Source: Flavivirga sp. 57AJ16 | Lineage (GTDB): Bacteria; Bacteroidota; Bacteroidia; Flavobacteriales; Flavobacteriaceae | NCBI RefSeq assembly: GCF_028736925.1 | Contig: NZ_JAQZAT010000001.1 | Location: forward strand, 248,001-312,000 | Length of the DNA stretch: 64,000 nt | Direction of reading: 5' to 3' | In this document: one piece after another, positions 1 through 64,000 of the stretch | Layout: every line of letters starts with the position of its first letter | How positions within the stretch are numbered: position 1 is the first letter of the stretch | Position numbers and translations under genes: made by a program | Notes under the pieces: model-generated | Seen by the model: the letters and a program-made list of their open reading frames with translations, nothing else | The model's database searches: none | What the model was told of the DNA's origin: nothing

Positions 1-54
1 CCTAACCCCCGAAAGGGGAACTTGCATCCCCCTAACCCCCGAAGGGGGAACTTG
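1..54 (+). repeat. Two tandem CCCCTAACCCC-type palindromic repeats at the right flank of the leuS insert
   Basis: Two copies (1-24 and 28-54) of a repeat with core CCTAACCCCCGAAGGGGGAA followed by CTTG lie head to tail. Each can form a short C-run/G-run hairpin with a GAA or GAAA loop. They are translated, on the minus strand, as part of leuS ([17 protein letters not shown]). A related copy sits at 13296-13327 between genes, and a diverged inverted copy at 484-517 bounds the other side of the insert. Confidence 0.8.
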
Positions 55-1383
55 CTCACTCTGCTGTAATTTGCTCGCCTCTAAATCACTCTGAATTGAT
101 TCTCTTTCTGCTAATTCCTTTTTTATATTTTCTAAAACACTTTCAATATTTCCCAAAACTTCTTCGTTTGTAAAACGGATAACTTTGTAGTAGTCATTTT
201 CAAGAATTTCTGTGCGTTTTGCATCTTCTTCTATTTGGGATTCATGGATTTTTCCATCAACTTCAATAATTAATCGCTTTTTTAAACATACAAAGTCAAC
301 AATATAGTCCCCTATTAAATGCTGTTGTCTAAATTTTGCTCCTAGATTTTTGTTTCTAAGCTGCTCCCATAATACTGCTTCCGCCTGAGTTGGATTAGCA
401 CGCATCTCTTTAGCTCGTTCCAATAATAAGTGTGAATTATTTCCCCCTGTCATATACCCCGCACGAGTATGCGTACCAGCTTTCTCTTCCCCTTGGGAGA
501 AGGGTAGGATGGGGAACTCTACTTGGGCCCCAACCGACTTTCCAATCCAATTACGTTGGCTTTCTTTTAAAGAATCTGTCCAATCAATAGTATCCAATCC
601 TTGAAGCAAGCGTTCTGCATAGGCAGAAATACGCATACTCCATTGGGTCATTTTTTTACGAATTACAGGATGCCCGCCACGTTCGGACACACCATTTACA
701 ATTTCGTCGTTTGCTAAAACAGTGCCTAATGCAGGACACCAGTTTACTTCTGTTTCCGCTAGGTATGTTAATCTATATTGTAATAATATTGTTTGTTGTT
801 TTTCAGGTGAAAACCCTTGCCATTCATCTGCAGAAAACAGTTCGACACCATCATCGCAAACTGCATTCACCTTTGTATTTCCTTCTGTTTCGAAAATGCT
901 TACTAAACCTGAAATATCTTCAGCTTTGTTAGTCTCATTATTATACCAGGATTCGAACAATTGAATAAAAATCCATTGTGTCCATTTGTAATAACTCGGA
1001 TCTGATGTTCTAACCTCTCGGGACCAATCGAACGAAAAACCTATTTGGTCTAACTGTCTACGATATGTTTTTATATTCTCAGCAGTTGTTACAGCAGGAT
1101 GCTGTCCTGTTTGAATGGCATATTGTTCTGCTGGCAAACCAAAACTATCATACCCTTGTGGATGCAGTACATTGAAGCCTTTATGACGTTTATAGCGTGC
1201 GTAAATATCTGAAGCAATATACCCTAGTGGATGTCCAACATGCAACCCAGCACCACTTGGGTAAGGAAACATATCTAACACATAATATTTTGGTTTTTCG
1301 CTATTATTAACAGCTTTAAACGTTTGGTTCTCTGCCCAGTACTTTTGCCATTTGGCTTCAATCTCGTTGAAATTGTATTTCAT
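1..1383 (-). CDS. leuS: Leucyl-tRNA synthetase, 5' part, with in-frame DUF559 nuclease-like insertion
   Basis: This gene charges tRNA-Leu with leucine in the cytoplasm. It starts at the ATG at 1383-1381 and runs off the left edge, so 461 residues are visible. The class I signature HVGH is at residues 48-51 in [15 protein letters not shown], followed by typical LeuRS sequence up to [13 protein letters not shown] (about 278-290), where the CP1 editing domain begins. Instead of continuing into the editing domain, the frame enters an extra segment. A repeat-derived stretch (about 290-301) is followed by a DUF559/Vsr-like PD-(D/E)xK domain (about 322-425; VDF, then EVDGKIHE) and a tail encoded by two copies of a CCCCTAACCCC repeat. 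The frame stays open to the window edge, so the rest of LeuRS should lie beyond it. A good -7 element is found 22 bp upstream. Identification of LeuRS is certain. Whether the insert is retained or removed in the mature enzyme cannot be seen. Confidence 0.95.
484..517 (-). repeat. Diverged, inverted copy of the CCCCTAACCCC repeat at the left flank of the leuS insert
   Basis: Read on the minus strand, this stretch has the order CCTACCC, CTCCCAAGGGGAA, which matches the repeat seen on the plus strand at 1-54 and 13296-13327 with several substitutions. It encodes residues about 290-300 of LeuRS. The two flanks of the DUF559 segment therefore carry the repeat in opposite orientation. Confidence 0.55.
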
Positions 1384-1404
1384 TACATCTCTTTTATAAG
1401 GCTG

Positions 1405-1412
1405 CAAATTTA
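1405..1412 (-). promoter_or_regulatory. Bacteroidota -7 element upstream of leuS
   Basis: On the minus strand this reads TAAATTTG, matching the Bacteroidota TAnnTTTG consensus, 22 bp before the leuS ATG. No clear -33 TTG is seen, so the call rests on the -7 box and its position. Confidence 0.45.
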
Positions 1413-1450
1413 CGTTTTAAATAGAAAACGGTAAAGGGATTACTTTATGA

Positions 1451-1627
1451 AGTGGTTTAAATTTTTTTCAATTGGCTGCAACCTGCCGGCAGGCAGGCAG
1501 GAACGCTCCTTTTCATCCTTTTTTCGTCTTTTTATTACTTCGTAACGCTGCTATGAAGCGCAAAAAAGGCTTCAAAATGAATAAAAATTAGCTATTTTTC
1601 GCTTCAATCAAAAAAGTTCAGACCACT
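1451..1627. repeat. 177-bp inverted-repeat element, copy A
   Basis: Arms at 1451-1468 and 1610-1627 are inverted copies of AGTGGT...TTTTTT with three or four mismatches. The interior holds the CCTGCCGGCAGGCAGG palindromic repeat near 1482-1500 and a core of about 40 bp ending in CGTAACGCTGCTATG. That core is also present in the element at 30326-30552. Nothing in it looks like a gene. Confidence 0.6.
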
Positions 1628-1656
1628 TCTATTAATACATTTGCTTTTGTTACTAA

Positions 1657-1705
1657 TGAACTCATTTAAATTTTTTAGCCAATCCAAAAAGTTTAAATGA
1701 GTTCA
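1657..1705. repeat. Inverted repeat with perfect 14-bp arms
   Basis: TGAACTCATTTAAA at 1657-1670 is mirrored by TTTAAATGAGTTCA at 1692-1705, with a 21-nt loop. It lies just downstream of copy A of the larger element, in the gap between leuS and the DMT transporter. The GAACTCAT motif recurs in the arms of elements at 30326 and 36499. It could act as a terminator or transcript-end hairpin. Confidence 0.6.
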
Positions 1706-1767
1706 ATATGTGTTTGTAGAATAAATAGAATTACTTTTGATCCCTAATCGTTTTAATCAGCTAAAAA

Positions 1768-2682
1768 TTGCCCATTAAAAATATCTATAAAGCACATGCG
1801 GCCCTACTTGGAGCTAATTTAATTTATGGTGTAAACTATATAGTAGCAAAAGGGATCATGCCCGACAAAATTGGTGCTTCGGCTTTTGTTTTTATTCGCC
1901 TTTTTTTTGGAACCATTTTATTTTGGGTTATAAAATCTTTTATTAAAGAGAAGGTCGCATCTAAAGACATGCTACGAATAGTTGCTTGTGGTTTATTAGG
2001 TGCGGCAGCCAATCAACTTTTATTTTTTAATGGCTTGAGCCTGACATCTCCTATCGATGCCTCCATTATTATGACCTCAACACCTGTATTGGTCTTAATT
2101 TTTAGTTTTATATTTCTTAAAGAAAAAATTACCCGCAATAAGGCATTAGGCTCTGCCATTGCTGGTATTGGAGCTGTATTCCTAATCTGGTATGGAAATA
2201 ACGCAGGAGGAACCAGCTCATTTCTTGGTAACCTTTTTATCTTTTTAAATGCCTCTTCTTATGGTCTTTATTTAGTCATTGTAAAACCACTTATGAAAAA
2301 ATATCATGCCATTACCATAATAAGCTGGGTGTTTTTATATGGATTTATTTTTATGCTGCCTTTTGGGTTAGGTGATTTTATAACTACAGACTTTACCGCT
2401 TTTAATTTGAACACCTATTTAGTGATTGCCTTTGTGGTTATTTTTACTACCTTTCTTGCATACCTGTTTAATATTTATGCTTTAAATTATGTATCGCCTT
2501 CGGTAAATAGTAGTTATATTTATTTACAACCGGCAATAAGTTTTATTATGGTAAGTATGTATGCTTACATTTTAATGCAAGACCAGTATTATAAGGATAT
2601 TAATATCATTAAAATTTTAAGTTGTTTAATGGTGGTATCTGGTGTGTATTTAATTAGTAAAACGCCAAAAAAGTTGGTTTAA
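1768..2682 (+). CDS. EamA/DMT-superfamily transporter
   Basis: This 304-residue inner-membrane protein has two EamA repeats (about 8-140 and 150-298) and about ten hydrophobic segments, as expected for the drug/metabolite transporter superfamily. Recognisable features are the N-terminal GANLIYGVNYIVAKG, the end-of-repeat ASIIMTSTPVLV and the second-repeat YIYLQPAISFI. Members export amino acids or other small metabolites, but the substrate cannot be read from sequence. The frame begins with TTG at 1768. The next ATG is 30 codons further and would cut the first membrane segment, so TTG is preferred. It stands alone, on the same strand as the ftsX group that follows after about 100 bp. Confidence 0.88.
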   Translation: MPIKNIYKAHAALLGANLIYGVNYIVAKGIMPDKIGASAFVFIRLFFGTILFWVIKSFIKEKVASKDMLRIVACGLLGAAANQLLFFNGLSLTSPIDASIIMTSTPVLVLIFSFIFLKEKITRNKALGSAIAGIGAVFLIWYGNNAGGTSSFLGNLFIFLNASSYGLYLVIVKPLMKKYHAITIISWVFLYGFIFMLPFGLGDFITTDFTAFNLNTYLVIAFVVIFTTFLAYLFNIYALNYVSPSVNSSYIYLQPAISFIMVSMYAYILMQDQYYKDINIIKILSCLMVVSGVYLISKTPKKLV

Positions 2683-2778
2683 ACTTTTTATTGTAGACAA
2701 CAAAGTTGATATGTTTTTGTTTATATAAATAGAGATTGCTTATACTTTATTATTTTTACGTCATCAATCCGTTACTTT

Positions 2779-3654
2779 ATGAGCTCATCATTTGAAAAAC
2801 ATCAAAAACGCAGACTTATCTCATCTTACTTCTCAGTGGTATTAAGTATTGCTTTAGTACTGTTTTTATTGGGTTTATTGGGGATGTTGATTCTAAATGC
2901 CAAAAAGGTATCTGATCATTTTAAGGAACAGGTGGTTGTAACCATTTATTTAAAAGATTCTGCCAAAGAAGTTGAAACGAAGCAACTTGAAAAAAGTTTA
3001 GCGATGGCAGATTATGTAAAATCTACCGAATACGTATCTAAAGATCAGGCTGCCGAATTTATGAAAGCTGAAAACGGAGAGGATTTCATGGATTTTGTTG
3101 GCTATAACCCGTTACAAAATTCCATCGATGTTCATTTGAAAGCTGATTTTGTAACTTCTGAGCATTTAGAGAAAATCTCCGCGGAAGCATTGAACAAAAA
3201 TTTTGTTGACGAGGTAAACTACGATAATGACTTGGTTAATTTGATGAACGATAATGTAAAAAAGATTAGTTTTTGGGTGCTTATTATAAGTGCTATTTTC
3301 ACCTTAATTGCTGTTTTACTTATTAATAGTTCCATAAGGTTATCTGTTTACTCTAAGCGTTTTACTATTAAAACCATGCAAATGGTCGGTGCCACAAAAC
3401 AGTTTATTAGGCTTCCTTTTATTTGGAAAAGTGTTCGCTTGGGGATGATTGGAGCTGTTCTGGCATTAATAGGCATGGCCATTGTTTTATATTATCTTAA
3501 TAGAACATTTTTAGAACTGGAGTTATTAAGCAACCCTATTTTAATGGCCCTGTTATTTATTTTTGTTTTTGCTTTAGGCATCATTATTACATGGATAAGT
3601 ACACATTTTGCAACACAGCGTTTCTTGAACCTGAAAACAGATGAACTGTATTAA
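2779..3654 (+). CDS. ftsX: Cell division protein FtsX
   Basis: This 291-residue protein is the membrane subunit of the FtsEX complex, which in other bacteria couples cell division to activation of peptidoglycan hydrolases. A short cytoplasmic N-terminus precedes the first membrane segment (about 20-40). An extracytoplasmic domain (about 45-165) and three more membrane helices follow, with the family sequence KTMQMVGATKQFIRLPF before helix three. The length is normal for Bacteroidota FtsX. The ATPase gene ftsE is not in this window. It is followed by the DUF3098 gene, uppP and truB on the same strand, an order commonly kept in Flavobacteriia, so these envelope genes may be co-expressed. Confidence 0.93.
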   Translation: MSSSFEKHQKRRLISSYFSVVLSIALVLFLLGLLGMLILNAKKVSDHFKEQVVVTIYLKDSAKEVETKQLEKSLAMADYVKSTEYVSKDQAAEFMKAENGEDFMDFVGYNPLQNSIDVHLKADFVTSEHLEKISAEALNKNFVDEVNYDNDLVNLMNDNVKKISFWVLIISAIFTLIAVLLINSSIRLSVYSKRFTIKTMQMVGATKQFIRLPFIWKSVRLGMIGAVLALIGMAIVLYYLNRTFLELELLSNPILMALLFIFVFALGIIITWISTHFATQRFLNLKTDELY

Positions 3655-3730
3655 CAATAACATGGATTAAATTTAGATGCTCTTAACATAAAAGTTTTAA
3701 ATAAAACAGTTACTTTGCACTTAGCTAAAA

Positions 3731-3753
3731 CCCTTGGAGGTGCAAACCTCCAG
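3731..3753. repeat. Short hairpin between ftsX and the DUF3098 gene
   Basis: TTGGAGGT, a short loop and ACCTCCA form a stem of seven to eight base pairs. It has no T-run, so it is not a convincing terminator and could be a processing or regulatory hairpin in the leader of the DUF3098 gene. Confidence 0.35.
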
Positions 3754-3808
3754 ATATGTTTCGCAAATAGACCATTTAAAAGGATATTATAACTGAATCT
3801 AATTAGTT

Positions 3809-4060
3809 ATGGGAGAAAAAAAACGAAAAGAAGAGACTAAAAGTATATTTGTTTTTGGAAAGAAAAACTATAAATTTATGTTTATTGGTTTAGCTTGTCT
3901 TGCTTTGGGCTTTATTTTAATGGCTGGCGGTGGCAGCGACGATCCCAATGTTTTTAATCCTGAAATCTTTCACTGGAGACGTATAAGACTTGCTCCTGCC
4001 ATTATTCTAATTGGATTTGGTATTGAGATTTATGCTATTTTATTAAATCCTGATAAATAA
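3809..4060 (+). CDS. DUF3098 family small membrane protein
   Basis: This 83-residue protein has a charged N-terminus (GEKKRKEETK) and two predicted membrane helices (about 23-40 and 60-78). They are separated by a short loop with GGGSDDPNVFNPEIFHWRRI. This pattern fits the DUF3098 family, found almost only in Bacteroidota and of unknown function. It lies between ftsX and uppP, 52 bp before uppP, which suggests an envelope-related role by association only. The ATG at 3809 is the only reasonable start. Confidence 0.82.
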   Translation: MGEKKRKEETKSIFVFGKKNYKFMFIGLACLALGFILMAGGGSDDPNVFNPEIFHWRRIRLAPAIILIGFGIEIYAILLNPDK

Positions 4061-4111
4061 AATTTAAAACTTTCTAAGTTTAGCTATTCCAATTTTAATA
4101 TTTTTGCGCCC

Positions 4112-4906
4112 ATGGATATAATCGATGCAATTATTTTAGGTATTATTCAAGGGCTTACCGAGTTTTTACCTGTATCATCAAGCGGTCATTTAGAGCTAGG
4201 AAAAGCCATTCTTGGAGACAACTCAATTCCCGAAGAAAGTTTATTATTTACAGTAGTACTCCACTTTGCCACAGCTTTAAGTACTATGGTTGTTTTTAGA
4301 AAAGATATTTTGGATCTTATTAAAGGAACCCTAAAATTTGAATGGAATGAAGATTTACAATTCGTTTCAAAAATTATAGTATCTATGGTACCTGCCGTTA
4401 TTGTAGGGTTATTTTTTGAAGAACAATTGGAACAACTTTTTGGAAACAATATTTTACTGGTAGGTTGTATGCTGATCATAACAGCTATTTTGCTTTTTTT
4501 AGCAGACAAAGCCAAGGACACTAATAAAAAAGTATCTTTTAAAAACGCCTTTATTATTGGAGTTTCTCAAGCTGTCGCTATGCTGCCAGGTATTTCACGC
4601 TCTGGGGCCACTATTTCAACGTCCGTACTATTAGGAAACGATAAAACAAAAGCGGCCCGCTTTTCCTTTTTAATGGTCGTACCCCTAATTTTCGGTAAAA
4701 TTGCCAAAGATATTTTTAGTGGTGATTTAACTTATAATAGTGGAAACTTTACCTCACTATCTATTGGCTTTATTGCTGCCTTTATTGCTGGGTTATTCGC
4801 TTGTACTTGGATGATTTCTTTGGTAAAAAAGAGCAAGTTAAGTTACTTTGCCATTTACTGTATTATTGTTGGTATTATTGCCATTGCATTTTCATTATTA
4901 AATTAA
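4112..4906 (+). CDS. uppP: Undecaprenyl-diphosphate phosphatase
   Basis: UppP (BacA) removes a phosphate from undecaprenyl diphosphate to recycle the lipid carrier for peptidoglycan and other polymers, and gives bacitracin tolerance. The 264-residue protein is mostly membrane-spanning. It has both family signatures: GLTEFLPVSSSGHLE (residues 14-28, with the catalytic-region Glu, Ser and His) and LPGISRSGATIS (about 155-167). A TATTTTTG box at 4100-4107 immediately before the ATG suggests a very short or absent leader. truB starts only 4 bp after the stop, so the two are probably co-transcribed. Confidence 0.96.
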   Translation: MDIIDAIILGIIQGLTEFLPVSSSGHLELGKAILGDNSIPEESLLFTVVLHFATALSTMVVFRKDILDLIKGTLKFEWNEDLQFVSKIIVSMVPAVIVGLFFEEQLEQLFGNNILLVGCMLIITAILLFLADKAKDTNKKVSFKNAFIIGVSQAVAMLPGISRSGATISTSVLLGNDKTKAARFSFLMVVPLIFGKIAKDIFSGDLTYNSGNFTSLSIGFIAAFIAGLFACTWMISLVKKSKLSYFAIYCIIVGIIAIAFSLLN

Positions 4907-4910
4907 TAGG

Positions 4911-5630
4911 ATGATTACGAAAGAGGACTATCTTTCTGGACAGGTCTTGTTAATAGACAAACCTTTAAACTGGACTTCCTTTCAAGTGGTCAATAAATTG
5001 CGTTGGGAAATCCGGCAAGCTTTCAACATTAAAAAAATAAAAGTAGGGCATGCTGGGACTCTTGACCCTCTAGCGACAGGGTTATTGGTTATTTGTACGG
5101 GTAAAATGACCAAGCAGATCGATACCTTTCAAGGACAAGCTAAAGAATATACAGGAACTATTGTTTTGGGCAGTACAACACCGTCTTATGATTTAGAAAC
5201 TGAAATTAACGAAACATTCCCTACTGGTCATATTACCGAAGCATCCGTGCTTGCTACAACGAAACAATTTATTGGGGATATTCAACAATATCCACCTGTT
5301 TTTTCTGCATTAAAAAAAGACGGGAAGCGATTATACGAATTTGCCAGAGCTGGCGAAACCGTTGAAATAAAACCAAGAACCGTGCATATTTCGGAATTCG
5401 AAATTACAAAAATTGATACTTCGGCCGCGCTCAGTACTGGCTCGATAAATATTGATTTTAGAGTGGTTTGTAGTAAAGGCACTTACATTCGTTCTTTAGC
5501 AAACGATTTTGGCAAAGCATTAAATTCTGGAGCACACTTATCTGTGCTAAGACGCACTAAAATTGGTGATTTCCATGTTGATAATTCGGTTACTATTGAA
5601 AATTTCATCAAGAATCTTGATTCGGAATAA
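4911..5630 (+). CDS. truB: tRNA pseudouridine(55) synthase TruB
   Basis: TruB makes pseudouridine 55 in the T-loop of most tRNAs. The 239-residue protein has motif II VGHAGTLDPLATGLL with catalytic Asp52, the substrate-loop PPVFSALKKDGKRLYEFARAGE and the KGTYIRSLANDFG motif. The length is that of the short form common in Bacteroidota, with little of the C-terminal PUA region found in E. coli. It follows uppP by 4 bp. Confidence 0.96.
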   Translation: MITKEDYLSGQVLLIDKPLNWTSFQVVNKLRWEIRQAFNIKKIKVGHAGTLDPLATGLLVICTGKMTKQIDTFQGQAKEYTGTIVLGSTTPSYDLETEINETFPTGHITEASVLATTKQFIGDIQQYPPVFSALKKDGKRLYEFARAGETVEIKPRTVHISEFEITKIDTSAALSTGSINIDFRVVCSKGTYIRSLANDFGKALNSGAHLSVLRRTKIGDFHVDNSVTIENFIKNLDSE

Positions 5631-5807
5631 TTATTGATAGTTACTTAGCAAGAAAATAGTTTAGACATAAAATCTTATAAAAACAATAAATTATTAATAC
5701 TTTTCTTATTTATTTATGCTGTTTTAAACTTTTTACTGCATTTTATCGTATATAAAGTGTATTTTGCCGTATATTACATTGAATAACTCTCAAGGATTAG
5801 ACACGAT

Positions 5808-6524
5808 TTGAACTTAACAAATCAACATAAAGCCCTATTGATTACTTTCTTTATTACAGGAACGGTGATTATGTCTGTATTTAATCTAAGCCTTAAAAAG
5901 CAGGACAAATTTGCTTCGGAAAGCTATTATGAAATAGAACCCGAAAAAGAGCTAACTGAAGAAGAAATCAAAGTATTGGAAGCTTTAGAGAAACTAAATG
6001 GAAGTAAGGCAGAAACAAATAAAGCTTTTAACGAAACAAGCAAAAACAAACATTTTGCTGAAGCTTTTAAACCTATTGCCCCTCCCGAAGATTATGTACC
6101 AAAATCCCATAGTGATTCAGAGGACGCGGAGTCTTATACTAAAAAGTATGAAGCCACCAATGATTCTAAAGTAAATCAAGACGAAATATCATCATTTAGT
6201 AAAGTAAATGATTTATTGAAAAAACAGCAACAAAGTGGGGCCAACACTAAAAGTACAATTAGTTTTTCGTTAGTGGATAGAGACAAAATATATATTCCTA
6301 TTCCTGTTTATTTATGTGAGGTCGATGGTAAAATAGTTGTAAATGTTACAGTTAATGAAAACGGAAACGTTATAGATGCGTATATAAACACCTCTTCAAC
6401 TTCAAATAACGAATGTCTTATAGAGCACGCCTTAGAGTATGCCAAAGATTCTCAATTTAGCAAAAGCCCTACAAAGAAAAAACAATTAGGAACTATCACC
6501 TTTCACTTTATAGGCAAACACTAG
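5808..6524 (+). CDS. TonB-like energy-transducer family protein
   Basis: This 238-residue protein has a single N-terminal membrane anchor (about 11-28) and an acidic, Lys-rich periplasmic linker. It ends in a domain (about 155-238) resembling the TonB C-terminus: KIVVNVTVNENGNVIDAYI, then ALEYAKDSQF and GTITFHF. Such proteins carry proton-motive-force energy to outer-membrane receptors, but this one lacks a clear Pro-rich spacer and no ExbB/ExbD genes are near, so its partner is unknown. The frame begins with TTG at 5808, since no ATG occurs before the anchor. Its end overlaps the convergent thioredoxin-like gene by 17 bp. Confidence 0.65.
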   Translation: MNLTNQHKALLITFFITGTVIMSVFNLSLKKQDKFASESYYEIEPEKELTEEEIKVLEALEKLNGSKAETNKAFNETSKNKHFAEAFKPIAPPEDYVPKSHSDSEDAESYTKKYEATNDSKVNQDEISSFSKVNDLLKKQQQSGANTKSTISFSLVDRDKIYIPIPVYLCEVDGKIVVNVTVNENGNVIDAYINTSSTSNNECLIEHALEYAKDSQFSKSPTKKKQLGTITFHFIGKH

Positions 6525-7125
6525 ACTGCAATTCGCAAAGTATATCGATTAAATCGCCTATAATATTTTGTCCCTTATTGGCATTATACCAATGTTGTAG
6601 ATCTTCTTTAAATTCAGGAGTCAACTGGCCATGTTTTGCCTTGAATCTATTAACATAATTAGTCGCTTCACTTGGTCTTGGCCCGTATGTACCAATAACT
6701 TTCCCTGTATTATTGTCCAACATGATCAATTTGGGAATGGCCTTGCTACCATGAGTTAAAAAGGCATCCATTAATTCAGGATTTTCGTCACGAAGTACCA
6801 CTCTAAAATCAATATTGTCATTTAATTCAGAGACTTTGTTCAGAACAGGTACAATATGCGCAGCATCACCGCACCAACTTTCTGTAATGACCAACCAGGT
6901 AATTGGTTCTTTAAAAGCTGCTATCTTATTTAAGGCTTCATCGGTTACTTTAATAGTTTTATCCCAACGGTTCATACGTCGGTCATTAAGCTTTGTATAA
7001 TTAGCTAAAGCTTCTGTTTTTTCATTTCCAGTAGTCGAATTGTCTTTGGCCAATTGCTTTACCAAAGCCCTATAAGCTTGATAAGAAATACTTTTATCTA
7101 AACTATTTTTAATAATGATGTCCAT
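6508..7125 (-). CDS. Thioredoxin-family protein (single-cysteine WCGD type)
   Basis: This 205-residue cytoplasmic protein has a thioredoxin-like fold from about residue 60. The active-site position reads WCGDAAHIVPVL (84-95), where the second cysteine of the usual CxxC is replaced by Ala. The cis-proline region SKAIPKLIML is present. This single-Cys variant is a recognised group in Bacteroidota and Firmicutes and probably acts as a bacillithiol- or thiol-linked monothiol redox protein, although its substrate is unknown. It is divergent from tag and convergent with the TonB-like gene. Confidence 0.8.
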   Translation of the reverse strand: MDIIIKNSLDKSISYQAYRALVKQLAKDNSTTGNEKTEALANYTKLNDRRMNRWDKTIKVTDEALNKIAAFKEPITWLVITESWCGDAAHIVPVLNKVSELNDNIDFRVVLRDENPELMDAFLTHGSKAIPKLIMLDNNTGKVIGTYGPRPSEATNYVNRFKAKHGQLTPEFKEDLQHWYNANKGQNIIGDLIDILCELQSSVCL

Positions 7126-7220
7126 AATCTTCTTTTAATGAATACCACAAAATTAGCATCTTGATTTTTTAATTAAGATGATATTTGTCATACTTTTACG
7201 TGAAACATTACGAGATTTTC

Positions 7221-7787
7221 ATGAAAACAAAACATAAATGCAATTGGTGTGTTGGGGATGATCTATACGAGGCGTATCATGATGAAGAATGGGGCAAACC
7301 TATTTATGATGATGACACCCTTTTTGAATTTTTAATTTTAGAAACGTTTCAAGCTGGCCTAAGCTGGATTACTGTTTTACGAAAACGTGAAAACTTTAGA
7401 AAAGCATTTGATCTTTTTGATTATAAAAAGATCGCCCGTTACAAACAGGATAAGATTGACTTACTGCTGCAAGACGCGGGCATTATTAGAAATAAACTAA
7501 AAATAAACGCCACAGTTACCAATGCACAAGCTTTTATGAAAGTTCAAGAAGACTTTGGCAGCTTTAGCAAATATATTTGGGGTTTTGTAAACGGAAAACC
7601 TATAAAAAATAGCTTTAAAAGCTTAAAAGAAGTTCCTGCCAATACGCCTTTAAGTGATACTATTAGTAAAGATCTAAAAAAACGGGGCTTTAAATTTGTA
7701 GGTACCACCGTTGTTTATGCCCATATGCAAGCTACGGGCATGGTAAACGATCATGTAACGGATTGTTTTAGATACAATGAGATCTAG
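7221..7787 (+). CDS. tag: DNA-3-methyladenine glycosylase I
   Basis: Tag removes 3-methyladenine from alkylated DNA in base-excision repair. The ATG at 7221 gives a 188-residue protein beginning MKTKHKCNWC, the normal family start. An upstream in-frame TTG at 7185 would add an unusual 12-residue extension and overlap the promoter region. The zinc-binding residues of the family are visible: the N-terminal Cys, the His of AYHDEEWG, and the C-terminal His and Cys in MVNDHVTDC. The substrate-binding segment ETFQAGLSWITVLRKRENFRKAF is present in full. It is divergently transcribed from the thioredoxin-like gene. Confidence 0.95.
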   Translation: MKTKHKCNWCVGDDLYEAYHDEEWGKPIYDDDTLFEFLILETFQAGLSWITVLRKRENFRKAFDLFDYKKIARYKQDKIDLLLQDAGIIRNKLKINATVTNAQAFMKVQEDFGSFSKYIWGFVNGKPIKNSFKSLKEVPANTPLSDTISKDLKKRGFKFVGTTVVYAHMQATGMVNDHVTDCFRYNEI

Positions 7788-7797
7788 TTTCTTATAA

Positions 7798-7955
7798 CTA
7801 TCCTAATATATCGATCTGGTCTTCAATTTTTTTAATACGCTGTTTCCAAACTTTATTTAAAAAATAAACTTATATAGCAATCGTAATAATAAAAAACACG
7901 GAACAAGTCCAAAGGAGAGGGATCGTTTTATATCCAACGTTAAACGAATTTAGCT
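7798..7955 (-). pseudogene. Possible remnant of a small membrane-protein gene
   Basis: Downstream of aat one minus-strand frame reads as a plausible single-span membrane protein with a charged coiled tail (FNVGYKTIPLLWTC, a hydrophobic run, then VWKQRIKKIEDQIDILG). It is interrupted by one TAA in the hydrophobic segment and has no start codon. It may be a decayed gene or chance. No family is recognised. Confidence 0.25.
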
Positions 7956-7963
7956 TAAAGTTT

Positions 7964-8587
7964 TTATAAATACCCTAAAAAAGCAGCTCTTGAAATCTCT
8001 TCAGCTCCCAAACTTTCCAGATGATTCGTGTATATTTGACAATCTATAAGTTTATAATGCGTATTTTGGATAAACGTGATAAAACCCACTTTACTGGCAT
8101 TACTTTCTTTAGCAAACATACTTTCTCCACTAAATACATTATTACCTAAATCGACGCCATAAAGTCCACCAACTAAAGCATCATCTTTCCAAACCTCAAT
8201 CGATTTTGCATAACCTAGTTCGTAAAGCTTTATATAGGCATCCCTCATATGCTCTGTAATCCAGGTGCTTTCTTGGCCATCCCTCTTTATTTTGGCACAT
8301 AACGTGATCACTTCTTTAAAAGCCTTATTAACAGTAACAGTATAATGCCTATTGCGCAAAACCTGTTTCATACTTTTTGATATTCTTAATTTATCTGGAA
8401 ATAGTACAAAGCGAGGGTCTGGGGACCACCACAAAATAGGTGCTTCACCTTCAAACCACGGAAAAATGCCTCTTTGATAGGCATACACTAGACGCTCAAC
8501 AGATAAATCACCTCCTATAGCTAATAAACCATCTTCGGTAGCTTCATTGATATCTGGAAACCAGATATTTTGTGTTAGGTATTGCAT
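7964..8587 (-). CDS. aat: Leucyl/phenylalanyl-tRNA--protein transferase
   Basis: Aat transfers Leu or Phe from tRNA to N-terminal Arg or Lys of proteins, marking them for ClpS/ClpAP degradation (N-degron pathway). The 207-residue protein has the family landmarks FPDINEATEDGLLAIGGDL near the N-terminus, YQRGIFPWF, ILWWSPDPRFVLFP and GGLYGVDLGNNVFSGESMF. The start ATG at 8587 gives MQYLTQNIWFPD, which is normal. It is on the same strand as the DUF3127 and flavin reductase genes upstream but separated from them by a repeat hairpin. Confidence 0.95.
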   Translation of the reverse strand: MQYLTQNIWFPDINEATEDGLLAIGGDLSVERLVYAYQRGIFPWFEGEAPILWWSPDPRFVLFPDKLRISKSMKQVLRNRHYTVTVNKAFKEVITLCAKIKRDGQESTWITEHMRDAYIKLYELGYAKSIEVWKDDALVGGLYGVDLGNNVFSGESMFAKESNASKVGFITFIQNTHYKLIDCQIYTNHLESLGAEEISRAAFLGYL

Positions 8588-8650
8588 TATCGTTTTATTT
8601 TAAAAATAAAAACCTCCAAGTTTCAATAAACAAAGAGGTTTGTATCATAA

Positions 8651-8674
8651 GATTCCCGCCTTTGCGGGAATGAC
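8651..8674. repeat. GATTCCCGC...GCGGGAATGAC dispersed hairpin
   Basis: A perfect 8-9 bp stem (ATTCCCGC/GCGGGAAT) followed by GAC belongs to the common intergenic hairpin family that recurs at 19231, 22116, 39572 and 39626. It lies between the DUF3127 gene and aat. Confidence 0.7.
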
Positions 8675-8676
8675 AA

Positions 8677-9054
8677 TTAAAAAGGGAGATCGTCGTGATC
8701 GTCTTCTTTTAAATCTCCAGCAGGCTCAAAAGCATCTGCTGGTGGCACTGGCGGTAAATTTTCACCTGAAGCTTCAGCTTGCAAAGCTTCAATTCTCCAA
8801 CCTTGAATAGAGTTAAAATATTTAGTTTCTCCTTGTGGGTTCACCCACTCTCTACCTCTTAGATTAATGCTAATCTTAACTTGTTGGCCTACCTGATAAC
8901 TGTTTAACAATTCCGTTTTGTCCTGAACGAACTCCACCATAATATGCTGTGGGTACTGCTCTTCTGTAGTTACTACAATCTCTCTCTTTCTAAACCCATT
9001 ACTCCCAAAAGTTTGAGTTTCTCCTATCATTTTTATTCTTCCTTGAACTTCCAT
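8677..9054 (-). CDS. DUF3127 protein, SSB-like OB-fold with acidic DDLPF tail
   Basis: This 125-residue protein starts MEVQGRIKMIGETQTFGSNGFRKR, typical of DUF3127, a Bacteroidota family expected to adopt an OB fold. After the folded part (about 1-95) comes a Pro/acidic linker, and the last residues DDHDDLPF copy the interaction tip of single-stranded DNA-binding proteins. The true ssb of this window (34176-34625) ends in the same DDLPF. This suggests, by inference, a role at single-stranded DNA or in recruiting SSB-tail-binding enzymes. It follows the flavin reductase gene by 26 bp and may share its transcript. Confidence 0.85.
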   Translation of the reverse strand: MEVQGRIKMIGETQTFGSNGFRKREIVVTTEEQYPQHIMVEFVQDKTELLNSYQVGQQVKISINLRGREWVNPQGETKYFNSIQGWRIEALQAEASGENLPPVPPADAFEPAGDLKEDDHDDLPF

Positions 9055-9080
9055 TAATTATTATTTATATCTATTTAAAT

Positions 9081-9950
9081 TTAACTTAGCAATATTTTCC
9101 AAGCACTTTCAATGTCACCAAAACTCAGGTAATTACGTGCCAACTTATGTTTTTGTCTATGAGTAGCCGTTTTAATATTCGAATACCGTTTCCCTAAATC
9201 TTCAACAAAAAGCTTTACGCTCTCAGCTGTGGGCAACGCTTCTATATTAGCCAGCATCCCTAAATCATTTCCGGTTAAAACCATACTGTTTTTAACATGG
9301 TCCGGAAAATTATCAACACCAATTCCTAATGTTGACAATGGTTTTGGTATCTCAAAAAAGCCTTTTTTAGCACGCGTATAATAACTACCACCTGCCCTTG
9401 CGACCAAATCTAGCTTTTGCTGATTTATAATACCATTTTCATCAAGCACATCGTTATCTATATGAAATTTAACAACTTCACAAATAATTAAATTTCCTGC
9501 ACCTCCTTCTTGTCCTAACTTAACAATGTCGTTCACCTTGCATTCAAACTGTATTGGTGCTTCTGCAACACGAAATGGTTTAACAATATCTGATTTTAAC
9601 ATAGTTAATCCCGATTTGTCAAACTCATTAACTCCTTCAGGGTATTCCGTACTGCTTAACGACATTTGATGAACCATATCGTAATTCACCACATTAATAA
9701 CCACTTCTTTTGTCGCTTCAACATTTTGCAATGTATGCTTTGTTGTATTGTCCCTAACACGTCTCGCAGGCGAAAATATCATAATAGGCGGATTCGCGCT
9801 AAACACATTAAAAAAACTAAATGGTGACAAATTTGGCCTTCCATTTATATCTACTGTACTTGCAAAAGCAATTGGTCTCGGTGCAACGGCACTCAATAAA
9901 TAACCATGTAGTTTACTGGTAGATAAGCTTTTTGGCTCAAACGATGTCAT
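9081..9950 (-). CDS. Flavin reductase-like FMN-binding split-barrel protein
   Basis: The 289-residue protein carries the flavin_reduct domain (about 10-200): SAVAPRPIAFASTVDINGRPNLSPFSFFNVFSANPP and later VKDFEC-like core FECKVNDIVKLGQEGGAGNLIICEVV. Such proteins bind FMN and reduce or shuttle flavin, or act as flavin-dependent oxidoreductases. The substrate is unknown. The C-terminal 80 residues are an extension typical of the larger Bacteroidota members. It is probably co-transcribed with the DUF3127 gene. Confidence 0.85.
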   Translation of the reverse strand: MTSFEPKSLSTSKLHGYLLSAVAPRPIAFASTVDINGRPNLSPFSFFNVFSANPPIMIFSPARRVRDNTTKHTLQNVEATKEVVINVVNYDMVHQMSLSSTEYPEGVNEFDKSGLTMLKSDIVKPFRVAEAPIQFECKVNDIVKLGQEGGAGNLIICEVVKFHIDNDVLDENGIINQQKLDLVARAGGSYYTRAKKGFFEIPKPLSTLGIGVDNFPDHVKNSMVLTGNDLGMLANIEALPTAESVKLFVEDLGKRYSNIKTATHRQKHKLARNYLSFGDIESAWKILLS

Positions 9951-10164
9951 TAACTTTTTTTAGTTTCAACAAAACTAATTAAAAAAATCGTTAAAACTTA
10001 ATCTAGTGGTTATTATTAGTTTACCCACTATAAAAATAAATAATTTATCCCATCTGAAAAAAAATGCAAACAAATACCTTGTTCTACTAAAAACCAATTT
10101 ACTAACATCTTGAACAATAATTTTAAGAGATTTGCATTATATTACAGGTTCAATCTGATTATTA

Positions 10165-11319
10165 ATGATTTTCACAAAACATGGTAACGCATTTCGTTGG
10201 ATTATTATAATAGCGTCTTTCGTTATTGTTTCTCTTATTTTATGGAAAACCTATGAGTTTTTTCAACACTTTAAAGAGGAAGAGCGCACCAAAATGGAAA
10301 ATTGGTCTTTGGCTCAAAATGAAGTGATCAATTCTGATGTTGATTCTAACATGGGGGAACTTACATTACAGGTCTTAAGCAGTAACAAAACAACTCCAAT
10401 GATCCTTATAAATGAAGATGGGAGTTTAGGAACTTATAATAATATAGATGCTACCAAAATTGCTGATCCTTTATATGTTAAAAAACTGATTTTAAGATTT
10501 AAAAAAGAGAACAGCCCTATTCCTATAAAAATAGGAAACAGTATTGTTAGTACTATTTACTACGGAAATTCCCCCTTGCTGAACAAATTAAAATACTATC
10601 CACTAGCACTGTTACTTATTGTCGTTCTGTTCGGTGCTGTTATTTTCTTTTTTTATAGCAGTAACAAGAATGCCACCCAAAACAAATTATGGTCTGGTAT
10701 GGCCAAAGAGACGGCCCACCAGATAGGAACCCCTTTATCGTCTTTAATAGGTTGGACAGAAATTTTAAAAAGCGAACATGTTAATCCAGATTATATTGCT
10801 GAAATTGAAAAAGATGTAGACCGATTACAAACCATTACCGAACGCTTTAGTAAAATTGGCTCCCTACCTACTTTAGAAGTCACCGATATTATTAAAGAAA
10901 CTATAGATTCTTACGATTATTTAAAAGCTAGGTCTTCAAACCTTATAGACTTTGAAATTATAACCCCTGAGGGAGATATTCCCGTAAATCTTAATAAACA
11001 ATTGTACAGTTGGTGTATTGAAAATCTGGTTAAAAATGCTATTGATGCTATGAAAGGCAGAGGGAAGATTATCATTGAAATTTCTCAACTAGAAGACAAT
11101 ATAAAAGTTAGCATTACTGATACTGGAAAAGGGATCGCTAAAAAAGATTTTAATAAAATTTTTACCCCTGGGTACACTACAAAAAAGCGTGGCTGGGGAT
11201 TAGGTTTATCGCTTACCCGTCGCATTATAGAAGATTTTCATAATGGAAAAATAAAGATTCTACAATCTCAAAAAGAAAAAGGAACCACTATACAAATTAG
11301 TTTAAAATGTGCTCCATGA
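10165..11319 (+). CDS. Sensor histidine kinase
   Basis: This 384-residue membrane kinase has one helix at about 10-28, a periplasmic sensor region to about 143 and a second helix at about 144-167. Next comes a dimerisation/phospho-acceptor box KETAHQIGTPLSSLIGWTE with His about 185, followed by a HATPase domain (N-box ENLVKNAIDAM, G-boxes DTGKGI and GWGLGLS). No response regulator is adjacent, so the partner is unknown. The stop overlaps the start of the next gene (ATGA at 11316-11319), which suggests translational coupling. Confidence 0.9.
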   Translation: MIFTKHGNAFRWIIIIASFVIVSLILWKTYEFFQHFKEEERTKMENWSLAQNEVINSDVDSNMGELTLQVLSSNKTTPMILINEDGSLGTYNNIDATKIADPLYVKKLILRFKKENSPIPIKIGNSIVSTIYYGNSPLLNKLKYYPLALLLIVVLFGAVIFFFYSSNKNATQNKLWSGMAKETAHQIGTPLSSLIGWTEILKSEHVNPDYIAEIEKDVDRLQTITERFSKIGSLPTLEVTDIIKETIDSYDYLKARSSNLIDFEIITPEGDIPVNLNKQLYSWCIENLVKNAIDAMKGRGKIIIEISQLEDNIKVSITDTGKGIAKKDFNKIFTPGYTTKKRGWGLGLSLTRRIIEDFHNGKIKILQSQKEKGTTIQISLKCAP

Positions 11320-11672
11320 TTATGTCTGAAAAACTAGTTACCATAAAAGAAGTCGTATTAAAAAATAACTGCCCCGAATGTTATAATAATGAAGGCTTGC
11401 GCTTAATTTTTAAACAAAAAATAATTGACACTAAGCTTTATAGATCCACGACTTCCCAAATGAGTCATGAAATTGCCTGTAAAACATGCCATAACATTAT
11501 TTATCCAGTAAAATGGACAGATGATATTGAACGTGTTTTCGAATATCAGAAAAAAGCATTTGTTCCCCAAAAGTCATCAATCTATTTAAAGAAAACATCA
11601 TGGATTGCTATTATTTTAGCTATTATTATAGCTATTGCTGTCATCCTGATAGTCGTGTATCCTAATTTATAA
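11316..11672 (+). CDS. Small membrane protein with zinc-ribbon-like cysteines
   Basis: I do not recognise the family. The protein of about 116-118 residues has two Cys pairs, NNCPECYN near the N-terminus and ACKTCHN about 50 residues later, which could form a zinc ribbon. It ends in a single strongly hydrophobic helix (about 95-116). ATGs at 11307, 11316 and 11322 are in frame. The ATGA overlap with the kinase stop favours 11316, but 11322 (MSEKLV) is equally possible. The overlap with the histidine kinase suggests the two work together. The 3' end overlaps the convergent HIT gene by 6 bp. Confidence 0.7.
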   Translation: MIMSEKLVTIKEVVLKNNCPECYNNEGLRLIFKQKIIDTKLYRSTTSQMSHEIACKTCHNIIYPVKWTDDIERVFEYQKKAFVPQKSSIYLKKTSWIAIILAIIIAIAVILIVVYPNL

Positions 11673-12056
11673 TTGCGCTTTGATAGCTTCTGCCAAGTTT
11701 TGGAATTCTTCTGTTGAAAGTTTCACCTTTTTAATAAAACGCGCATCTTCCATAGTATGTAATGGAATTAAGTGTACATGTACATGTGGGACCTCTAAAC
11801 CAATAACAGACACCCCCACTCGCTTACAGGGTATGGCCTTTTCTATAGATAGAGCAACATGTCTTGAAAAGCTCATTAAGCCACTGTAAGTAGCTTCATC
11901 TAAATCAAAAATTTTATCAACCTCTTGTTTAGGAATACAAAGGGTATGTCCTTTACTATTTGGGTTAACATCTAAAAATGCTAAAAAGTCGTCTGTTTCG
12001 GCAACTTTATAACAAGGGATTTCTCCGTTAACTATTTTTGTGAAAATTGAAGCCAT
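11667..12056 (-). CDS. HIT-family nucleotide-binding protein
   Basis: This 129-residue protein has the histidine triad HVHVHLIPL with His91, His93 and His95, plus the N-terminal IFTKIVNGEIPCYKV and GHTLCIPKQEV typical of the HINT/Fhit-like branch. HIT proteins hydrolyse nucleoside phosphoramidates or dinucleotides. It lies 73 bp downstream of greA on the same strand and is often next to greA in Flavobacteriia, so they may form an operon. Confidence 0.93.
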   Translation of the reverse strand: MASIFTKIVNGEIPCYKVAETDDFLAFLDVNPNSKGHTLCIPKQEVDKIFDLDEATYSGLMSFSRHVALSIEKAIPCKRVGVSVIGLEVPHVHVHLIPLHTMEDARFIKKVKLSTEEFQNLAEAIKAQL

Positions 12057-12129
12057 ATCTTAGAGCGTGTTTTTGTTAGCATTTCTCGTCATCACTTCAC
12101 CAAGTCTAATATGACGTGAGGAATATCAA

Positions 12130-12603
12130 TTATCTGGAAATTTCTATGATATCAAATTTCATAACCCCATTTGGCACTTGAATTTCAGCAACATCTCCAA
12201 CAGATTTACCAAGTAACCCTTTCCCAATGGGAGAATTTACAGAAATTTTGCCCGAAGCCAGATCTGCTTCACCATCGGCCACCAAGGTATAATTCATTTC
12301 CATGCCATTGGTCTGGTTTTTTATTTTGACTTTAGATAACACTAATATCTTAGAGGTATCCAACTGAGATTCATCAATAACACGAGCTCCAGCCAAGGCA
12401 TCTTCTAATTTAGAAATACGCATTTCCAACATTCCTTGCGCTTCTTTAGCCGCATCATATTCGGCATTTTCACTTAAATCACCTTTATCCCTAGCTTCAG
12501 CTATCGCTTTAGAAGCCTTTACACGCTCCACATCTTTTAGCTGTTTTAGCTCTTCTCTTAATTTTTTTAACCCTTCTGGTGTATAGTATGATACTTTACT
12601 CAT
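12130..12603 (-). CDS. greA: Transcription elongation factor GreA
   Basis: GreA binds RNA polymerase and stimulates cleavage of backtracked transcripts. The 157-residue protein has the N-terminal coiled coil (YYTPEGLKKLREELKQL...ARDKGDLSENAEYDAAKEAQG, with the acidic tip) and the C-terminal FKBP-like domain ending SPIGKGLLGKSVGDVAEIQVP. A TACTTTTG box lies at 12708-12715 on the minus strand, about 105 bp upstream. Confidence 0.96.
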   Translation of the reverse strand: MSKVSYYTPEGLKKLREELKQLKDVERVKASKAIAEARDKGDLSENAEYDAAKEAQGMLEMRISKLEDALAGARVIDESQLDTSKILVLSKVKIKNQTNGMEMNYTLVADGEADLASGKISVNSPIGKGLLGKSVGDVAEIQVPNGVMKFDIIEISR

Positions 12604-12707
12604 GACTTCATCGTTTTACTTTATAAAAGATGCTGAAAACACACGTCGACATTGCTCGGTGCAAGAGTTCAGCATAAAAAAAATCCCGCTTACACGAGAT
12701 TGTATAA

Positions 12708-12715
12708 CAAAAGTA
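12708..12715 (-). promoter_or_regulatory. Probable -7 element for greA
   Basis: The minus strand reads TACTTTTG, matching TAnnTTTG, about 105 bp before greA. The transcript leader would include an imperfect hairpin around 12640-12700. No clear -33 box was found. Confidence 0.35.
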
Positions 12716-12865
12716 CAAAATTTTTAGTTAAATATTTATAAATGCTTTAAAAGTACTTTACCTCAGACTTTAGAATTAAAATAAATATACCCTGAGGAAA
12801 TACACAAAATATTTAACTCAATTTGCTTTTTGTTGTAAATTGCATACTTAATTTTTAGAACTATT

Positions 12866-13294
12866 ATGAAATCCTTTTTCTGCCTTATTGCCCTCATTAT
12901 TTTATCATCTTGCAGTAAAAACTCTGTTGATAATGAAAATTGTAAATTTTTATTAGACTTAGGGGTCAACCTTAATATCAATCTTAGCTTACCACAATAT
13001 AGTCAATTGCCCTTTGCAGGAAACTCCGTATATATAGAGAATGTGGGAAATGCGGGAATTATCGTTGCCAGTACGGGTAATGATTTTTTTGCATGGGATG
13101 CCAGTGACCCAAATCATGCCCCCAGTGCTTGTTCAGCGCTTGTCCCTTCTGGACTAAATGCTACTTGTGGCTGTGATGATAAAAATGAATATAGTTTAGT
13201 TACCGGACAACCACTAGGAAGTGATGACTTGCCATGTGGTTTAAAAAACTATAGAGTAGAAAAAAACGGAAATAACCTCTTAATATTTAATTAA
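12866..13294 (+). CDS. Lipoprotein resembling a ligand-less Rieske domain
   Basis: The 142-residue protein has a lipoprotein signal (LIILSSCSKN, lipid-acceptor Cys about 17). The rest resembles the end of a Rieske-type domain: SACSAL, then CGCDDKNEYSLVTGQPLG and LKNYRVEKNGNNLLIF, the last part being the common Rieske ending. The two His ligands of a real [2Fe-2S] Rieske centre are absent, so iron-sulfur binding is unlikely. It is therefore called by fold resemblance only. It is divergent from greA and separated from the convergent TonB receptor by a CCCCTAACCCC repeat. Confidence 0.6.
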   Translation: MKSFFCLIALIILSSCSKNSVDNENCKFLLDLGVNLNINLSLPQYSQLPFAGNSVYIENVGNAGIIVASTGNDFFAWDASDPNHAPSACSALVPSGLNATCGCDDKNEYSLVTGQPLGSDDLPCGLKNYRVEKNGNNLLIFN

Positions 13295-13295
13295 C

Positions 13296-13327
13296 ACCTC
13301 CCCTAACCCCTCCAAAGGAGGGGAATT
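13296..13327 (+). repeat. Intergenic CCCCTAACCCC palindromic repeat
   Basis: CCTCC, CCTAACCCCT and CCAAAGGAGGGGAATTG form a hairpin with stem CCCCTCC/GGAGGGG. It is the stand-alone form of the repeat that bounds the DUF559 insert in leuS. It lies between two convergent genes and could also help end transcription. Confidence 0.7.
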
Positions 13328-13342
13328 GAAGGATTTATTTTT

Positions 13343-15598
13343 TTATAATTTTAGTGTCATACCTAATAAGAAATTAGTGGTGGCCTGTGGGTAATAAAAA
13401 TTCTCGGTCACTGGTGCATCAGAGGATCCTACAGGTCTATAATAATAACTGTAGGTATAACCGTTAGAAACATACTCTGAATTAAATAAGTTGTTCACTA
13501 ACAAATTAAGCCCTATTTCTTTAATCCATTTTGGTTTCATTTTATAAGATACATTTAAATGATTCACAAAATAGGCATCCATGCTTTTGTCGTCACTGGA
13601 TGTATTATCTAAATACTGCTTCCCAACATATTTGGACAATAATGCAATACTTCCATTTTTAACCGGGGCATAGGTTAATGTGCTTCCAAAAATAACACTT
13701 GGAGAAAAGGAAATATCGGTATCTTCAAATGGTGTGACTACAGGCTCATAAGAAACGCTTTCAAATGTATTTGGATCATATTGCGTATCATAAATAACAT
13801 AATCGAATGCTTTTATTTTATTTTGACTGAGCGTAGCATTCGCATCAACCCTAAATTGATCGGACACTTTATAGCCCGTTTGTAATTCTATTCCTGCTCT
13901 ATAACTCTTTGAGACATTTTGTCTAATAGGATCTCCTACATCGTCTAAATCCCCTGTTAAAACCAGCTGATCGTTATAATTCATATAATACAGATTGGCA
14001 GTGGCATAAAAGCTTGCCTTTTTTAGTTTGTAACCAAACTCAAGATCATGCAATTGTTCTGATTTTGGACGTACCGGGTTTTTGGTCAAATCATCTCTAT
14101 TCGGTTCTCTGTTGGCAATAGCATAAGAACCATAAATACTATTATAATTATCTATGGTATATGTTAATCCTATTTTAGGATTGAAAAAATTATACGATTC
14201 CTTTACATTAATATTTAATAGGTCTGAGCTGGTTCCAACAGATTCATAATTTACGCTTCTATATTGTAAATCTAAAAGCGCAAATAAATGGTTTCCAATA
14301 TTATATTCTGCTTTTGCATAGGTATTAAAATCTGTTTTATCCCCATAGCTAAAATAGTAGTTACTTCTAATCGGTATCGAAGCGGCAAATGAATCCCAAA
14401 TAACCTCACCAAAATGATCGCCCTTATACGTATTATAACCACCCCCTAGATATAAGTTTAGATTATCTTTTGTATAGTTAAAAGAATATACCAGTGCATA
14501 AAAATCGTTATCTAACCAACGTCTCCTAACAACATCGCCCTCATCGGATGCGTTTGCATTATTAGGGAAGTAATCGCCTAATGTCTCGCCCTCTTTATAC
14601 TGCTCAAAATAGCCTTTCCCCCTAGTAAAATTTCCCGAAATATTTGCAGAAAAATGACCGTTAAATCGTTGGGAAAAATGTAACTGATAATGTGTTTGCT
14701 CATAATTATCTACCTCATTGTCGTAAGTGTAAAAATTATATGTTCTTCCGGAATTTAATAAATTCTGAGCTTCTTCATCAGAAGGGAAATTTCTATCAAT
14801 AAAATCCTGTATGCCATCTCTGTCGTTATTTACAACGGCTTCTGGTGTACCATACCAAGACTGATAGGTGACTTCTTTTCCTCCAAAAACAAGGGCTTTT
14901 AATGCCGTTTTTTCATTTAAAAAACCAGCTTCCAAATAATAGGAGTTTAAATCTGCGCTTGCTCTATCTATATAACCATCACTTTGAATATTAGACAACC
15001 TTCCTTCTGCATAAAAATTATTTTTAAGCCCCGATCCCATGCTAATGTTATGTTTTCTGGTTCCAAAACTTCCAACAGCATGCGTCGTTGTAGCATAACC
15101 TTGGGAGGAAGGGTTTAAGGTTTTTAAATTCAGGCTTGCTCCAAAAGCACCCGACCCATTTGTTGATGTGCCTACACCGCGTTGTAGTTGTATGTCTTCT
15201 ACAGAGGATACAAAATCCGGCATATTAACCCAAAATGTCCCCTGGCTTTCCGCATCATTATAGGGGATACCATTAATAGTTACGTTTACTCGGGTGGCAT
15301 CACTACCACGCACACGAATCCCTGTATATCCTACTCCTGCTCCTGCATCGCTTGTAGTAACCACCGATGGTAATTGATCTAACAAAATAGGTAAGTCCTG
15401 ACCTAAATTGATAGATTCTAATTTCTCGTTTGTAATGTTAGTAAAAGCGACTGGCGTTTTATCTTTAGCCCTGGTCGCCGAAAGCAGCACTTCGTCCAGT
15501 TTTTCTATTTTAGTAGAATCTTGTTGTTTTTGATTTTCTTGTGCACTGGCGCTGACTGACAACACTAATAGTGTTAAAAAAAGAAATAAATTTTTCAT
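13343..15598 (-). CDS. TonB-dependent outer-membrane receptor, probably for thiamine
   Basis: This 751-residue receptor has a signal peptide (about 1-19), a plug domain (about 45-160; DEVLLSATRA, GVGYTGIRVRGSDATRVNVTINGIPYNDAE) and a 22-strand-type barrel ending in FLLGMTLKL, with a C-terminal hydrophobic residue. It is preceded by a TPP riboswitch (about 15665-15791). That places it among the outer-membrane thiamine or thiamine-precursor receptors predicted in Bacteroidota from riboswitch co-occurrence. The start ATG at 15598 gives MKNLFLFLTLLVLSV, a normal signal peptide. Substrate is inferred from the riboswitch and from the transporter genes upstream. Confidence 0.9.
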   Translation of the reverse strand: MKNLFLFLTLLVLSVSASAQENQKQQDSTKIEKLDEVLLSATRAKDKTPVAFTNITNEKLESINLGQDLPILLDQLPSVVTTSDAGAGVGYTGIRVRGSDATRVNVTINGIPYNDAESQGTFWVNMPDFVSSVEDIQLQRGVGTSTNGSGAFGASLNLKTLNPSSQGYATTTHAVGSFGTRKHNISMGSGLKNNFYAEGRLSNIQSDGYIDRASADLNSYYLEAGFLNEKTALKALVFGGKEVTYQSWYGTPEAVVNNDRDGIQDFIDRNFPSDEEAQNLLNSGRTYNFYTYDNEVDNYEQTHYQLHFSQRFNGHFSANISGNFTRGKGYFEQYKEGETLGDYFPNNANASDEGDVVRRRWLDNDFYALVYSFNYTKDNLNLYLGGGYNTYKGDHFGEVIWDSFAASIPIRSNYYFSYGDKTDFNTYAKAEYNIGNHLFALLDLQYRSVNYESVGTSSDLLNINVKESYNFFNPKIGLTYTIDNYNSIYGSYAIANREPNRDDLTKNPVRPKSEQLHDLEFGYKLKKASFYATANLYYMNYNDQLVLTGDLDDVGDPIRQNVSKSYRAGIELQTGYKVSDQFRVDANATLSQNKIKAFDYVIYDTQYDPNTFESVSYEPVVTPFEDTDISFSPSVIFGSTLTYAPVKNGSIALLSKYVGKQYLDNTSSDDKSMDAYFVNHLNVSYKMKPKWIKEIGLNLLVNNLFNSEYVSNGYTYSYYYRPVGSSDAPVTENFYYPQATTNFLLGMTLKL

Positions 15599-15664
15599 TA
15601 CGATTATATCTTATAATCGAATAAAAAGAGGTAATTATTCTTTATGGTTATTAATTAATTTTTT

Positions 15665-15791
15665 AAATCCCTAAACAGCATTACCTGTTCTAGGTTCATT
15701 GGGTATGATCTCAGCTCTTTCGTAGTTAAAAACCAAAAGTATAAAATCAATATGTTTTAAACTGATGGCTATTAACTTGAAAAGCACCCCT
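15665..15791 (-). ncRNA. TPP (THI-box) riboswitch
   Basis: On the minus strand the conserved pieces of the thiamine pyrophosphate aptamer occur in order. GGGGTGC is at 15791-15785, GCTGAGA near 15715, ATACCCAATGAACCT next, and AACAGGTAATGCTG then GGGA near 15668. The segment between the first two is longer than average, consistent with an extended P3 arm. It lies about 70 bp before the TonB-dependent receptor and should switch its expression off when TPP is plentiful. Confidence 0.9.
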
Positions 15792-15806
15792 TTTTGAGAA
15801 CGCCGC

Positions 15807-15814
15807 AAAGATAT
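15807..15814 (-). promoter_or_regulatory. Promoter -7 box for the TPP-riboswitch transcript
   Basis: The minus strand reads TATCTTTG followed by CGGCG, an excellent TAnnTTTG match about 15 bp before the first aptamer base. This suggests that the receptor has its own promoter rather than depending on read-through from arfB. Confidence 0.55.
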
Positions 15815-15852
15815 GTTCTATTTTAGAATTACGAATTACGATTTTAGATTTT

Positions 15853-16260
15853 TTAATCTAAATCTGGTTTCTTTCTATTTGCTTTTTTATTGGAAAGATT
15901 ACGTTTGTTTTTTAATCGTTTTCTAATAACTGCTTTTGGAACTTTAGTAGGGATACGCTTTTTTGGAACAACCAACCCTAGGCGGATTAATTCTAAAAAG
16001 CGTTTTATAACAAGTTCTTTATTTTTATGCTGGCTTCGGCTTTCACCGCATTGTAATATTAAAACACCTTCTTTAGTTAACCGTTGCCTTAACTTATTTT
16101 GAAGACGTTTTTTTTGTGCTTCGTTAAATGCGAGTGATTCTGTTAAATTAAAGGTTAACTCAACTTTTGAAGACACTTTATTTACATGCTGCCCACCACT
16201 TCCTGAACTTCTAATGGCCTTAAAGCTCAATTCTTGCAGTATGGCTTCTTCATTAAACAT
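15853..16260 (-). CDS. arfB: Alternative ribosome-rescue factor / peptidyl-tRNA hydrolase ArfB
   Basis: ArfB (YaeJ) releases nascent chains from ribosomes stalled without a stop codon. The 135-residue protein has the catalytic GGQ in SSGSGGQHVNKVSSKVEL and a long basic C-terminal tail (KRLKNKRNLSNKKANRKK), which in the family enters the empty mRNA channel. There is no codon-recognition domain, which separates it from RF1 and RF2. It begins 3 bp after the DUF4301 gene, so they are in one operon. Confidence 0.94.
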   Translation of the reverse strand: MFNEEAILQELSFKAIRSSGSGGQHVNKVSSKVELTFNLTESLAFNEAQKKRLQNKLRQRLTKEGVLILQCGESRSQHKNKELVIKRFLELIRLGLVVPKKRIPTKVPKAVIRKRLKNKRNLSNKKANRKKPDLD

Positions 16261-16263
16261 GGT

Positions 16264-17811
16264 TTATACTTGGTGTGCAGCTTTAAGTAAGTCATTAACT
16301 GTTTTTACAGGATTGAAAGTACTTAAAGGAACCTCAACAAAAATAGAGTTCCAATAGGCCATACTGCCATTCCATAATCCAGGAAGTTCTAATGCTTTTA
16401 TATCTATTCCATTTTGAGTTTTTAGGGTTATAAAAGCGGCCTCTGGGTCTACAAACTCTTTAAGGTTGAACTTTTCTCCTTTATAGTTTTTAACACCACA
16501 GACCAAATCTGTTGGATTAAAATGAGTGGCATTTTTCACAATGTCCTGCTGTGCTTTATCTTGAATATTGATTTGGGCAAACTCTACTATTTGTAATGAT
16601 ATTTCGCCACTTTCGTCTTTTACCCAAAATGGCCCTCCTCCTGGCTCCCCTTCATTCTTAACCATGCCACATACCCGAATGGGGCGATTTAGTTTTTCTT
16701 TTAGATATACTTTTTTCTCTTCCAAAGTAAAATCTTCAAAGTCTGCGTTAATGGTAACATGCATCTTATTAGATAAAAATAATGCTATATCTAGAAGTGC
16801 TTCTTCTAAAACAACAGGAGCATCAAGCTTGCGCAAAAAAGCAAAAACCTGTTCCTGAACTTTTATTAGAACGCCTGCAAGCAGTTTTTTGTACTCTGAA
16901 ACCTCAATATTTTTATCAGAAACCACAATATTGTCTACATTTTTAATAAAAATAATGTCGCTATTTAAATCGTTTAAATTTTCCAATAACGCGCCATGTC
17001 CTGCTGGTCTGAATAAAACAGAGTCATCCCCATTTCTAAAAATAGCCCCTTTAGCTGTTAATGCAACCGTTTCTGTCGCTTCTTTTTGATATGAAAACGA
17101 TACATTAAAAGTCGTATTGGTTTGTTGTTCCAAATCTTCCTTAAAACGATTTAACTCATCCATAAAATACGCATGGTGCTTTTCTGATACCGTAAAATGA
17201 AGGTTTGCCTTATTGTTTGATGATGCGTACAATGTCGATTCAAATAAATGCTCTTGAAAAGCTGTTATGGCCTTGTCTTCATATTGATGAAAAGGAAGTA
17301 ATCCTTTAGGTAAAAAACCATAGTTAAGGCTATTTTCATTCAACATGGTTTTTACAAATTGCAAATATTTTTCATCTGGCGACAAGTTATCAAAATTTGA
17401 CTTTTCTTGTTTGGCCTTCGATACTACCTGATTATAAAAAGGGAACTTTTCTAAATTGGATACAAAAGTTTTAATAGCTATATCATGGTGTTTTTTGGCA
17501 TAATCTTCAATACTTTCTTTTGAAGGATCAAAGTTTTTCAAAAACTGAAATAAAAACTTAAACATTCTGGTGGCCGCTCCAGATGCAGGCACAAACTTTA
17601 ATGAGGATAAAGCACTTCGCTTTGATTCGTACAGCCCTATAAAATCTTTCTTTTCGTGCTCACTAAAACTCTCAATCCCTTTTCCTATAGTCGCTGCGGC
17701 TGCTAAGTTAGAATAGGACATACCATTTTTTATACGGGACACCTGTGCATTAACTTGCTCTAAAGTCATGCCTTTATTTTGTATTTGTTGAAGATCTTTT
17801 TCGGTAAACAT
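16264..17811 (-). CDS. DUF4301 family protein
   Basis: This 515-residue cytoplasmic protein belongs to DUF4301, a Bacteroidota family related to nucleotidyltransferase-like sugar-activating folds. It has GASGAATRMFKFL-like sequence (VPASGAATRMFKFLFQF, about 76-92), FRPAGHGALLENLNDL (about 270-285) and RVCGMVKNEGEPGGGPFWVK (about 372-391). The function is unknown. It is packed between the NadR-type kinase (3 bp) and arfB (3 bp). Confidence 0.85.
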   Translation of the reverse strand: MFTEKDLQQIQNKGMTLEQVNAQVSRIKNGMSYSNLAAAATIGKGIESFSEHEKKDFIGLYESKRSALSSLKFVPASGAATRMFKFLFQFLKNFDPSKESIEDYAKKHHDIAIKTFVSNLEKFPFYNQVVSKAKQEKSNFDNLSPDEKYLQFVKTMLNENSLNYGFLPKGLLPFHQYEDKAITAFQEHLFESTLYASSNNKANLHFTVSEKHHAYFMDELNRFKEDLEQQTNTTFNVSFSYQKEATETVALTAKGAIFRNGDDSVLFRPAGHGALLENLNDLNSDIIFIKNVDNIVVSDKNIEVSEYKKLLAGVLIKVQEQVFAFLRKLDAPVVLEEALLDIALFLSNKMHVTINADFEDFTLEEKKVYLKEKLNRPIRVCGMVKNEGEPGGGPFWVKDESGEISLQIVEFAQINIQDKAQQDIVKNATHFNPTDLVCGVKNYKGEKFNLKEFVDPEAAFITLKTQNGIDIKALELPGLWNGSMAYWNSIFVEVPLSTFNPVKTVNDLLKAAHQV

Positions 17812-17814
17812 GCA

Positions 17815-18378
17815 TTATTTTTTTAATAGCTTATCAATATGTTTAATGGCCGTTTCCAAGCGTTGTTTTTTATCACCTTTAAGTAGCACATAAGGTTTGT
17901 TGTTTTCTATTAATTCATTTTGAAACGCTTGAAACATCTTTTCCCTATGCTCAGGTTTATCTCGCAAATCATCAGCTTCCCAAGGCGTATCGGTATAAGT
18001 CAAAAAATATAAATGGTAAGTATTCTCTACTGCGTATTTTTCAAGTGTTGGGTCACAACTTCCTGAGTAATAAGCTTCAGAATACACTTTGGTTTCTAAC
18101 AAATCGGTGTCACAGATTAAAATGGAATCGGTTTTTTTTGCCAACTCATTTTCTAATCTCATCTGTCCTTCTGCAATGGGCAACAAATCATCTGGCTCAC
18201 AAGTTTTACGCTCATTATTCCATTTGTTTTGAAGATATTCCCGTGCATATTCTGGTACCCAAACAGAATTGTAATGCCTAGCCAACTGTTTAGACAAGGT
18301 TGTTTTACCAGTAGATTCTGGACCGAACAAAACTACTTTTATACAGTTTGCAGGTTCTTGTTTATATTTTTCTTCCAT
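17815..18378 (-). CDS. NadR-type nucleoside/vitamin kinase (P-loop)
   Basis: The 187-residue protein has a Walker A motif GPESTGKTT (19-27), WVPEYAREYL and ICDTDLLETKVYSE, all characteristic of the ribosylnicotinamide-kinase domain of NadR. Here that domain stands alone, without the adenylyltransferase domain. Such kinases phosphorylate nicotinamide riboside brought in by PnuC. In this locus, next to a TPP riboswitch and a thiamine-binding protein, thiamine is an alternative substrate (inference). Its start lies 40 bp inside the end of the PnuC-family gene, showing tight coupling. Confidence 0.85.
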   Translation of the reverse strand: MEEKYKQEPANCIKVVLFGPESTGKTTLSKQLARHYNSVWVPEYAREYLQNKWNNERKTCEPDDLLPIAEGQMRLENELAKKTDSILICDTDLLETKVYSEAYYSGSCDPTLEKYAVENTYHLYFLTYTDTPWEADDLRDKPEHREKMFQAFQNELIENNKPYVLLKGDKKQRLETAIKHIDKLLKK

Positions 18379-18971
18379 GCTAAATAACCAAATAGTGCTA
18401 TAAATGTAAACATTAAATATTGGAGACTGGTAAACGTGAACCCTTTATAAAAATATAGTGGTACTGATATAATATCCCCCACTATCCAAAAAAGCCAATT
18501 TTCTAATTTTCTTCTTGCCATTAACCACATGCCAACAAAAAATATGGCTGTTGTAAGTGTATCTACATAAGCCACCCAACTGGTCCATTTATCAAAAGTT
18601 TTGTAAACTAAAAACACAAATAATAAGGTTGCTAAAAATATAAGCCCGCTAATCTTTTTTTCTTTGACTGTTGTTGTTGAAATTGGTGTTACGTGTGTGT
18701 CATCTGTTTTTCTTGTCCAAATATACCAACCATAAACGCTCATTATAAAATAATACCCATTTATCATCATATCTCCCAAAAGTTCCCATTTGAATAATAA
18801 ATACACAAATATTATGGTACTGATCATACCTGTTGGAAAAACCAAAACCTTATTTTGTTTTGAATACCAAACAGAAAGAAACCCGAAAATAATCGCTATG
18901 ACTTCTAATAGTATATCGATTGTCTCATAATCAGAATATTGTCCGAAAAAAAAATCAAAAATGGGGTTCAT
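18339..18971 (-). CDS. PnuC-family vitamin transporter (nicotinamide riboside or thiamine)
   Basis: The 210-residue membrane protein has about seven hydrophobic segments and the PnuC signatures SVWYSKQNKVLVFPTGMIST, FVYLLFKWELLGDMMINGYY and MSVYGWYIW. PnuC proteins are facilitators that depend on phosphorylation of their substrate inside the cell. Those in Bacteroidota found with TPP riboswitches are called PnuT and take thiamine. The context here (TPP riboswitch receptor, thiamine-binding protein) favours thiamine, but the sequence alone does not decide. It overlaps both neighbours. Confidence 0.88.
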   Translation of the reverse strand: MNPIFDFFFGQYSDYETIDILLEVIAIIFGFLSVWYSKQNKVLVFPTGMISTIIFVYLLFKWELLGDMMINGYYFIMSVYGWYIWTRKTDDTHVTPISTTTVKEKKISGLIFLATLLFVFLVYKTFDKWTSWVAYVDTLTTAIFFVGMWLMARRKLENWLFWIVGDIISVPLYFYKGFTFTSLQYLMFTFIALFGYLAWKKNINKNLQTV

Positions 18972-19215
18972 AATCGTGTCTGTCCGATTTTACAATCTTC
19001 ATATATAACAAGCCTCTTTCCATAAGTTCAAAAGCTTCTTTAATCTCTGTGGTAAGGAGTTCCATCACCTCATCATAATCACCATACACTTGTGTACTTA
19101 AAGGGTTTTCTAAAACCTTAAAGTTTGAAGCTCTTAGTTTTTTTATAAAATGAATAATGGCAGGCTCAAAATCGTTCTGCAATGGGGTTATAGTTAACTC
19201 TACTGATATTTTCAT
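18955..19215 (-). CDS. Thiamine-binding (MTH1187/YkoF-like) protein
   Basis: This is a small ferredoxin-fold protein of 86 residues from ATG 19215 (MKISVELTITPLQND). An earlier ATG at 19239 lies within a dispersed repeat hairpin and is unlikely. Family landmarks are the N-terminal strand SVELTITPL, FKVLENPLSTQVYGDYDEVMELL and the closing strand MKIVKSDRHD. Members bind thiamine or its precursor HMP in the cytoplasm. It is the first gene of the operon with the PnuC-type transporter (17 bp overlap) and the NadR-type kinase. Confidence 0.8.
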   Translation of the reverse strand: MKISVELTITPLQNDFEPAIIHFIKKLRASNFKVLENPLSTQVYGDYDEVMELLTTEIKEAFELMERGLLYMKIVKSDRHDYEPHF

Positions 19216-19230
19216 TAAAATTTTTATTTT

Positions 19231-19252
19231 CATTTCCACGAAAGTGGAAATC
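19231..19252. repeat. ATTTCCAC...GTGGAAAT dispersed hairpin
   Basis: A perfect 8-bp stem around a GAAA loop is a diverged member of the same intergenic hairpin family as 22116-22140. It precedes the thiamine-binding gene. Confidence 0.6.
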
Positions 19253-19317
19253 TTTTACTTATCCTAATTATTACTTTTTATGAGATACCGAAACAAGTTC
19301 AGTATAACAATTTACTC

Positions 19318-20037
19318 TCATAAATTGTCAAAAAAAGACTCATCTTCTTCAAAAACTGTACCAATGACTACTAAATCGGCCCCCGCATGATATGCATTTT
19401 CTAACTGCTTTTTACTTCTAATACCACCACCAACTATTAACGGAATATTTACTGCTTTCTTTACACATGATATAATTTCTTTTGAAACCGCAAGTTTTGC
19501 ACCACTCCCTGCTTCAAGATAAATCAATTTCATTCCTAGTAATTCGCCTGCTTTTGCCGTATCAACAATATTTTGAACATTAGTTCTTGATAGAGGTTCT
19601 GTTCCTGTTACTTTTTCAACGGCCGTTTCTTTTCCGCTTTCAATTAAAATATAACCTGTTGAAATGACCTCAAGATTTGTTTTTGCTAATTTCGAAATAG
19701 ACCTTATATGTTTGCCTATTAGATACTCCGCATTTCTTCCTGAAATCAAAGAAAGGAATAAAATAGCATCTGCTCTGCTCGTAATTTGGGTGACATCTCC
19801 TGGAAATAAAACAACAGGGAGTTGGGTATGTCTCTTTATTTCTTCGACCAGAACACTAGTGGCATACCGATCAACAGTACTACCTCCCACAAAAATATGA
19901 GTCGCTATAGATACATTCACCTTTTTAATAATACCTGATACTTTATCAAGCTTTATTTTATCAGGATCTATTAAAACAGCCAGTTGCTTTTCTCCATTGG
20001 AAACCAATGCCGATATGTCGTTATAAATATGTTTCAT
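19318..20037 (-). CDS. Geranylgeranylglyceryl phosphate synthase (GGGPS/PcrB family)
   Basis: The 239-residue TIM-barrel enzyme joins a polyprenyl diphosphate to sn-glycerol 1-phosphate to make an ether lipid precursor. It has QLAVLIDPDKIKLDK, THIFVGGSTVD, LPVVLFPGDVTQI, MKLIYLEAGSGAK and IPLIVGGGIRSK, the phosphate-binding loop. Archaeal-type GGGPS is widespread in Bacteroidota, where the final lipid is poorly known. It abuts the phosphopantetheinyl transferase gene. Confidence 0.93.
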   Translation of the reverse strand: MKHIYNDISALVSNGEKQLAVLIDPDKIKLDKVSGIIKKVNVSIATHIFVGGSTVDRYATSVLVEEIKRHTQLPVVLFPGDVTQITSRADAILFLSLISGRNAEYLIGKHIRSISKLAKTNLEVISTGYILIESGKETAVEKVTGTEPLSRTNVQNIVDTAKAGELLGMKLIYLEAGSGAKLAVSKEIISCVKKAVNIPLIVGGGIRSKKQLENAYHAGADLVVIGTVFEEDESFFDNL

Positions 20038-20664
20038 TTAAGCAATGGCATAGGCACAGGTAAATCCTTCAAACTCTAAAAATCGAATATTATAACGATG
20101 CTTTTTTGCTTTATAATCAACCCAAGCGATCGTTTTATCATCATTATTAGAAAACGGAATGACCAAACAGTGTTTTTGAAAACTCAACCCAGGGGTTGCG
20201 AATAGTTTATAAAGTGATTCTTTTACACACCAAATAGCGGTCAACTTCTCTATATAATTTTTATCGTCCTTAACTAAATAATCATGCTCATAACCAATAA
20301 ATTTATGAGCTATTATGGTAATCTTATCCCGTTGTTTTTCAATATCTATTCCAACAATTAAATCACTAATAATAATTGCCGAAAAATGAAAAGAATGCGT
20401 AATAGAAATTTGCTTGCCATCTTGTAAATGTGGCTTCCCATTTTCATCGTAAAACAAATCTGAATCTTCATACCCAAATTCAGCTAATAAACAGCGAACG
20501 CTTAAAAAACCGCGCCGATGTATGTCGCTTTTCATACCTAAAACACGCTCTAAACTTTTAGGTTTTAATCGTATGGATTGCATTAAATGATCATAAGACT
20601 CATCAATCTTCCAGATTTTAACAGTTGTTTGCGAATTTGGCCTTATGGTTTTATATAGCGGCAT
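20038..20664 (-). CDS. 4'-phosphopantetheinyl transferase superfamily protein
   Basis: This enzyme loads the phosphopantetheine arm of CoA onto acyl or peptidyl carrier proteins. The 208-residue Sfp-type protein has the two metal-binding motifs VGIDIEKQ (about 113-120) and WCVKESLYKL (about 146-155), and ISITHSFHFSAI. It may serve the fatty-acid ACP or a secondary carrier protein, and no synthase cluster is nearby. The stop is directly next to the GGGPS start, and the ahcY promoter lies just upstream on the other strand. Confidence 0.9.
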   Translation of the reverse strand: MPLYKTIRPNSQTTVKIWKIDESYDHLMQSIRLKPKSLERVLGMKSDIHRRGFLSVRCLLAEFGYEDSDLFYDENGKPHLQDGKQISITHSFHFSAIIISDLIVGIDIEKQRDKITIIAHKFIGYEHDYLVKDDKNYIEKLTAIWCVKESLYKLFATPGLSFQKHCLVIPFSNNDDKTIAWVDYKAKKHRYNIRFLEFEGFTCAYAIA

Positions 20665-20687
20665 TTACTTTTGTAAAAGTTATTAGT

Positions 20688-20695
20688 TATCTTTG
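20688..20695 (+). promoter_or_regulatory. Promoter -7 box for ahcY
   Basis: TATCTTTG followed by CACC is a full TAnnTTTG match, about 100 bp upstream of the ahcY ATG, and gives a leader of roughly 95 nt. A TTTTG 14 bp upstream is closer than the usual -33 spacing. The leader can pair GGTTGTG with CACAATC, but no known riboswitch was recognised in it. Confidence 0.5.
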
Positions 20696-20795
20696 CACCT
20701 CATAATTAAGGTTGTGTTTTTTGATAAGCGAATTTAACTATTTAAGAGCTAATCACAATCTTGTTTGGGTTTAAAAACTAAAAGAAAATATTGAT

Positions 20796-22112
20796 ATGAG
20801 TACAAAAACAATTCCTTATATAGCCAACAAAGTAAAAGATATTTCTCTTGCTGAATGGGGGCGAAAAGAAATAGAATTAGCCGAAGCAGAAATGCCTGGG
20901 CTTATGAGTTTGCGTGAAGAATACAAAGACTCGCAACCTCTTAAAGGAGCCAGAATCGCTGGATGCTTACACATGACCATTCAAACGGCTGTTTTAATTG
21001 AGACTTTACAGGCTTTGGGAGCAGAGGTTACTTGGAGTTCTTGTAACATATTTTCTACGCAAGATCAAGCTGCTGCTGCGATTGCTGCTGCTGGAACGGC
21101 TGTTTATGCTTGGAAAGACATGACAGAAGAAGAATTTAACTGGTGTATAGAGCAAACGCTTTTCTTTGGTGAAGACAGAAAACCGCTCAATATGATACTG
21201 GACGATGGTGGCGATCTAACCAATATGGTTTTAGATAAATATCCAGAATTAACTTCTGGAATCAATGGTTTATCTGAAGAGACTACAACAGGTGTACACA
21301 GACTTTACGAACGTGTAAAGAAAGGGACATTACCAATGCCTGCCATTAATGTTAATGATTCGGTTACAAAATCGAAATTCGACAACAAATACGGTTGTAA
21401 GGAAAGTGCTGTTGATGCTGTTCGTCGTGCAACAGACATCATGCTTGCTGGAAAACGAGTAACCGTTTGTGGTTATGGTGATGTAGGTAAGGGCACTGCC
21501 GCTTCTTTTAAAGGCGCAGGAAGTATTGTTACCGTGACAGAAATAGATCCTATTTGTGCATTACAAGCTGCTATGGATGGTTTTGAAGTTAAAAAACTGG
21601 AAACTGTTATTGGTAATACTGATATTGTGATTACTACGACAGGAAATAAAGACATTGTTCAAGCACGTCACTTTGAAGCTTTAAAAGACAAAGCTATTGT
21701 TTGTAATATTGGGCATTTTGATAATGAAATAGATATGGCTTGGTTAAACAAAAATCATGGCCATACTAAAAATACCATCAAACCTCAAGTGGATAAATAT
21801 ACGGTAAACGGAAAAGACATTATCATTCTTGCCGAAGGTCGTTTAGTAAACCTAGGTTGTGCTACTGGTCACCCAAGTTTTGTAATGAGCAACTCATTTA
21901 CCAATCAAACTTTAGCACAGATAGAGCTTTGGAACAATGCCGATGCTTACGAAAACAAAGTATATATGTTACCAAAAGCTTTAGATGAAAAAGTAGCTAA
22001 ATTACACTTAGCCAAAATTGGCGTTGAGTTGACCGAGCTTCGTGAAGAACAAGCTGAATATATTGGCGTTACTGTTGAAGGCCCTTATAAGCCAGAGCAT
22101 TACAGATATTAA
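20796..22112 (+). CDS. ahcY: Adenosylhomocysteinase
   Basis: AhcY splits S-adenosylhomocysteine into adenosine and homocysteine, relieving inhibition of methyltransferases. The 438-residue protein has the family features [46 protein letters not shown], the NAD-binding GYGDVGKG (226-233), GHFDNEIDM and the C-terminal [11 protein letters not shown] with its Lys-Tyr that completes the neighbouring subunit's NAD site. It is a single gene, followed by two hairpins that probably end its transcript. Confidence 0.98.
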
Positions 22113-22115
22113 TCT

Positions 22116-22140
22116 GTTATTCCCACGAAAGTGGGAATCT
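22116..22140. repeat. ATTCCCAC...GTGGGAAT dispersed hairpin
   Basis: A perfect 8-bp stem with a GAAA loop lies just after the ahcY stop. It belongs to the same family as 8651, 19231, 39572 and 39626. Confidence 0.7.
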
Positions 22141-22160
22141 CATGAATAAATTTAAATTAT

Positions 22161-22206
22161 TGACCAGTCCTAAAAAAAACTGTAACGTTTTTTTTAGGAC
22201 TGGTCA
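22161..22206. terminator. Perfect 20-bp inverted repeat downstream of ahcY
   Basis: The 20-nt arm at 22161-22180 (TGACCAGTCC then T, eight As and C) is mirrored without mismatch at 22187-22206 around a 6-nt loop. The A/T-rich inner part and the position suggest a transcription terminator. The length and perfection of the arms also match the inverted-repeat elements elsewhere in the window. Confidence 0.65.
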
Positions 22207-22265
22207 CAACTTAGCTTTGGTTTATTTTTGATTGACTCATAGTTATTTATACTTTAGAAATAATT

Positions 22266-22742
22266 ATGTCCTATGAAGATAAGAAAATAAAAGTCCCTAG
22301 ATTCAATGAAGCATCTGGGTTTTATACCACAAAGAAACGCTCTAAAATAATGAGCAGGATCCGTGGTAAAAACACCAAGCCCGAAATGCTCTTTCGCAAA
22401 ACACTTTGGAAAAAGGGCGTTCGGTACAGAGTGGATAACAAACAACTTCCCGGACGGCCAGATGTAAGCATAAAAAAATATAAGCTTGCTATTTTTATCG
22501 ATGGCGAATACTGGCACGGTTATAATTGGCATGAGCGTAAGGACAAGTTAAAAACAAATCGTGATTTTTGGATTCCTAAGATCGAAAGAAATATGCAACG
22601 CGACAGGGAAGTCAACCAACAATTAAAAGATATGGGGTATACCGTATTTCGATTTTGGGCTTACGAAATAAAAGACAATCTAAAAACCTGTATCAATGAT
22701 GTTATGGTATATTTAGATATTGAAAAGTTTAAAATTTATTAA
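22266..22742 (+). CDS. vsr: Vsr-like very short patch repair endonuclease, solitary
   Basis: Vsr nicks DNA next to T:G mismatches that arise by deamination of 5-methylcytosine. The 158-residue protein matches the family: RSKIMSRIRGKNTKPEMLFRK, LPGRPDVSIKKYKLAIFIDG, EYWHGYNW, KTNRDFWIPKIERNMQRDREV and YTVFRFWAYEI. The catalytic-region Asp (GRPD) and the His of YWHG are present. No cytosine methyltransferase is in this window, although Vsr is normally paired with one. The ATG at 22266 is the natural start. Confidence 0.9.
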   Translation: MSYEDKKIKVPRFNEASGFYTTKKRSKIMSRIRGKNTKPEMLFRKTLWKKGVRYRVDNKQLPGRPDVSIKKYKLAIFIDGEYWHGYNWHERKDKLKTNRDFWIPKIERNMQRDREVNQQLKDMGYTVFRFWAYEIKDNLKTCINDVMVYLDIEKFKIY

Positions 22743-23074
22743 ATTCCCTTTTACTTATAAATAAACTTTTTAAATCACATTAATAAAAACTGAATGCCCG
22801 TAATCATACATAGTGCCCTTTTTTCTTTCGGAACGACGTGAAGAATCTCTTAAAAATTCAATATATTGTTTTACAGCAACATAAGATGCTTTTCTCTGAA
22901 AGACAAATTATCCCTTGGTTTATATTATCGCACAAGGCTTCATAAACATGGATTGTTTTATTCTGAGCCAAGACTAAACCATGTAAAAAAAAACGATTTT
23001 TTTCATTTTATTTTAACGAAAAACCAGAAAATATCGCAAGCATTTAAGAGCTTGTTATGTCATAAAAATACTCG
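22743..23074. other. Gap between vsr and a hypothetical gene; no gene seen
   Basis: AT-rich sequence without a credible coding frame. A 70-codon open frame from a TTG at 22866 shows unusual composition and is not believed. Confidence 0.4.
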
Positions 23075-23347
23075 TTAATCATCAACGATATCCTTCTCAA
23101 AATACCACCACAAACTAGATTCAATAGACGTTTTCATTTTATTAATATCTACATCATCTTTTAAAAACACAGTAATGTTTTCGTCCGCTCGATTTTGACC
23201 AACACTTTCCCTTATTTCTATAAAATCTATTTCAACAAAATGCTCTAAATGAGCTTTAATTTCATTGTCTAAAGATTCATCAGCTAAAAAAATTTTGATA
23301 GTTTGCTGACTCGGCGAGTTTCTTATTTCAGATCTAAAAGGTAGCAT
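23075..23347 (-). CDS. Hypothetical protein, no recognised family
   Basis: This is a predicted 90-residue acidic protein starting at MLPFRSEI (ATG at 23347). The frame extends upstream to another ATG at 23440, but that part has a membrane-like, low-quality composition. The body alternates hydrophobic and charged residues (QQTIKIFLADESLD, IDFIEIRES, ENITVFLKDDVDINKM) and could be a small alpha/beta domain. There are no motifs I recognise. Its neighbourhood is decayed, so it may be a remnant. Confidence 0.45.
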   Translation of the reverse strand: MLPFRSEIRNSPSQQTIKIFLADESLDNEIKAHLEHFVEIDFIEIRESVGQNRADENITVFLKDDVDINKMKTSIESSLWWYFEKDIVDD

Positions 23348-23677
23348 ACTATATAGTTTTAAGTAAGACAATTTACATATTGCGACTACATACCCCCAAG
23401 TTAAGAATTTATTCCTATTTTTTATAATTATTTTTAACAATGCACCATAAAAAAACAGCTATTTTAAATATACTTTTATCTCAAATAGGACAAAATATTC
23501 CCTATAAGGATAAAAGCAACTCAATAGTTTCTAAAGCTAATATATAGCTAAATCCATATAAAATAACATGAACCTTCAGAGTAAAAAACCGAATTTCTTC
23601 GTTAAAAATACTCGCCGTAACTAAGTTATGCCTACGCTTTTTATCTTGAACTTCAATTTTTTATTTCTAAATATTCT

Positions 23678-24071
23678 ATGCCATTTTATATCGACCTAGC
23701 TATAGGTTGGCAATTAGACCATTCTTTAAAAGTAATAAATAGGGTTTGCGAGTCTTTAGAGCGATCTGACCCTAAGGTATTACAAAAAAAATAATGCCAT
23801 AAGAAGTATATTATTTGCTTTCTGTTACATACCAAGAGGCCGAGCTAAAGCCCCAAAAATTGTGAAGCTTCCAAATTTAATTTCAACAAGCGATTTGCAA
23901 ACACAACTCGATGAAGCAAAGAAACATATAAACAACATACCCTTTCTTGACAAAAACGCTCATTTTAAACATTTTATATTTGGAGTTCTATCAAAAAATA
24001 AAACGCTTCGCTTTTTAGAAATGCATACGAAACACCATTTAAAAATAGTCTATGATATTTTGAATAGATGA
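23678..24071 (+). pseudogene. DUF1569 (DinB-like) gene split by a frameshift in an A8 tract
   Basis: Frame one starts at ATG 23678 (MPFYIDLAIGWQLDHSLKVI) and stops at 23794 just after eight As at 23784-23791. Removing one A joins it to the frame that reads SILFAFCYIPRGRAKAPK and ends at 24071 with HFKHFIFGVLSKNKTLRFLE and HTKHHLKIVYDILNR. The joined product, about 130 residues, looks like a DUF1569 DinB-type metalloprotein with its LDHS and HTKHH histidines. The gene is either inactive, a sequencing error, or switched by slippage in the A tract. Confidence 0.7.
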
Positions 24072-24212
24072 AAGAGACCTGAAAAGTAAAACACATGTCA
24101 TATTGAGCGCGTCGAAATATTTTATCTTTTTAGATCATCAATATCGGGTTTCGACAAGCTCCTTTAGATTTGTATAATACCTTTTCAGGTCTTTAAAACA
24201 AACTTGGGTATT

Positions 24213-25229
24213 CTATTCCAATAATTTAAGTTTTTTTAAATCGTGATAAAAGAAATTCTTTTCATCGTTCATGGAAACAAATAATCCATTAGGAAACTTA
24301 TTTCCTAATGCGGTAGTTGTAACATCGCACCCATCAGTCTCGATAGTTCCTAAATTAATTTCCTTAATAAATGCATTCGTCTCTAAATCGAAAACATTAA
24401 ACGTATGTGCTTGCTGGTTTGACACAATTAAAAATCCCTTATCCTGATATTTAGCAATAGCTATCCCTTCAATATCCTCTTTAAAGTACTCGCTTCCAAA
24501 ACAGTAAATTTCCTCATCTCCTTTAGAGGGCTCTGCATGATATTTACGAATACAATGCATCTCATCGGAATAATACACAATGCCTGCCTCGTTATCTACA
24601 GCTATAGCTTCTATTTCTTTTTTACCACTAAATTCGCCAAACTTTCTAACGAGTTTAGAGTGCACACCTAAGCTATCTGAAGTTAAATAATATTGATATA
24701 AATACCCCTTTTTAGGACCTGTCTTTCTACCCACAATAGCATACAATTTTTGGGTTTCTGGTGATTTGTAAAGTGCTATGCCCATTGGTAAATTTGTTTC
24801 AGGTTCTTGTGCATCTGTAAAAACAGGAAAACCGCCATGATCCAACGGTTTCATATCTGGGACAGAAAACAAGCGTATTTGTTGACGTTCTCTTTCTGTA
24901 AATGCAATAACATCGACTTTAGTGGAGTCATTCAATTGAAAACCATATTCCAAATCAATATTATTTGGTCGCTTTAAATTCCTTATTGTTTTGTCTTCAA
25001 TAATTTTACCATCTAAATCAAAGGCATAAATAGCACCTTCTGTATTTTTATCGGTGCCAAAAACAATACTCTTGGAGGCATCTTTCGAATTAATCCATAT
25101 AGCAGGATCGTCTGTATCATACAATGTTGTTTCGGTAATGACATCGGCTATAATTTCAGGTAATTTTTTAGCGCATGCCATTACTATAACAAAACAAACA
25201 AAAATAATGTTCACTCTAAGCTTTTCCAT
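24213..25229 (-). CDS. Beta-propeller phytase lipoprotein
   Basis: The 338-residue protein has a lipobox ending at Cys19 (VIVMACAK). The mature part resembles 3-phytase of the beta-propeller type: DDPAIWINSKDASKSIVFGTD, then YAFDLDGKII, KRPNNIDLEYGF, FSGKKEIEAIAVDNEAGIVYYSDE and a DxxGC-type end. These enzymes release phosphate from phytate in a calcium-dependent way outside the cell. It is anchored to a membrane here. It overlaps the upstream TonB-dependent receptor by one base, so the two are co-translated and probably make one nutrient-capture unit. Confidence 0.88.
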   Translation of the reverse strand: MEKLRVNIIFVCFVIVMACAKKLPEIIADVITETTLYDTDDPAIWINSKDASKSIVFGTDKNTEGAIYAFDLDGKIIEDKTIRNLKRPNNIDLEYGFQLNDSTKVDVIAFTERERQQIRLFSVPDMKPLDHGGFPVFTDAQEPETNLPMGIALYKSPETQKLYAIVGRKTGPKKGYLYQYYLTSDSLGVHSKLVRKFGEFSGKKEIEAIAVDNEAGIVYYSDEMHCIRKYHAEPSKGDEEIYCFGSEYFKEDIEGIAIAKYQDKGFLIVSNQQAHTFNVFDLETNAFIKEINLGTIETDGCDVTTTALGNKFPNGLFVSMNDEKNFFYHDLKKLKLLE

Positions 25230-28054
25230 TATTGTTTTTTATTAAATAAGTCATATTTTATACCAAACGTGATGCGTCTTCCATAATACTCTACTTGCAT
25301 GGTTCTATTTTTAACACCCTGAAAATAACGTAACGGCTGGTCGGTGATATTATTTAAATCGAAGTAGATACTAAGTCCTTTGTTAAATGCATAAGAAACA
25401 TTAAAATCCAACAAGAATTGTTCATCGTAATACCTATCTTCGAAAGTACTTCCTCCAATTTCATCTATATAAGCATCAGAATAGTTAGCTGATAAACGTA
25501 GATTTAATTTTTTATCAGAATAACCCAAAGATCCATTAAACATATTAGGCGCTGTACCTGGTAAATCCAAATCTGTTCTTTCTTCTCCATCAGAATTCCT
25601 AATACCATCTGCACTTGATGTTAAATAAGTATAATTTAACATCAAGCTAAAGTTTTTAGCAAACCCTGGCAAGAAATCCAACTGACGCTGAAAACCAACC
25701 TCTGCTCCAAATATATTAGCATTATCACCATTTTGTGGCTGGAAACTATCAAATCCTGTCCCTGCATCCTCAAACTGAAAGGTATAAATAAAATCTTTTA
25801 TGCTTTTTTGAAATATACCTCCAGAAATAATGCCAACACTACTAAAATAGTGCTCCATCATTAAATCAAAGTTCATAGATGTCGTAGCACTTAACTCTGG
25901 GTTTCCTAAGAATATTTCTTCATCATCTGCAACAATATCTATACTAGGTACAACATCTACATAATTTGGTCTAGCTAATGTGTTAGTCCATGCAAATCGT
26001 AAAATCGTATGATCATTTACATGATATTTAAAATGAACCCCAGGCAGTACATTTATATAATTCTTATTGGCAGTTATAAGCCCTAAAACATTTTCTTCAT
26101 CTTCAATTTGGTTTCCCGTAGCTTCAGTCTTGGTACTTTCTACTCTCACACCAACTAATACATTCAATTTATCTGATAGTTTTTGATTTGTCATGATATA
26201 ACCAGCATAAACATGTTCTTTTACTTCATAATTAGCTCTAACATATTCGCTTGGTACATCTGAAATATCAAATAGCGATGTATTGTTTAAATCTAATTTC
26301 CCTAAAAATGCAGGATCTACAAACATGCCTGCCGCATACTTACTTCCTGCTAAAAAATCGGGATCTGTTTGGTCTGTTAATGGTAAAGCACTTAAATCAT
26401 CAAATGCAGCGTTTGTAGGTTCGAATTCGAAAAAATTATTAGTTCTTTCTTTATCCTTTATTTTTAAACGCCCTCCAAATTTTACGAAACCGTCTCCTTT
26501 ATTAAAAAAATCGGCCTGAAGTGTAAAATTTGCAAAAAAGTTAAAATCTTTTTCTTCCGTGAACTGATTTTCTTCTGTAATTTCTTTTAGACTAAAGTTA
26601 CTTAATGCAACATCACTAGCATTTACTGGTGTAATTAATGGGAATTTTTGATTGGCAAAATCTGTATTAAAAGGAATAGGGTCGCCTCCGTTGGTTTCCT
26701 CTAATTCATATTCAACATAACGCTCGTTTAATCGCTCTTCTGAGGCACTTGCGTAAGATGCCAACCAATCAAATTCTATTTCCCCAAATAAATGCTCCCC
26801 TCCCAAGCTATAATTTTGCATACGCTGATCTTCAAGACGTGCATTTTTATTTCTGTTATTATCGATGCCTCCTTTTGTTTGTCTACTTATTTCTCCCTCG
26901 TAACCAGTAATAGTTTCTGTACCACTAGCAAATATTGGTTCAATACTTCCATATTGAAGTGCAAAACGATTTTCCCTATCATCCCTCCAATTATACATTG
27001 ATTTTAGATGAATCGTATTATTAACATCGAAAGCATAATCTAAATTCGCAGAAAAACTTCTTCTAATACGTTGTACCAAATACGTTCTAATATCCGATTC
27101 TTCTACAAATGGATCTACCTGGATATCTTCTCCAGAAACTGGGCTTTCTACTTCATTTACCCATTCTGCTTCTACGTTGTCCGAACCAAAATCACTATCA
27201 TTGATAGATGTAGAAAGCATCCATCCAAATTTATTATCTTTTGATCTATCTCCTACTAAAAATGATCCGTTTATAATTCTTTTGTCTGTAATAAAATTAA
27301 CTCCAGAGCCTACAGTTGCCGCTACCCTAAATCCGTTTGGAGATGTTCTTGTTACCAAATTTACAGAGCCCCCTAGCGCATCGGCATCCATATCTGGTGT
27401 CACAGCTTTATTAACTTCTATAAGCTGAATCATATCTGATGGAATTAAATCCATTTGTACATTTCTGTTATCACCTTCGGCAGAAGGAATTCTACTCCCG
27501 TTTAACGTCACCGAATTTAATTGAGGCGCTAAACCTCTAACAATAATATTACGTGCTTCTCCCTGATCTACTTGCATTGTAATTCCTTGGATACGCTTTA
27601 TGGCATCTCCAATATTTGCATCGGGAAACTTACCTATCTGGTCTGTTGAAACGACATTTGTAATATTCTGTTTATTTTTTTGAGCATTAAGTGCTTTTGC
27701 CTGGCCACTATTATACCCTGTTATTAGAACATCATCCAACTCCAAGTTTTCTGGAGATATGGCTATGACAACTTCTGCTGTTGTTCCTGCTTCAACATGA
27801 ACTTCTTTTTCTGTATCTGCATATCCTAAATAAGTGATTTTTATTGTTTGGGTTCCGGAAGGAATATTAACCAACAAAAAGCTACCATCAAAATCTGATG
27901 TAGTCCCTTTATTCAGTGATTCGATCAATACATTTCCAAAAGGAATTGATAAGCCATTTTCGTCAATAATTTTCCCTTGAATATTCCCTCCTTGAGTGAA
28001 TCCAAGAAAGCCAAACGATAATGTAATAAATAATAATACGTAATTTTTTCTCAT
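25229..28054 (-). CDS. TonB-dependent receptor paired with phytase
   Basis: The 941-residue outer-membrane receptor has a signal peptide (about 1-20), a carboxypeptidase-regulatory-like domain (about 23-108; GKIIDENGLSIPFGNVLIES), a plug (about 120-235; IGKFPDANIGDAIKRIQGI, IVRGLAPQLNSVTLNG) and a long barrel. It ends in RRITFGIKYDLFNKKQ. Plug sequences of this kind are common in receptors for carbohydrates or phosphorus compounds. With the phytase gene directly after it, uptake of phytate or its phosphorylated products is the likely job, by inference. No SusD-like partner is present. Confidence 0.9.
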   Translation of the reverse strand: MRKNYVLLFITLSFGFLGFTQGGNIQGKIIDENGLSIPFGNVLIESLNKGTTSDFDGSFLLVNIPSGTQTIKITYLGYADTEKEVHVEAGTTAEVVIAISPENLELDDVLITGYNSGQAKALNAQKNKQNITNVVSTDQIGKFPDANIGDAIKRIQGITMQVDQGEARNIIVRGLAPQLNSVTLNGSRIPSAEGDNRNVQMDLIPSDMIQLIEVNKAVTPDMDADALGGSVNLVTRTSPNGFRVAATVGSGVNFITDKRIINGSFLVGDRSKDNKFGWMLSTSINDSDFGSDNVEAEWVNEVESPVSGEDIQVDPFVEESDIRTYLVQRIRRSFSANLDYAFDVNNTIHLKSMYNWRDDRENRFALQYGSIEPIFASGTETITGYEGEISRQTKGGIDNNRNKNARLEDQRMQNYSLGGEHLFGEIEFDWLASYASASEERLNERYVEYELEETNGGDPIPFNTDFANQKFPLITPVNASDVALSNFSLKEITEENQFTEEKDFNFFANFTLQADFFNKGDGFVKFGGRLKIKDKERTNNFFEFEPTNAAFDDLSALPLTDQTDPDFLAGSKYAAGMFVDPAFLGKLDLNNTSLFDISDVPSEYVRANYEVKEHVYAGYIMTNQKLSDKLNVLVGVRVESTKTEATGNQIEDEENVLGLITANKNYINVLPGVHFKYHVNDHTILRFAWTNTLARPNYVDVVPSIDIVADDEEIFLGNPELSATTSMNFDLMMEHYFSSVGIISGGIFQKSIKDFIYTFQFEDAGTGFDSFQPQNGDNANIFGAEVGFQRQLDFLPGFAKNFSLMLNYTYLTSSADGIRNSDGEERTDLDLPGTAPNMFNGSLGYSDKKLNLRLSANYSDAYIDEIGGSTFEDRYYDEQFLLDFNVSYAFNKGLSIYFDLNNITDQPLRYFQGVKNRTMQVEYYGRRITFGIKYDLFNKKQ

Positions 28055-28242
28055 GATTTTTTGTTAGTTGAATACTAGGCGAAATAACAAAAATGATGAG
28101 CAAAGAATTTTAAGTGTTTTTTATATAATTGTTATGGATACATATAAAAAAATCTTGTTTTACTATTACTTAACATTAAAATTAACTTTTAGAAATGTGC
28201 CAATAAAAAATTTCTAACAGGTTACTTCAAGATAAATTCAGG

Positions 28243-28806
28243 CTACTGAGTACACAAAAAAAGATTGGACACGAATGGCACAAATTTTCACAAATTATTC
28301 AGACTATTGACAGGTTTCAAGGGATCAAGAACAAAAGTTGTGTGTGCGAATTAATTTAAAAAGTCATACTCTAAATGAATCATGCTGTTTAATGATTAAC
28401 TTTTCTTTGCTCGTCCAAAGAAAAGTAACAAAAGAAAGGACGCCCCTTCGTAGGAATTTCTTCTTTTGCTAGCGCTCAAGAAGAACCAAGCCCAAAACTT
28501 GGCGTCGCCCCATCGCTCCATCCTAGGCGGTGCTCCTGGTTTTCCAAGTTTTGGGCTTTATTCTTACGAAGGGTCTGGCTTGCCTCATGGCCTGTTCTTA
28601 ACGATGATCTTGGAGTCTTCATCGCGAGGACGTTTAGGACGTAGAAATCTGTTTTTTTATAAACACAACAATTAGTCTTGATCCGTTTCAAGCCTATATA
28701 GTCTAGGGATTCTTATTCATGCCATGTCCAATCTATTCCATAATGTATTGGATTCGTGTGAATTTGTGCCATTCGTGTCTTTTTTATAGATGTGTACTCT
28801 CGGTAG
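28243..28806. repeat. 564-bp nested inverted-repeat element
   Basis: The outer arms, 28243-28286 and 28761-28806, are imperfect inverted copies containing CTAC.GAGTACAC and GACACGAATGGCACAAATT. Inside them, 28303-28330 roughly mirrors 28677-28703. CCTTCGTAGGAA near 28445 mirrors TTCTTACGAAGG near 28560, and AAGCCCAAAACTTGG (28489-28503) mirrors CCAAGTTTTGGGCTT (28543-28557) perfectly. It also carries a CTTTTCTTTG...CAAAGAAAAG hairpin near 28400. Open frames inside it are too short and repetitive to be genes. It fills the gap between the TonB receptor and rpmA. Confidence 0.65.
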
Positions 28807-28963
28807 TTTTGAAAAGGGAGGATAATTTCGATCTTGTCGAAATTTAGGAGGGTCAAACCAAAATAGGTCAATGACAGGTTTTCTCTTTAGATAAACCAAA
28901 ACTTTTACCTGCACACAACTTTTTGAGCATGGTCCCTTCTGTGCAACAAACGTGGGCCAATAA

Positions 28964-28994
28964 AAAAACCCTTCCTGTTTCCAGAAAGGGTTTA
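28964..28994 (-). terminator. Terminator of rplU-rpmA
   Basis: On the minus strand AAACCCTTTCTGG pairs with CAGGAAGGGTTTTTTT, a strong stem followed by a T-run, 24 bp after the rpmA stop. Confidence 0.8.
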
Positions 28995-29017
28995 TGCTTT
29001 AAAAAGAAAATGGTTTC

Positions 29018-29278
29018 TTAAGCCTCAAAAGGCTCAATAGAAACATAAGATTTATTGTCTTTTTTCTTTGTAAACTTTACAACACCATCAACTCTAGCGT
29101 GTAATGTATGATCTTTTGAAGAGTAAACATTCTCACCAGGGTGGTGCGTGTTACCTCTTTGTCTAACGATAATGTTTCCAGCTATTGCAGCTTGACCACC
29201 AAATATCTTTACACCTAAGCGTTTCGATTCTGATTCTCTACCGTTTTTCGAACTTCCGACTCCTTTTTTATGTGCCAT
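29018..29278 (-). CDS. rpmA: 50S ribosomal protein L27
   Basis: The 86-residue protein begins [20 protein letters not shown] and has [18 protein letters not shown], the usual L27 sequence near the peptidyl-transferase centre. The N-terminus lacks the cleaved extension seen in Firmicutes. It follows rplU by 26 bp in the usual order and is closed by a terminator. Confidence 0.98.
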
Positions 29279-29304
29279 TTTATTTCGATTTTAGTTTTTT
29301 AAAA

Positions 29305-29919
29305 TTAACTTAAAGCAGCAATTAAATCAGCTTTCTTCATAGAAGAAATTCCTTCAACACCTTTAGCTTTAGCCATCTCTTTTAATTCAGCAACAGTAAG
29401 TTTACTTAAATCTTGAGTAGCTTCTGCCTTTTTAGCAGCAGGCTTTGCTTTAGGTGCAGCAGTTTCTGCTTTTTTAGTTGCTTTTGCCGGAGCAGCTTTT
29501 TTAGCTCCCTCGCTTTCAGCTTTGGCAGCTTTCTTAGCTCCCTCGCTTTCAGCTTTGGCAGCTTTCTTAGCTCCCTCGCTTTCAGCTTTGGCAGCTTTCT
29601 TAGCTCCCGAAGCAGCAATGCTTTCTATTACGATTTCTGTTAAAGATTGACGGTGACCATTTTTAACACGGTATCCTTTACGTCTTTTCTTCTTAAAAAC
29701 TATAACTTTATCACCTTTAAGGTGTTTTAAGACTTTTGCTCCTACTTGAGCTCCGTCTATAGCTGGGGCGCCTACAGTTACTTTGTCACCATCTGCTACT
29801 AGAAGTACATTATCGAAAGAAACTTTCTTACCTTCTTCTGTTTGTAAACGGTTAACAAAAACTTTTTGGTCTTTTTCAACTTTAAATTGATGCCCTGCTA
29901 TCTCTACAATTGCGTACAT
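29305..29919 (-). CDS. rplU: 50S ribosomal protein L21 with long repeat-bearing C-terminal extension
   Basis: Residues 1 to about 103 are normal L21 (MYAIVEIAGHQFKV, KHLKGDKVIVFKKKRRKGYR, GHRQSLTEIVIESI). The protein then continues for another 100 residues. A Lys/Ala-rich part contains three exact copies of the 11-residue unit SEGAKKAAKAE, and the final 37 residues (LSKLTVAELKEMAKAKGVEG, then MKKADLIAAL) resemble a small HeH/SAP/Rho-N-type helical domain. Extended L21 with such a domain is known in Bacteroidota. The repeats make this copy unusual. It leads the rplU-rpmA operon and has a strong promoter. Confidence 0.95.
   Translation of the reverse strand: MYAIVEIAGHQFKVEKDQKVFVNRLQTEEGKKVSFDNVLLVADGDKVTVGAPAIDGAQVGAKVLKHLKGDKVIVFKKKRRKGYRVKNGHRQSLTEIVIESIAASGAKKAAKAESEGAKKAAKAESEGAKKAAKAESEGAKKAAPAKATKKAETAAPKAKPAAKKAEATQDLSKLTVAELKEMAKAKGVEGISSMKKADLIAALS
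29503..29601 (-). repeat. Three exact 33-bp tandem repeats inside rplU
   Basis: Units at 29503-29535, 29536-29568 and 29569-29601 are identical and encode the 11-residue Lys/Ala/Glu-rich unit. A partial unit follows on the side nearer the gene start. In-frame units allow the length to change by slippage without breaking the gene. Confidence 0.95.
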
Positions 29920-29961
29920 AGCGTAACGTTTTTATTAATTAATTTGTTCAAAAAATGAGTG

Positions 29962-29992
29962 CAAATATACTGCTAATTAATTAAACTGCAAA
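29962..29992 (-). promoter_or_regulatory. Promoter of rplU-rpmA
   Basis: On the minus strand TTTG (29992-29989), a 19-bp spacer and TATATTTG (29969-29962) match the Bacteroidota TTTG-N19-TAnnTTTG promoter exactly, 43 bp before the rplU start. Confidence 0.8.
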
Positions 29993-30260
29993 CGTTTTAT
30001 TGATTTTGAACGATTATTTCTGCTTGTTTTTTTACCAAAAAAACTTCTAAATAAAAAGTATGATCCCAATTCTAATTTAAAATGGCTCAAATATAAGGTA
30101 CTAAACCCGAGATCCTACGTGAATACTGAAACAAGTCCAGCACATGAAGCAGGGTTAACTCTACGATCTGTTTCGAATACTTTGCTTTGCAACTTTTCCA
30201 AACCAAGTTTTCCTGACACGCAATAAGCGTGGACTCATAATTTACCAGCATAGAAAATAA

Positions 30261-30290
30261 AATCCCCTAATAACGAAGAGGGATTTTTTA
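30261..30290. terminator. Hairpin AAATCCC...GGGATTTTTT
   Basis: AAAATCCC, a loop of about 12 nt and GGGATTTTTT form a short terminator-like hairpin in the gap upstream of rplU. The gene it would serve is not clear. Confidence 0.4.
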
Positions 30291-30325
30291 TTATCAGTCG
30301 TTTCATAGATAAAAATGCTATTATT

Positions 30326-30552
30326 GAACTCATCTTGACTTTTACTATTTCCTAAAACCTGCCGGCAGGCAGGAATGGCTAAAATCTGTCCTTATTTCGT
30401 TACTTTTATTATCCGTAGCGATGCTATGCCTTTCTAAAAGTGCCTCATCTGGACAAATTTTATCTCATTTTAATTCACTAAATTCTTATTATCATAAATC
30501 GGAGTTCATGAATCTTCGATTTCGGTAAAACACATAAAGTCAAGATGAGTTC
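30326..30552. repeat. 227-bp inverted-repeat element, copy B
   Basis: The 17-bp arms GAACTCATCTTGACTTT (30326-30342) and its exact inverse (30536-30552) enclose a CCTGCCGGCAGGCAGG repeat (about 30359-30374). They also enclose a core CCTTATTTCGTTAC, TTTTATTA, CGTAGCGATGCTATG. That core matches copy A at 1451-1627 although the arms do not. A TTCATGAATCTTCGATTTC stretch near 30506 recurs at about 59162. No gene is seen inside. Confidence 0.7.
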
Positions 30553-30555
30553 GTT

Positions 30556-30654
30556 ATGAAAAACTTAAAAGAACAACTCAAAGTAAAAACAAAAACAATT
30601 AGTGAATTTATTAAAGGGCTACCTGCGGCAGCTTCTTACGTCTTAAGACATTAA
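30556..30654 (+). CDS. Candidate 32-residue protein, unrecognised
   Basis: An ATG four bases after the right arm of the inverted-repeat element opens a 32-codon frame (MKNLKEQLKVKTKTISEFIK, then GLPAAASYVLRH). Composition is protein-like (basic, amphipathic) but no family is known to me and no promoter is clear. It may be chance. Confidence 0.2.
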   Translation: MKNLKEQLKVKTKTISEFIKGLPAAASYVLRH

Positions 30655-30666
30655 ACTGGAAACCAC

Positions 30667-31122
30667 TTATAGGTGGTTTTGATTGAGATTACTGGTCTTT
30701 TTAAAAAACTGCATAACGGCAAGCACAACTACTATTGTTGTTGCAAATCCCATAATGGCAACTATAAAAGTCACCATACCAATGTCTATATTAAAACCAC
30801 CTTTTATAGTTTGGAGCAATTCCGATAAAAAAGTAGGATGGATTTCTGTAGCATAAAGCAAGAAAAAAACAGTGAAGACCAATGTAGCGATAAAGCCTGT
30901 AACAACGCCCGTTTTAAATCCTTCTCCATAAGTAAAGGTTTCCAGGTTCTCATTTTTTTTCAAACGTACAGCTTCACAAATTCCGAAAGCAGTAATAACA
31001 GCATTAAAAAAACTAAAAGCTGGATTAATATGCTTATGGAATGCTGCTAAAATTAAAAAATAAGCAATTAACATAGAACTTGTAAGGAGTCCAAATCGAA
31101 TGGAGTGCGGTATTCTTTTCAT
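30667..31122 (-). CDS. DUF4199 family membrane protein
   Basis: The 151-residue protein has four hydrophobic segments with the family pattern of DUF4199: an N-terminal SIRFGLLTSSMLIAYFLI, AFSFFNAVITAFGICEAVRL with a charged stretch, FTYGEGFKTGVVTGFIATLV and a final helix before a polar tail. The function of DUF4199 is unknown and it is confined mostly to Bacteroidota. It stands alone between two repeat-rich gaps. Confidence 0.75.
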   Translation of the reverse strand: MKRIPHSIRFGLLTSSMLIAYFLILAAFHKHINPAFSFFNAVITAFGICEAVRLKKNENLETFTYGEGFKTGVVTGFIATLVFTVFFLLYATEIHPTFLSELLQTIKGGFNIDIGMVTFIVAIMGFATTIVVVLAVMQFFKKTSNLNQNHL

Positions 31123-31361
31123 CTTTTTTACAAATTTATATGTACTTAAATTTCGTAAAAATTTATGTATTAAAATAATTTTGAAGCTGTTTTTTCAATT
31201 TAACCCATTGTTTATGAAGATAACTAACTACAATTTGGTGGTTTTTTGTACAATAAATATACCTCTCAAAAAGTAAAAATCTTGCCACTATTAATGTACT
31301 CAATAAATAGGGCTTAATTCTAACAATGGGGTTTTAATAAAGATTTTTTTGAAACGAACTC

Positions 31362-31408
31362 TCTCTTCTAAGCAGACGGTCACAGGTTCGAATCCTGTCG
31401 CGATCACT
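31362..31408 (+). tRNA. Orphan 3' half of a tRNA (possibly tRNA-Arg(TCT)); remnant
   Basis: CTTCTAA (anticodon-loop-like with TCT), GCAGA, a variable region, a complete T-arm (ACAGG, TTCGAAT, CCTGT) and acceptor 3' strand CGCGATC plus A are present. There is no matching 5' half (D-arm and GATCGCG) upstream. It is therefore a remnant, the sort left at the att site of an element that integrates into a tRNA gene. Confidence 0.65.
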
Positions 31409-31640
31409 TCAATCCTCACTAGGTGGGAATTTGTTGTTTTTACAGGTTTCTGTACATGGGTACAACATTTTTTGAATTCCGTATTATTTAATATACTTTG
31501 TTATTTTTGATTTTCTAATACTTAATCTGGGCTTAATGCCATTCCTTCAAATCAACTTTAGTAATCACAAAATTTTGTTTTTTAATACAATAAACAGCTT
31601 TATTTAGTAGTTTTGTAAATAAATTAATACTTACAAAATA

Positions 31641-32039
31641 ATGAATACATTAAAAAATATTATGGGCATAGCAATGATAGCATTCATGACTATTAGTTGC
31701 AAAAATGAAACAAAGCCAGAAGTAAAAACTATAGAAATTGCTAACGAGGCTTATAAAAAACTGGATCCAAATGCCACTTATGCTAAAGCTGAATTTACTA
31801 TTGAGGGTATGACATGTGCTATTGGATGCGCAAAAACCATAGAGAAAAAAATTGCAAAAATGGAAGGTGTGAAATCTGCTACTGTAGATTTTGACAGAAA
31901 ACTTGCCATGGTTGAATATAACGACGTTAAAGTAACCCCTACTTCTCTTGAAGAAACTGTTACAAAAGTCGCCGATATTTATAAAGTTAGCAACATGAAA
32001 ACTGTTAATGTCTTTTCAGAAAAAGATGCTGCACAATAA
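31641..32039 (+). CDS. Heavy-metal-associated (HMA) domain lipoprotein
   Basis: The 132-residue protein has a lipobox ending at Cys20 (FMTISC) and an HMA fold (about 48-120): EFTIEGMTCAIGCAKTIEKK, GVKSATVDFDRKLAMVEYND. Copper or other soft metals are the usual ligands. The metal site reads Cys59-x3-Cys63, one residue longer than the usual CxxC. It is not next to a P-type ATPase. A terminator-like hairpin at 32141-32165 follows. Confidence 0.88.
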   Translation: MNTLKNIMGIAMIAFMTISCKNETKPEVKTIEIANEAYKKLDPNATYAKAEFTIEGMTCAIGCAKTIEKKIAKMEGVKSATVDFDRKLAMVEYNDVKVTPTSLEETVTKVADIYKVSNMKTVNVFSEKDAAQ

Positions 32040-32140
32040 ATGACCTCAAGGTAAGGTCACGAGGCACTAAATTCCAAGAAAAGAAAAACAAGGGGGTTTT
32101 TAACTATAAAAAAATGCCTTATAAAAACAGTCCCGTTAAG

Positions 32141-32170
32141 CTTCCAGGTTTTATAAATCTGGAAGTTTTT
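32141..32170. terminator. Terminator between the HMA gene and gldD (bidirectional)
   Basis: CTTCCAG and CTGGAAG form a 7-bp stem around an 11-nt AT-rich loop, followed by TTTTTTAT on the plus strand. It lies between convergent genes. Confidence 0.7.
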
Positions 32171-32799
32171 TATTTCCATTCAATGGTTTCCATAATATGC
32201 TTGATGTCTTTTTGTAAATAATCGGCTGCAGGCAAAATCGAATCGTAATTAGGCTTTGCATAAAAATATAAGGAACCTGTTAAAAAGTGATTTACACTAT
32301 CGGTTACATAAAACTGTGCGGGTGATGCTACATTTCCTTTAACTTCAACAAAACTCCCAAACACCTTCTTTTCTTTATCAACATATGGATACTCAGGAAT
32401 TTCATCTGCTTTTGCCATATGTTTTTCTGTAAATTTTCTGGCATCACGTAAAAAACTCATTAAGTTTTTTTTATCATTTTCAATAGCCTTGTATGTTAAA
32501 AAAATCGTTCCCTTCATGGTTGGATATTCTAAATTTAGACCGTAGCTTTTAGTTGTAGCAACAACACTTTTTGAGTTAATTTTGCTAGCCAACATATTTC
32601 TTTCAAAAGTAAAAGGGGCATCGACCTTGGCTTCTATATATTTTGCTCTGGGGTAATCTAATCTTAAATACCCTTTTGGCTTTGGCACATAATCTTCTCC
32701 ACACGACACAAACATCAAACCCCCTATGATTAAGGAGATTTTTAATAAAAAATGGAAAGCTGGCTTTAAAATCATATAGTGCTTAGTTTGCAGTGACAA
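32170..32799 (-). CDS. gldD: Gliding motility lipoprotein GldD
   Basis: GldD is an outer-membrane-associated lipoprotein needed for gliding motility and type IX secretion in Flavobacterium. The 209-residue protein has a lipobox ending at Cys33 (MFVSCGED), then PKPKGYLRLDYPRAKY and the central NLEYPTMKGTIFLTYKAI typical of the family. It follows gldE by 21 bp at the end of the ssb-gldE-gldD group. Confidence 0.93.
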   Translation of the reverse strand: MSLQTKHYMILKPAFHFLLKISLIIGGLMFVSCGEDYVPKPKGYLRLDYPRAKYIEAKVDAPFTFERNMLASKINSKSVVATTKSYGLNLEYPTMKGTIFLTYKAIENDKKNLMSFLRDARKFTEKHMAKADEIPEYPYVDKEKKVFGSFVEVKGNVASPAQFYVTDSVNHFLTGSLYFYAKPNYDSILPAADYLQKDIKHIMETIEWK

Positions 32800-32820
32800 T
32801 ATTCCGTCTTTTATAAAAGA

Positions 32821-34149
32821 TTAGGTTATTGTAAATTTCACAAGTTTAATTCTCTTCTTGTCCAAAGCTTCTATTGTGAAAACGTAATTTTTAAAATTTA
32901 TTTTACTATTTAGTTTCGGAAAACTTCCAGATATTTCCAATACAAAACCTGCAATGGTTTCCGCTTCTCCTTTATTCTCTTCAAAAACAGTCTCATCTTC
33001 AACTCGAATAACTTTATAAAAATCTTTTAAGGCCGTCTTTCCTTCAAAAACAAAATTATTATCATCTAGCTTGGAATACATCAAGTCCTCATCATCAAAT
33101 TCATCGCTTATATCCCCCACAATTTCTTCAATAATATCTTCCAAGGAAATCAAACCGGAAGTACCGCCATATTCATCTACCACAACAGCTAAATGTACTT
33201 TTTTTTCTTGAAACTCAACCATTAAATCATCTAACTTCTTATTTTCAGGTACAAAGAAAGGCTCTCGTATTAAGCTTGCCCAATCAAACTGTTTTCTATC
33301 TATATAGGGCAATAAATCCTTTACATAAAGAATCCCTTTAATAGTATCTACATTATCCTTATAAACAGGAATTCTGGAATAGCCATTAGAAATTATTTCG
33401 GGCATGATCTCTGTATACTTTTGCTCTATATTTAACGCAAAGATATCTATTCGAGGGCGCATCACCTGTTTCGTATCTGTATTGCCAAAAGACACAATGC
33501 CCTGTAATATTTTATGCTCTTCTTTGGTGGTATCTTCTTCACTTGTTAACTCTAAAGCTTGAGAAAGCTGGTCAACACTTAAATTAGATTTTTGTTTTCC
33601 TAATTTATTATGAATCGTTAGTGTGACGCTCCGCATAGGCAAACTTACCGGAGACAATAACAAATCAAGAACTTTAAGAGGATATGCCATAAAAGAAGCA
33701 AATTTCACATTATTTCTACTGGCATAAATTTTAGGTAAGATTTCACCAAAAAGTAAAATTAGAAATGTTACAAGTATAACTTCCAAAAGGAATTTGAAAC
33801 TTATTTTGAAAAAATACAGATCAAAAACCACATCTATCTTGTCAAAAATAATCTCACCTAAAAAGGCAAACAAAATAACAATGGCTATATTTATAAAATT
33901 ATTTGCAACTAATATAGTAGCCAATAATTTTTTTGGACGTTCTAATAATTTTGATATAATTTCTATGCGTTTAGATTTCGCCTCTAAACGTTCATCAATA
34001 TCATTTCTATTAAGAGAAAATAAAGCCACTTCTGCTCCTGAAATAAGAGCGGAACAAACTAAAAGCAAAAACAACAGGACAAAACCAATAACAACTGAAA
34101 AATCAATTGCAATTAATAAAGACTTAAAACTCGGGGGGTCAGGATCCAA
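32821..34149 (-). CDS. gldE: Gliding motility-associated protein GldE (CorC/HlyC family)
   Basis: This 442-residue membrane protein has a DUF21 domain with about four helices (about 15-195), a CBS pair (about 215-340: MRPRIDIFALN, GYSRIPVYKDNVDTIKGILYVKDLL, LDDLMVEFQEKKVHLAVVVDEYGGTSGLISLEDIIEEIVGDI) and a C-terminal CorC_HlyC domain. GldE partially compensates gldD function in Flavobacterium johnsoniae and resembles magnesium-related CorC proteins. It lies between ssb and gldD, the usual flavobacterial arrangement. Confidence 0.93.
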   Translation of the reverse strand: MDPDPPSFKSLLIAIDFSVVIGFVLLFLLLVCSALISGAEVALFSLNRNDIDERLEAKSKRIEIISKLLERPKKLLATILVANNFINIAIVILFAFLGEIIFDKIDVVFDLYFFKISFKFLLEVILVTFLILLFGEILPKIYASRNNVKFASFMAYPLKVLDLLLSPVSLPMRSVTLTIHNKLGKQKSNLSVDQLSQALELTSEEDTTKEEHKILQGIVSFGNTDTKQVMRPRIDIFALNIEQKYTEIMPEIISNGYSRIPVYKDNVDTIKGILYVKDLLPYIDRKQFDWASLIREPFFVPENKKLDDLMVEFQEKKVHLAVVVDEYGGTSGLISLEDIIEEIVGDISDEFDDEDLMYSKLDDNNFVFEGKTALKDFYKVIRVEDETVFEENKGEAETIAGFVLEISGSFPKLNSKINFKNYVFTIEALDKKRIKLVKFTIT

Positions 34150-34175
34150 ATATTCTCTTTTTGGTTTAACTTAAA

Positions 34176-34625
34176 TTAAAATGGAAGATCATCGTTTTCT
34201 TCTCCAACAGGCTCACTATTTGATGGCTGGTTGGCAGCAGGGGTTTGAGTTGCGGGCTTATTAGCCACTGCATTATTTTCACTCTCCTTTTTGGTTGAAA
34301 GAAATGTAAAATCGTGACACTGTACCTCTGTAGAATATCTTTCATTGCCACTATCGTCTTGCCATTTTCTGGTTTTTAACCTACCTTCAACATACACCTT
34401 ATCGCCTTTACTTAAATACTTTTCACATATTTCAGCCCCTTTATTTCTAACAACAATGTTGTGCCATTCTGTATTTGTAACACGCTCGTTGGTTTGTTTA
34501 TTTGTATACGTTTCATTTGTGGCCAAAGGAAACCGGCCAATACAGCCGCCTCCTTCAAAGTAATGCATTTTTACTTCATCTCCTAAATGCCCAATCAGCA
34601 TGACTTTATTCAATGTTCCAGACAT
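34176..34625 (-). CDS. ssb: Single-stranded DNA-binding protein
   Basis: SSB coats single-stranded DNA in replication and repair. The 149-residue protein has the OB fold (MLIGHLGDEVKMHYFEGGG, TEWHNIVVRNKGAEICEKYL, KGDKVYVEGRLKTRKWQDDS), a flexible tail and the protein-recruiting tip NDDLPF. A TAATTTTG box is at 34648-34655 on the minus strand. It leads gldE and gldD. Confidence 0.97.
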   Translation of the reverse strand: MSGTLNKVMLIGHLGDEVKMHYFEGGGCIGRFPLATNETYTNKQTNERVTNTEWHNIVVRNKGAEICEKYLSKGDKVYVEGRLKTRKWQDDSGNERYSTEVQCHDFTFLSTKKESENNAVANKPATQTPAANQPSNSEPVGEENDDLPF

Positions 34626-34647
34626 AATTATTATTTGCTTTTGAACG

Positions 34648-34655
34648 CAAAATTA
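34648..34655 (-). promoter_or_regulatory. -7 box for the ssb-gldE-gldD unit
   Basis: TAATTTTG followed by CGTTC on the minus strand matches TAnnTTTG, 23 bp before ssb. The -33 region is not clear. Confidence 0.45.
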
Positions 34656-34802
34656 CAATATTGCATTTCATTTCTTTAAAATTAATAAAAAAATATGACT
34701 GTCCCATCCAAACTAATCAAAAATAAAAAATTCACCAATATTGTGATTTCCCAAGACAATTTTTGCAGACCCCTTAAATACCAAGGTGTTTGAAGATCAT
34801 TT

Positions 34803-35843
34803 TTAAAAATTAAAAGCTTCAATAAAATTTCCTATTAGAATGGGTACTGCATAATGATGTATTTCATTTGTTGAAATACCTTGATCCAAAAGTCTATTTA
34901 CATTTACAATCCAAAATTTGGTGTGTAAATGCTGATGGGACAATTTATGTACAACAACGTCTTTATTATATAGGGCTAATTTAAACGACATCCCTTTTAT
35001 TAAGTTGTGCTCCTTAATAAGAGGCTTCAAAGTATTTATATCTACGTTCGTTTTGGTTTCAATTAAAGGGAATTGATATAGATTTTGCCAAATACCCTTA
35101 CCCTTTCTTTTTTCTAAAACAGTCTTCCCATCTTCTGAAATAAATACCAAAAAATTAAAATACTTGTTTTTCGCTTTTGCGGATTTAATCTTAACTGGTA
35201 ATTCATTTATTATATTTTTATTGAAAGCCATGCACCCTTTATTAAAAGGGCATACATTGCAATCGGGATTTTGGGGCTTACATTGCATGGCTCCAAACTC
35301 CATAATAGCCTGGTTAAAATCTGCTGGTTTTTTTTTATCGATTAATTCTTGGGCCAGTGCTTTAAACTCTTTTGCTCCTTTTGAAGAATTTATAGGTGTG
35401 TCAATTCCAAAATACCTCGACAATACCCTATAAACATTCCCATCAACAACTGCAGCAACCTCGTTAAAACAGATAGACGCTATGGCACTTGCTGTATAAT
35501 CGCCTACTCCTTTTAACTTTAGCAAGTCTTTATAATTATTAGGGAACGCTCCTTTTAATTCTTTTACAATATATTTAGCCGCGGTATGTAAATTCCTGGC
35601 TCGTGAGTAATATCCCAATCCCTGCCATAATTTAAGTACATCACTTTCATCTGCCCTAGCAAGGTCAAAAACCGAAGGAAACTTTTCAATAAATGAGATA
35701 TAATATGGAAGCCCTTGATTAACTTGTGTTTGTTGCAAAATAATTTCCGATAACCATATACAGTAAGGATTTTTTGTTTGTCTCCAAGGAAGCTCACGCT
35801 TATTATTTGAATACCAGCGAATTAAAATTTCTGAAAATATCAT
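34803..35843 (-). CDS. mutY: A/G-specific adenine DNA glycosylase
   Basis: MutY removes adenine mispaired with 8-oxoguanine. The 346-residue protein has the N-terminal LPWRQTKNPYCIWLSEIILQ, the helix-hairpin-helix LKGVGDYTASAIASICF with VDGNVYRVLSR (catalytic Asp), four FeS Cys in CKPQNPDCNVCPFNKGC, and a C-terminal MutT-like domain (about 230-346). It is on the same strand as ssb but separated by about 180 bp without a gene. Confidence 0.96.
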   Translation of the reverse strand: MIFSEILIRWYSNNKRELPWRQTKNPYCIWLSEIILQQTQVNQGLPYYISFIEKFPSVFDLARADESDVLKLWQGLGYYSRARNLHTAAKYIVKELKGAFPNNYKDLLKLKGVGDYTASAIASICFNEVAAVVDGNVYRVLSRYFGIDTPINSSKGAKEFKALAQELIDKKKPADFNQAIMEFGAMQCKPQNPDCNVCPFNKGCMAFNKNIINELPVKIKSAKAKNKYFNFLVFISEDGKTVLEKRKGKGIWQNLYQFPLIETKTNVDINTLKPLIKEHNLIKGMSFKLALYNKDVVVHKLSHQHLHTKFWIVNVNRLLDQGISTNEIHHYAVPILIGNFIEAFNF

Positions 35844-35905
35844 TTATTGAATATATATAGCACACAAAAATAAACGTTTATAATCTTAAATTTTAATGAA
35901 TTAGG

Positions 35906-35938
35906 TTTGAAATATTGAATATTAAATTCCTATATTTG
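35906..35938 (+). promoter_or_regulatory. Promoter of the HU gene
   Basis: TTTG (35906-35909), a 21-bp spacer and TATATTTG (35931-35938) fit the Bacteroidota promoter, about 45 bp before the HU start. Confidence 0.7.
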
Positions 35939-35982
35939 CATCCCTCGAAATTGATAGTAACCTAAAAAAATAAAAAATTAAA

Positions 35983-36273
35983 ATGACGAAGGCTGATTTA
36001 GTAGCAAAAATTTCTGAAAAATTAGGAATTGAAAAAGGAGATGTTCAAGCAACTGTTGAAACATTTATGGAAGAAGTAAAAACTTCTTTAGAAAGTGGCG
36101 ATAATGTGTACTTAAGAGGTTTTGGAAGCTTCATTATAAAAACAAGAGCCGAAAAAACTGGTAGAAATATTTCTAAAAATACAACCATAAAAATACCTGC
36201 TCATAATATTCCTGCATTTAAGCCAGCAAAAGTTTTTGTTGAAGGCGTTAAAACAAATGTAGACGTTAAATAA
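35983..36273 (+). CDS. HU-family DNA-binding protein
   Basis: The 96-residue protein is a histone-like HU/IHF subunit: MTKADLVAKISEKLGIEK, FMEEVKTSLESGDNVYLRGFGSF and the DNA-binding arm RNISKNTTIKIPAHNIPAFKPAK. It packages and bends DNA. The arm differs from E. coli HU but keeps the Pro at its tip. A 30-residue basic ribosomal-type gene follows after 37 bp, and both are probably on one transcript. Confidence 0.95.
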   Translation: MTKADLVAKISEKLGIEKGDVQATVETFMEEVKTSLESGDNVYLRGFGSFIIKTRAEKTGRNISKNTTIKIPAHNIPAFKPAKVFVEGVKTNVDVK

Positions 36274-36310
36274 AGCATTAAAATAAATTATTAATTTAAA
36301 GACAGTATTT

Positions 36311-36403
36311 ATGCCAAGTGGTAAAAAACGTAAAAGACATAAGGTTGCAACGCATAAGCGTAAAAAACGAAGACGCGCTAACCGTCATAAAAAGAAAAAA
36401 TAA
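36311..36403 (+). CDS. AURKAIP1/COX24-domain small ribosomal protein (mS38-like)
   Basis: A 30-residue protein beginning MPSGKKRKRHKVATHKRKKR and ending RRANRHKKKK; about two thirds of its residues are Lys, Arg or His. This matches the AURKAIP1/COX24 family (related to mitochondrial ribosomal protein mS38), conserved in Bacteroidota and expected to be part of the ribosome. It is too short for ordinary gene finders. It sits 37 bp after the HU gene and is followed by a terminator. Confidence 0.85.
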   Translation: MPSGKKRKRHKVATHKRKKRRRANRHKKKK

Positions 36404-36407
36404 ATCA

Positions 36408-36436
36408 AAGAAGTAGTTAGATTAACTACTTCTTTT
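36408..36436 (+). terminator. Terminator after the HU/COX24-type genes
   Basis: AAGAAGTAGTTA, a 3-nt loop and TAACTACTTCTTTT form a perfect 12-bp stem followed by TTTT. Confidence 0.8.
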
Positions 36437-36466
36437 GGTTTTAGAAACAACAAAGTTCTTTGAAAT

Positions 36467-36510
36467 GAGTTCATTAAAAATATTAAACTTTTTTAGCGTT
36501 TTATGAACTC
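36467..36510. repeat. Inverted repeat with GAGTTCAT/ATGAACTC arms
   Basis: GAGTTCATTAAAA at 36467-36479 mirrors TTTTATGAACTC at 36499-36510 with one extra base. The same GAACTCAT motif occurs in the arms at 1657 and 30326. The rest of the gap to 36744 holds no gene that I can see. Confidence 0.5.
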
Positions 36511-36744
36511 CACGGATTTAAAAATCCTGTGAAATGTCTTAGCTAAAGTTAGTCTTGAATAACTAACATTAATTAAGGCATTCTATCTGGTAATAGGAAA
36601 CAATTTTTATTATCAGTTAAAAAATAATGTATAATCCATCTGTACAACTTGGTTTTTAGTTATTGGTTTTTAGTTTATAGTATTAAAACTGTGAACTGCT
36701 AACAAGTACTGTAAAGCTAGAAAGTATGGATAAAAATTAACTAA

Positions 36745-38289
36745 ATGGATAAAGAATTGATTATTCGATCTAGTTCCGACAATGTTGATTTTGCCTTATT
36801 AAAAGATGGAAAACTTATTGAATTACAAAAGGAAGAAGATAGTAATGACTTTTCTGTTGGTGATGTGTTTATAGCCAAGATAAGAAAAGCCGTTCCTGGC
36901 CTGAATGCTGCATTTGTTAATGTAGGTTACGAGAAGGATGCATTTTTGCATTATCACGATTTAGGACCAAAACTACCTTCCCTTTTAAAATTCACAAAAC
37001 GTGTAAGCACAGGTAAATTAAAAGATTTTTCTTTAAAAGACTTTCCATTTGAAAAAGATATTGAGAAAGACGGCAAAATTGTCGACGCCTTAAAATCTAA
37101 TCAATCGCTATTGGTACAAATAGTTAAAGAACCCATATCTACAAAAGGCCCTAGAATAAGCTCAGAGCTTTCTATTGCTGGTAGATATATTGTTTTAGTT
37201 CCTTTTTCCAGCCGTATTTCTATTTCTCAAAAAATAGAAGACAAAGAAGAAAAAGACCGATTAAAACGATTGGTAAAGAGTATAACTCCACCAGGTTTCG
37301 GTATTATTGTACGCACCGTAGCACAAGGCAGAAAAGTAGCTGAACTAGATAAAGATTTACAAAATTTGCTTAGTCGTTGGACGGCAATGTGTAAAAAGCT
37401 ACACAAAGCACATCATCCAAGTAAAGTACTAGGAGAAATGAATAAGGCCTCGTCTATTTTACGAGACATATTCAATGATACCTTTACAAGTATTTATGTT
37501 GATGATGAAGAGCTTTACATTCAAATTAAAGATTATGTGCAGGAAATTGCACCAAAAAAAGAATCAATAGTAAAATTGTATCAGTCTAAAGTTCCAATTT
37601 TTGAAAAATTTGGAATTGAAAGACAAATAAAAACTTCCTTTGGCAAAACCGTTTCTATGGCAAAAGGGGCATATCTCGTTATTGAACACACCGAGGCTCT
37701 ACATGTTATAGATGTAAACAGCGGAAACAGATCCAATAAAGCCAATAACCAAGAAGATACAGCATTAGAAGTTAATCTAATAGCTGCTACCGAAATGGCC
37801 CGTCAATTACGTTTACGTGATATGGGAGGCATTATAGTAGTAGATTTTATTGATATGACAAATGCAGAAAACAGGCAAAAATTATTTAACCATCTTCGTG
37901 ATGAAATGAAAGATGACAGAGCAAAACACAAAATATTGCCTCCTAGTAAATTTGGATTGATACAAATAACAAGACAACGTGTTCGCCCAGAAATGAACAT
38001 TAAAACCCGAGAGGAAAACCCTAACGGCTTAAATGGTTCTGAGGTTGAAGCACCCATAGGATTGGTGCAAAAAGTAACACACGATCTTGAACAACTATTA
38101 AAAAAAGACTATAAAAAGTTGACTTTAAACACACATCCTTTTATAGCAGCCTTTTTAACAAAAGGTTTTCCATCGATACGTTCAAAATGGTTTTTTGAAC
38201 ACAAAAAATGGGTCAAAGTTTTACCAAGAGATGCTTACACATATTTAGAATATCATTTTTTTGATAAAGATGGTAATCAAATTAAATAA
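36745..38289 (+). CDS. rng: Ribonuclease G/E family endoribonuclease
   Basis: The 514-residue protein matches RNase G and the catalytic half of RNase E: IAKIRKAVPGLNAAFVNVGYEKDAFLH (S1 domain), VQIVKEPISTKGPRIS, the DNase I-like domain with HVIDVNSGN, the catalytic VVDFIDM, the RQLRLRDMGG helix and HPFIAAFLTKGF. It processes rRNA and degrades mRNA. There is no long C-terminal scaffold, so RNase G is the better name. It follows HU after 470 bp of repeats and is ended by a clear terminator. Confidence 0.93.
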   Translation: MDKELIIRSSSDNVDFALLKDGKLIELQKEEDSNDFSVGDVFIAKIRKAVPGLNAAFVNVGYEKDAFLHYHDLGPKLPSLLKFTKRVSTGKLKDFSLKDFPFEKDIEKDGKIVDALKSNQSLLVQIVKEPISTKGPRISSELSIAGRYIVLVPFSSRISISQKIEDKEEKDRLKRLVKSITPPGFGIIVRTVAQGRKVAELDKDLQNLLSRWTAMCKKLHKAHHPSKVLGEMNKASSILRDIFNDTFTSIYVDDEELYIQIKDYVQEIAPKKESIVKLYQSKVPIFEKFGIERQIKTSFGKTVSMAKGAYLVIEHTEALHVIDVNSGNRSNKANNQEDTALEVNLIAATEMARQLRLRDMGGIIVVDFIDMTNAENRQKLFNHLRDEMKDDRAKHKILPPSKFGLIQITRQRVRPEMNIKTREENPNGLNGSEVEAPIGLVQKVTHDLEQLLKKDYKKLTLNTHPFIAAFLTKGFPSIRSKWFFEHKKWVKVLPRDAYTYLEYHFFDKDGNQIK

Positions 38290-38292
38290 TTT

Positions 38293-38326
38293 AAAAGCCT
38301 TACTATTTATTTAGTAAGGCTTTTTT
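38293..38326 (+). terminator. Terminator of rng
   Basis: AAAAGCCTTACTA, a short loop and TAGTAAGGCTTTTTT form a stem of about 13 bp followed by a T-run. Confidence 0.85.
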
Positions 38327-38525
38327 ATTTTGAATTAAAAAGGTTCATGATATTGATAAGTATTCATTAAAAGTCGAAAGACCATTAAAACCTGCTATTT
38401 AAATAGGTTTCGACAGAGCCTGTGCTGAGTTTACCGAAGTACTCAACCAGACAACCTGGATTAAATTATTGATAGCCTGTTCAATAATGTTATGCTTACA
38501 TCGAACTCTCGTTAAACACATTTCA

Positions 38526-39557
38526 TTATGGTGCCGGGTTAGGCATTATTGAATGCTGTTCGTTAATTTGATTCAACACCTCGTCACTCAGCTTTATGTT
38601 AATACTACCTATATTTTCTTTGAGCTGCGCTAAATTGGTGGCTCCAATTATAGTGCTGGTAACAAAGGGCTGTTGGGTTACAAATGCTAGCGACATTTGT
38701 GCCAATGACAAACCATGATCTTCAGCTATTTTCAAGTAAGCCCTTGTGGCATCTGCTGCCTGTTTTCCACTATATCTAGCAAACCTTGGAAATAATTTGA
38801 GTCTTGCATTAGCGGCCGCTTTACCTTTAATGTATTTCCCGGAAAGCACTCCAAATGCCATGGGTGAATATGCCAGCAAGCCTACACCTTCTCTCAAAGC
38901 TACTTCTGCGAGATCCGTCTCAAATGTTCTGGTCAACATAGAGTAAGCATTCTGAATAGTTATCACTTTGGGTAAATCGTGCTTTTTAGATTCTTCCAAA
39001 TAACGCATGGTTCCCCATGAATTCTCATTAGAAACACCAATATTCCTTATTTTCCCTTCTTTTATGGCATTATCTAAACTATGAAGGATTTCATTAAAAT
39101 TGTCTTTCCAATTACTATCATGCTCATAATTTCTAACACCAAATCGATTTGTATCTCGCTCTGGCCAATGTAATTGATATAAATCTATATAATCTGTTTG
39201 CAATCTTTTTAGCTCTAAATCTATAGCTTCTTTAATGGCATTGGGGCTGAATCCTGTTTTACGAATATGCGCTGTATAATCTCCTGGTCCTGCAATTTTA
39301 GAAGCTAAAACAACCTTATCCCTATTGCCAGTTTTTCGTAACCAAGTTCCAATAATTTTGCTAGTACGCCCACTTGTTTCTGCGGTTGCTGGCACTGGGT
39401 ACAACTCGGCCGTATCTATAAAATTAATACCTTGATCTAAAGCATAGTCTAATTGTGCATGCCCCTCGGCTTCTGTATTTTGGTTTCCCCATGTCATGGA
39501 ACCTAGGCAAAGTTCACTAACTTTTATATTGGTATTTGGTAGTGTTGTGTATTTCAT
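38526..39557 (-). CDS. Aldo/keto reductase, Tas-like
   Basis: The 343-residue NADPH-dependent oxidoreductase fits the Tas branch of the aldo/keto reductases: LCLGSMTWGNQNTEAEGHAQ, INFIDTAELYPVPATAE (catalytic Asp and Tyr), KIAGPGDYTAHI, YQLHWPERDTNRFG (catalytic His), VTIQNAYSMLTRTFE and PFVTSTIIGATNLAQLKENI. Its physiological substrate is unknown. It is flanked by dispersed repeat hairpins on the upstream side and stands alone. Confidence 0.92.
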   Translation of the reverse strand: MKYTTLPNTNIKVSELCLGSMTWGNQNTEAEGHAQLDYALDQGINFIDTAELYPVPATAETSGRTSKIIGTWLRKTGNRDKVVLASKIAGPGDYTAHIRKTGFSPNAIKEAIDLELKRLQTDYIDLYQLHWPERDTNRFGVRNYEHDSNWKDNFNEILHSLDNAIKEGKIRNIGVSNENSWGTMRYLEESKKHDLPKVITIQNAYSMLTRTFETDLAEVALREGVGLLAYSPMAFGVLSGKYIKGKAAANARLKLFPRFARYSGKQAADATRAYLKIAEDHGLSLAQMSLAFVTQQPFVTSTIIGATNLAQLKENIGSINIKLSDEVLNQINEQHSIMPNPAP

Positions 39558-39571
39558 AGTAAGCTTTTTTT

Positions 39572-39649
39572 GTCATTCCTGCGAAGGCAGGAATCTTTTT
39601 AATTGAAACTTCTGACTTTCTAGTGGATTCCTGCTTTCGCAGGAATGAC
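39572..39649. repeat. Inverted pair of GTCATTCCTGC hairpins plus interval
   Basis: GTCATTCCTGCGAAGGCAGG with AATC at 39572-39595 and the inverse GATTCCTGCTTTCGCAGG with AATGAC at 39626-39649 form two hairpins in opposite orientation 30 bp apart, like REP/BIME units. They belong to the same family as 8651-8674. Confidence 0.75.
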
Positions 39650-39687
39650 AAATCCTTTGGTTTTTTTTAGACGAAGCACAAAGATAA

Positions 39688-39722
39688 AAAACCTTTCAGG
39701 ATCAAATAATTCTGAAAGGTTT
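39688..39722. terminator. Hairpin AAACCTTTCAGG...CTGAAAGGTTT
   Basis: An 11-bp stem around an AT-rich loop lies between the OmpA-family and aldo/keto reductase genes. On the minus strand it would terminate the OmpA-family transcript; its T-run is weak. The remainder of the 301-bp gap holds a degraded GTCATCCTGAG-type repeat only. Confidence 0.6.
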
Positions 39723-39858
39723 AAAATAATGTTAAGGCTTCTTCTAAAACGTCATCCTGAGCTTTCGAAAAAAGCGTGAAAATCTTTTGTTCTTAAATTA
39801 ATCTTAACTTCAATCGAACAGATCGTCACAGTCGTCCCTTCTTCAAAATGACGTCATA

Positions 39859-40821
39859 TTATTGATCCTCATTTAACAGTTTAGATAATTCATCTAACTT
39901 TGGCGTTAAAATCACCTCAATACGTCTGTTTTTTGCTTTGCCTACTGCCGTATCATTTGAAGCAATAGGAGCAAATTCACCACGCCCAGCTGCTGTTAAA
40001 TTTTCAGGATTTATGGCCGTATTTTCTCTTAATATATTTACAATAGCTGTAGCACGCTTGGTCGATAAATCCCAGTTACCGCTTAATTGACCGTTCCCTT
40101 TATAGGGTACATTATCTGTATGCCCTTCAATTAAGACCGCTATATCTGGATTATCACCAAGCACATTTCCTAATTGTTGTACGGCTCTTCGCCCTTCATT
40201 ACCAACGGCCCAACTACCAGAACTAAATAATAACTTGTTTTCCATGGACACATATACTTTTCCGTCGCGTTGTTCTACGGTTAAACCTTTGCCTTCAAAA
40301 TCTGTTAAAGCCCTAGAAATAGCCTCTTTTAGATGTGTCATCGCTGCATCTTTTGAAGCTATAACCCGCTCTAGTTCTGCTACCCGGTTTGATCTGTCTT
40401 CCAATTCTTTTTTAAGTTTTTCTAAACGTGCATTTTCGGCAGCCAATGCTTGTTTTTTTGCTTCTAATTGTGCCAATAGCTCTCTGTTCTTTTTAGAATT
40501 TCTTGCTATGGCACTAGAACTATTTTTTTCTAAAGCATCGTAGGAGTTTTTTAGATTATCGTAATTGGATTTTGTGGCATTATAATCTGCTTGTAGTTTA
40601 TCGCGCTCCTGAATAGCTTCATCATAGGCTTTCTGAATTTGTTTCAATTCATTTTCTGCGGCATTTTTAGCACTTAAGAGCGCATCGTTTTCGCTAGAAA
40701 GCTTTCGGTTCTCCTCCTTTAAAGCACTATATTTATCTTCTAATTCTTTATATATTTTTGGTGACACACAATTCATTAAAAAAAATGAAGTAACTACTAA
40801 AATTAAAATGTTTTTTTTCAT
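39859..40821 (-). CDS. OmpA-family lipoprotein with coiled coil
   Basis: The 320-residue protein has a lipobox ending at Cys18 (FFLMNCVS), a long coiled coil (about 28-165, rich in Glu, Lys and Leu), then an OmpA/MotB peptidoglycan-binding domain (about 185-305): LFSSGSWAVGNEGRRAVQQL, VLIEGHTDNVPYKG, LSTKRATAIVNIL and GRGEFAPIASNDTAVGKAKN with RRIEVIL. It probably links the outer membrane to the cell wall. It lies on the same strand after xth, about 100 bp apart. Confidence 0.93.
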   Translation of the reverse strand: MKKNILILVVTSFFLMNCVSPKIYKELEDKYSALKEENRKLSSENDALLSAKNAAENELKQIQKAYDEAIQERDKLQADYNATKSNYDNLKNSYDALEKNSSSAIARNSKKNRELLAQLEAKKQALAAENARLEKLKKELEDRSNRVAELERVIASKDAAMTHLKEAISRALTDFEGKGLTVEQRDGKVYVSMENKLLFSSGSWAVGNEGRRAVQQLGNVLGDNPDIAVLIEGHTDNVPYKGNGQLSGNWDLSTKRATAIVNILRENTAINPENLTAAGRGEFAPIASNDTAVGKAKNRRIEVILTPKLDELSKLLNEDQ

Positions 40822-40923
40822 AATTTGATTTATTATCTTATTTATTTGAGTATCCAGTCTCAGTATTCAGTAGTTCTATAATTATACTTTTTTTGCTTAC
40901 TGCGACTGCAAACTGTTTACTGT

Positions 40924-41688
40924 TTACTTATTTTCAATTTCCAATAAAATTGGGCAATGGTCACTATGTACAGCGTCAGAGAGTATAACGGCTCTTTTTA
41001 TTTTTTCTTGTAATGGTGCTGCGACCATGGCGTAATCCAATCGCCAACCTTTATTATTCGCACGGGCATTAGCACGATAACTCCACCAGCTATATTGCTG
41101 AACATCTGTATTTAAATATCTAAACGAGTCTATAAACCCACTATTAATAAAACCTCCTACCCATTCGCGTTCTACTGGTAAAAACCCAGACACGCCTTTC
41201 ATTTTAGGGTTATGAATGTCTATTTCTTCATGACAGATATTATAATCGCCACAAATAACAAGATTTGGCACTTCTTCTTTAAGATTGTTTATATAAGCTT
41301 GAAACAGATCCATATACTCTAACTTATGATCTAAACGGGCATCATTGGTTCCAGATGGTAAGTACAGACTCATAACAGATACACCGTCAAAATCGGCACG
41401 TATATTGCGCCCTTCAAAATCCATCGACTCAATGCCTGTACCATATTCTACATGGTTGGGTTTTATTTTACTTAAAATAGCAACCCCACTATAGCCTTTT
41501 TTTTGGGCACTAAACCAGTAGTTATACTTATACCCCGCTTCGATAAAAACATTTAAATCCAACTGTTCTTTTAATGCCTTTATTTCTTGTAAACAAATAA
41601 CATCGGGGCTTGCGCTTTTCAACCAATCTACAAAACCTTTATTTATGGCCGCTCGAATACCGTTTACATTATATGATATGATTTTCAT
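40924..41688 (-). CDS. xth: Exodeoxyribonuclease III
   Basis: The AP-endonuclease/exonuclease of base-excision repair has 254 residues. Family motifs are all present: MKIISYNVNGIRAAINKGF, VICLQEIKALKEQLD (catalytic Glu), YSGVAILSK, VMSLYLPSG, VICGDYNICHEEIDIHNPK, WRLDYAMV and DAVHSDHCPILLEI (catalytic Asp-His). It is adjacent to the OmpA-family gene. Confidence 0.96.
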   Translation of the reverse strand: MKIISYNVNGIRAAINKGFVDWLKSASPDVICLQEIKALKEQLDLNVFIEAGYKYNYWFSAQKKGYSGVAILSKIKPNHVEYGTGIESMDFEGRNIRADFDGVSVMSLYLPSGTNDARLDHKLEYMDLFQAYINNLKEEVPNLVICGDYNICHEEIDIHNPKMKGVSGFLPVEREWVGGFINSGFIDSFRYLNTDVQQYSWWSYRANARANNKGWRLDYAMVAAPLQEKIKRAVILSDAVHSDHCPILLEIENK

Positions 41689-41999
41689 CTAATATGGTTA
41701 TTGTTTTTAATTGTTAGGTGTCATTTGCACAGCAAAGATCTTGCCAAGTATCAAAATCCTTAAAATATGTTCATTCCATCTAGCTAAAATAAATAATACG
41801 CTACTTTTATACCATCAAATAAAAATAAATTTTTATCTAGATTTCTTATTTACTGAAACTAGTTCAGCATAAATCTCGGGAAAGACAAATTTATTGGGAC
41901 GCCTTTAAATTGCTTTAAAGGTATTATATTCGTTATTACGGCAGATTTAGCAAATCATACTAACAAAATATTTTAAACTATTTGTAGTTTAATTATCTC
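41689..41999. other. Gap between xth and the large outer-membrane protein gene
   Basis: The gap holds a remnant of the CTGAAACAAGTTCAG repeat (ACTGAAACTAGTTCAG near 41858-41873) and otherwise AT-rich sequence with no gene that I can see. Confidence 0.4.
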
Positions 42000-44900
42000 A
42001 TGAGGTTTATTTTATCAATTCTTATATTTTTAATTGGCTTTTGTGGATTTACCCAAGAGCCAGCTTCAAACTATAAAACTATAAGGGTTGCTGTAAAAAA
42101 TACTATTCGTATTGATAGTGTTAGTATAAACCCCAGTTCGTTTTCAATTAAAAGAAAAGACCATACTGTTATTGATTCTACTTACTATTCGGTAGATTTT
42201 TCCAAAGCCTTCCTTACTTTTAAAAAACCTATTGAAACAGACTCCATTATTATTGACTATTTAAGGTTTCCCGATTTTTTAACCAAAACCTATAAGCAAT
42301 TAGATGAAACTATTATTGTTGAGAATAATGATAATCTCGAAAAATTGTACAAACTATCGCAACCAAGCGATCCTAAAAATTTTGTTCCTTTTGATGGCTT
42401 AACAACTTCGGGAAGTATCTCAAGAGGTGTGACCATTGGCAACAACCAAAATTCGGTTTTAAATAGCGAACTAGACCTACAGATAACTGGAAAACTTAAT
42501 GATAAGGTATCATTAAGAGCATCTATACAGGATGCCAATATTCCATTGCAGGAAAGTGGCTATTCGCAACGTTTGGATGAATTTGATCAGGTTTTTATTG
42601 AGTTGTTCAGTGATCGTTGGAATATTAGGGCGGGTGATATTGATTTACAAAATACCGATTCTTATTTCGCAAGCTTTTCCAAGCGTGTACAAGGGTTGTC
42701 CGTTAATACCAAATTAGGGGATGAAGCTTCTCAAACTAATCTATTTGCTTCTGGTGCTATTGTACGCGGACAGTTTACAAGAAGTCAGTTTACTGCCCAG
42801 GAAGGAAACCAGGGACCTTATAAATTACAAGGGCAAAATGGCGAATTATTTGTACTTGTTGTGAGTGGCAGCGAAACGGTTTATGTAAATGGTGTTGCCG
42901 TAAAACGTGGTGAAGATCAAGATTATATTATAGATTATAATGCGGGCGAAATTATATTTAATGCGACATACCCCATAACTTCCGAAATGAGGATTACTGT
43001 CGATTATCAATTTAGCGAACGTAATTATTCGCGTTTTGTCGCTTATGGCGGGGGACGCTTTGAAAGTGACAAACTGAGTATTGGCGTTTCTGTATATTCT
43101 GAAAATGATGCAAAAAATCAGCCTCTTCAGCAAAACCTATCCGAAGAACAGATCCAGATATTATCTAATGCTGGCGATGATAGAAGTTTAATGGTAGCAC
43201 CTTCTGAAATTCAAGAAGCCTTAAATGAGAATAGAATTTTATATAAAAAAGAACTTATTGATGGTGTTGAGGCTTTTGTGTTTTCCAATAACCCTGACGA
43301 CACATTATACCGTGTTACCTTTACACAGGTGGGGGCCAACCAGGGGGATTATGTTTTAACCAATACAACAGCTATTAATAATATTTATGAGTTTGCAGGT
43401 GTTTCCCAGGGAAATTATGCGCCCATAGTTCAATTGGTAGCTCCTACCAAACTTCAAATAGCCGTAATAAATGGAAGCTATAAACCATCAGAAAAAACGA
43501 GTATTAGTTTTGAAGCTTCTGGCAGTAAAAATGATTTAAACCTATTTTCTAATTTAAACGATCATGATAACGATGGTTTTGCCGGAAAATTAAATATGGA
43601 GCAAAAACTTATCAAAAATGATAGTCTTTGGAATTTAAGTGCTTTTGCCAATACAGATTATATTCAACAAAATTTTAAAACTATTGAGCGTTTATATAAT
43701 GCCGAGTTTAATCGCGACTGGAATTTAGGTCTCCCTTCAGGAAATCAAACCGCAACAAACTTGGGAGATCAAATTTTGCTAAATTCAGGCTTTCGAATTT
43801 TCCATCCTAAAAAAGGAACTATTGACTATCAATTTGAACATTTAGGTTACGCTGAAAATTTTAACGGTAATAGACATAGTACGAATGTTAGTTTACTTCT
43901 AAATAAATTCAACTTGATGTCTTATTCCAGTTTCTTAAATGCCCATTCCAACATAAATACCTCAACCTTTTTAAGGTCTTATAACCGTATTACCTACGGT
44001 ATGAAAAAAAGTTGGTTAGGTGTTAAATTAGCTATCGAGGATAATGAACAAAAGGATATTTCAACGCAAACATTAACACCTTTAAGTCAAAAGTTTAAAT
44101 CCTACGAACTATTTGTTGGCGTAGGCGACAGCACTCAGGTTTTCGCTGAAATAGGATATAAAAACCGCGTAAATGACAGTATAAGAAATAACGAATTACA
44201 AAAAGTGAATACTTCTAACACCTTCTATTTAGATTCGCGACTGGTTCAAAATAAAAATACCAATCTATCTTTATATGCAAATTATAGAACTTTAAAAAGT
44301 GAAGGTAATGATGCTGAAAACGAGCGTTCTATAAATTCCAGGCTTCAGTTTAATCAAAAACTTTTTAAACAAATAGTACAATGGCATACCATTTTTGAAA
44401 CCAATTCGGGCACACTGCCACAACAGGATTTCACCTATGTTGAAGTTGAAGCAGGACAGGGCACTTATACCTGGATCGATTATAATGAAAATGGCATACA
44501 GGAACTTGAAGAATTTGAAATTGCGCAATTTCAAGACCAAGGGAAATACATAAGAGTTCTTTTACCTAATCGGGTTTTTATTAAAACACATCAAAACAGA
44601 TTGAGTCAAACGCTCACGGTTAACCCTGCTCAATGGACCGTTAGCAAACATAAATCGAAAAGATTCTGGTCACATTTTTATAATCAAACCAGTTATTTAA
44701 TTGATAGAAAAATAAAAAGAGAAGGCAATAGCTTTGACCTTAATCCTTTTAAAAGCACCAAAGCCAATCAATTAGGCCTGCAATTAAATTTTAGAAATGT
44801 ATTGTTTTTAAATAGGGGAAAGCAACGTTATACAACCTCATATACCTATCTTAATAATACAACCCGAAACATACTTTCAATTGGGTTTATTGAAAACGGT

Positions 44901-45422
44901 TTAAATAGTCATCAGATTCATTTTAACCATAAATTTGCCGAAAGCTGGTTGATAAATATCCTTTCTTCTTTTAATAGCAATGAAAGCATTAGTGAGAACT
45001 TTGCAAGTAAAAATTACAATTTCGAGGAGGCTCGATTAAATCCAAAACTATCGTACTTATTTAATGACAATTCCAGTTTTGATGTATTTTATCAATATGC
45101 AGGCAAAGACAATACCATAGGTGGCTTAGAGTCTTTAAAGCAACAAAAATACGGTATGTCATTTACTATAGCCAACAGTCAAAAAAATGTTATAAACGGG
45201 GAGTTTAATTATTTCTCAAATATCTTTAATGGTAACCCAAACACCCCTGTTGCTTATCAAATGTTAGAAGGCTTACAACCTGGAAAAAACTTTACATGGA
45301 CCTTATTGGCTCAAAAAAAACTAACTACTTTTCTTGATCTTAATCTGAGTTATTTTGGAAGAAAAACAGAAACCAGTAAAACCATACATACAGGTTCTAT
45401 TCAATTAAAGGCTTATTTCTAA
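42000..45422 (+). CDS. Large outer-membrane beta-barrel-type protein, conserved but uncharacterised
   Basis: The 1140-residue protein has a signal peptide (about 1-19, MRFILSILIFLIGFCGF then TQE). A conserved family block (about 135-245) contains FDGLTTSGSISRGVTIGNNQ, LQITGKLNDKVSLRASIQDA and NIRAGDIDLQNTDSYFASFS. The remaining 800 residues alternate aromatic and polar residues as in outer-membrane strands and end in IQLKAYF. Related proteins occur across Bacteroidota without a known function. The block has a faint resemblance to parts of SprA-type translocon proteins, which I would not rely on. It is a single gene with its own upstream gap. Confidence 0.75.
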   Translation: MRFILSILIFLIGFCGFTQEPASNYKTIRVAVKNTIRIDSVSINPSSFSIKRKDHTVIDSTYYSVDFSKAFLTFKKPIETDSIIIDYLRFPDFLTKTYKQLDETIIVENNDNLEKLYKLSQPSDPKNFVPFDGLTTSGSISRGVTIGNNQNSVLNSELDLQITGKLNDKVSLRASIQDANIPLQESGYSQRLDEFDQVFIELFSDRWNIRAGDIDLQNTDSYFASFSKRVQGLSVNTKLGDEASQTNLFASGAIVRGQFTRSQFTAQEGNQGPYKLQGQNGELFVLVVSGSETVYVNGVAVKRGEDQDYIIDYNAGEIIFNATYPITSEMRITVDYQFSERNYSRFVAYGGGRFESDKLSIGVSVYSENDAKNQPLQQNLSEEQIQILSNAGDDRSLMVAPSEIQEALNENRILYKKELIDGVEAFVFSNNPDDTLYRVTFTQVGANQGDYVLTNTTAINNIYEFAGVSQGNYAPIVQLVAPTKLQIAVINGSYKPSEKTSISFEASGSKNDLNLFSNLNDHDNDGFAGKLNMEQKLIKNDSLWNLSAFANTDYIQQNFKTIERLYNAEFNRDWNLGLPSGNQTATNLGDQILLNSGFRIFHPKKGTIDYQFEHLGYAENFNGNRHSTNVSLLLNKFNLMSYSSFLNAHSNINTSTFLRSYNRITYGMKKSWLGVKLAIEDNEQKDISTQTLTPLSQKFKSYELFVGVGDSTQVFAEIGYKNRVNDSIRNNELQKVNTSNTFYLDSRLVQNKNTNLSLYANYRTLKSEGNDAENERSINSRLQFNQKLFKQIVQWHTIFETNSGTLPQQDFTYVEVEAGQGTYTWIDYNENGIQELEEFEIAQFQDQGKYIRVLLPNRVFIKTHQNRLSQTLTVNPAQWTVSKHKSKRFWSHFYNQTSYLIDRKIKREGNSFDLNPFKSTKANQLGLQLNFRNVLFLNRGKQRYTTSYTYLNNTTRNILSIGFIENGLNSHQIHFNHKFAESWLINILSSFNSNESISENFASKNYNFEEARLNPKLSYLFNDNSSFDVFYQYAGKDNTIGGLESLKQQKYGMSFTIANSQKNVINGEFNYFSNIFNGNPNTPVAYQMLEGLQPGKNFTWTLLAQKKLTTFLDLNLSYFGRKTETSKTIHTGSIQLKAYF

Positions 45423-45564
45423 CTGTTTGGAGGAATTCTAAAAAAGACACGAATTGCATAAATTTACACGAATCCAACAGCTTATGGAACTGATATAAAC
45501 ATAGGCAAGAATCCACACCCTATACTATACTGGTTAGAGGGAGCAAAATCCAAGCTAACAATCT

Positions 45565-46479
45565 TTAGAATCTTAAATCATCTATTTTTTCAAAAACCGA
45601 AATAATAACCTTCACGGCTTCTATATAAAATTCTTTGTGAATGTTTTCATAATCATCTGTGGGTTCATGATAATCTTCGTGGTCTTCTACTCCAAAATAT
45701 AAAAACGGAATGTCTTTCTTATAAAAGTTTACATGATCTGATGAATAGGTCCAATCCTCTAGGTCATCATAACTATTGTGTCCCGCTATAAGTTTGACTT
45801 TTTTAGAGGGTTTATAGCCTACCAGATGTTTCAATTTTCTGTCACGTTCTGTTCCAACCATATATAATTCGTTTTTTTCGCTCCTACTAATCATATCCAT
45901 ATTAATATTCACTTTTATATTTTTTAATGGAATGATCGGGTTGTTTATAAAGTATTTAGACCCTTGAAATTCCAGCTCTTCTCCATCGAATGCAGCTAAA
46001 ATAACGGAATGTTTTGGTGGGTTATTGTTAAAATATTCGGCAAAACTAAATAATGCACTTAACCCAGAGGCATTATCATCGGCCCCATTGTAAATAACTC
46101 CATTTTTAATGCCTTCATGGTCATAATGCGCACTAATAACTATATACTTCCGTGGATTTTTAGTCCCTTTTATTAATCCTAAAACATTGGTCGCTTTATA
46201 TTCCCTTCCTTTTTTTTCAAACAAAAAACGCTGTTCGTAGCTTTTTTTTAATGGTTTAACGTTTAGCGAATAAAACTGGTTAATTATATATTTTTTAGTT
46301 TTTAAAGCGCCTCTAGTCCCCGTTCTTCTACCTTCAAAAAAATCTGATGATAATGATTTTACATGTCTTAAAAGTGTCGTTTCACAAAACAAACTAGCTT
46401 CTTTTTTATATGTTTGTGCATCAACATTTATATATGTAAGGTAAAAAAAGGAAAATAGGGCGACGAACTTTACTTTCAT
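45565..46479 (-). CDS. Secreted M28-family metallopeptidase
   Basis: The 304-residue protein has a signal peptide (about 1-21) and an M28 aminopeptidase domain: RKYIVISAHYDHEGIKNGVI (first zinc His-x-Asp), NGADDNASGLSALFSFAEYF (bridging Asp), FDGEELEFQGSKYFI (catalytic Glu and ligand Glu), NINMDMISRS and SYDDLEDWTYSSDHVNFYKK. It removes N-terminal residues from peptides outside the cytoplasm. No PA-type insert is seen. It lies downstream of sdhB with no close link. Confidence 0.92.
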   Translation of the reverse strand: MKVKFVALFSFFYLTYINVDAQTYKKEASLFCETTLLRHVKSLSSDFFEGRRTGTRGALKTKKYIINQFYSLNVKPLKKSYEQRFLFEKKGREYKATNVLGLIKGTKNPRKYIVISAHYDHEGIKNGVIYNGADDNASGLSALFSFAEYFNNNPPKHSVILAAFDGEELEFQGSKYFINNPIIPLKNIKVNINMDMISRSEKNELYMVGTERDRKLKHLVGYKPSKKVKLIAGHNSYDDLEDWTYSSDHVNFYKKDIPFLYFGVEDHEDYHEPTDDYENIHKEFYIEAVKVIISVFEKIDDLRF

Positions 46480-46566
46480 TTGTAAGATTTATTTTCTTAA
46501 ATCTAAACAAAAAACCCAAGCAAATAGCTTGGGTTGTAAAATTTTAAGATATAATTACCAAATTAT

Positions 46567-47310
46567 TTACGAGATATCGGCTTTTATTAACTCTCTATTC
46601 ATTCGAGCAATATTATCTAAAGAAATGCCTTTAGGGCACTCAATTTCGCAAGCTCCCGTATTGGTACAGTTACCAAAACCTTCTAGATCCATTTGAGCAA
46701 CCATATTTTTAACACGATCTGCCGCTTCTACTTGTCCCTGTGGTAATAATGCATATTGAGATACTTTAGCCCCTACAAACAACATCGCAGATGAATTTTT
46801 ACAAGTAGCTACGCAAGCGCCACAACCAATACATGTTGCTGCATCCATAGCTTCGTCTGCAGCATGTTTTGAAATAGGAATTGAGTTGGCATCTTGGGTA
46901 TTTCCTGATGTATTTACAGAAATGTACCCTCCTGCTTGTTGAATACGCTCAAAAGCCATTCTATCGACTACTAAATCTTTTATTACAGGAAATGCTGCTG
47001 CCCGGAACGGCTCGATAGTAATAGTATCACCATCTTTAAACATACGCATGTGTAATTGACATGTAGTAACCCCTCTGTCTGGACCATGGGCTTCTCCGTT
47101 AATATACATAGAACACATCCCACAAATACCTTCACGACAATCATGATCGAATGCTACAGGCTCTTCGCCAGTATTAATCAATTGCTCGTTCAAAACATCC
47201 ATCATTTCTAAAAAAGACATATGCTCTGAAATATCAGTAACTTTATAATCGACCATTTGACCCTTGGCATTTGAGTCTTTTTGTCTCCAAATTTTAAGTG
47301 TAAGATTCAT
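46567..47310 (-). CDS. sdhB: Succinate dehydrogenase/fumarate reductase iron-sulfur subunit
   Basis: The 247-residue subunit carries electrons from the flavoprotein to the membrane quinone. It has a [2Fe-2S] site ([15 protein letters not shown], with a further Cys in VTTCQLHMR) and the cluster motifs [11 protein letters not shown] and [19 protein letters not shown]. It is the last gene of sdhCAB, but a broken gene of about 380 bp separates it from sdhA. Confidence 0.97.
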
Positions 47311-47393
47311 ATTCTTTAAGTTATTTGGTTATTGAGTTATTTGGTTATTGATCCATAGGTTTTACGGTACAATTTCTAATTAACTTAATAACT

Positions 47394-47774
47394 TTATTTT
47401 TTCTTTTGGCTTTTTAAATATTTAATATATCCGTTTAAAATCAAAAGCGTTTTATTATGTATTATTCTTAATTCATTTAAATTTTCTTCTGAAATATAGC
47501 CTTCATCAAAAGCTATAATTCCATGATCAAGAGTTTCAAACAAAGCCCCCCCCTTGCTATTCTACAAAACTGAATGTTCTCTTGAAAGTGAAACCTTCCA
47601 TACCCCTTCAGAAATATTATTTCCAACAGAACGTGATGAACGTTTAATTTGATCAATAAGAGCAAATTTTTCAGAATCAGGTATCTTATTAATTATCTGG
47701 GTCTTTACAAACAATCTCAAATTTCTTGCTTCTTTCCAGCAAGCCAACTCTTCAAAAGATTTAAAATTACCCAC
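47394..47774 (-). pseudogene. Four-helix-bundle (S23/intervening-sequence-type) protein gene, frameshifted twice
   Basis: The first frame (MGNFKSFEELACWKEARNLR, IKRSSRSVGNNISEG) ends early at 47562 in LSREHSVL. After one extra G in a GGGG run the expected NISEGYGRFHFQENIQFCRIA continues in another frame. A run of eight Gs (47546-47553) then shifts the frame again to LFETLDHGIIAFDEGYISEE and LRIIHNKTLLILNGYIKYLK, ending at 47394. The intact product would be about 125 residues. Such small proteins are common, movable-looking orphans in Bacteroidota. Here one lies inside the sdh operon. Confidence 0.8.
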
Positions 47775-47798
47775 CCCAAATAACTAAATATTTAATAA

Positions 47799-49811
47799 CT
47801 ATTTATAAGATCTCTGTTTCAACTCAATATCTTTAAATTCTAATGCTTCTTTATGTAAAACCGCATCTGCAGGTTCGCCTTTATATTCCCATGCAGAAAC
47901 AAACGCAAAATCTTTATCATTACGTTTTGCTTCTCCTTTTTGCTCACCTTCTAATTCAACAGACTCTTCCCTAAAGTGGCCTCCACAAGATTCTTCCCTT
48001 ACTAAAGCATCTTTAGCAAATAATTCACCCAACTCCAAGAAATCGGCAACACGGCCCGCTTTTTCAAGCTCGGGATTCATCTCATTTGCATTTCCGGGGA
48101 CTTTAACTTCTTTCCAAAACGCCTCACGAATAGCCTTAATTTCAACCATGGCCTCTTTTAAGCCTTTTTCATTACGTGCCATCCCTACTTTATCCCACAT
48201 CACTTTGCCTAGTTTTTTATGGAAATAGTCAACAGATTTTGTTCCTTTATTATTGATAAAGAAATCTATACGATCTTTCACTTCTTTTTCAGCTTCATCA
48301 AATTCCTTAGTGTCCGTTGGTATTTTCCCCGTTCTAATATCGTTCGATAAATAATCCCCAATGGTATAAGGCAATACAAAATAACCATCGGCCAAACCTT
48401 GCATTAATGCCGAAGCTCCAAGTCTGTTTGCACCGTGGTCCGAGAAGTTTGCTTCACCAATACAGTACAGCCCTTCAACAGTTGTCATTAAATTATAATC
48501 AACCCAAACACCTCCCATAGTATAGTGGGTAGCTGGATAAATCATCATAGGGGTTTCATAGGGGTTCTCATCAACGATTTTCTCATACATTTGGAACAGG
48601 TTTCCATATTTCGCCTCAACAATTCCCTGCCCTAGTTGGTATATTTTTTCTTTAGAAGGATGCTCTATATTGTGAATCTTCGCTTGTTCTTTTCCGTAAC
48701 GCTCAATAGCAGAAGCAAAATCCAAATAAACAGCCTCACCTGTTGCATTGACTCCGAAACCAGCATCACAACGTTCTTTTGCAGCCCTTGAAGCTACATC
48801 GCGAGGTACCAAGTTTCCAAATGCCGGGTAACGCCTTTCTAAATAATAGTCTCTATCTTCTTCAGCTAAATCTGTTGGTTTTAGTTTACCTTGCTGAATG
48901 GCCTGAGCATCTTCAATTTTCTTAGGCACCCAAATACGACCATCATTACGCAAAGATTCAGACATCAATGTTAATTTAGACTGATAATCTCCTGAACGTG
49001 GAATACATGTTGGGTGGATTTGTGTATAACAGGGATTTGCGAAATACGCGCCTTTCTTATGAATTTTCCACGCGGCAGTGGCATTACTTCCCATCGCGTT
49101 TGTTGATAAGAAATATACGTTTCCGTAACCACCCGTAGCTATAACTACTGCGTGTGCCGAATGTCTTTCTATGTCACCGGTAATCAAATTACGGGCGATA
49201 ATTCCTCTTGCTTTTCCGTCAACTTTTACAACATCAAGCATTTCGTGACGGTTAAACATTTCAATTTTACCACGGGCAATTTGCCTATTCATTGCGGAAT
49301 AAGCGCCTAACAACAATTGCTGCCCCGTTTGTCCTTTGGCGTAGAATGTTCTGGAAACCAAAACACCACCAAACGAACGGTTATCTAATAACCCCCCATA
49401 ATCACGCGCAAAAGGAACGCCTTGTGCGACACATTGATCAATAATATTGGCAGATACTTCTGCCAAACGATGCACGTTTGCTTCACGAGAACGATAATCA
49501 CCTCCTTTTACGGTATCGTAAAATAATCTATATGTTGAATCACCATCTCCTTGATAGTTTTTTGCGGCATTAATACCTCCTTGTGCAGCAATAGAATGCG
49601 CACGTCTTGGAGAATCTTGATAGGCAAATGCTTTTACATTATATCCTAACTCTGCTAAGGTTGCAGCAGCTGATCCACCTGCTAAACCTGTTCCTACTAC
49701 AATAATATCTATATGACGCTTATTAGCAGGGTTTACTAAATTTATATGATTTTTATAATCTGTCCATTTATCTTTAATTGGACCTTTTGGTACTTTTGAA
49801 TCTAAAGCCAT
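47799..49811 (-). CDS. sdhA: Succinate dehydrogenase/fumarate reductase flavoprotein subunit
   Basis: The 670-residue FAD subunit oxidises succinate to fumarate. It has the FAD-binding [40 protein letters not shown] (FAD-linking His), [51 protein letters not shown] and the active-site [15 protein letters not shown] and [16 protein letters not shown]. The length is that of the Bacteroidota B-type enzymes. It follows sdhC by 16 bp. Confidence 0.98.
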
Positions 49812-49827
49812 ACTTAACTATTTAAGA

Positions 49828-50499
49828 TTAATGGTTAAAGTGATGAAAAAGAGCAATTATTATAAACCCAAGAGGAATAACAATTGAATATATTTTTCCA
49901 AATGTTTGCAATGCTTTTTTACGTCCTGCAGTAATTCCTACCGACTGGAATGCCGATGTGAATCCGTGCAACAAGTGTAACGCCAACAGTATAAATGCAA
50001 CCACATAGGCACCTACCCTAATCGGGCTTAAAAATTTGTGCTGTAATTCATGGAAATACCTAAAACCGCCATCATGCATTCCGGTCATATCACCCTGAAT
50101 GTATTTAGTATTTATTTCTGGAAACCAGAAATCGATAAAATGAAGTACAAGAAAAGCTAATATAACAAGCCCACTATAAATCATATTTCTACTCATCCAG
50201 GTAGAGTTTGCGGCACCATTGTTTTTGACGTATGGAACGCCTTTCGCTTTTTTGTTTCTAAGTTCTAATACAAAGCCCATTAAAAAATGAAATACAACAC
50301 CAAATATTAAAACGGGCTGTAATGCAAACTGGACTAAAGGGTTTGTTCCCATAAAATGGGACAGCTCATTAAAAACATCTTCACTGAATAAAGATGTTAT
50401 ATTTACTGCTAAATGTATTATTAAAAAAAACATGAGGAAGAAAGCAGAAAGTGCCATAGCAACCTTTCTTCCAATCGAAGATTTAAAAAATCCACTCAT
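49828..50499 (-). CDS. sdhC: Succinate dehydrogenase cytochrome b subunit
   Basis: This is the membrane anchor with two b-type haems of a class B succinate:quinone oxidoreductase. Starting at ATG 50499 (MSGFFKSSIGRKVAMALSAF) it has 223 residues and five membrane helices, with haem-ligand His candidates in IHLAVNITSLF, FGVVFHFLMGF, LHFIDFWFP and ALHLLHGFTSAF. An upstream ATG at 50556 would place the start inside the promoter, so 50499 is preferred. It leads the sdhCAB operon. Confidence 0.93.
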   Translation of the reverse strand: MSGFFKSSIGRKVAMALSAFFLMFFLIIHLAVNITSLFSEDVFNELSHFMGTNPLVQFALQPVLIFGVVFHFLMGFVLELRNKKAKGVPYVKNNGAANSTWMSRNMIYSGLVILAFLVLHFIDFWFPEINTKYIQGDMTGMHDGGFRYFHELQHKFLSPIRVGAYVVAFILLALHLLHGFTSAFQSVGITAGRKKALQTFGKIYSIVIPLGFIIIALFHHFNH

Positions 50500-50525
50500 T
50501 ATTTTGAAGTTATTTTGTGTTTTTA

Positions 50526-50556
50526 CAAAGGTACATGAGGTTGTCGTTTTAGACAA
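50526..50556 (-). promoter_or_regulatory. Promoter of the sdhCAB operon
   Basis: On the minus strand TTG (50556-50554), a 20-bp spacer and TACCTTTG (50533-50526) match the Bacteroidota promoter. A perfect palindrome GTTGTC...GACAAC occupies part of the spacer and could be an operator. The -7 box lies 26 bp before the ATG at 50499. Confidence 0.75.
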
Positions 50557-50610
50557 CTAAGATTTGTCATGTTTTTGTTATTTATAATGATTTTAAGTTA
50601 CAAAAATAGT

Positions 50611-53448
50611 TTATTTTATTATTAAAGTTTGTTTCTCTTCGCCTATTTGAATGTAGTACGTTCCTTTTGGCACATAATATTTATCATTCTTAGCCTTATT
50701 AATACCCATAGCAGTATTTTCTTTAAGGAGTGCTTTCCTCCCTTTTTCGGTTAGGGTCAAATCATAACTTGTATAGTTATAACCTCTATCTGCATTTACT
50801 TTAAATTGATTGAGTAAAGCGCCCTTTTCAGAAAATACTTTAATCGTTTTTTCTTCAGAGGCATTTGAATAGAACGCCACATCAACTTTAGGTTCAAAGG
50901 TTGCACGCCATTGGTTTGAAGTATTTCCCCAACGAGACGAATATCTTACCTCTTTAACTTTAAAAAGCGTTGTTGTTTTCAATTGTATATTGGCATTCAT
51001 CTGTTGGAGTACCGCAATATCTGTTCTGTAAATACTCCTTCCATGTGTTGCGAGCAATAAATGTTTAGCATGGGGCTGCACAACCAAGTCATGCACAGCA
51101 ACATTTGGCAATCCTTTGCTAAATGCTTCCCAACTTTGACCTTGATTAAACGAAACATAAGCCCCGTTGTCTGTTCCTAAATATAAAATATTCTCGTTTG
51201 TAGGGTCTTCCTTAATGACGTTAACCGGAGACATGGGGATATTGGAACCAATAGCCTGCCATGTTTTACCGTAGTCATTGCTCATATAGGCATATACCGT
51301 AAAATCGTCCCAACGATAGCCATTTAAGGTTGCATAAACACGCTCTTTTTTATGCTGCGATGCCACAACCCGACTTACCCAGAGGTCTTTTGGTAAGGTA
51401 TTTGAAATAGTCTCCCAGCTTCCACCAGCATCTTTGGTCACTTGAATTAATCCGTCGTCACTACCGGTATAGATCAACCCGAATTGAAAAGGGGATTCAC
51501 TAATCGTTGTTAATGTTCCGTAGGCAACGTTTCCTTTTTTACCTCCATTGGTAAGATCATCACTAATGGCCGTCCAATCGGTTCCCTGATTCATTGAGCG
51601 CATTAACTTGTTGCCTCCTAAATACAAAATATCCTGATTATGAGGTGATAATAAAATGGGGGTTTGCCAATTAAAACGGTACGGCTGCTCTCCCAATTCA
51701 TGTTTTGGCTGTATATAAGTCTCTGCTTTGGTCCCTAGATGCAGTCTATAGTAATTTCCGAATTGATAACCTGTGTATACAACATTATGATCTCTATTGT
51801 CAATTTGAACCTGCATCCCGTCTCCGCCCATAATACTTTTCCAAGGGTATTGCCCACTTTGATGCCAGCTTTTATCCTCTCGAGCATTATTTGCACCAAC
51901 CCAAACGCCATTATCTTGTAAGCCACCATAAACATGGTATGGTTTAGCGTTGTCTACGTTTATAGCATAAAACTGACCAACAGAATTAACATTGAGCTTT
52001 TCCCAGGTCCCTCCATCATCATAGCTCATGTTTAATCCACCGTCATTACCATTTATTAAATGTCCTGGTTTTTTAGGGTTTACCCACAATGCTTGGTGAT
52101 CTGCATGAACATTTTCCCTGCTTATAGAGGCAAAAGTTTGTCCGCCATCCTTAGATTTCAAAATAGGAACTCCTAAAACATAGATCCCTTTTTCATCTTG
52201 GGGATCTACTCTTATTTCCCCAAAATAATACCCATAGCTATAGTATAAATCATCTATATAACCGTTATGTGTTTTTTTCCAAGTTGCGCCACCGTCCTCA
52301 CTTTTGTAAACTTCGGCACCAATAACGGGTGTATCAAATAACATAGCATTGGCATTTTCAAGATATTTTGCAAGATCGATTGGTTTTACATTACCACTTC
52401 TTACCATTTGCTTTACATTTTCAGCTCTGTATTTTTCTTGAAATCCATTTGTTTTTAAAAATCCGTTGAGTTTTTTGTCATCAAGTTCAAAAAAGGTATC
52501 AACGGTCATGGTCTTGAAATCCTCTTTTGTGAGTCCATGTTTTTCTTTTTCTTCTTCAGGAGCTCTTCGAAATTGATTATCATGTAAAGCATAAATAATA
52601 TCATCATTAAAAACAGCCAACCCAATTCTACCAACGCCTTGACCTGTTGGAAACCCACTTTTTTCAGTAGAAACCTTGGTCCATGTATTTCCAGCATCTG
52701 TGCTTTTATAGATAGCAGAATTATTCCCACTGCCATCAAAATTCCAGGCTTTACGATCTTTAGTCCATGATGTTGCAAACATGAGGTTAAAATTATCGGG
52801 ACTACATTGCACATCAATAATACCACTCACATTATCTACGAATAAGTTTTGCTTCCAGGTTTTTCCTCCATCCGTCGTTTTGTAGATCCCACGTTCTTGG
52901 TTTGGGGAATATAAGTGTCCAGTAACACCAACAACCACTTCTTCGGGATTATTTGGATTGATTAAAATTCGACCTATATGGTGCGAATCTTTAAGACCCA
53001 TATTTTGCCAGGTCTTTCCATGATCTGTGGATTTTAAAATGCCAATACCTGCATAACTAGATCGGGACGCGTTATTTTCTCCAGTCCCTACCCAAATCGT
53101 TTTATTTTTCCAATCGACAGCAATATCGCCTACGTTTTGGGTATTCGATGTGTCCAATATCGGATTGAAAGAAGTACCATTATTATTAGTATACCAAACA
53201 CCTCCTGAGGCATACCCCACATAAAATTCGGTTGGATCGTCTGGATTAACAGCAACATCCGTAACCCGACCGCTCATAACTGTCGGCCCCATATTTTTAA
53301 AAGCAACATTTTTTACTAATGATGTTTGGGTAAGCTGCTCTTTTTTGATGTGTGCATCTTCTATTATTTTTGAAGCTGTTGCCGGTTGCTGCGCGGCTAT
53401 TTTTAAAAAAGAAATGACAAAAGGTAAGAGAAGAATTTTAAATTTCAT
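50611..53448 (-). CDS. Secreted Asp-box (BNR/sortilin-type) beta-propeller protein
   Basis: Starting at ATG 53448 (MKFKILLLPFVISFLKIAAQ) the protein has 945 residues with a signal peptide. The in-frame ATG at 53490 gives an unlikely longer leader. At least ten Asp-box repeats are visible, among them STDHGKTWQNM, KTTDGGKTWKQN, KSTDAGNTWTKV, KSEDGGATWKKT, MSYDDGGTWEKL, VTKDAGGSWETI and MSNDYGKTWQAI, as in sortilin/VPS10-like and glycosidase-like propellers. No catalytic residues of a known sialidase stand out. It is often annotated as a glycosyl hydrolase, but that function is unproven. The C-terminus lacks a clear type IX signal. Confidence 0.85.
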   Translation of the reverse strand: MKFKILLLPFVISFLKIAAQQPATASKIIEDAHIKKEQLTQTSLVKNVAFKNMGPTVMSGRVTDVAVNPDDPTEFYVGYASGGVWYTNNNGTSFNPILDTSNTQNVGDIAVDWKNKTIWVGTGENNASRSSYAGIGILKSTDHGKTWQNMGLKDSHHIGRILINPNNPEEVVVGVTGHLYSPNQERGIYKTTDGGKTWKQNLFVDNVSGIIDVQCSPDNFNLMFATSWTKDRKAWNFDGSGNNSAIYKSTDAGNTWTKVSTEKSGFPTGQGVGRIGLAVFNDDIIYALHDNQFRRAPEEEKEKHGLTKEDFKTMTVDTFFELDDKKLNGFLKTNGFQEKYRAENVKQMVRSGNVKPIDLAKYLENANAMLFDTPVIGAEVYKSEDGGATWKKTHNGYIDDLYYSYGYYFGEIRVDPQDEKGIYVLGVPILKSKDGGQTFASISRENVHADHQALWVNPKKPGHLINGNDGGLNMSYDDGGTWEKLNVNSVGQFYAINVDNAKPYHVYGGLQDNGVWVGANNAREDKSWHQSGQYPWKSIMGGDGMQVQIDNRDHNVVYTGYQFGNYYRLHLGTKAETYIQPKHELGEQPYRFNWQTPILLSPHNQDILYLGGNKLMRSMNQGTDWTAISDDLTNGGKKGNVAYGTLTTISESPFQFGLIYTGSDDGLIQVTKDAGGSWETISNTLPKDLWVSRVVASQHKKERVYATLNGYRWDDFTVYAYMSNDYGKTWQAIGSNIPMSPVNVIKEDPTNENILYLGTDNGAYVSFNQGQSWEAFSKGLPNVAVHDLVVQPHAKHLLLATHGRSIYRTDIAVLQQMNANIQLKTTTLFKVKEVRYSSRWGNTSNQWRATFEPKVDVAFYSNASEEKTIKVFSEKGALLNQFKVNADRGYNYTSYDLTLTEKGRKALLKENTAMGINKAKNDKYYVPKGTYYIQIGEEKQTLIIK

Positions 53449-53526
53449 GCTGGTCGATTTTAATTTTTGAAAATAATTAAAACTGACCAACTTTACACTA
53501 TTTTAATATGCTATAGTTTTGTTAAA

Positions 53527-55368
53527 TTAATCCAGCACCATCTTTCTAGTAATCATAGCATCCTCTGAATGGATATTTACAAAATAGATACCTTTGGAGA
53601 CTCCTACCACATCAATAGCCTTAGTTCTTGAGGTATTAGAAATGTCATATTCATTAATAAGTCTTCCACTTAAATCGTAAATCACGGCTTTCTCTAAATT
53701 AATAAAGGAATTATTAGCTATAAAAAATTGATCTTTTGCTGGATTAGGGTATAAGGTAATTGCTTTATTTAATTCTTCCTCTTCTACGCTTAATGAACAA
53801 GCGTGTGCAGTCATACTTGATTTTCCTGCAAAACACGAAGGAACACTAGATTCGCTTCTATTTTGCACATTGTTCCCTGCTATAATATTATTAGAACTTA
53901 AAGCCCTTAATTGTTCTGATGGGCCAATATTAAAATGCATAACATCATTATTTGTATCAATCACATGGCCCAATTGATGCGCATGACCTAATTCATGAAG
54001 TGCGACACTCTCAAAGTCAAACGCAGCACCAGGAAAACCATCACCATAAAACCAAGTTTCTCCATCATCAAATACAATATCCATTTCTGTTGGATACGAT
54101 TGAAAATCGTCCAAAGTGATTCCACATCCTGAAAAAGAATATGTAGTTTGTCCAAGTGTTCCAACAGGCAACTCAGCTCCATTGTCAAACCTAATAACAT
54201 TCACCTCATCAAAAGCGGCTACATCTATAGATGTAACCTCTCCTATAGTAAAGTTTACACCTGTTTCACAACGCCAAGTTTCTAAGGCAGATAAAAAGGC
54301 GGCTTTAGCTCCCGATTCTTCAACATCAGCATTAAAGCTTGTTTCCATTTGCCAAACATAACCTCCACTTCCATCATTATCAACATGTCTGGTTGGATAC
54401 GCATAGCTTTTTGTTTCTCCGGAAACGGTTAAATCAAAAACTGCATTAAGTTCAGAATATGTAACCGTTAAGTCAGAAGAAGAATCTACAACGTTTGAAG
54501 CCGCGTCTGTTACCCTAATATTTCCAGTTCCAGCCTCAGAAGGCACTTCAACCGTGATAGATGTAGAAGTCCAATTTAAAACTTGCGTATCTAAAGCATC
54601 TATATAATCAGGAGATCCCATATCTACTCCTCCAGAATCTGCATTTCTAAAACTAACCTTACCTTGAGCACTGCCAAAATCTCCAGAAGCTCCGTTTGAA
54701 ACAGTGATGGTTATTGTAGATTTTGTTCCAGCAGAAACACTTGTTGGAGAAAAAGATATGGCACTTGGTATTAAAACGCTTTTCTTTTCGTTTAATTTTT
54801 TACTTGCAACTTCAACATTAAAAGGAGCGATCTCTTTATAACCAGACTTTGTGTAGCCGATAATTTCTTTATAAAACGAGTCTGCAATTCCTTTTTTACT
54901 ACTGAAAAAATTTAAAGCAATATCATTATATAAGTTATATTTATAAAAACCTTGTAAAGAACTGTATACACTAAAATATTTATTAGCGGGTTTGTGTTTT
55001 TCTGTAATAGAAATGTTATTATCATACAAGGTAAACATTCCTAAATCGCTAATGTTTAATTTTAGACTATGTGTTACTACTTGGCAATTTAATCCGATGG
55101 TTCCTCCTTTTGTTATAACATCAACATAGCTTATTGGTTCTCCCTTAAAAACCTTATATACTTTAACTGTATTCACAGTGTAAATATTATTATCTAAACC
55201 TCTAAAGGGCTTTTTTGAAATCACTTTGCCTTCAACGACCAAACTTGAGTTTTCGATTTGTTGTTGTAATGAAATCTCTCTAATAAGCTGTTGAGCAAAC
55301 AAAACGGGCGAATTAAAAAGACAAATTAGTGTAATAGCAATTAAACGGGAGGGTATGTAAGTTTTCAT
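53527..55368 (-). CDS. Matrixin-type metalloprotease with TIG domain and type IX secretion signal
   Basis: The 613-residue protein has a signal peptide (about 1-25), an IPT/TIG-like domain (about 200-300; PSAISFSPTSVSAGTKSTIT), and a metalloprotease domain (about 310-495). The protease zinc motif is HELGHAHQLGH with a Met-turn region in NDVMHFN. A C-terminal T9SS sorting domain follows (about 535-613; LYPNPAKDQFFI, AVIYDLSGRLI, GIYFVNIHSEDAMITRKMVL). It should be exported to the surface or medium through the type IX system. It is next to, and on the same strand as, the Asp-box protein. Confidence 0.9.
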   Translation of the reverse strand: MKTYIPSRLIAITLICLFNSPVLFAQQLIREISLQQQIENSSLVVEGKVISKKPFRGLDNNIYTVNTVKVYKVFKGEPISYVDVITKGGTIGLNCQVVTHSLKLNISDLGMFTLYDNNISITEKHKPANKYFSVYSSLQGFYKYNLYNDIALNFFSSKKGIADSFYKEIIGYTKSGYKEIAPFNVEVASKKLNEKKSVLIPSAISFSPTSVSAGTKSTITITVSNGASGDFGSAQGKVSFRNADSGGVDMGSPDYIDALDTQVLNWTSTSITVEVPSEAGTGNIRVTDAASNVVDSSSDLTVTYSELNAVFDLTVSGETKSYAYPTRHVDNDGSGGYVWQMETSFNADVEESGAKAAFLSALETWRCETGVNFTIGEVTSIDVAAFDEVNVIRFDNGAELPVGTLGQTTYSFSGCGITLDDFQSYPTEMDIVFDDGETWFYGDGFPGAAFDFESVALHELGHAHQLGHVIDTNNDVMHFNIGPSEQLRALSSNNIIAGNNVQNRSESSVPSCFAGKSSMTAHACSLSVEEEELNKAITLYPNPAKDQFFIANNSFINLEKAVIYDLSGRLINEYDISNTSRTKAIDVVGVSKGIYFVNIHSEDAMITRKMVLD

Positions 55369-55567
55369 CTGATATTTTTTTGATAAACATTCGAGAGTAC
55401 TGTTTACTGATATATACGTAATATTAGGTGTTAGACGTTAAATCTTATGTCCCCTAAGACAAGCCTAATCCTACAAAACTTTAACAGAAACTATCAAATA
55501 TAACAAATTATAATCTAAATGATTTATTTAGCTTTGTCACATTTAGCAAACTTAATTTATAATTAAC

Positions 55568-56860
55568 ATGAAATACCTCCCAATTAGTAATAAGCTCTTT
55601 ATAAAGAATCGCAAAAACTTTACTACACAAATGACACCTAAAAGTTTGGCTGTTTTTAATTCAAACGATATCTACCCCATAAGTGCCGATAGTACCATGC
55701 CCTTTGAGCAGCATCGAGACATCTTTTATCTAAGTGGTGTAGATCAAGAAGAAAGTATGCTTGTATTATTTCCAGATTGCCCAAAAGAAAAGCATCGTGA
55801 GATCTTATTTTTAAAGGAAACGAATGAACATATAGCTATTTGGGAAGGAGAAAAATTAACCAAGGAAAAAGCTTTAGAGACCAGCGGCATTAAAACTGTT
55901 TATTGGCTACAGGACATGGAGAAAATCATGTTTGAGATTATGACGCAGTGCGATACGGTCTATATTAATACTAATGAGCACTACAGGGCTAATGTAGAGG
56001 TAGAAACTCGAGAAGATCGTTTTACAAAATGGTTAAAAGAAAAATATCCTGCACATGCTGTTGCTAAAAGCAATCCCATATTACAAAGGCTTCGCTCTAT
56101 AAAAGACAACATTGAAATAGATTTAATTCAACAAGCCTGCAATATTACCGAGAAAGGATTTAGGCGCATCCTAAATTTTGTAAAGCCCGGTGTTTGGGAG
56201 CATGAAATTGAAGCTGAATTTATGCATGAATTTTTACGAAATCGCTCTAAAAAATTTGCTTATACACCCATTATAGCTTCTGGAAATAATGCTAATGTAT
56301 TGCATTATGTAGAAAACAACCAACAATGTAAAGCCGGCGATTTAATATTAATGGATATAGGCGCAGAATATGCTAATTATTCTAGTGATATGACACGTAG
56401 TGTTCCTGTTTCCGGAAAATTCACGCCCAGACAAAAAGACGTTTATAACGCAGTGAATAGAGTAAAAAAAGAAGCTACAAAAATGCTGACTCCCGGAACT
56501 ATTTGGGAAGACTACCATATTGAAGTCGGTAAAATAATGACCAGTGAGTTACTTGGCTTAGGACTGCTGGATAAAAACGATGTACAAAACGAAAATCCAG
56601 AATGGCCTGCGTACAAAAAATATTTTATGCACGGCACGAGCCATCATATGGGACTGGACACACATGATTATGGTATATTAACAGAGCCCATGCAAGCTAA
56701 TATGGTATTTACGGTAGAACCCGGAATTTATATTCCAGATGAAGGCTTTGGCATACGATTAGAAGACGATGTGGTTATTCAGGAAAAGGGGGAGCCATTC
56801 AATTTAATGAGACATATTCCTATTGAAACAGACGAGATAGAAGACATTATGAACTCATAA
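55568..56860 (+). CDS. pepP: Xaa-Pro aminopeptidase (aminopeptidase P family)
   Basis: The 430-residue enzyme removes the residue before a proline at the N-terminus of peptides. It has the N-terminal domain (about 1-170; STMPFEQHRDIFYLSGVDQ) and the pita-bread domain with the five metal ligands: LMDIGAEYANYSSDMTRSVP (two Asp), HGTSHHMGLDTHD (His), FTVEPGIYIPDE (Glu) and GIRLEDDVVI (Glu). It is followed by a strong bidirectional terminator. Confidence 0.95.
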   Translation: MKYLPISNKLFIKNRKNFTTQMTPKSLAVFNSNDIYPISADSTMPFEQHRDIFYLSGVDQEESMLVLFPDCPKEKHREILFLKETNEHIAIWEGEKLTKEKALETSGIKTVYWLQDMEKIMFEIMTQCDTVYINTNEHYRANVEVETREDRFTKWLKEKYPAHAVAKSNPILQRLRSIKDNIEIDLIQQACNITEKGFRRILNFVKPGVWEHEIEAEFMHEFLRNRSKKFAYTPIIASGNNANVLHYVENNQQCKAGDLILMDIGAEYANYSSDMTRSVPVSGKFTPRQKDVYNAVNRVKKEATKMLTPGTIWEDYHIEVGKIMTSELLGLGLLDKNDVQNENPEWPAYKKYFMHGTSHHMGLDTHDYGILTEPMQANMVFTVEPGIYIPDEGFGIRLEDDVVIQEKGEPFNLMRHIPIETDEIEDIMNS

Positions 56861-56870
56861 AACAAAGAAG

Positions 56871-56898
56871 AAAGGGTCGTTTAAAAACGACCCTTTTT
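56871..56898. terminator. Bidirectional terminator between pepP and lysC
   Basis: AAAGGGTCGTTT and its mirror AAACGACCCTTT form a 12-bp stem with an AA loop and flanking A and T runs. It lies between convergent genes. Confidence 0.9.
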
Positions 56899-56923
56899 GC
56901 TAACAACACTAAAATTTTGCAAT

Positions 56924-58246
56924 TTAAAGAGTGACTAATTCAAATAAATAATCATTTAGTTTTTGCAGCGAATTAATTTTGTCTTTTGTATCTACCAATA
57001 GAGAAATATTATTTTTGCTTCCTCCATAAGAAATCATTCTAATTTTTACATCCTGTAATATTTGAAATAACTTATATGTGTCTTGGTGATTAACCACAGA
57101 ATGTCCTACCAAACAAATAATACTTTGGTTTTTATCAACTTCTATGACAGCTATTTTTTCTAATTCCTCAATGATCTTATCCAAGTTTCTATCGTCATCG
57201 ATCGTTAAAGAAACAGCTACCTCAGATGTTGTAATCATATCGATAGGGGTTTTGTAAATTTCGAAAATTTCAAATACCTTTTTTAAGAAACCATGTGCCT
57301 GCAACATTCTCGCAGATTTAATTTTTATGGCTATAATATGATCCTTGGCAGCTATGGCCTTAATACCATTTTCTGAAGTGATATTTGAAATCAATGTTCC
57401 ATGAGCATCAGGATTCATGGTATTTTTTAAACGTACCGGAATGTTATCTGCCCTAACTGGTGTCACTGTTTGTGGATGCAATATCTTTGCCCCAAAATAA
57501 GCCAATTCTGCTGCTTCATCAAATGACAAATTCGAAATGGGCTTCGTATTTTCAACATATCTAGGGTCGTTGTTGTGCATCCCGTCAATATCTGTCCAAA
57601 TTTGCACTTCCTCAGCTTTAATAGCAGCACCGATTAAAGTTGCCGTATAATCACTCCCACCACGCTGTAAATTTGAAATCTCATCGTTATCATCCAAACA
57701 AATAAACCCTTGAGTGATATATATTTCTGAATTTTCTACAGAATTTAAAGCAATTTCAAAGTGTTGTTTTATATAACTTATATTCGGTTCTTTATCGGCA
57801 TCTATACGCATAAAACTTAAAGCTGGCAATAAAGTGGAACTTATGCCTTCTTGTTTCAAATAACAGTTAAGCATATATGTAGAAAGCAATTCTCCTTGAG
57901 CAACGATATTATTTTCTAAACTAATAGAAAAGGCTTTATAAGTGCATGCTACTAAAAAGTCAAAAACACCAGAAGTATAATCCTTAACCTCGTTGTTCAA
58001 CACTTTGTTAGTTAAAAGTTGATCTATGGTAATAGCATACGCTTCATGGAGCTTATTAATTTTATCAACAGCCTCATTTGGTACTTTGTTTGCAATATCA
58101 TTTGCAATGGCAACTAACTGGTTTGTAGTTCCAGACATGGCCGAAAGCACAACTATCTTCCTATCTCCATCATTAATAATATCTTTAACGTTACATATAT
58201 TTTCTATAGAACCTACAGATGTACCACCAAACTTTAATACTTTCAT
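56924..58246 (-). CDS. lysC: Aspartate kinase, monofunctional
   Basis: This enzyme phosphorylates aspartate as the first step to Lys, Thr, Met and diaminopimelate. The 440-residue protein has MKVLKFGGTSVGSIENI, LSAMSGTTNQLVAIA, FICLDDNDEISNLQRGGSDYTATLIGAA and AYFGAKILHPQTVTP, and then two ACT domains (about 295-440; PIDMITTSEVAVSLTIDDD, VRMISYGGSKNNISLLVD-like end). No homoserine dehydrogenase domain is fused. It is divergent from an ACT-like gene that shares its upstream region. Confidence 0.95.
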   Translation of the reverse strand: MKVLKFGGTSVGSIENICNVKDIINDGDRKIVVLSAMSGTTNQLVAIANDIANKVPNEAVDKINKLHEAYAITIDQLLTNKVLNNEVKDYTSGVFDFLVACTYKAFSISLENNIVAQGELLSTYMLNCYLKQEGISSTLLPALSFMRIDADKEPNISYIKQHFEIALNSVENSEIYITQGFICLDDNDEISNLQRGGSDYTATLIGAAIKAEEVQIWTDIDGMHNNDPRYVENTKPISNLSFDEAAELAYFGAKILHPQTVTPVRADNIPVRLKNTMNPDAHGTLISNITSENGIKAIAAKDHIIAIKIKSARMLQAHGFLKKVFEIFEIYKTPIDMITTSEVAVSLTIDDDRNLDKIIEELEKIAVIEVDKNQSIICLVGHSVVNHQDTYKLFQILQDVKIRMISYGGSKNNISLLVDTKDKINSLQKLNDYLFELVTL

Positions 58247-58313
58247 TTACATAAATTTAAGTGTAAAACTAAAACTCCTTTATTCAATACCTATATTTAT
58301 TTAAAAAAAAGAT

Positions 58314-58321
58314 TATTTTTG
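58314..58321 (+). promoter_or_regulatory. -7 box for the ACT-like gene
   Basis: TATTTTTG followed by CACA is a good TAnnTTTG match, 23 bp before the ATG at 58344, in the gap shared with lysC on the other strand. Confidence 0.5.
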
Positions 58322-58343
58322 CACATATTGTTAAATATTTAAC

Positions 58344-59000
58344 ATGAAAACCGTATCTAACTGTGTTGAAGACATTTTAATAACGCAGCCTTATTTGGAA
58401 GAGGCACTGTCTAGAAACATCATAAACTTTAGCGCCTTAGCTATAGAATTAACGGAACCTATTAGCAAAATGCTAAAAAAGGATGTTAAACCTGGTGCCA
58501 TTATGATGGCCTTAAGACGTTACAATCCACCTACAGCGTTAACCAATTCAATAAAAATGAAACGGGTTATTCAGAATTTAGGAGACATCACTGTACGTTC
58601 TAACTTAACAGATTTTACAGTTAAAAATTCTGATACTATTATCGATAACCATTCTAAAATTCTAGATAGAATAAATCAAGAATCTAAATTATTCTACACA
58701 TTTACAAGGGGTATCCACGAGAGCAACATTATAATTTCCAGTAGCCTAAAGGATTTTATTACTGATCGATTAAAAAACGAAACCTTTTTAGCAATACAAG
58801 GTGGATTGTCTGCAATTAGCATAAACTTGCCTCAAGACAACTCTAAAGTTGCCGGTTTATATTATCATTTTTTTAAACGCTTAGCATGGGAAGGTATTGT
58901 TCTTTACGAGGTCATCTCAACCACAAACGAATTTACAATTTTAGTAGAAGATCAATATGTAGACAAAGCCTTTACTGCCATTAAAAAAGTAAAATCCTAG
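58344..59000 (+). CDS. ACT-like regulatory-domain protein divergent from lysC
   Basis: The 218-residue cytoplasmic protein has an N-terminal helical domain with EALSRNIINFSALAIELTEP and VKPGAIMMALRRYNPP. A C-terminal part (about 120-215) looks like tandem ACT-type strands: ESNIIISSSLKDFI, LSAISINLPQDNSKVAGLYYHF and WEGIVLYEVISTTNEFTILV. Related sequences occur in archaea and Bacteroidota as aspartate-kinase-like regulatory proteins without a kinase domain. By position and fold it may sense an amino acid and act on lysC. This is inference. Confidence 0.7.
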   Translation: MKTVSNCVEDILITQPYLEEALSRNIINFSALAIELTEPISKMLKKDVKPGAIMMALRRYNPPTALTNSIKMKRVIQNLGDITVRSNLTDFTVKNSDTIIDNHSKILDRINQESKLFYTFTRGIHESNIIISSSLKDFITDRLKNETFLAIQGGLSAISINLPQDNSKVAGLYYHFFKRLAWEGIVLYEVISTTNEFTILVEDQYVDKAFTAIKKVKS

Positions 59001-59042
59001 TCTTTCTTATTTGAATGATTTTTACCTTTGCATAAGATTAAT

Positions 59043-59114
59043 AAAGAATTTCTTGAAACGAGCGAAATACCTTTACAGCTTGCCTCGAGGATAGCTCGTT
59101 TCAGGAAATTCTTT
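59043..59114. repeat. Inverted repeat with 21-bp arms (one mismatch)
   Basis: AAAGAATTTCTTGAAACGAG plus C (59043-59063) mirrors 59094-59114 with a single T/C difference. The 30-nt loop contains GCTTGCCTCGAGG, which recurs in the larger element just downstream. Confidence 0.75.
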
Positions 59115-59232
59115 TATTTAGATGCCCGCTTTATTCATTGTTTTCTATTTTATATTAATGAATTCATGAATCTTGCGATTTCACGGGAATGACAATCCTA
59201 CCTAAGAGCTGGCAGGCAGGTTAAACGGAAAC

Positions 59233-59418
59233 CCGAGGCTTACCCAATGTCATTAAGTTAAGACCGTAATGTCAGTCTGAGCCTTTCGGCTCCGCTCAAG
59301 ACAGGCTAAAGTCGAAGACCTATTGGAATTCTAGTTTTTATTAGTATTTAGGACTGCGCTCAATGTGACAAAAAATGAACAAATTACCTTAACTTAATGA
59401 CATTGAGGCTTGCCTCGG
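59233..59418. repeat. 186-bp inverted-repeat element
   Basis: Perfect 17-bp arms AATGTCATTAAGTTAAG (59246-59262) and its inverse (59388-59404) are extended outward by imperfect CCGAGGCTTACCC / GAGGCTTGCCTCGG. The interior carries repeat fragments (CTGAGCCTTTCGGCTCCGCTC hairpin, trimmed here) but no gene. Together with the smaller inverted repeat it fills the 439-bp gap before the hydrolase gene, and a GGCAGGCAGG remnant lies at about 59212. Confidence 0.7.
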
Positions 59419-59439
59419 AGAATCCTTTTCAATTTAAAA

Positions 59440-60219
59440 ATGAATTTACTATACAAAGACATTAATGTTTTCTATACCGATACAGGGAAAGGTCATGCCA
59501 TTGTCCTACTGCACGGATTTTTAGAAAACGCTTCCATGTGGAATACTTTTATTCCAACACTATCAAAAAAAAACAGGGTTATTTGTATCGATTTGTTGGG
59601 GCATGGAAAAACCGATTGCCTAGGTTATATACACTCTATGGAACTTATGGCCGACGCTGTTCAAGTGGTCTTAAAGCACTTAAGAATTCGTCGTTCTACT
59701 TTTATTGGACACTCCATGGGAGGCTATGTAGCACTCGCTTTTGCTGAAAAAAACCCTGATGAACTAAAAGGCTTATGCCTCATGAATTCCACAGCAAGTG
59801 CTGATACTATTGAAAAGAAAAAAAATAGAGATCGAGCCATCATAGCAGTTAAGCAAAACCATAAAATGTTTATTAGAATGGCTATCTCTAATTTATTTAG
59901 GCCAAAAAACAGAGTTATTTTTTCAGAAAAAATAAAGCAGCTAAAAAAGGAAGCCTTAAAAATGCCATTACAAGGTATTGTAGCATCTCTCGAAGGTATG
60001 AAAATTAGAAAAGATAGAGAAGCCCTTCTCCATTTCACACCTTTTAAGAAAATGTTGATTATTGGCAGAAAAGATCCCGTACTTGACTATAATTCATTAA
60101 TTTCCCAAACAAAAAACACTACTGTAGACGTGGTGGAATTTCCCGATGGACATATGAGCCATATTGAAAATGAAAGTGAATTTTTGCATATCATTATGCA
60201 TTTCGTCGAAAATATATAG
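59440..60219 (+). CDS. Alpha/beta-hydrolase
   Basis: From ATG 59440 (MNLLYKDINVFYTDTG) the protein has 259 residues. An in-frame TTG at 59410 lies in a repeat arm and is not used. It has the alpha/beta-hydrolase features LLHGFLENASMW (oxyanion loop), CIDLLGHGKTD, the nucleophile elbow FIGHSMGGYVALAFAE, MLIIGRKDPVLDYN (Asp) and FPDGHMSHIENE (catalytic His). The substrate is unknown. The family includes esterases and C-C hydrolases. Confidence 0.9.
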   Translation: MNLLYKDINVFYTDTGKGHAIVLLHGFLENASMWNTFIPTLSKKNRVICIDLLGHGKTDCLGYIHSMELMADAVQVVLKHLRIRRSTFIGHSMGGYVALAFAEKNPDELKGLCLMNSTASADTIEKKKNRDRAIIAVKQNHKMFIRMAISNLFRPKNRVIFSEKIKQLKKEALKMPLQGIVASLEGMKIRKDREALLHFTPFKKMLIIGRKDPVLDYNSLISQTKNTTVDVVEFPDGHMSHIENESEFLHIIMHFVENI

Positions 60220-60277
60220 CATTTTATCGTTTTATTAAGATTTTTATTTTAGATTTATTGCACATAAATTTTTAACC

Positions 60278-60544
60278 ATGAATAAAAACTCTAACAAACC
60301 TACTTTTATTCCTAAAATGTATTGTTCCCTTTTCGGCCATGATTATCTAGTAACCAAAAAAGTCACGTACCATGTTAAGGAATACACATGCTCTCACTGT
60401 AAAAAGCAATTAACAACCAATAGTAATGGTCAATTAATTGAACTTACACCCAAATTTAAAGAGATAAACGACATCTTAGAACGGATACATGCCTCTAGAA
60501 CAGAACGTTTAAAGAAGAAAACGCTCGCTTCGTCGATTTATTAA
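60278..60544 (+). CDS. Small zinc-ribbon-type protein, paralogue 1
   Basis: The 88-residue protein has MYCSLFGHDYLVTKKVTYH and YTCSHCKKQLTT, two Cys pairs that could bind a metal, and then LTPKFKEINDILERIHA. I do not recognise a named family, but it is 60-70 percent identical by eye to the next gene over 60 residues. It has a 20-residue N-terminal addition relative to that paralogue. Function unknown. Confidence 0.7.
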   Translation: MNKNSNKPTFIPKMYCSLFGHDYLVTKKVTYHVKEYTCSHCKKQLTTNSNGQLIELTPKFKEINDILERIHASRTERLKKKTLASSIY

Positions 60545-60615
60545 CATCTTTTTAATTACATCTGATTGTTTTTATATATTTTAATAAGCTCTAACTAATT
60601 AATCTAATAACCTTA

Positions 60616-60951
60616 ATGAAAAACATTCATTGTAAGGTATTCGGACATGATTACCGAGTATCAAGAAATGTTACATACCACGTAAAAGAGTATACTTGTA
60701 GAAACTGCAAAAAAGAACTCACTACCAACGGAAGTGGTTACTTGACTGATCTTACGCCTAAATTTAAAGAAATAAATGATGTTTTAGAGCGTATTCATAT
60801 CAAGCGACATATGATGAAATCGAGTGGTGCGCAATACTCTAATGCAAATGATAATGAACTAGAGTATATCCATATTAAGCATAAAGTGAAACCAAGCCAT
60901 AAGCAACCTTCAACTATAAACCCTGCCAATTTATTAGTATTTAGGCATTAA
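60616..60951 (+). CDS. Small zinc-ribbon-type protein, paralogue 2
   Basis: The 111-residue protein shares CKVFGHDYRVSRNVTYHVKE, YTCRNCKKELTTN and LTPKFKEINDVLERIH with the gene 71 bp upstream, and differs in a longer, His/Lys-rich tail (YIHIKHKVKPSHKQP). The pair looks like a tandem duplication. The FGHDY...CxxC pattern suggests a small metal-binding protein. Its end overlaps convergent thiL by 11 bp. Confidence 0.7.
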   Translation: MKNIHCKVFGHDYRVSRNVTYHVKEYTCRNCKKELTTNGSGYLTDLTPKFKEINDVLERIHIKRHMMKSSGAQYSNANDNELEYIHIKHKVKPSHKQPSTINPANLLVFRH

Positions 60952-61987
60952 AATTTTTCCAGCCCTGTGCTTTAATAGGTATTTTAGTATCTGCTCTAGT
61001 TACTAAATGTATTCCTGCTTGCTCTTCTTTCATATAACCAATGACGGTAAAATTTGGATTCGCTTTAATTTTAGAATAATCATCTTGGGAAATTGTAAAT
61101 AATAGCTCGTAATCTTCCCCTCCATTTAAAGCAACTGTAGTACTATCAATATTAAACTCCTCACATGTAGAAATCACTTGAGGGTCTAACGGAATTTTTT
61201 CTTCATATAAATCACACCCCACTTTACTCTGTTTACATAAATGCATAATTTCTGAAGACAACCCATCACTTATATCAATCATCGAAGATGGTCTTACCTC
61301 CAAATCCTTCAATAATTTAATAATATCCTTTCGCGCTTCAGGTTTTAATTGACGCTCTATAATATAAGAATAGCCTTCTAAATCTGGTTGGCTGTTAGGA
61401 TTTACTTTGTACACCTCCTTTTCGCGTTCCAAGACCTGTAACCCCATATAGGCAGCACCCAAATCTCCAGTAACCACTAATAAATCAGTAGGTTCTGCAC
61501 CATTTCTATACACCTCATCGTTACTTTCAACGACCCCAATAGCCGTTACAGAAATTAATAATCCTGTTGTTGACGATGTAGTATCTCCACCAACAACATC
61601 AATATTGTAAATCTTTGCAGCTGTTTCTATGCCTGCGTATAATTCTTCAAGAGCTTCCAACGGAAACCTATTGGACACCGCTATAGAAACCGTGATTTGT
61701 GTAGCTTCAGCATTCATAGCGTATACATCAGATAAATTAACAATAACCGCCTTATAGCCCAAATGCTTTAGAGGCATATAACTTAAATCGAAATGAACAC
61801 CTTCAACGAGCAAATCGGTTGTAACAACAATTTTTTTGTTTTTAAAATCCAAAACAGCAGCATCATCTCCAATACTTTTTACTGTCGATGCATGGCTCGC
61901 TTTAAAACTCTTGGTCAAGTGGTCTATAAGTCCAAACTCCCCTAAATCACTTAATTGGGTTCTCTGTTGATTTTTGTCTTCTATCAT
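60941..61987 (-). CDS. thiL: Thiamine-monophosphate kinase
   Basis: ThiL phosphorylates thiamine monophosphate to the active cofactor thiamine diphosphate. The 348-residue protein has the AIR-synthase-type fold with LGEFGLIDHL, KSIGDDAAVLDF (Mg/ATP Asp residues), TTDLLVEGVHFDLSY, GYKAVIVNLSDVYAMNA, VVGGDTTSS, SMIDISDGLSSEIMHL and LNGGEDYELLFTI. No TPP riboswitch is visible upstream. The thiamine-uptake block is 42 kb away, so the two are not one operon. Confidence 0.97.
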   Translation of the reverse strand: MIEDKNQQRTQLSDLGEFGLIDHLTKSFKASHASTVKSIGDDAAVLDFKNKKIVVTTDLLVEGVHFDLSYMPLKHLGYKAVIVNLSDVYAMNAEATQITVSIAVSNRFPLEALEELYAGIETAAKIYNIDVVGGDTTSSTTGLLISVTAIGVVESNDEVYRNGAEPTDLLVVTGDLGAAYMGLQVLEREKEVYKVNPNSQPDLEGYSYIIERQLKPEARKDIIKLLKDLEVRPSSMIDISDGLSSEIMHLCKQSKVGCDLYEEKIPLDPQVISTCEEFNIDSTTVALNGGEDYELLFTISQDDYSKIKANPNFTVIGYMKEEQAGIHLVTRADTKIPIKAQGWKNFNA

Positions 61988-62205
61988 AGTGCAAAAATAA
62001 GAAGCTTGAATAGATAAACGAATAAACTTTCAAAAAAACCAATAAGGTGGAACACTTTTTGATCCATTTATTAAACTAATTTTATTACTTTACACTATGT
62101 AACGCATAACAATATATTTATTATAACATTCGTTTTTCGATCAAAGACATATCAAATCTTACTAATGGTATCATTCAATAAAGATTAATTAAAAAAATTG
62201 TAAAC

Positions 62206-63471
62206 ATGAACTACTTAAAAAAAAGTATTCGTTTTATTAAGCTATTTGTTTTTGGTTCCTTATTATTTTTATCTGCACAATCTTGTGAAAGAAATAATAA
62301 TGAGCCCATTGTTAGAGATGATACAGACACTTCTGGAACCAATATATTAGCACCTTGTGAAAATGGTTTCGCAGATATCTATCCTTGTAATGATTATGAT
62401 TTAATGGCGCAAATACCGTTGACTACTTTTGGAGCTGCCGAAGGAAATGACTCTTGGGGCTGGGTAGATCCAACTACTGATAAGGAATATGCATTAATGG
62501 CAACAGATACCAATGTATCTTTTGTTGATATCACCAATACAAACAACCCCATATACTTAGGCAATGTTCCAACCGCAACAACGAGCAGTCCATGGCGCGA
62601 TGTGAAAGTTTATAAAGACCATGCCTTTATTGTGGCAGATAATGCTGGAAATCACGGGATGCAAATATTTGATTTAACACGCTTAAGAAACGTTACCAAT
62701 CCACCCGAAACATTTACTCCCGATGCCCATTTTACTGGGTTTGGAAGTGCACATAATGTGGTAATAAATAATATGAGTGGGTACGCTTACATTGTGGGTA
62801 CCAACAGAAGTGGACCGTTTGCTGGCGGTCCATTATTTATAAATATTCAAAACCCAACAGCACCCGTTTCTGAAGGTGGTTTTGGAGCAGGAGGTTATTC
62901 TCACGATGCTCAAGTTATAACTTATAATGGTCCAGACACAGATTATACAGGCCGCGAAATATTAATTGGAAGTAATGAAAATGAAGTTGTTATTGCTGAT
63001 GTCACCGATAAATCCAATCCAATAAAGATTTCAGATATAAGCTACTCCAATGTTGGATACACCCACCAAGGTTGGTTCACAGAAGATTCTAATTACTTTA
63101 TCTTAGGTGACGAGTTAGATGAAAGGGATATTGGCACCAATACACGCACCATTGTTTTTGACTTTTCCGATTTGGATACGCCTAGTTATCATATGGATTA
63201 TTTTGGAGCCTCAACAGCAATTGATCATAACGGCTATGTAAAAGGCGATATATTTTATCAAGCCAGTTATAGGGCAGGCGTGCGAATGATAGATATTTCG
63301 CAAATTGCAGGCAGTACTATGACAGAAATAGGATTCTTTGATACACATCCAGAAAATGACAATACAGGTTTTAATGGTGCATGGAATGTCTATCCATACT
63401 TACCAAGTGGCAATATTATAGTAAGCGATATTGAAAGAGGTTTATTTGTCATTAAAAAAAGCGGTTCTTAA
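62206..63471 (+). CDS. Choice-of-anchor B (LVIVD-repeat) lipoprotein
   Basis: The 421-residue protein has a lipoprotein signal (LFLSAQSCERNN, Cys about 27) and a beta-propeller of LVIVD-type repeats: YALMATDTNVSFVDITNTNN, HAFIVADNAGNHGMQIFDLT, YAYIVGTNRSGP and GVRMIDISQIAGS. This fits the choice-of-anchor B family of surface proteins. No function is established. The next gene, a second lipoprotein with DGG-type repeats, starts 48 bp later and is likely in the same transcript. Confidence 0.85.
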   Translation: MNYLKKSIRFIKLFVFGSLLFLSAQSCERNNNEPIVRDDTDTSGTNILAPCENGFADIYPCNDYDLMAQIPLTTFGAAEGNDSWGWVDPTTDKEYALMATDTNVSFVDITNTNNPIYLGNVPTATTSSPWRDVKVYKDHAFIVADNAGNHGMQIFDLTRLRNVTNPPETFTPDAHFTGFGSAHNVVINNMSGYAYIVGTNRSGPFAGGPLFINIQNPTAPVSEGGFGAGGYSHDAQVITYNGPDTDYTGREILIGSNENEVVIADVTDKSNPIKISDISYSNVGYTHQGWFTEDSNYFILGDELDERDIGTNTRTIVFDFSDLDTPSYHMDYFGASTAIDHNGYVKGDIFYQASYRAGVRMIDISQIAGSTMTEIGFFDTHPENDNTGFNGAWNVYPYLPSGNIIVSDIERGLFVIKKSGS

Positions 63472-63518
63472 TAAACTACCTTGGAGTATTAAACCATGAA
63501 AAATCAATAAAAACCGCT

Positions 63519-64000
63519 ATGCAAATCGCAAGAACAAAATTTTTTTTAGCATTTGGTATTGCCTTTTTTTGTAGTTGTTCTAATAACGATGACTCACCAT
63601 ACGAAACACCCAATGACATAAAAAAAGAAATAGATTTTGTAAAAACCATTGGAGGCACCAAAAATGAAAGTGCACAATCTGTTGTTAAAACTTCAGATGG
63701 CGGTTACGTTATCTTAGGGCATGTGCAAAGCATAGACGGTGATGTTGAAAATAAACAAAATGAATCTTTTGATTATTGGTTAATAAAATATGATCAAAAT
63801 AATACATTGCAATGGCAGAAAACGTATGGAGGTAGTGATGACGATCGTGGTAGTGATATTATCCATACATCAGATGGTGGATTAGCTATCTTAGGTTATA
63901 GCAAAAGTAATGATGGTGATGTCACTGAAAATAATGGATTTAACGATTTTTGGGTTTCTAAACTAGATGCTTCTGGCACTATTTCTTGGGAAAAATCTTT
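63519..64000 (+). CDS. Secreted lipoprotein with repeated TSDGGY propeller motifs, 5' part
   Basis: The gene starts at ATG 63519 (MQIARTKFFLAFGIAFFCSC) and runs off the right edge, so about 160 residues are visible. It has a lipobox ending in a Cys (FFCSC). Repeats of about 55 residues share KTSDGGYVILGH / HTSDGGLAILGY, then DYWLIKYDQNNTLQWQKTYGG / DFWVSKLDASGTISWEKS, as in the large Bacteroidota surface propellers that often end in a T9SS signal. The C-terminus is outside the window. Confidence 0.85.
   Translation, partial: MQIARTKFFLAFGIAFFCSCSNNDDSPYETPNDIKKEIDFVKTIGGTKNESAQSVVKTSDGGYVILGHVQSIDGDVENKQNESFDYWLIKYDQNNTLQWQKTYGGSDDDRGSDIIHTSDGGLAILGYSKSNDGDVTENNGFNDFWVSKLDASGTISWEKS

What the first reader, a model, noticed from the sequence alone, without database searches (positions are those of the whole stretch)
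1..517. DUF559/Vsr-like nuclease domain inserted in frame inside the LeuRS editing domain and bounded by inverted copies of a genomic repeat
Seen: leuS reads normally up to [13 protein letters not shown]. It then passes, without a stop, through a repeat-derived linker, a PD-(D/E)xK DUF559 domain ([11 protein letters not shown]) and two CCCCTAACCCC repeats. The repeat at 484-517 is in the opposite orientation to those at 1-54. The same repeat occurs alone at 13296-13327. Established: DUF559 proteins are Vsr-type nucleases, the CP1 domain edits mischarged tRNA, and REP repeats flanking a transposase (RAYT) are a known mobile design. Inference: the insert could be a mobile repeat-plus-nuclease unit that tolerates landing in frame in an essential gene, or a domain that modifies LeuRS. 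No intein motifs were seen.
Basis: partly seen in the sequence, partly recalled or inferred. Interest (0 to 1): 0.92.

Follow-up and report, generated by a model that had tools for sequence, protein, structure and literature searches.

The report
Unspliced mobile nuclease inside housekeeping enzymes
A small DNA-cutting domain, bounded by hairpin repeats, sits in frame inside an essential enzyme of a marine-type bacterium and, in related bacteria, inside many other enzymes, and looks like a jumping gene that stays in the finished protein instead of being cut out.

Summary
The single leuS is one open frame of 1126 codons; it runs through a DUF559 (Vsr-like PD-(D/E)XK) domain bounded by inverted GC-rich palindromes and resumes at VFTTRPDT. 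It is neither disrupted nor uniformly ancestral: both sampled congeners have only a short loop there, and 177 of 243 Flavobacteriaceae leuS matches are in one piece.
The phenomenon is larger. The same DUF559 subfamily lies in frame in RecG (this genome too), MetH (up to two copies per gene), IleRS, ValRS, a second LeuRS site, a UvrD-like helicase, HsdR, an N6-methylase, HisD and others. Two copies in one metH are homologous exactly from palindrome to palindrome. Strong hairpins with outward heads flank 75 of 111 copies versus 0 of 918 control positions. Insert and LeuRS trees conflict. Catalytic residues are intact in 107 of 107 copies scored, and damaged in two LeuRS relics. The nearest solved folds are an endonuclease-like protein and the homing endonuclease I-Bth0305I. 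No intein domain was found.
Best reading: an unspliced, translated, homing-like mobile element with REP-like ends. Mobility is well supported; cleavage is inferred.

The parts
1..1383 (-). 5' part of leuS (leucine--tRNA ligase) with the insert; the gene continues beyond position 1 (1126 codons counted from the TTG at 1407; ATG at 1383)
   Evidence: NCBIfam leuS_bact E 4.2e-268
1..516 (-). mobile element: palindrome, DUF559 domain, palindrome; its far end lies a few bases beyond position 1
   Evidence: filled versus unfilled LeuRS
484..517 (-). palindromic end on the leuS N-terminal side, encoding [11 protein letters not shown]; head CCATCCTACCC outward, hairpin inward
29..54 (-). palindromic end on the leuS C-terminal side, inner copy, encoding VPPSGVRGM
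1..24 (-). tandem second copy of the same palindromic end, encoding VPLSGVRG; runs off the window by a few bases
112..420 (-). DUF559 (PF04480) PD-(D/E)XK nuclease domain with intact VDF and EVDGKIH motifs
   Evidence: AlphaFold2 model with pLDDT above 90 over most of the domain
13302..13321 (+). solo copy of the same repeat type, apparently intergenic

Best explanation
The insert is a copy of a mobile element of roughly 400-600 bp. Its two ends are REP-like palindromes in inverted orientation, and its only gene is a Vsr-fold DUF559 nuclease with no stop and no conserved start of its own, so that it can be translated as an extra domain of the gene it lands in. It survives where it lands sense, in frame and in a tolerant loop, such as the CP1 loop of LeuRS. 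The nuclease, carried as a side domain of the host enzyme, most likely cuts or nicks unoccupied sites, and repair from the occupied copy then spreads the element: homing without splicing. A copy may later decay into an inert domain. SHOWN by sequence: in-frame layout, palindromic ends, several host genes and sites, patchy occupancy, tree conflict, conserved catalytic residues, low dN/dS in the closest pairs, two damaged copies. INFERRED: DNA cleavage, the copying step, and that the full fusion protein is the mature form.
For: Single intact leuS with the insert. Same subfamily in frame in RecG of this genome and in MetH, a class-I synthetase (IleRS by motif), HsdR, an N6-methylase, a UvrD-like helicase, DegT, Acs and HisD (Pfam), and in ValRS by motif. 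Two metH copies homologous over 418 nt, ending at the palindromes. Hairpins above the 95th control percentile with both heads outward in 75 of 111 embedded copies versus 0 of 918 controls; inverted sequence match above the 99th percentile in 47 of 111. Within one genus LeuRS, RecG and IleRS occupancy all differ. Occupancy needs 21 changes on the LeuRS tree, at least 7 forced. AU test rejects the LeuRS topology for the insert (delta lnL 466) and the reverse (849). D56, E67, D69, H73 intact in 107 of 107 copies scored. Profile and fold match homing endonuclease I-Bth0305I. In a LeuRS model the domain (317-426) lies between strands 282-292 and 442-447, joined by low-confidence linkers.
Against: No cleavage, mobility or proteomic data. 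36 of 111 copies fail the combined hairpin test and 64 of 111 the inverted-match test. Most sites cluster in the domain tree, so long vertical persistence is also common, and only 21 of 143 inner branches are well supported; the paired metH copies lie in the same unresolved fork but are not resolved as sisters. Insert and backbone identities correlate (r 0.61). Native loop residues are replaced and no target-site duplication was seen by eye. 104 of 107 copies have a Met near the domain start and 13 of these an SD-like tetramer before it, so separate translation of the nuclease is not excluded.
Confidence: 0.7

Rival explanations
1. REPtron-like transposition: the nuclease acts on the hairpin ends themselves, as RAYTs act on REPs, and moves the element to arbitrary sites; the shared host sites merely reflect which loops tolerate insertion. 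(This overlaps with the best explanation in that the element is mobile; the two odds are not exclusive.)
For: Conserved outward hairpins; solo palindromes and an inverted pair elsewhere in this genome; solo palindromes in frame at LeuS2 and MetH2, where other species have full elements; other repeat-like peptides also sit in the CP1 loop.
Against: No HuH tyrosine transposase domain; the fold is Vsr/I-Bth0305I-like. Arrivals at the same few sites recur in distant taxa, which a target-recognising nuclease explains more simply.
Confidence: 0.35
2. Functional accessory domain: DUF559 was recruited to LeuRS and other enzymes to help them.
For: Conservation of the catalytic residues, low dN/dS in the closest pairs, persistence in clades.
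Against: Hosts have no evident common function; occupancy is patchy even within a genus; two LeuRS keep a damaged domain; insert and host trees conflict.
Confidence: 0.07
3. Ordinary vertical inheritance of an old insertion with many losses.
For: Insert and backbone identities correlate (r 0.61); site clades exist.
Against: AU rejection both ways; in eight listed pairs backbones 84-90% identical carry inserts 50-57% identical.
Confidence: 0.08
4. Degenerate or novel intein.
For: In frame in conserved genes, with a homing-type nuclease.
Against: No Hint or intein match in the insert at E up to 0.1, whereas the same search gives intein-splicing and Hint matches (below the curated cut-offs) in L072, an intein-like protein with a Vsr-like nuclease. 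In 18 of 55 LeuRS copies that end in ..RG the next residue is I; the exact boundary is uncertain in the others.
Confidence: 0.03

Closest known systems
EDxHD (Vsr-like) homing endonucleases, e.g. I-Bth0305I
   Same: Vsr-type catalytic fold (Foldseek E 1.8e-4, profile E 3.9e-7); patchy occupancy of conserved genes
   Different: The known ones are borne by introns or inteins or are free-standing (PMC3943268, passages; in part recalled); here the domain lies in the host enzyme's frame without a splicing element and is bounded by palindromes
REP/RAYT elements (REPtrons, REPINs)
   Same: ORF bounded by inverted hairpin repeats that also occur alone in the genome
   Different: The ORF is a PD-(D/E)XK nuclease, not a HuH tyrosine transposase, and lies in frame inside host genes
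Rickettsia palindromic elements and other intragenic REPs
   Same: Palindromic DNA in frame in housekeeping genes and read as peptide; solo copies are present in this leuS
   Different: Those are short and carry no gene (recalled; intragenic REPs in passages of PMC3733652); here the palindromes frame a nuclease domain
SPOUT methyltransferase-DUF559 fusions in Alphaproteobacteria (PMC1829167)
   Same: DUF559 fused to a housekeeping-type enzyme; a frame with SPOUT-type motifs is also fused here in a Prevotella record (L227, by motif)
   Different: Noted there as a fusion of unknown purpose; no palindromes or mobility in the one passage seen

Membership tests
DUF559 / Vsr-like PD-(D/E)XK nucleases | Pfam PF04480 match with catalytic D and ExD...H motifs | tested here: met
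   PF04480 E 1e-36; motif residues present in the window copy and in 107 of 107 embedded copies scored
Homing endonuclease element | Nuclease related to a proven homing endonuclease | tested here: met
   3r3p I-Bth0305I: profile E 3.9e-7, Foldseek E 1.8e-4
Homing endonuclease element | Occupancy not explained by host phylogeny | tested here: met
Homing endonuclease element | Cleavage of the empty allele and conversion to the filled one | not testable with these tools
   needs biochemistry
Intein | Hint splicing domain | tested here: not met
   no match in the insert at E up to 0.1; sub-cut-off matches (best E 2.2e-6) in the comparison protein L072
Intein | C/S/T as first residue after the insert | tested here: inconclusive
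   I follows ..RG in 18 of 55 LeuRS copies; boundary uncertain in the rest
REP/RAYT REPtron | ORF bounded by inverted REP-like hairpins | tested here: met
   75 of 111 versus 0 of 918 controls on the combined test; window copy by inspection
REP/RAYT REPtron | HuH tyrosine transposase | tested here: not met
   only nuclease-type matches of note in the insert (DUF559, MTES_1575)
REP/RAYT REPtron | GTAG or CGTC tag at the repeat end | not tested
   observed head is CCTARCC-like; no formal test
Rickettsia palindromic element | palindrome read in frame in the ORF | tested here: met
   leuS solo copies and element ends; presence in the mature protein not tested

The most novel reading that the evidence does not exclude
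A separate class of mobile element: translated, unspliced, hairpin-ended nuclease cassettes that live as lasting domains of essential enzymes across Bacteroidota and occasionally beyond, spread by homing between alleles and by ectopic jumps between loops of different genes, and leave peptide scars and decayed domains that shape protein evolution.
Probability: 0.5. Interest if true: 0.95.

Novelty: new variant of a known kind. Interest (0 to 1): 0.87.

Why it matters
Homing nucleases inside conserved genes usually ride in a self-splicing intron or intein. Here a homing-type nuclease appears to do so unspliced, as a domain of aminoacyl-tRNA synthetases, RecG and methionine synthase. If true, it adds a route by which mobile DNA creates new protein domains, gives a candidate function to part of a widespread family of unknown function, and provides natural insertion sites that mark where essential enzymes tolerate a domain of about 115 residues.

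Tried and rejected
Rejected: frame break or second leuS; intein; RAYT-type transposase; LeuRS-specific function. A viral or plasmid vehicle was looked for and not found: the viral-contig scan gave 24 relatives, of which 8 were read: one in-frame ValRS-like copy on a contig labelled viral, the rest in frames of 147-304 aa. 39 plasmid records hold relatives, best places all under 60% identical, 15 listed. I looked by eye for a target-site duplication at filled and empty sites and saw none; the native loop is replaced. The first end test, plain inverted sequence match, was weaker (47 of 111), as the arms differ in sequence while keeping the hairpin; the second used hairpins and head bias and was designed after seeing the first. 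dN/dS: 0.08-0.18 for the six lowest-dS pairs, 0.70 for the seventh (L193/L195), median 0.31 over 805 partly saturated pairs. Left out of the catalytic count: L071 and L073 (damaged, shown apart), L069, L072, the broken L070, and domains scoring under 60. Literature: no paper linking DUF559 with in-frame mobility was found. One search lists all 14 held papers with the word DUF559; I saw passages of two of them and the listing of the rest. Passages were seen of PMC12907096, PMC1829167, PMC3943268 and PMC3733652; no paper was read whole, and many journals are not held.

Full report
WHAT IS THERE. The window lies at G000:C1:248001-312000 of a 4.9 Mb genome of 52 contigs. The leuS gene runs on the minus strand off the left edge. 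Its continuation (L005) shows one open frame of 1126 codons that passes through the insert and resumes at VFTTRPDTIFG. The N-terminal query finds one leuS; three other hits are weak. The insert lies between ...[10 protein letters not shown] and ISVFTTRPDT and holds a DUF559 domain (E 1e-36). Two further repeat-encoded peptides lie in frame in the same gene, SSPLGRLGGALELNT and SSPPSEGLGEAS.

OTHER COPIES IN THIS GENOME. PF04480 has four hits here: the leuS insert; an in-frame insert in RecG between LWKK and PPHILVMTATPIPRT; a stand-alone 120-aa ORF; and a weak hit in a Vsr-like gene in this window.

OTHER GENOMES. In 249 Flavobacteriaceae genomes 119 have a PF04480 hit (the list of matches is cut). 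Of the 150 rows listed, 50 lie in open frames of 280 aa or more; in a Bacteroidota sample of 345 genomes, which overlaps the first, it is 47 of 149 listed rows (such frames include N- and C-terminal fusions). At least 20 of the 249 carry DUF559 in frame in leuS, two of them damaged; G112, a 64%-complete draft, has a broken copy. Eight have it in RecG. Of those 80, 75 extend more than 160 aa before or 100 aa behind the domain. Pfam supports these hosts: LeuRS, RecG, a UvrD-like helicase (AddA-like, recalled), HsdR, an N6-methylase, DegT, acetyl-CoA synthetase, a class-I synthetase (IleRS by motif), MetH and HisD. ValRS, a second LeuRS site, further MetH sites, HemD and fusions to IspF, Gmk, RNase H and a SPOUT methyltransferase were assigned by motifs that I recall. 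Embedded copies also lie in records labelled Spirochaetia, Paceibacterota (LeuRS by motif) and Anaerolineales, all metagenome-assembled.

ENDS OF THE UNIT. Two copies in one metH (L021) align over 418 nt with 345 identities, and the homology starts and stops at AGCCCCCC... and ...GGGGGGCT, the outer ends of the palindromes. A second record (L206) also has two metH copies. In the tree each pair lies in one unresolved fork with a few relatives. Among 111 embedded copies of the subfamily (four of them N-terminal fusions, seven identical or nearly so to others across collections) 94 have a hairpin at both ends above the 95th percentile of 918 control positions from the same loci and 91 above the 99th; 83 have both heads biased outward (0.9% of controls); 75 exceed the 95th percentile and have both heads outward, against 0 of 918. 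A simpler test of inverted sequence similarity is met by 47 of 111 at the 99th percentile.

MOVEMENT. In the tree of 153 domains the host sites cluster (30 changes over 24 labels, minimum 23, shuffled mean 87); RecG and AddA-like copies each form one group; well-supported branches force at least two changes for IleRS and for MetH2 (21 of 143 inner branches starred). On a tree of 108 LeuRS backbones the insert needs 21 changes, at least 7 forced (the unfilled rows were those nearest to our LeuRS, not a random draw). For 45 of 49 LeuRS with an insert (two damaged and two long-branch rows dropped) the insert alignment rejects the backbone tree (delta lnL 466, AU p 4e-45) and the reverse (849, p 2e-5); eight listed pairs with backbones 84-90% identical have inserts 50-57% identical, so the same site has been filled by different lineages. 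Within this genus the LeuRS insert is absent from G248 and G019; the RecG insert is present in G248 but absent from G019; the IleRS insert is present in G248 but absent here. The correlation of insert and backbone identities (0.61) shows that vertical persistence also plays a part.

STATE OF THE NUCLEASE. D56, E67, D69 and H73 are intact in 107 of 107 embedded copies scored (exclusions in Tried and rejected). Two LeuRS (L071, L073) keep a domain with part of these motifs damaged and without the palindrome-encoded peptides, and L195 has a further weak relic in LeuRS. The six lowest-dS pairs have dN/dS of 0.08-0.18. The predicted fold of the insert (mean pLDDT 82.6) has two Foldseek matches below E 0.001: the endonuclease-like protein 3hrl and the homing endonuclease I-Bth0305I; a sequence profile puts the same two on top. 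In a model of a relative's LeuRS (L148, 1170 aa, mean pLDDT 78.1, pTM 0.65) the domain's helices and strands (317-426) lie between strands 282-292 and 442-447, with low-confidence linkers at 296-314 and 431-440; the top 50 Foldseek matches listed are all LeuRS structures. That this is the tip of a CP1 hairpin is my inference from the strands; I did not inspect coordinates.

THE SITE. The CP1 loop is permissive. Of 243 genomes with a match, 177 match in one piece and 66 in two or more (counted by hand). Of 30 two-piece loci fetched, 28 could be read: their NWIG-to-TTRPDT stretch is 35-70 aa against 31 in the commonest form, and several hold peptides that look repeat-encoded (ASEAKQS, HAELVEA, QVQHDK types; by eye, not tested). 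G019 has a perfect palindrome there. Solo palindromes sit at LeuS2 and MetH2, where other species have the full element. Whether solo copies are landing pads or remnants is open.

MECHANISM. I read this as a homing-like element without splicing: palindromic ends plus a Vsr-fold nuclease that is translated inside its host. Retention in the mature protein, cleavage and copying are inference. [quoted passage not shown] here that association is missing. PMC3733652 (passages) describes REPs inside genes and REP-flanked tyrosine transposases, the nearest precedents for the two halves of this design. PMC1829167 (one passage) noted a SPOUT-DUF559 fusion. PMC12907096 (passages) studies a DUF559-containing Vsr-like protein of Caulobacter as a putative mismatch nuclease.

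LIMITS. 

Noticed in passing
window 22266-22742 (+): A Vsr-like very-short-patch repair endonuclease gene (name by recall), a distant relative of the insert with a weak PF04480 match.
   Followed up: partly
L072 (G125:C1:232300-240500), frame 3566-5716 (-): An intein-like protein with a Vsr/DUF559-type nuclease and sub-cut-off intein and Hint matches: the spliced counterpart of the same nuclease fold.
   Followed up: partly
L118-L147, LeuRS CP1 loop: Several kinds of short, repeat-looking peptides lie in frame at the same LeuRS loop in different genera (28 of 30 loci read; judged by eye).
   Followed up: partly
L006 1300-2000 and L079: Stand-alone DUF559 genes flanked by direct copies of another two-hairpin repeat (CCTTCCCTTnnTAAGGGAAGGTGG...GACGGAAGGGT); 15 of 24 stand-alone copies exceed the 99th percentile of controls in the direct-repeat test.
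   Followed up: partly
L289/L290 (G000:C3:92785-92941): Two copies of the palindrome in inverted orientation about 115-135 bp apart with no nuclease gene between: a REPIN-like mini-element.
   Followed up: no
L004 (G000:C2:142585): A palindrome in frame near the start of a 232-aa frame that looks siroheme-synthase-like (name recalled, not searched).
   Followed up: no
L195, LeuRS frame residues 805-891: A second, decayed DUF559-like relic at another LeuRS position (HMM score 19.9).
   Followed up: no
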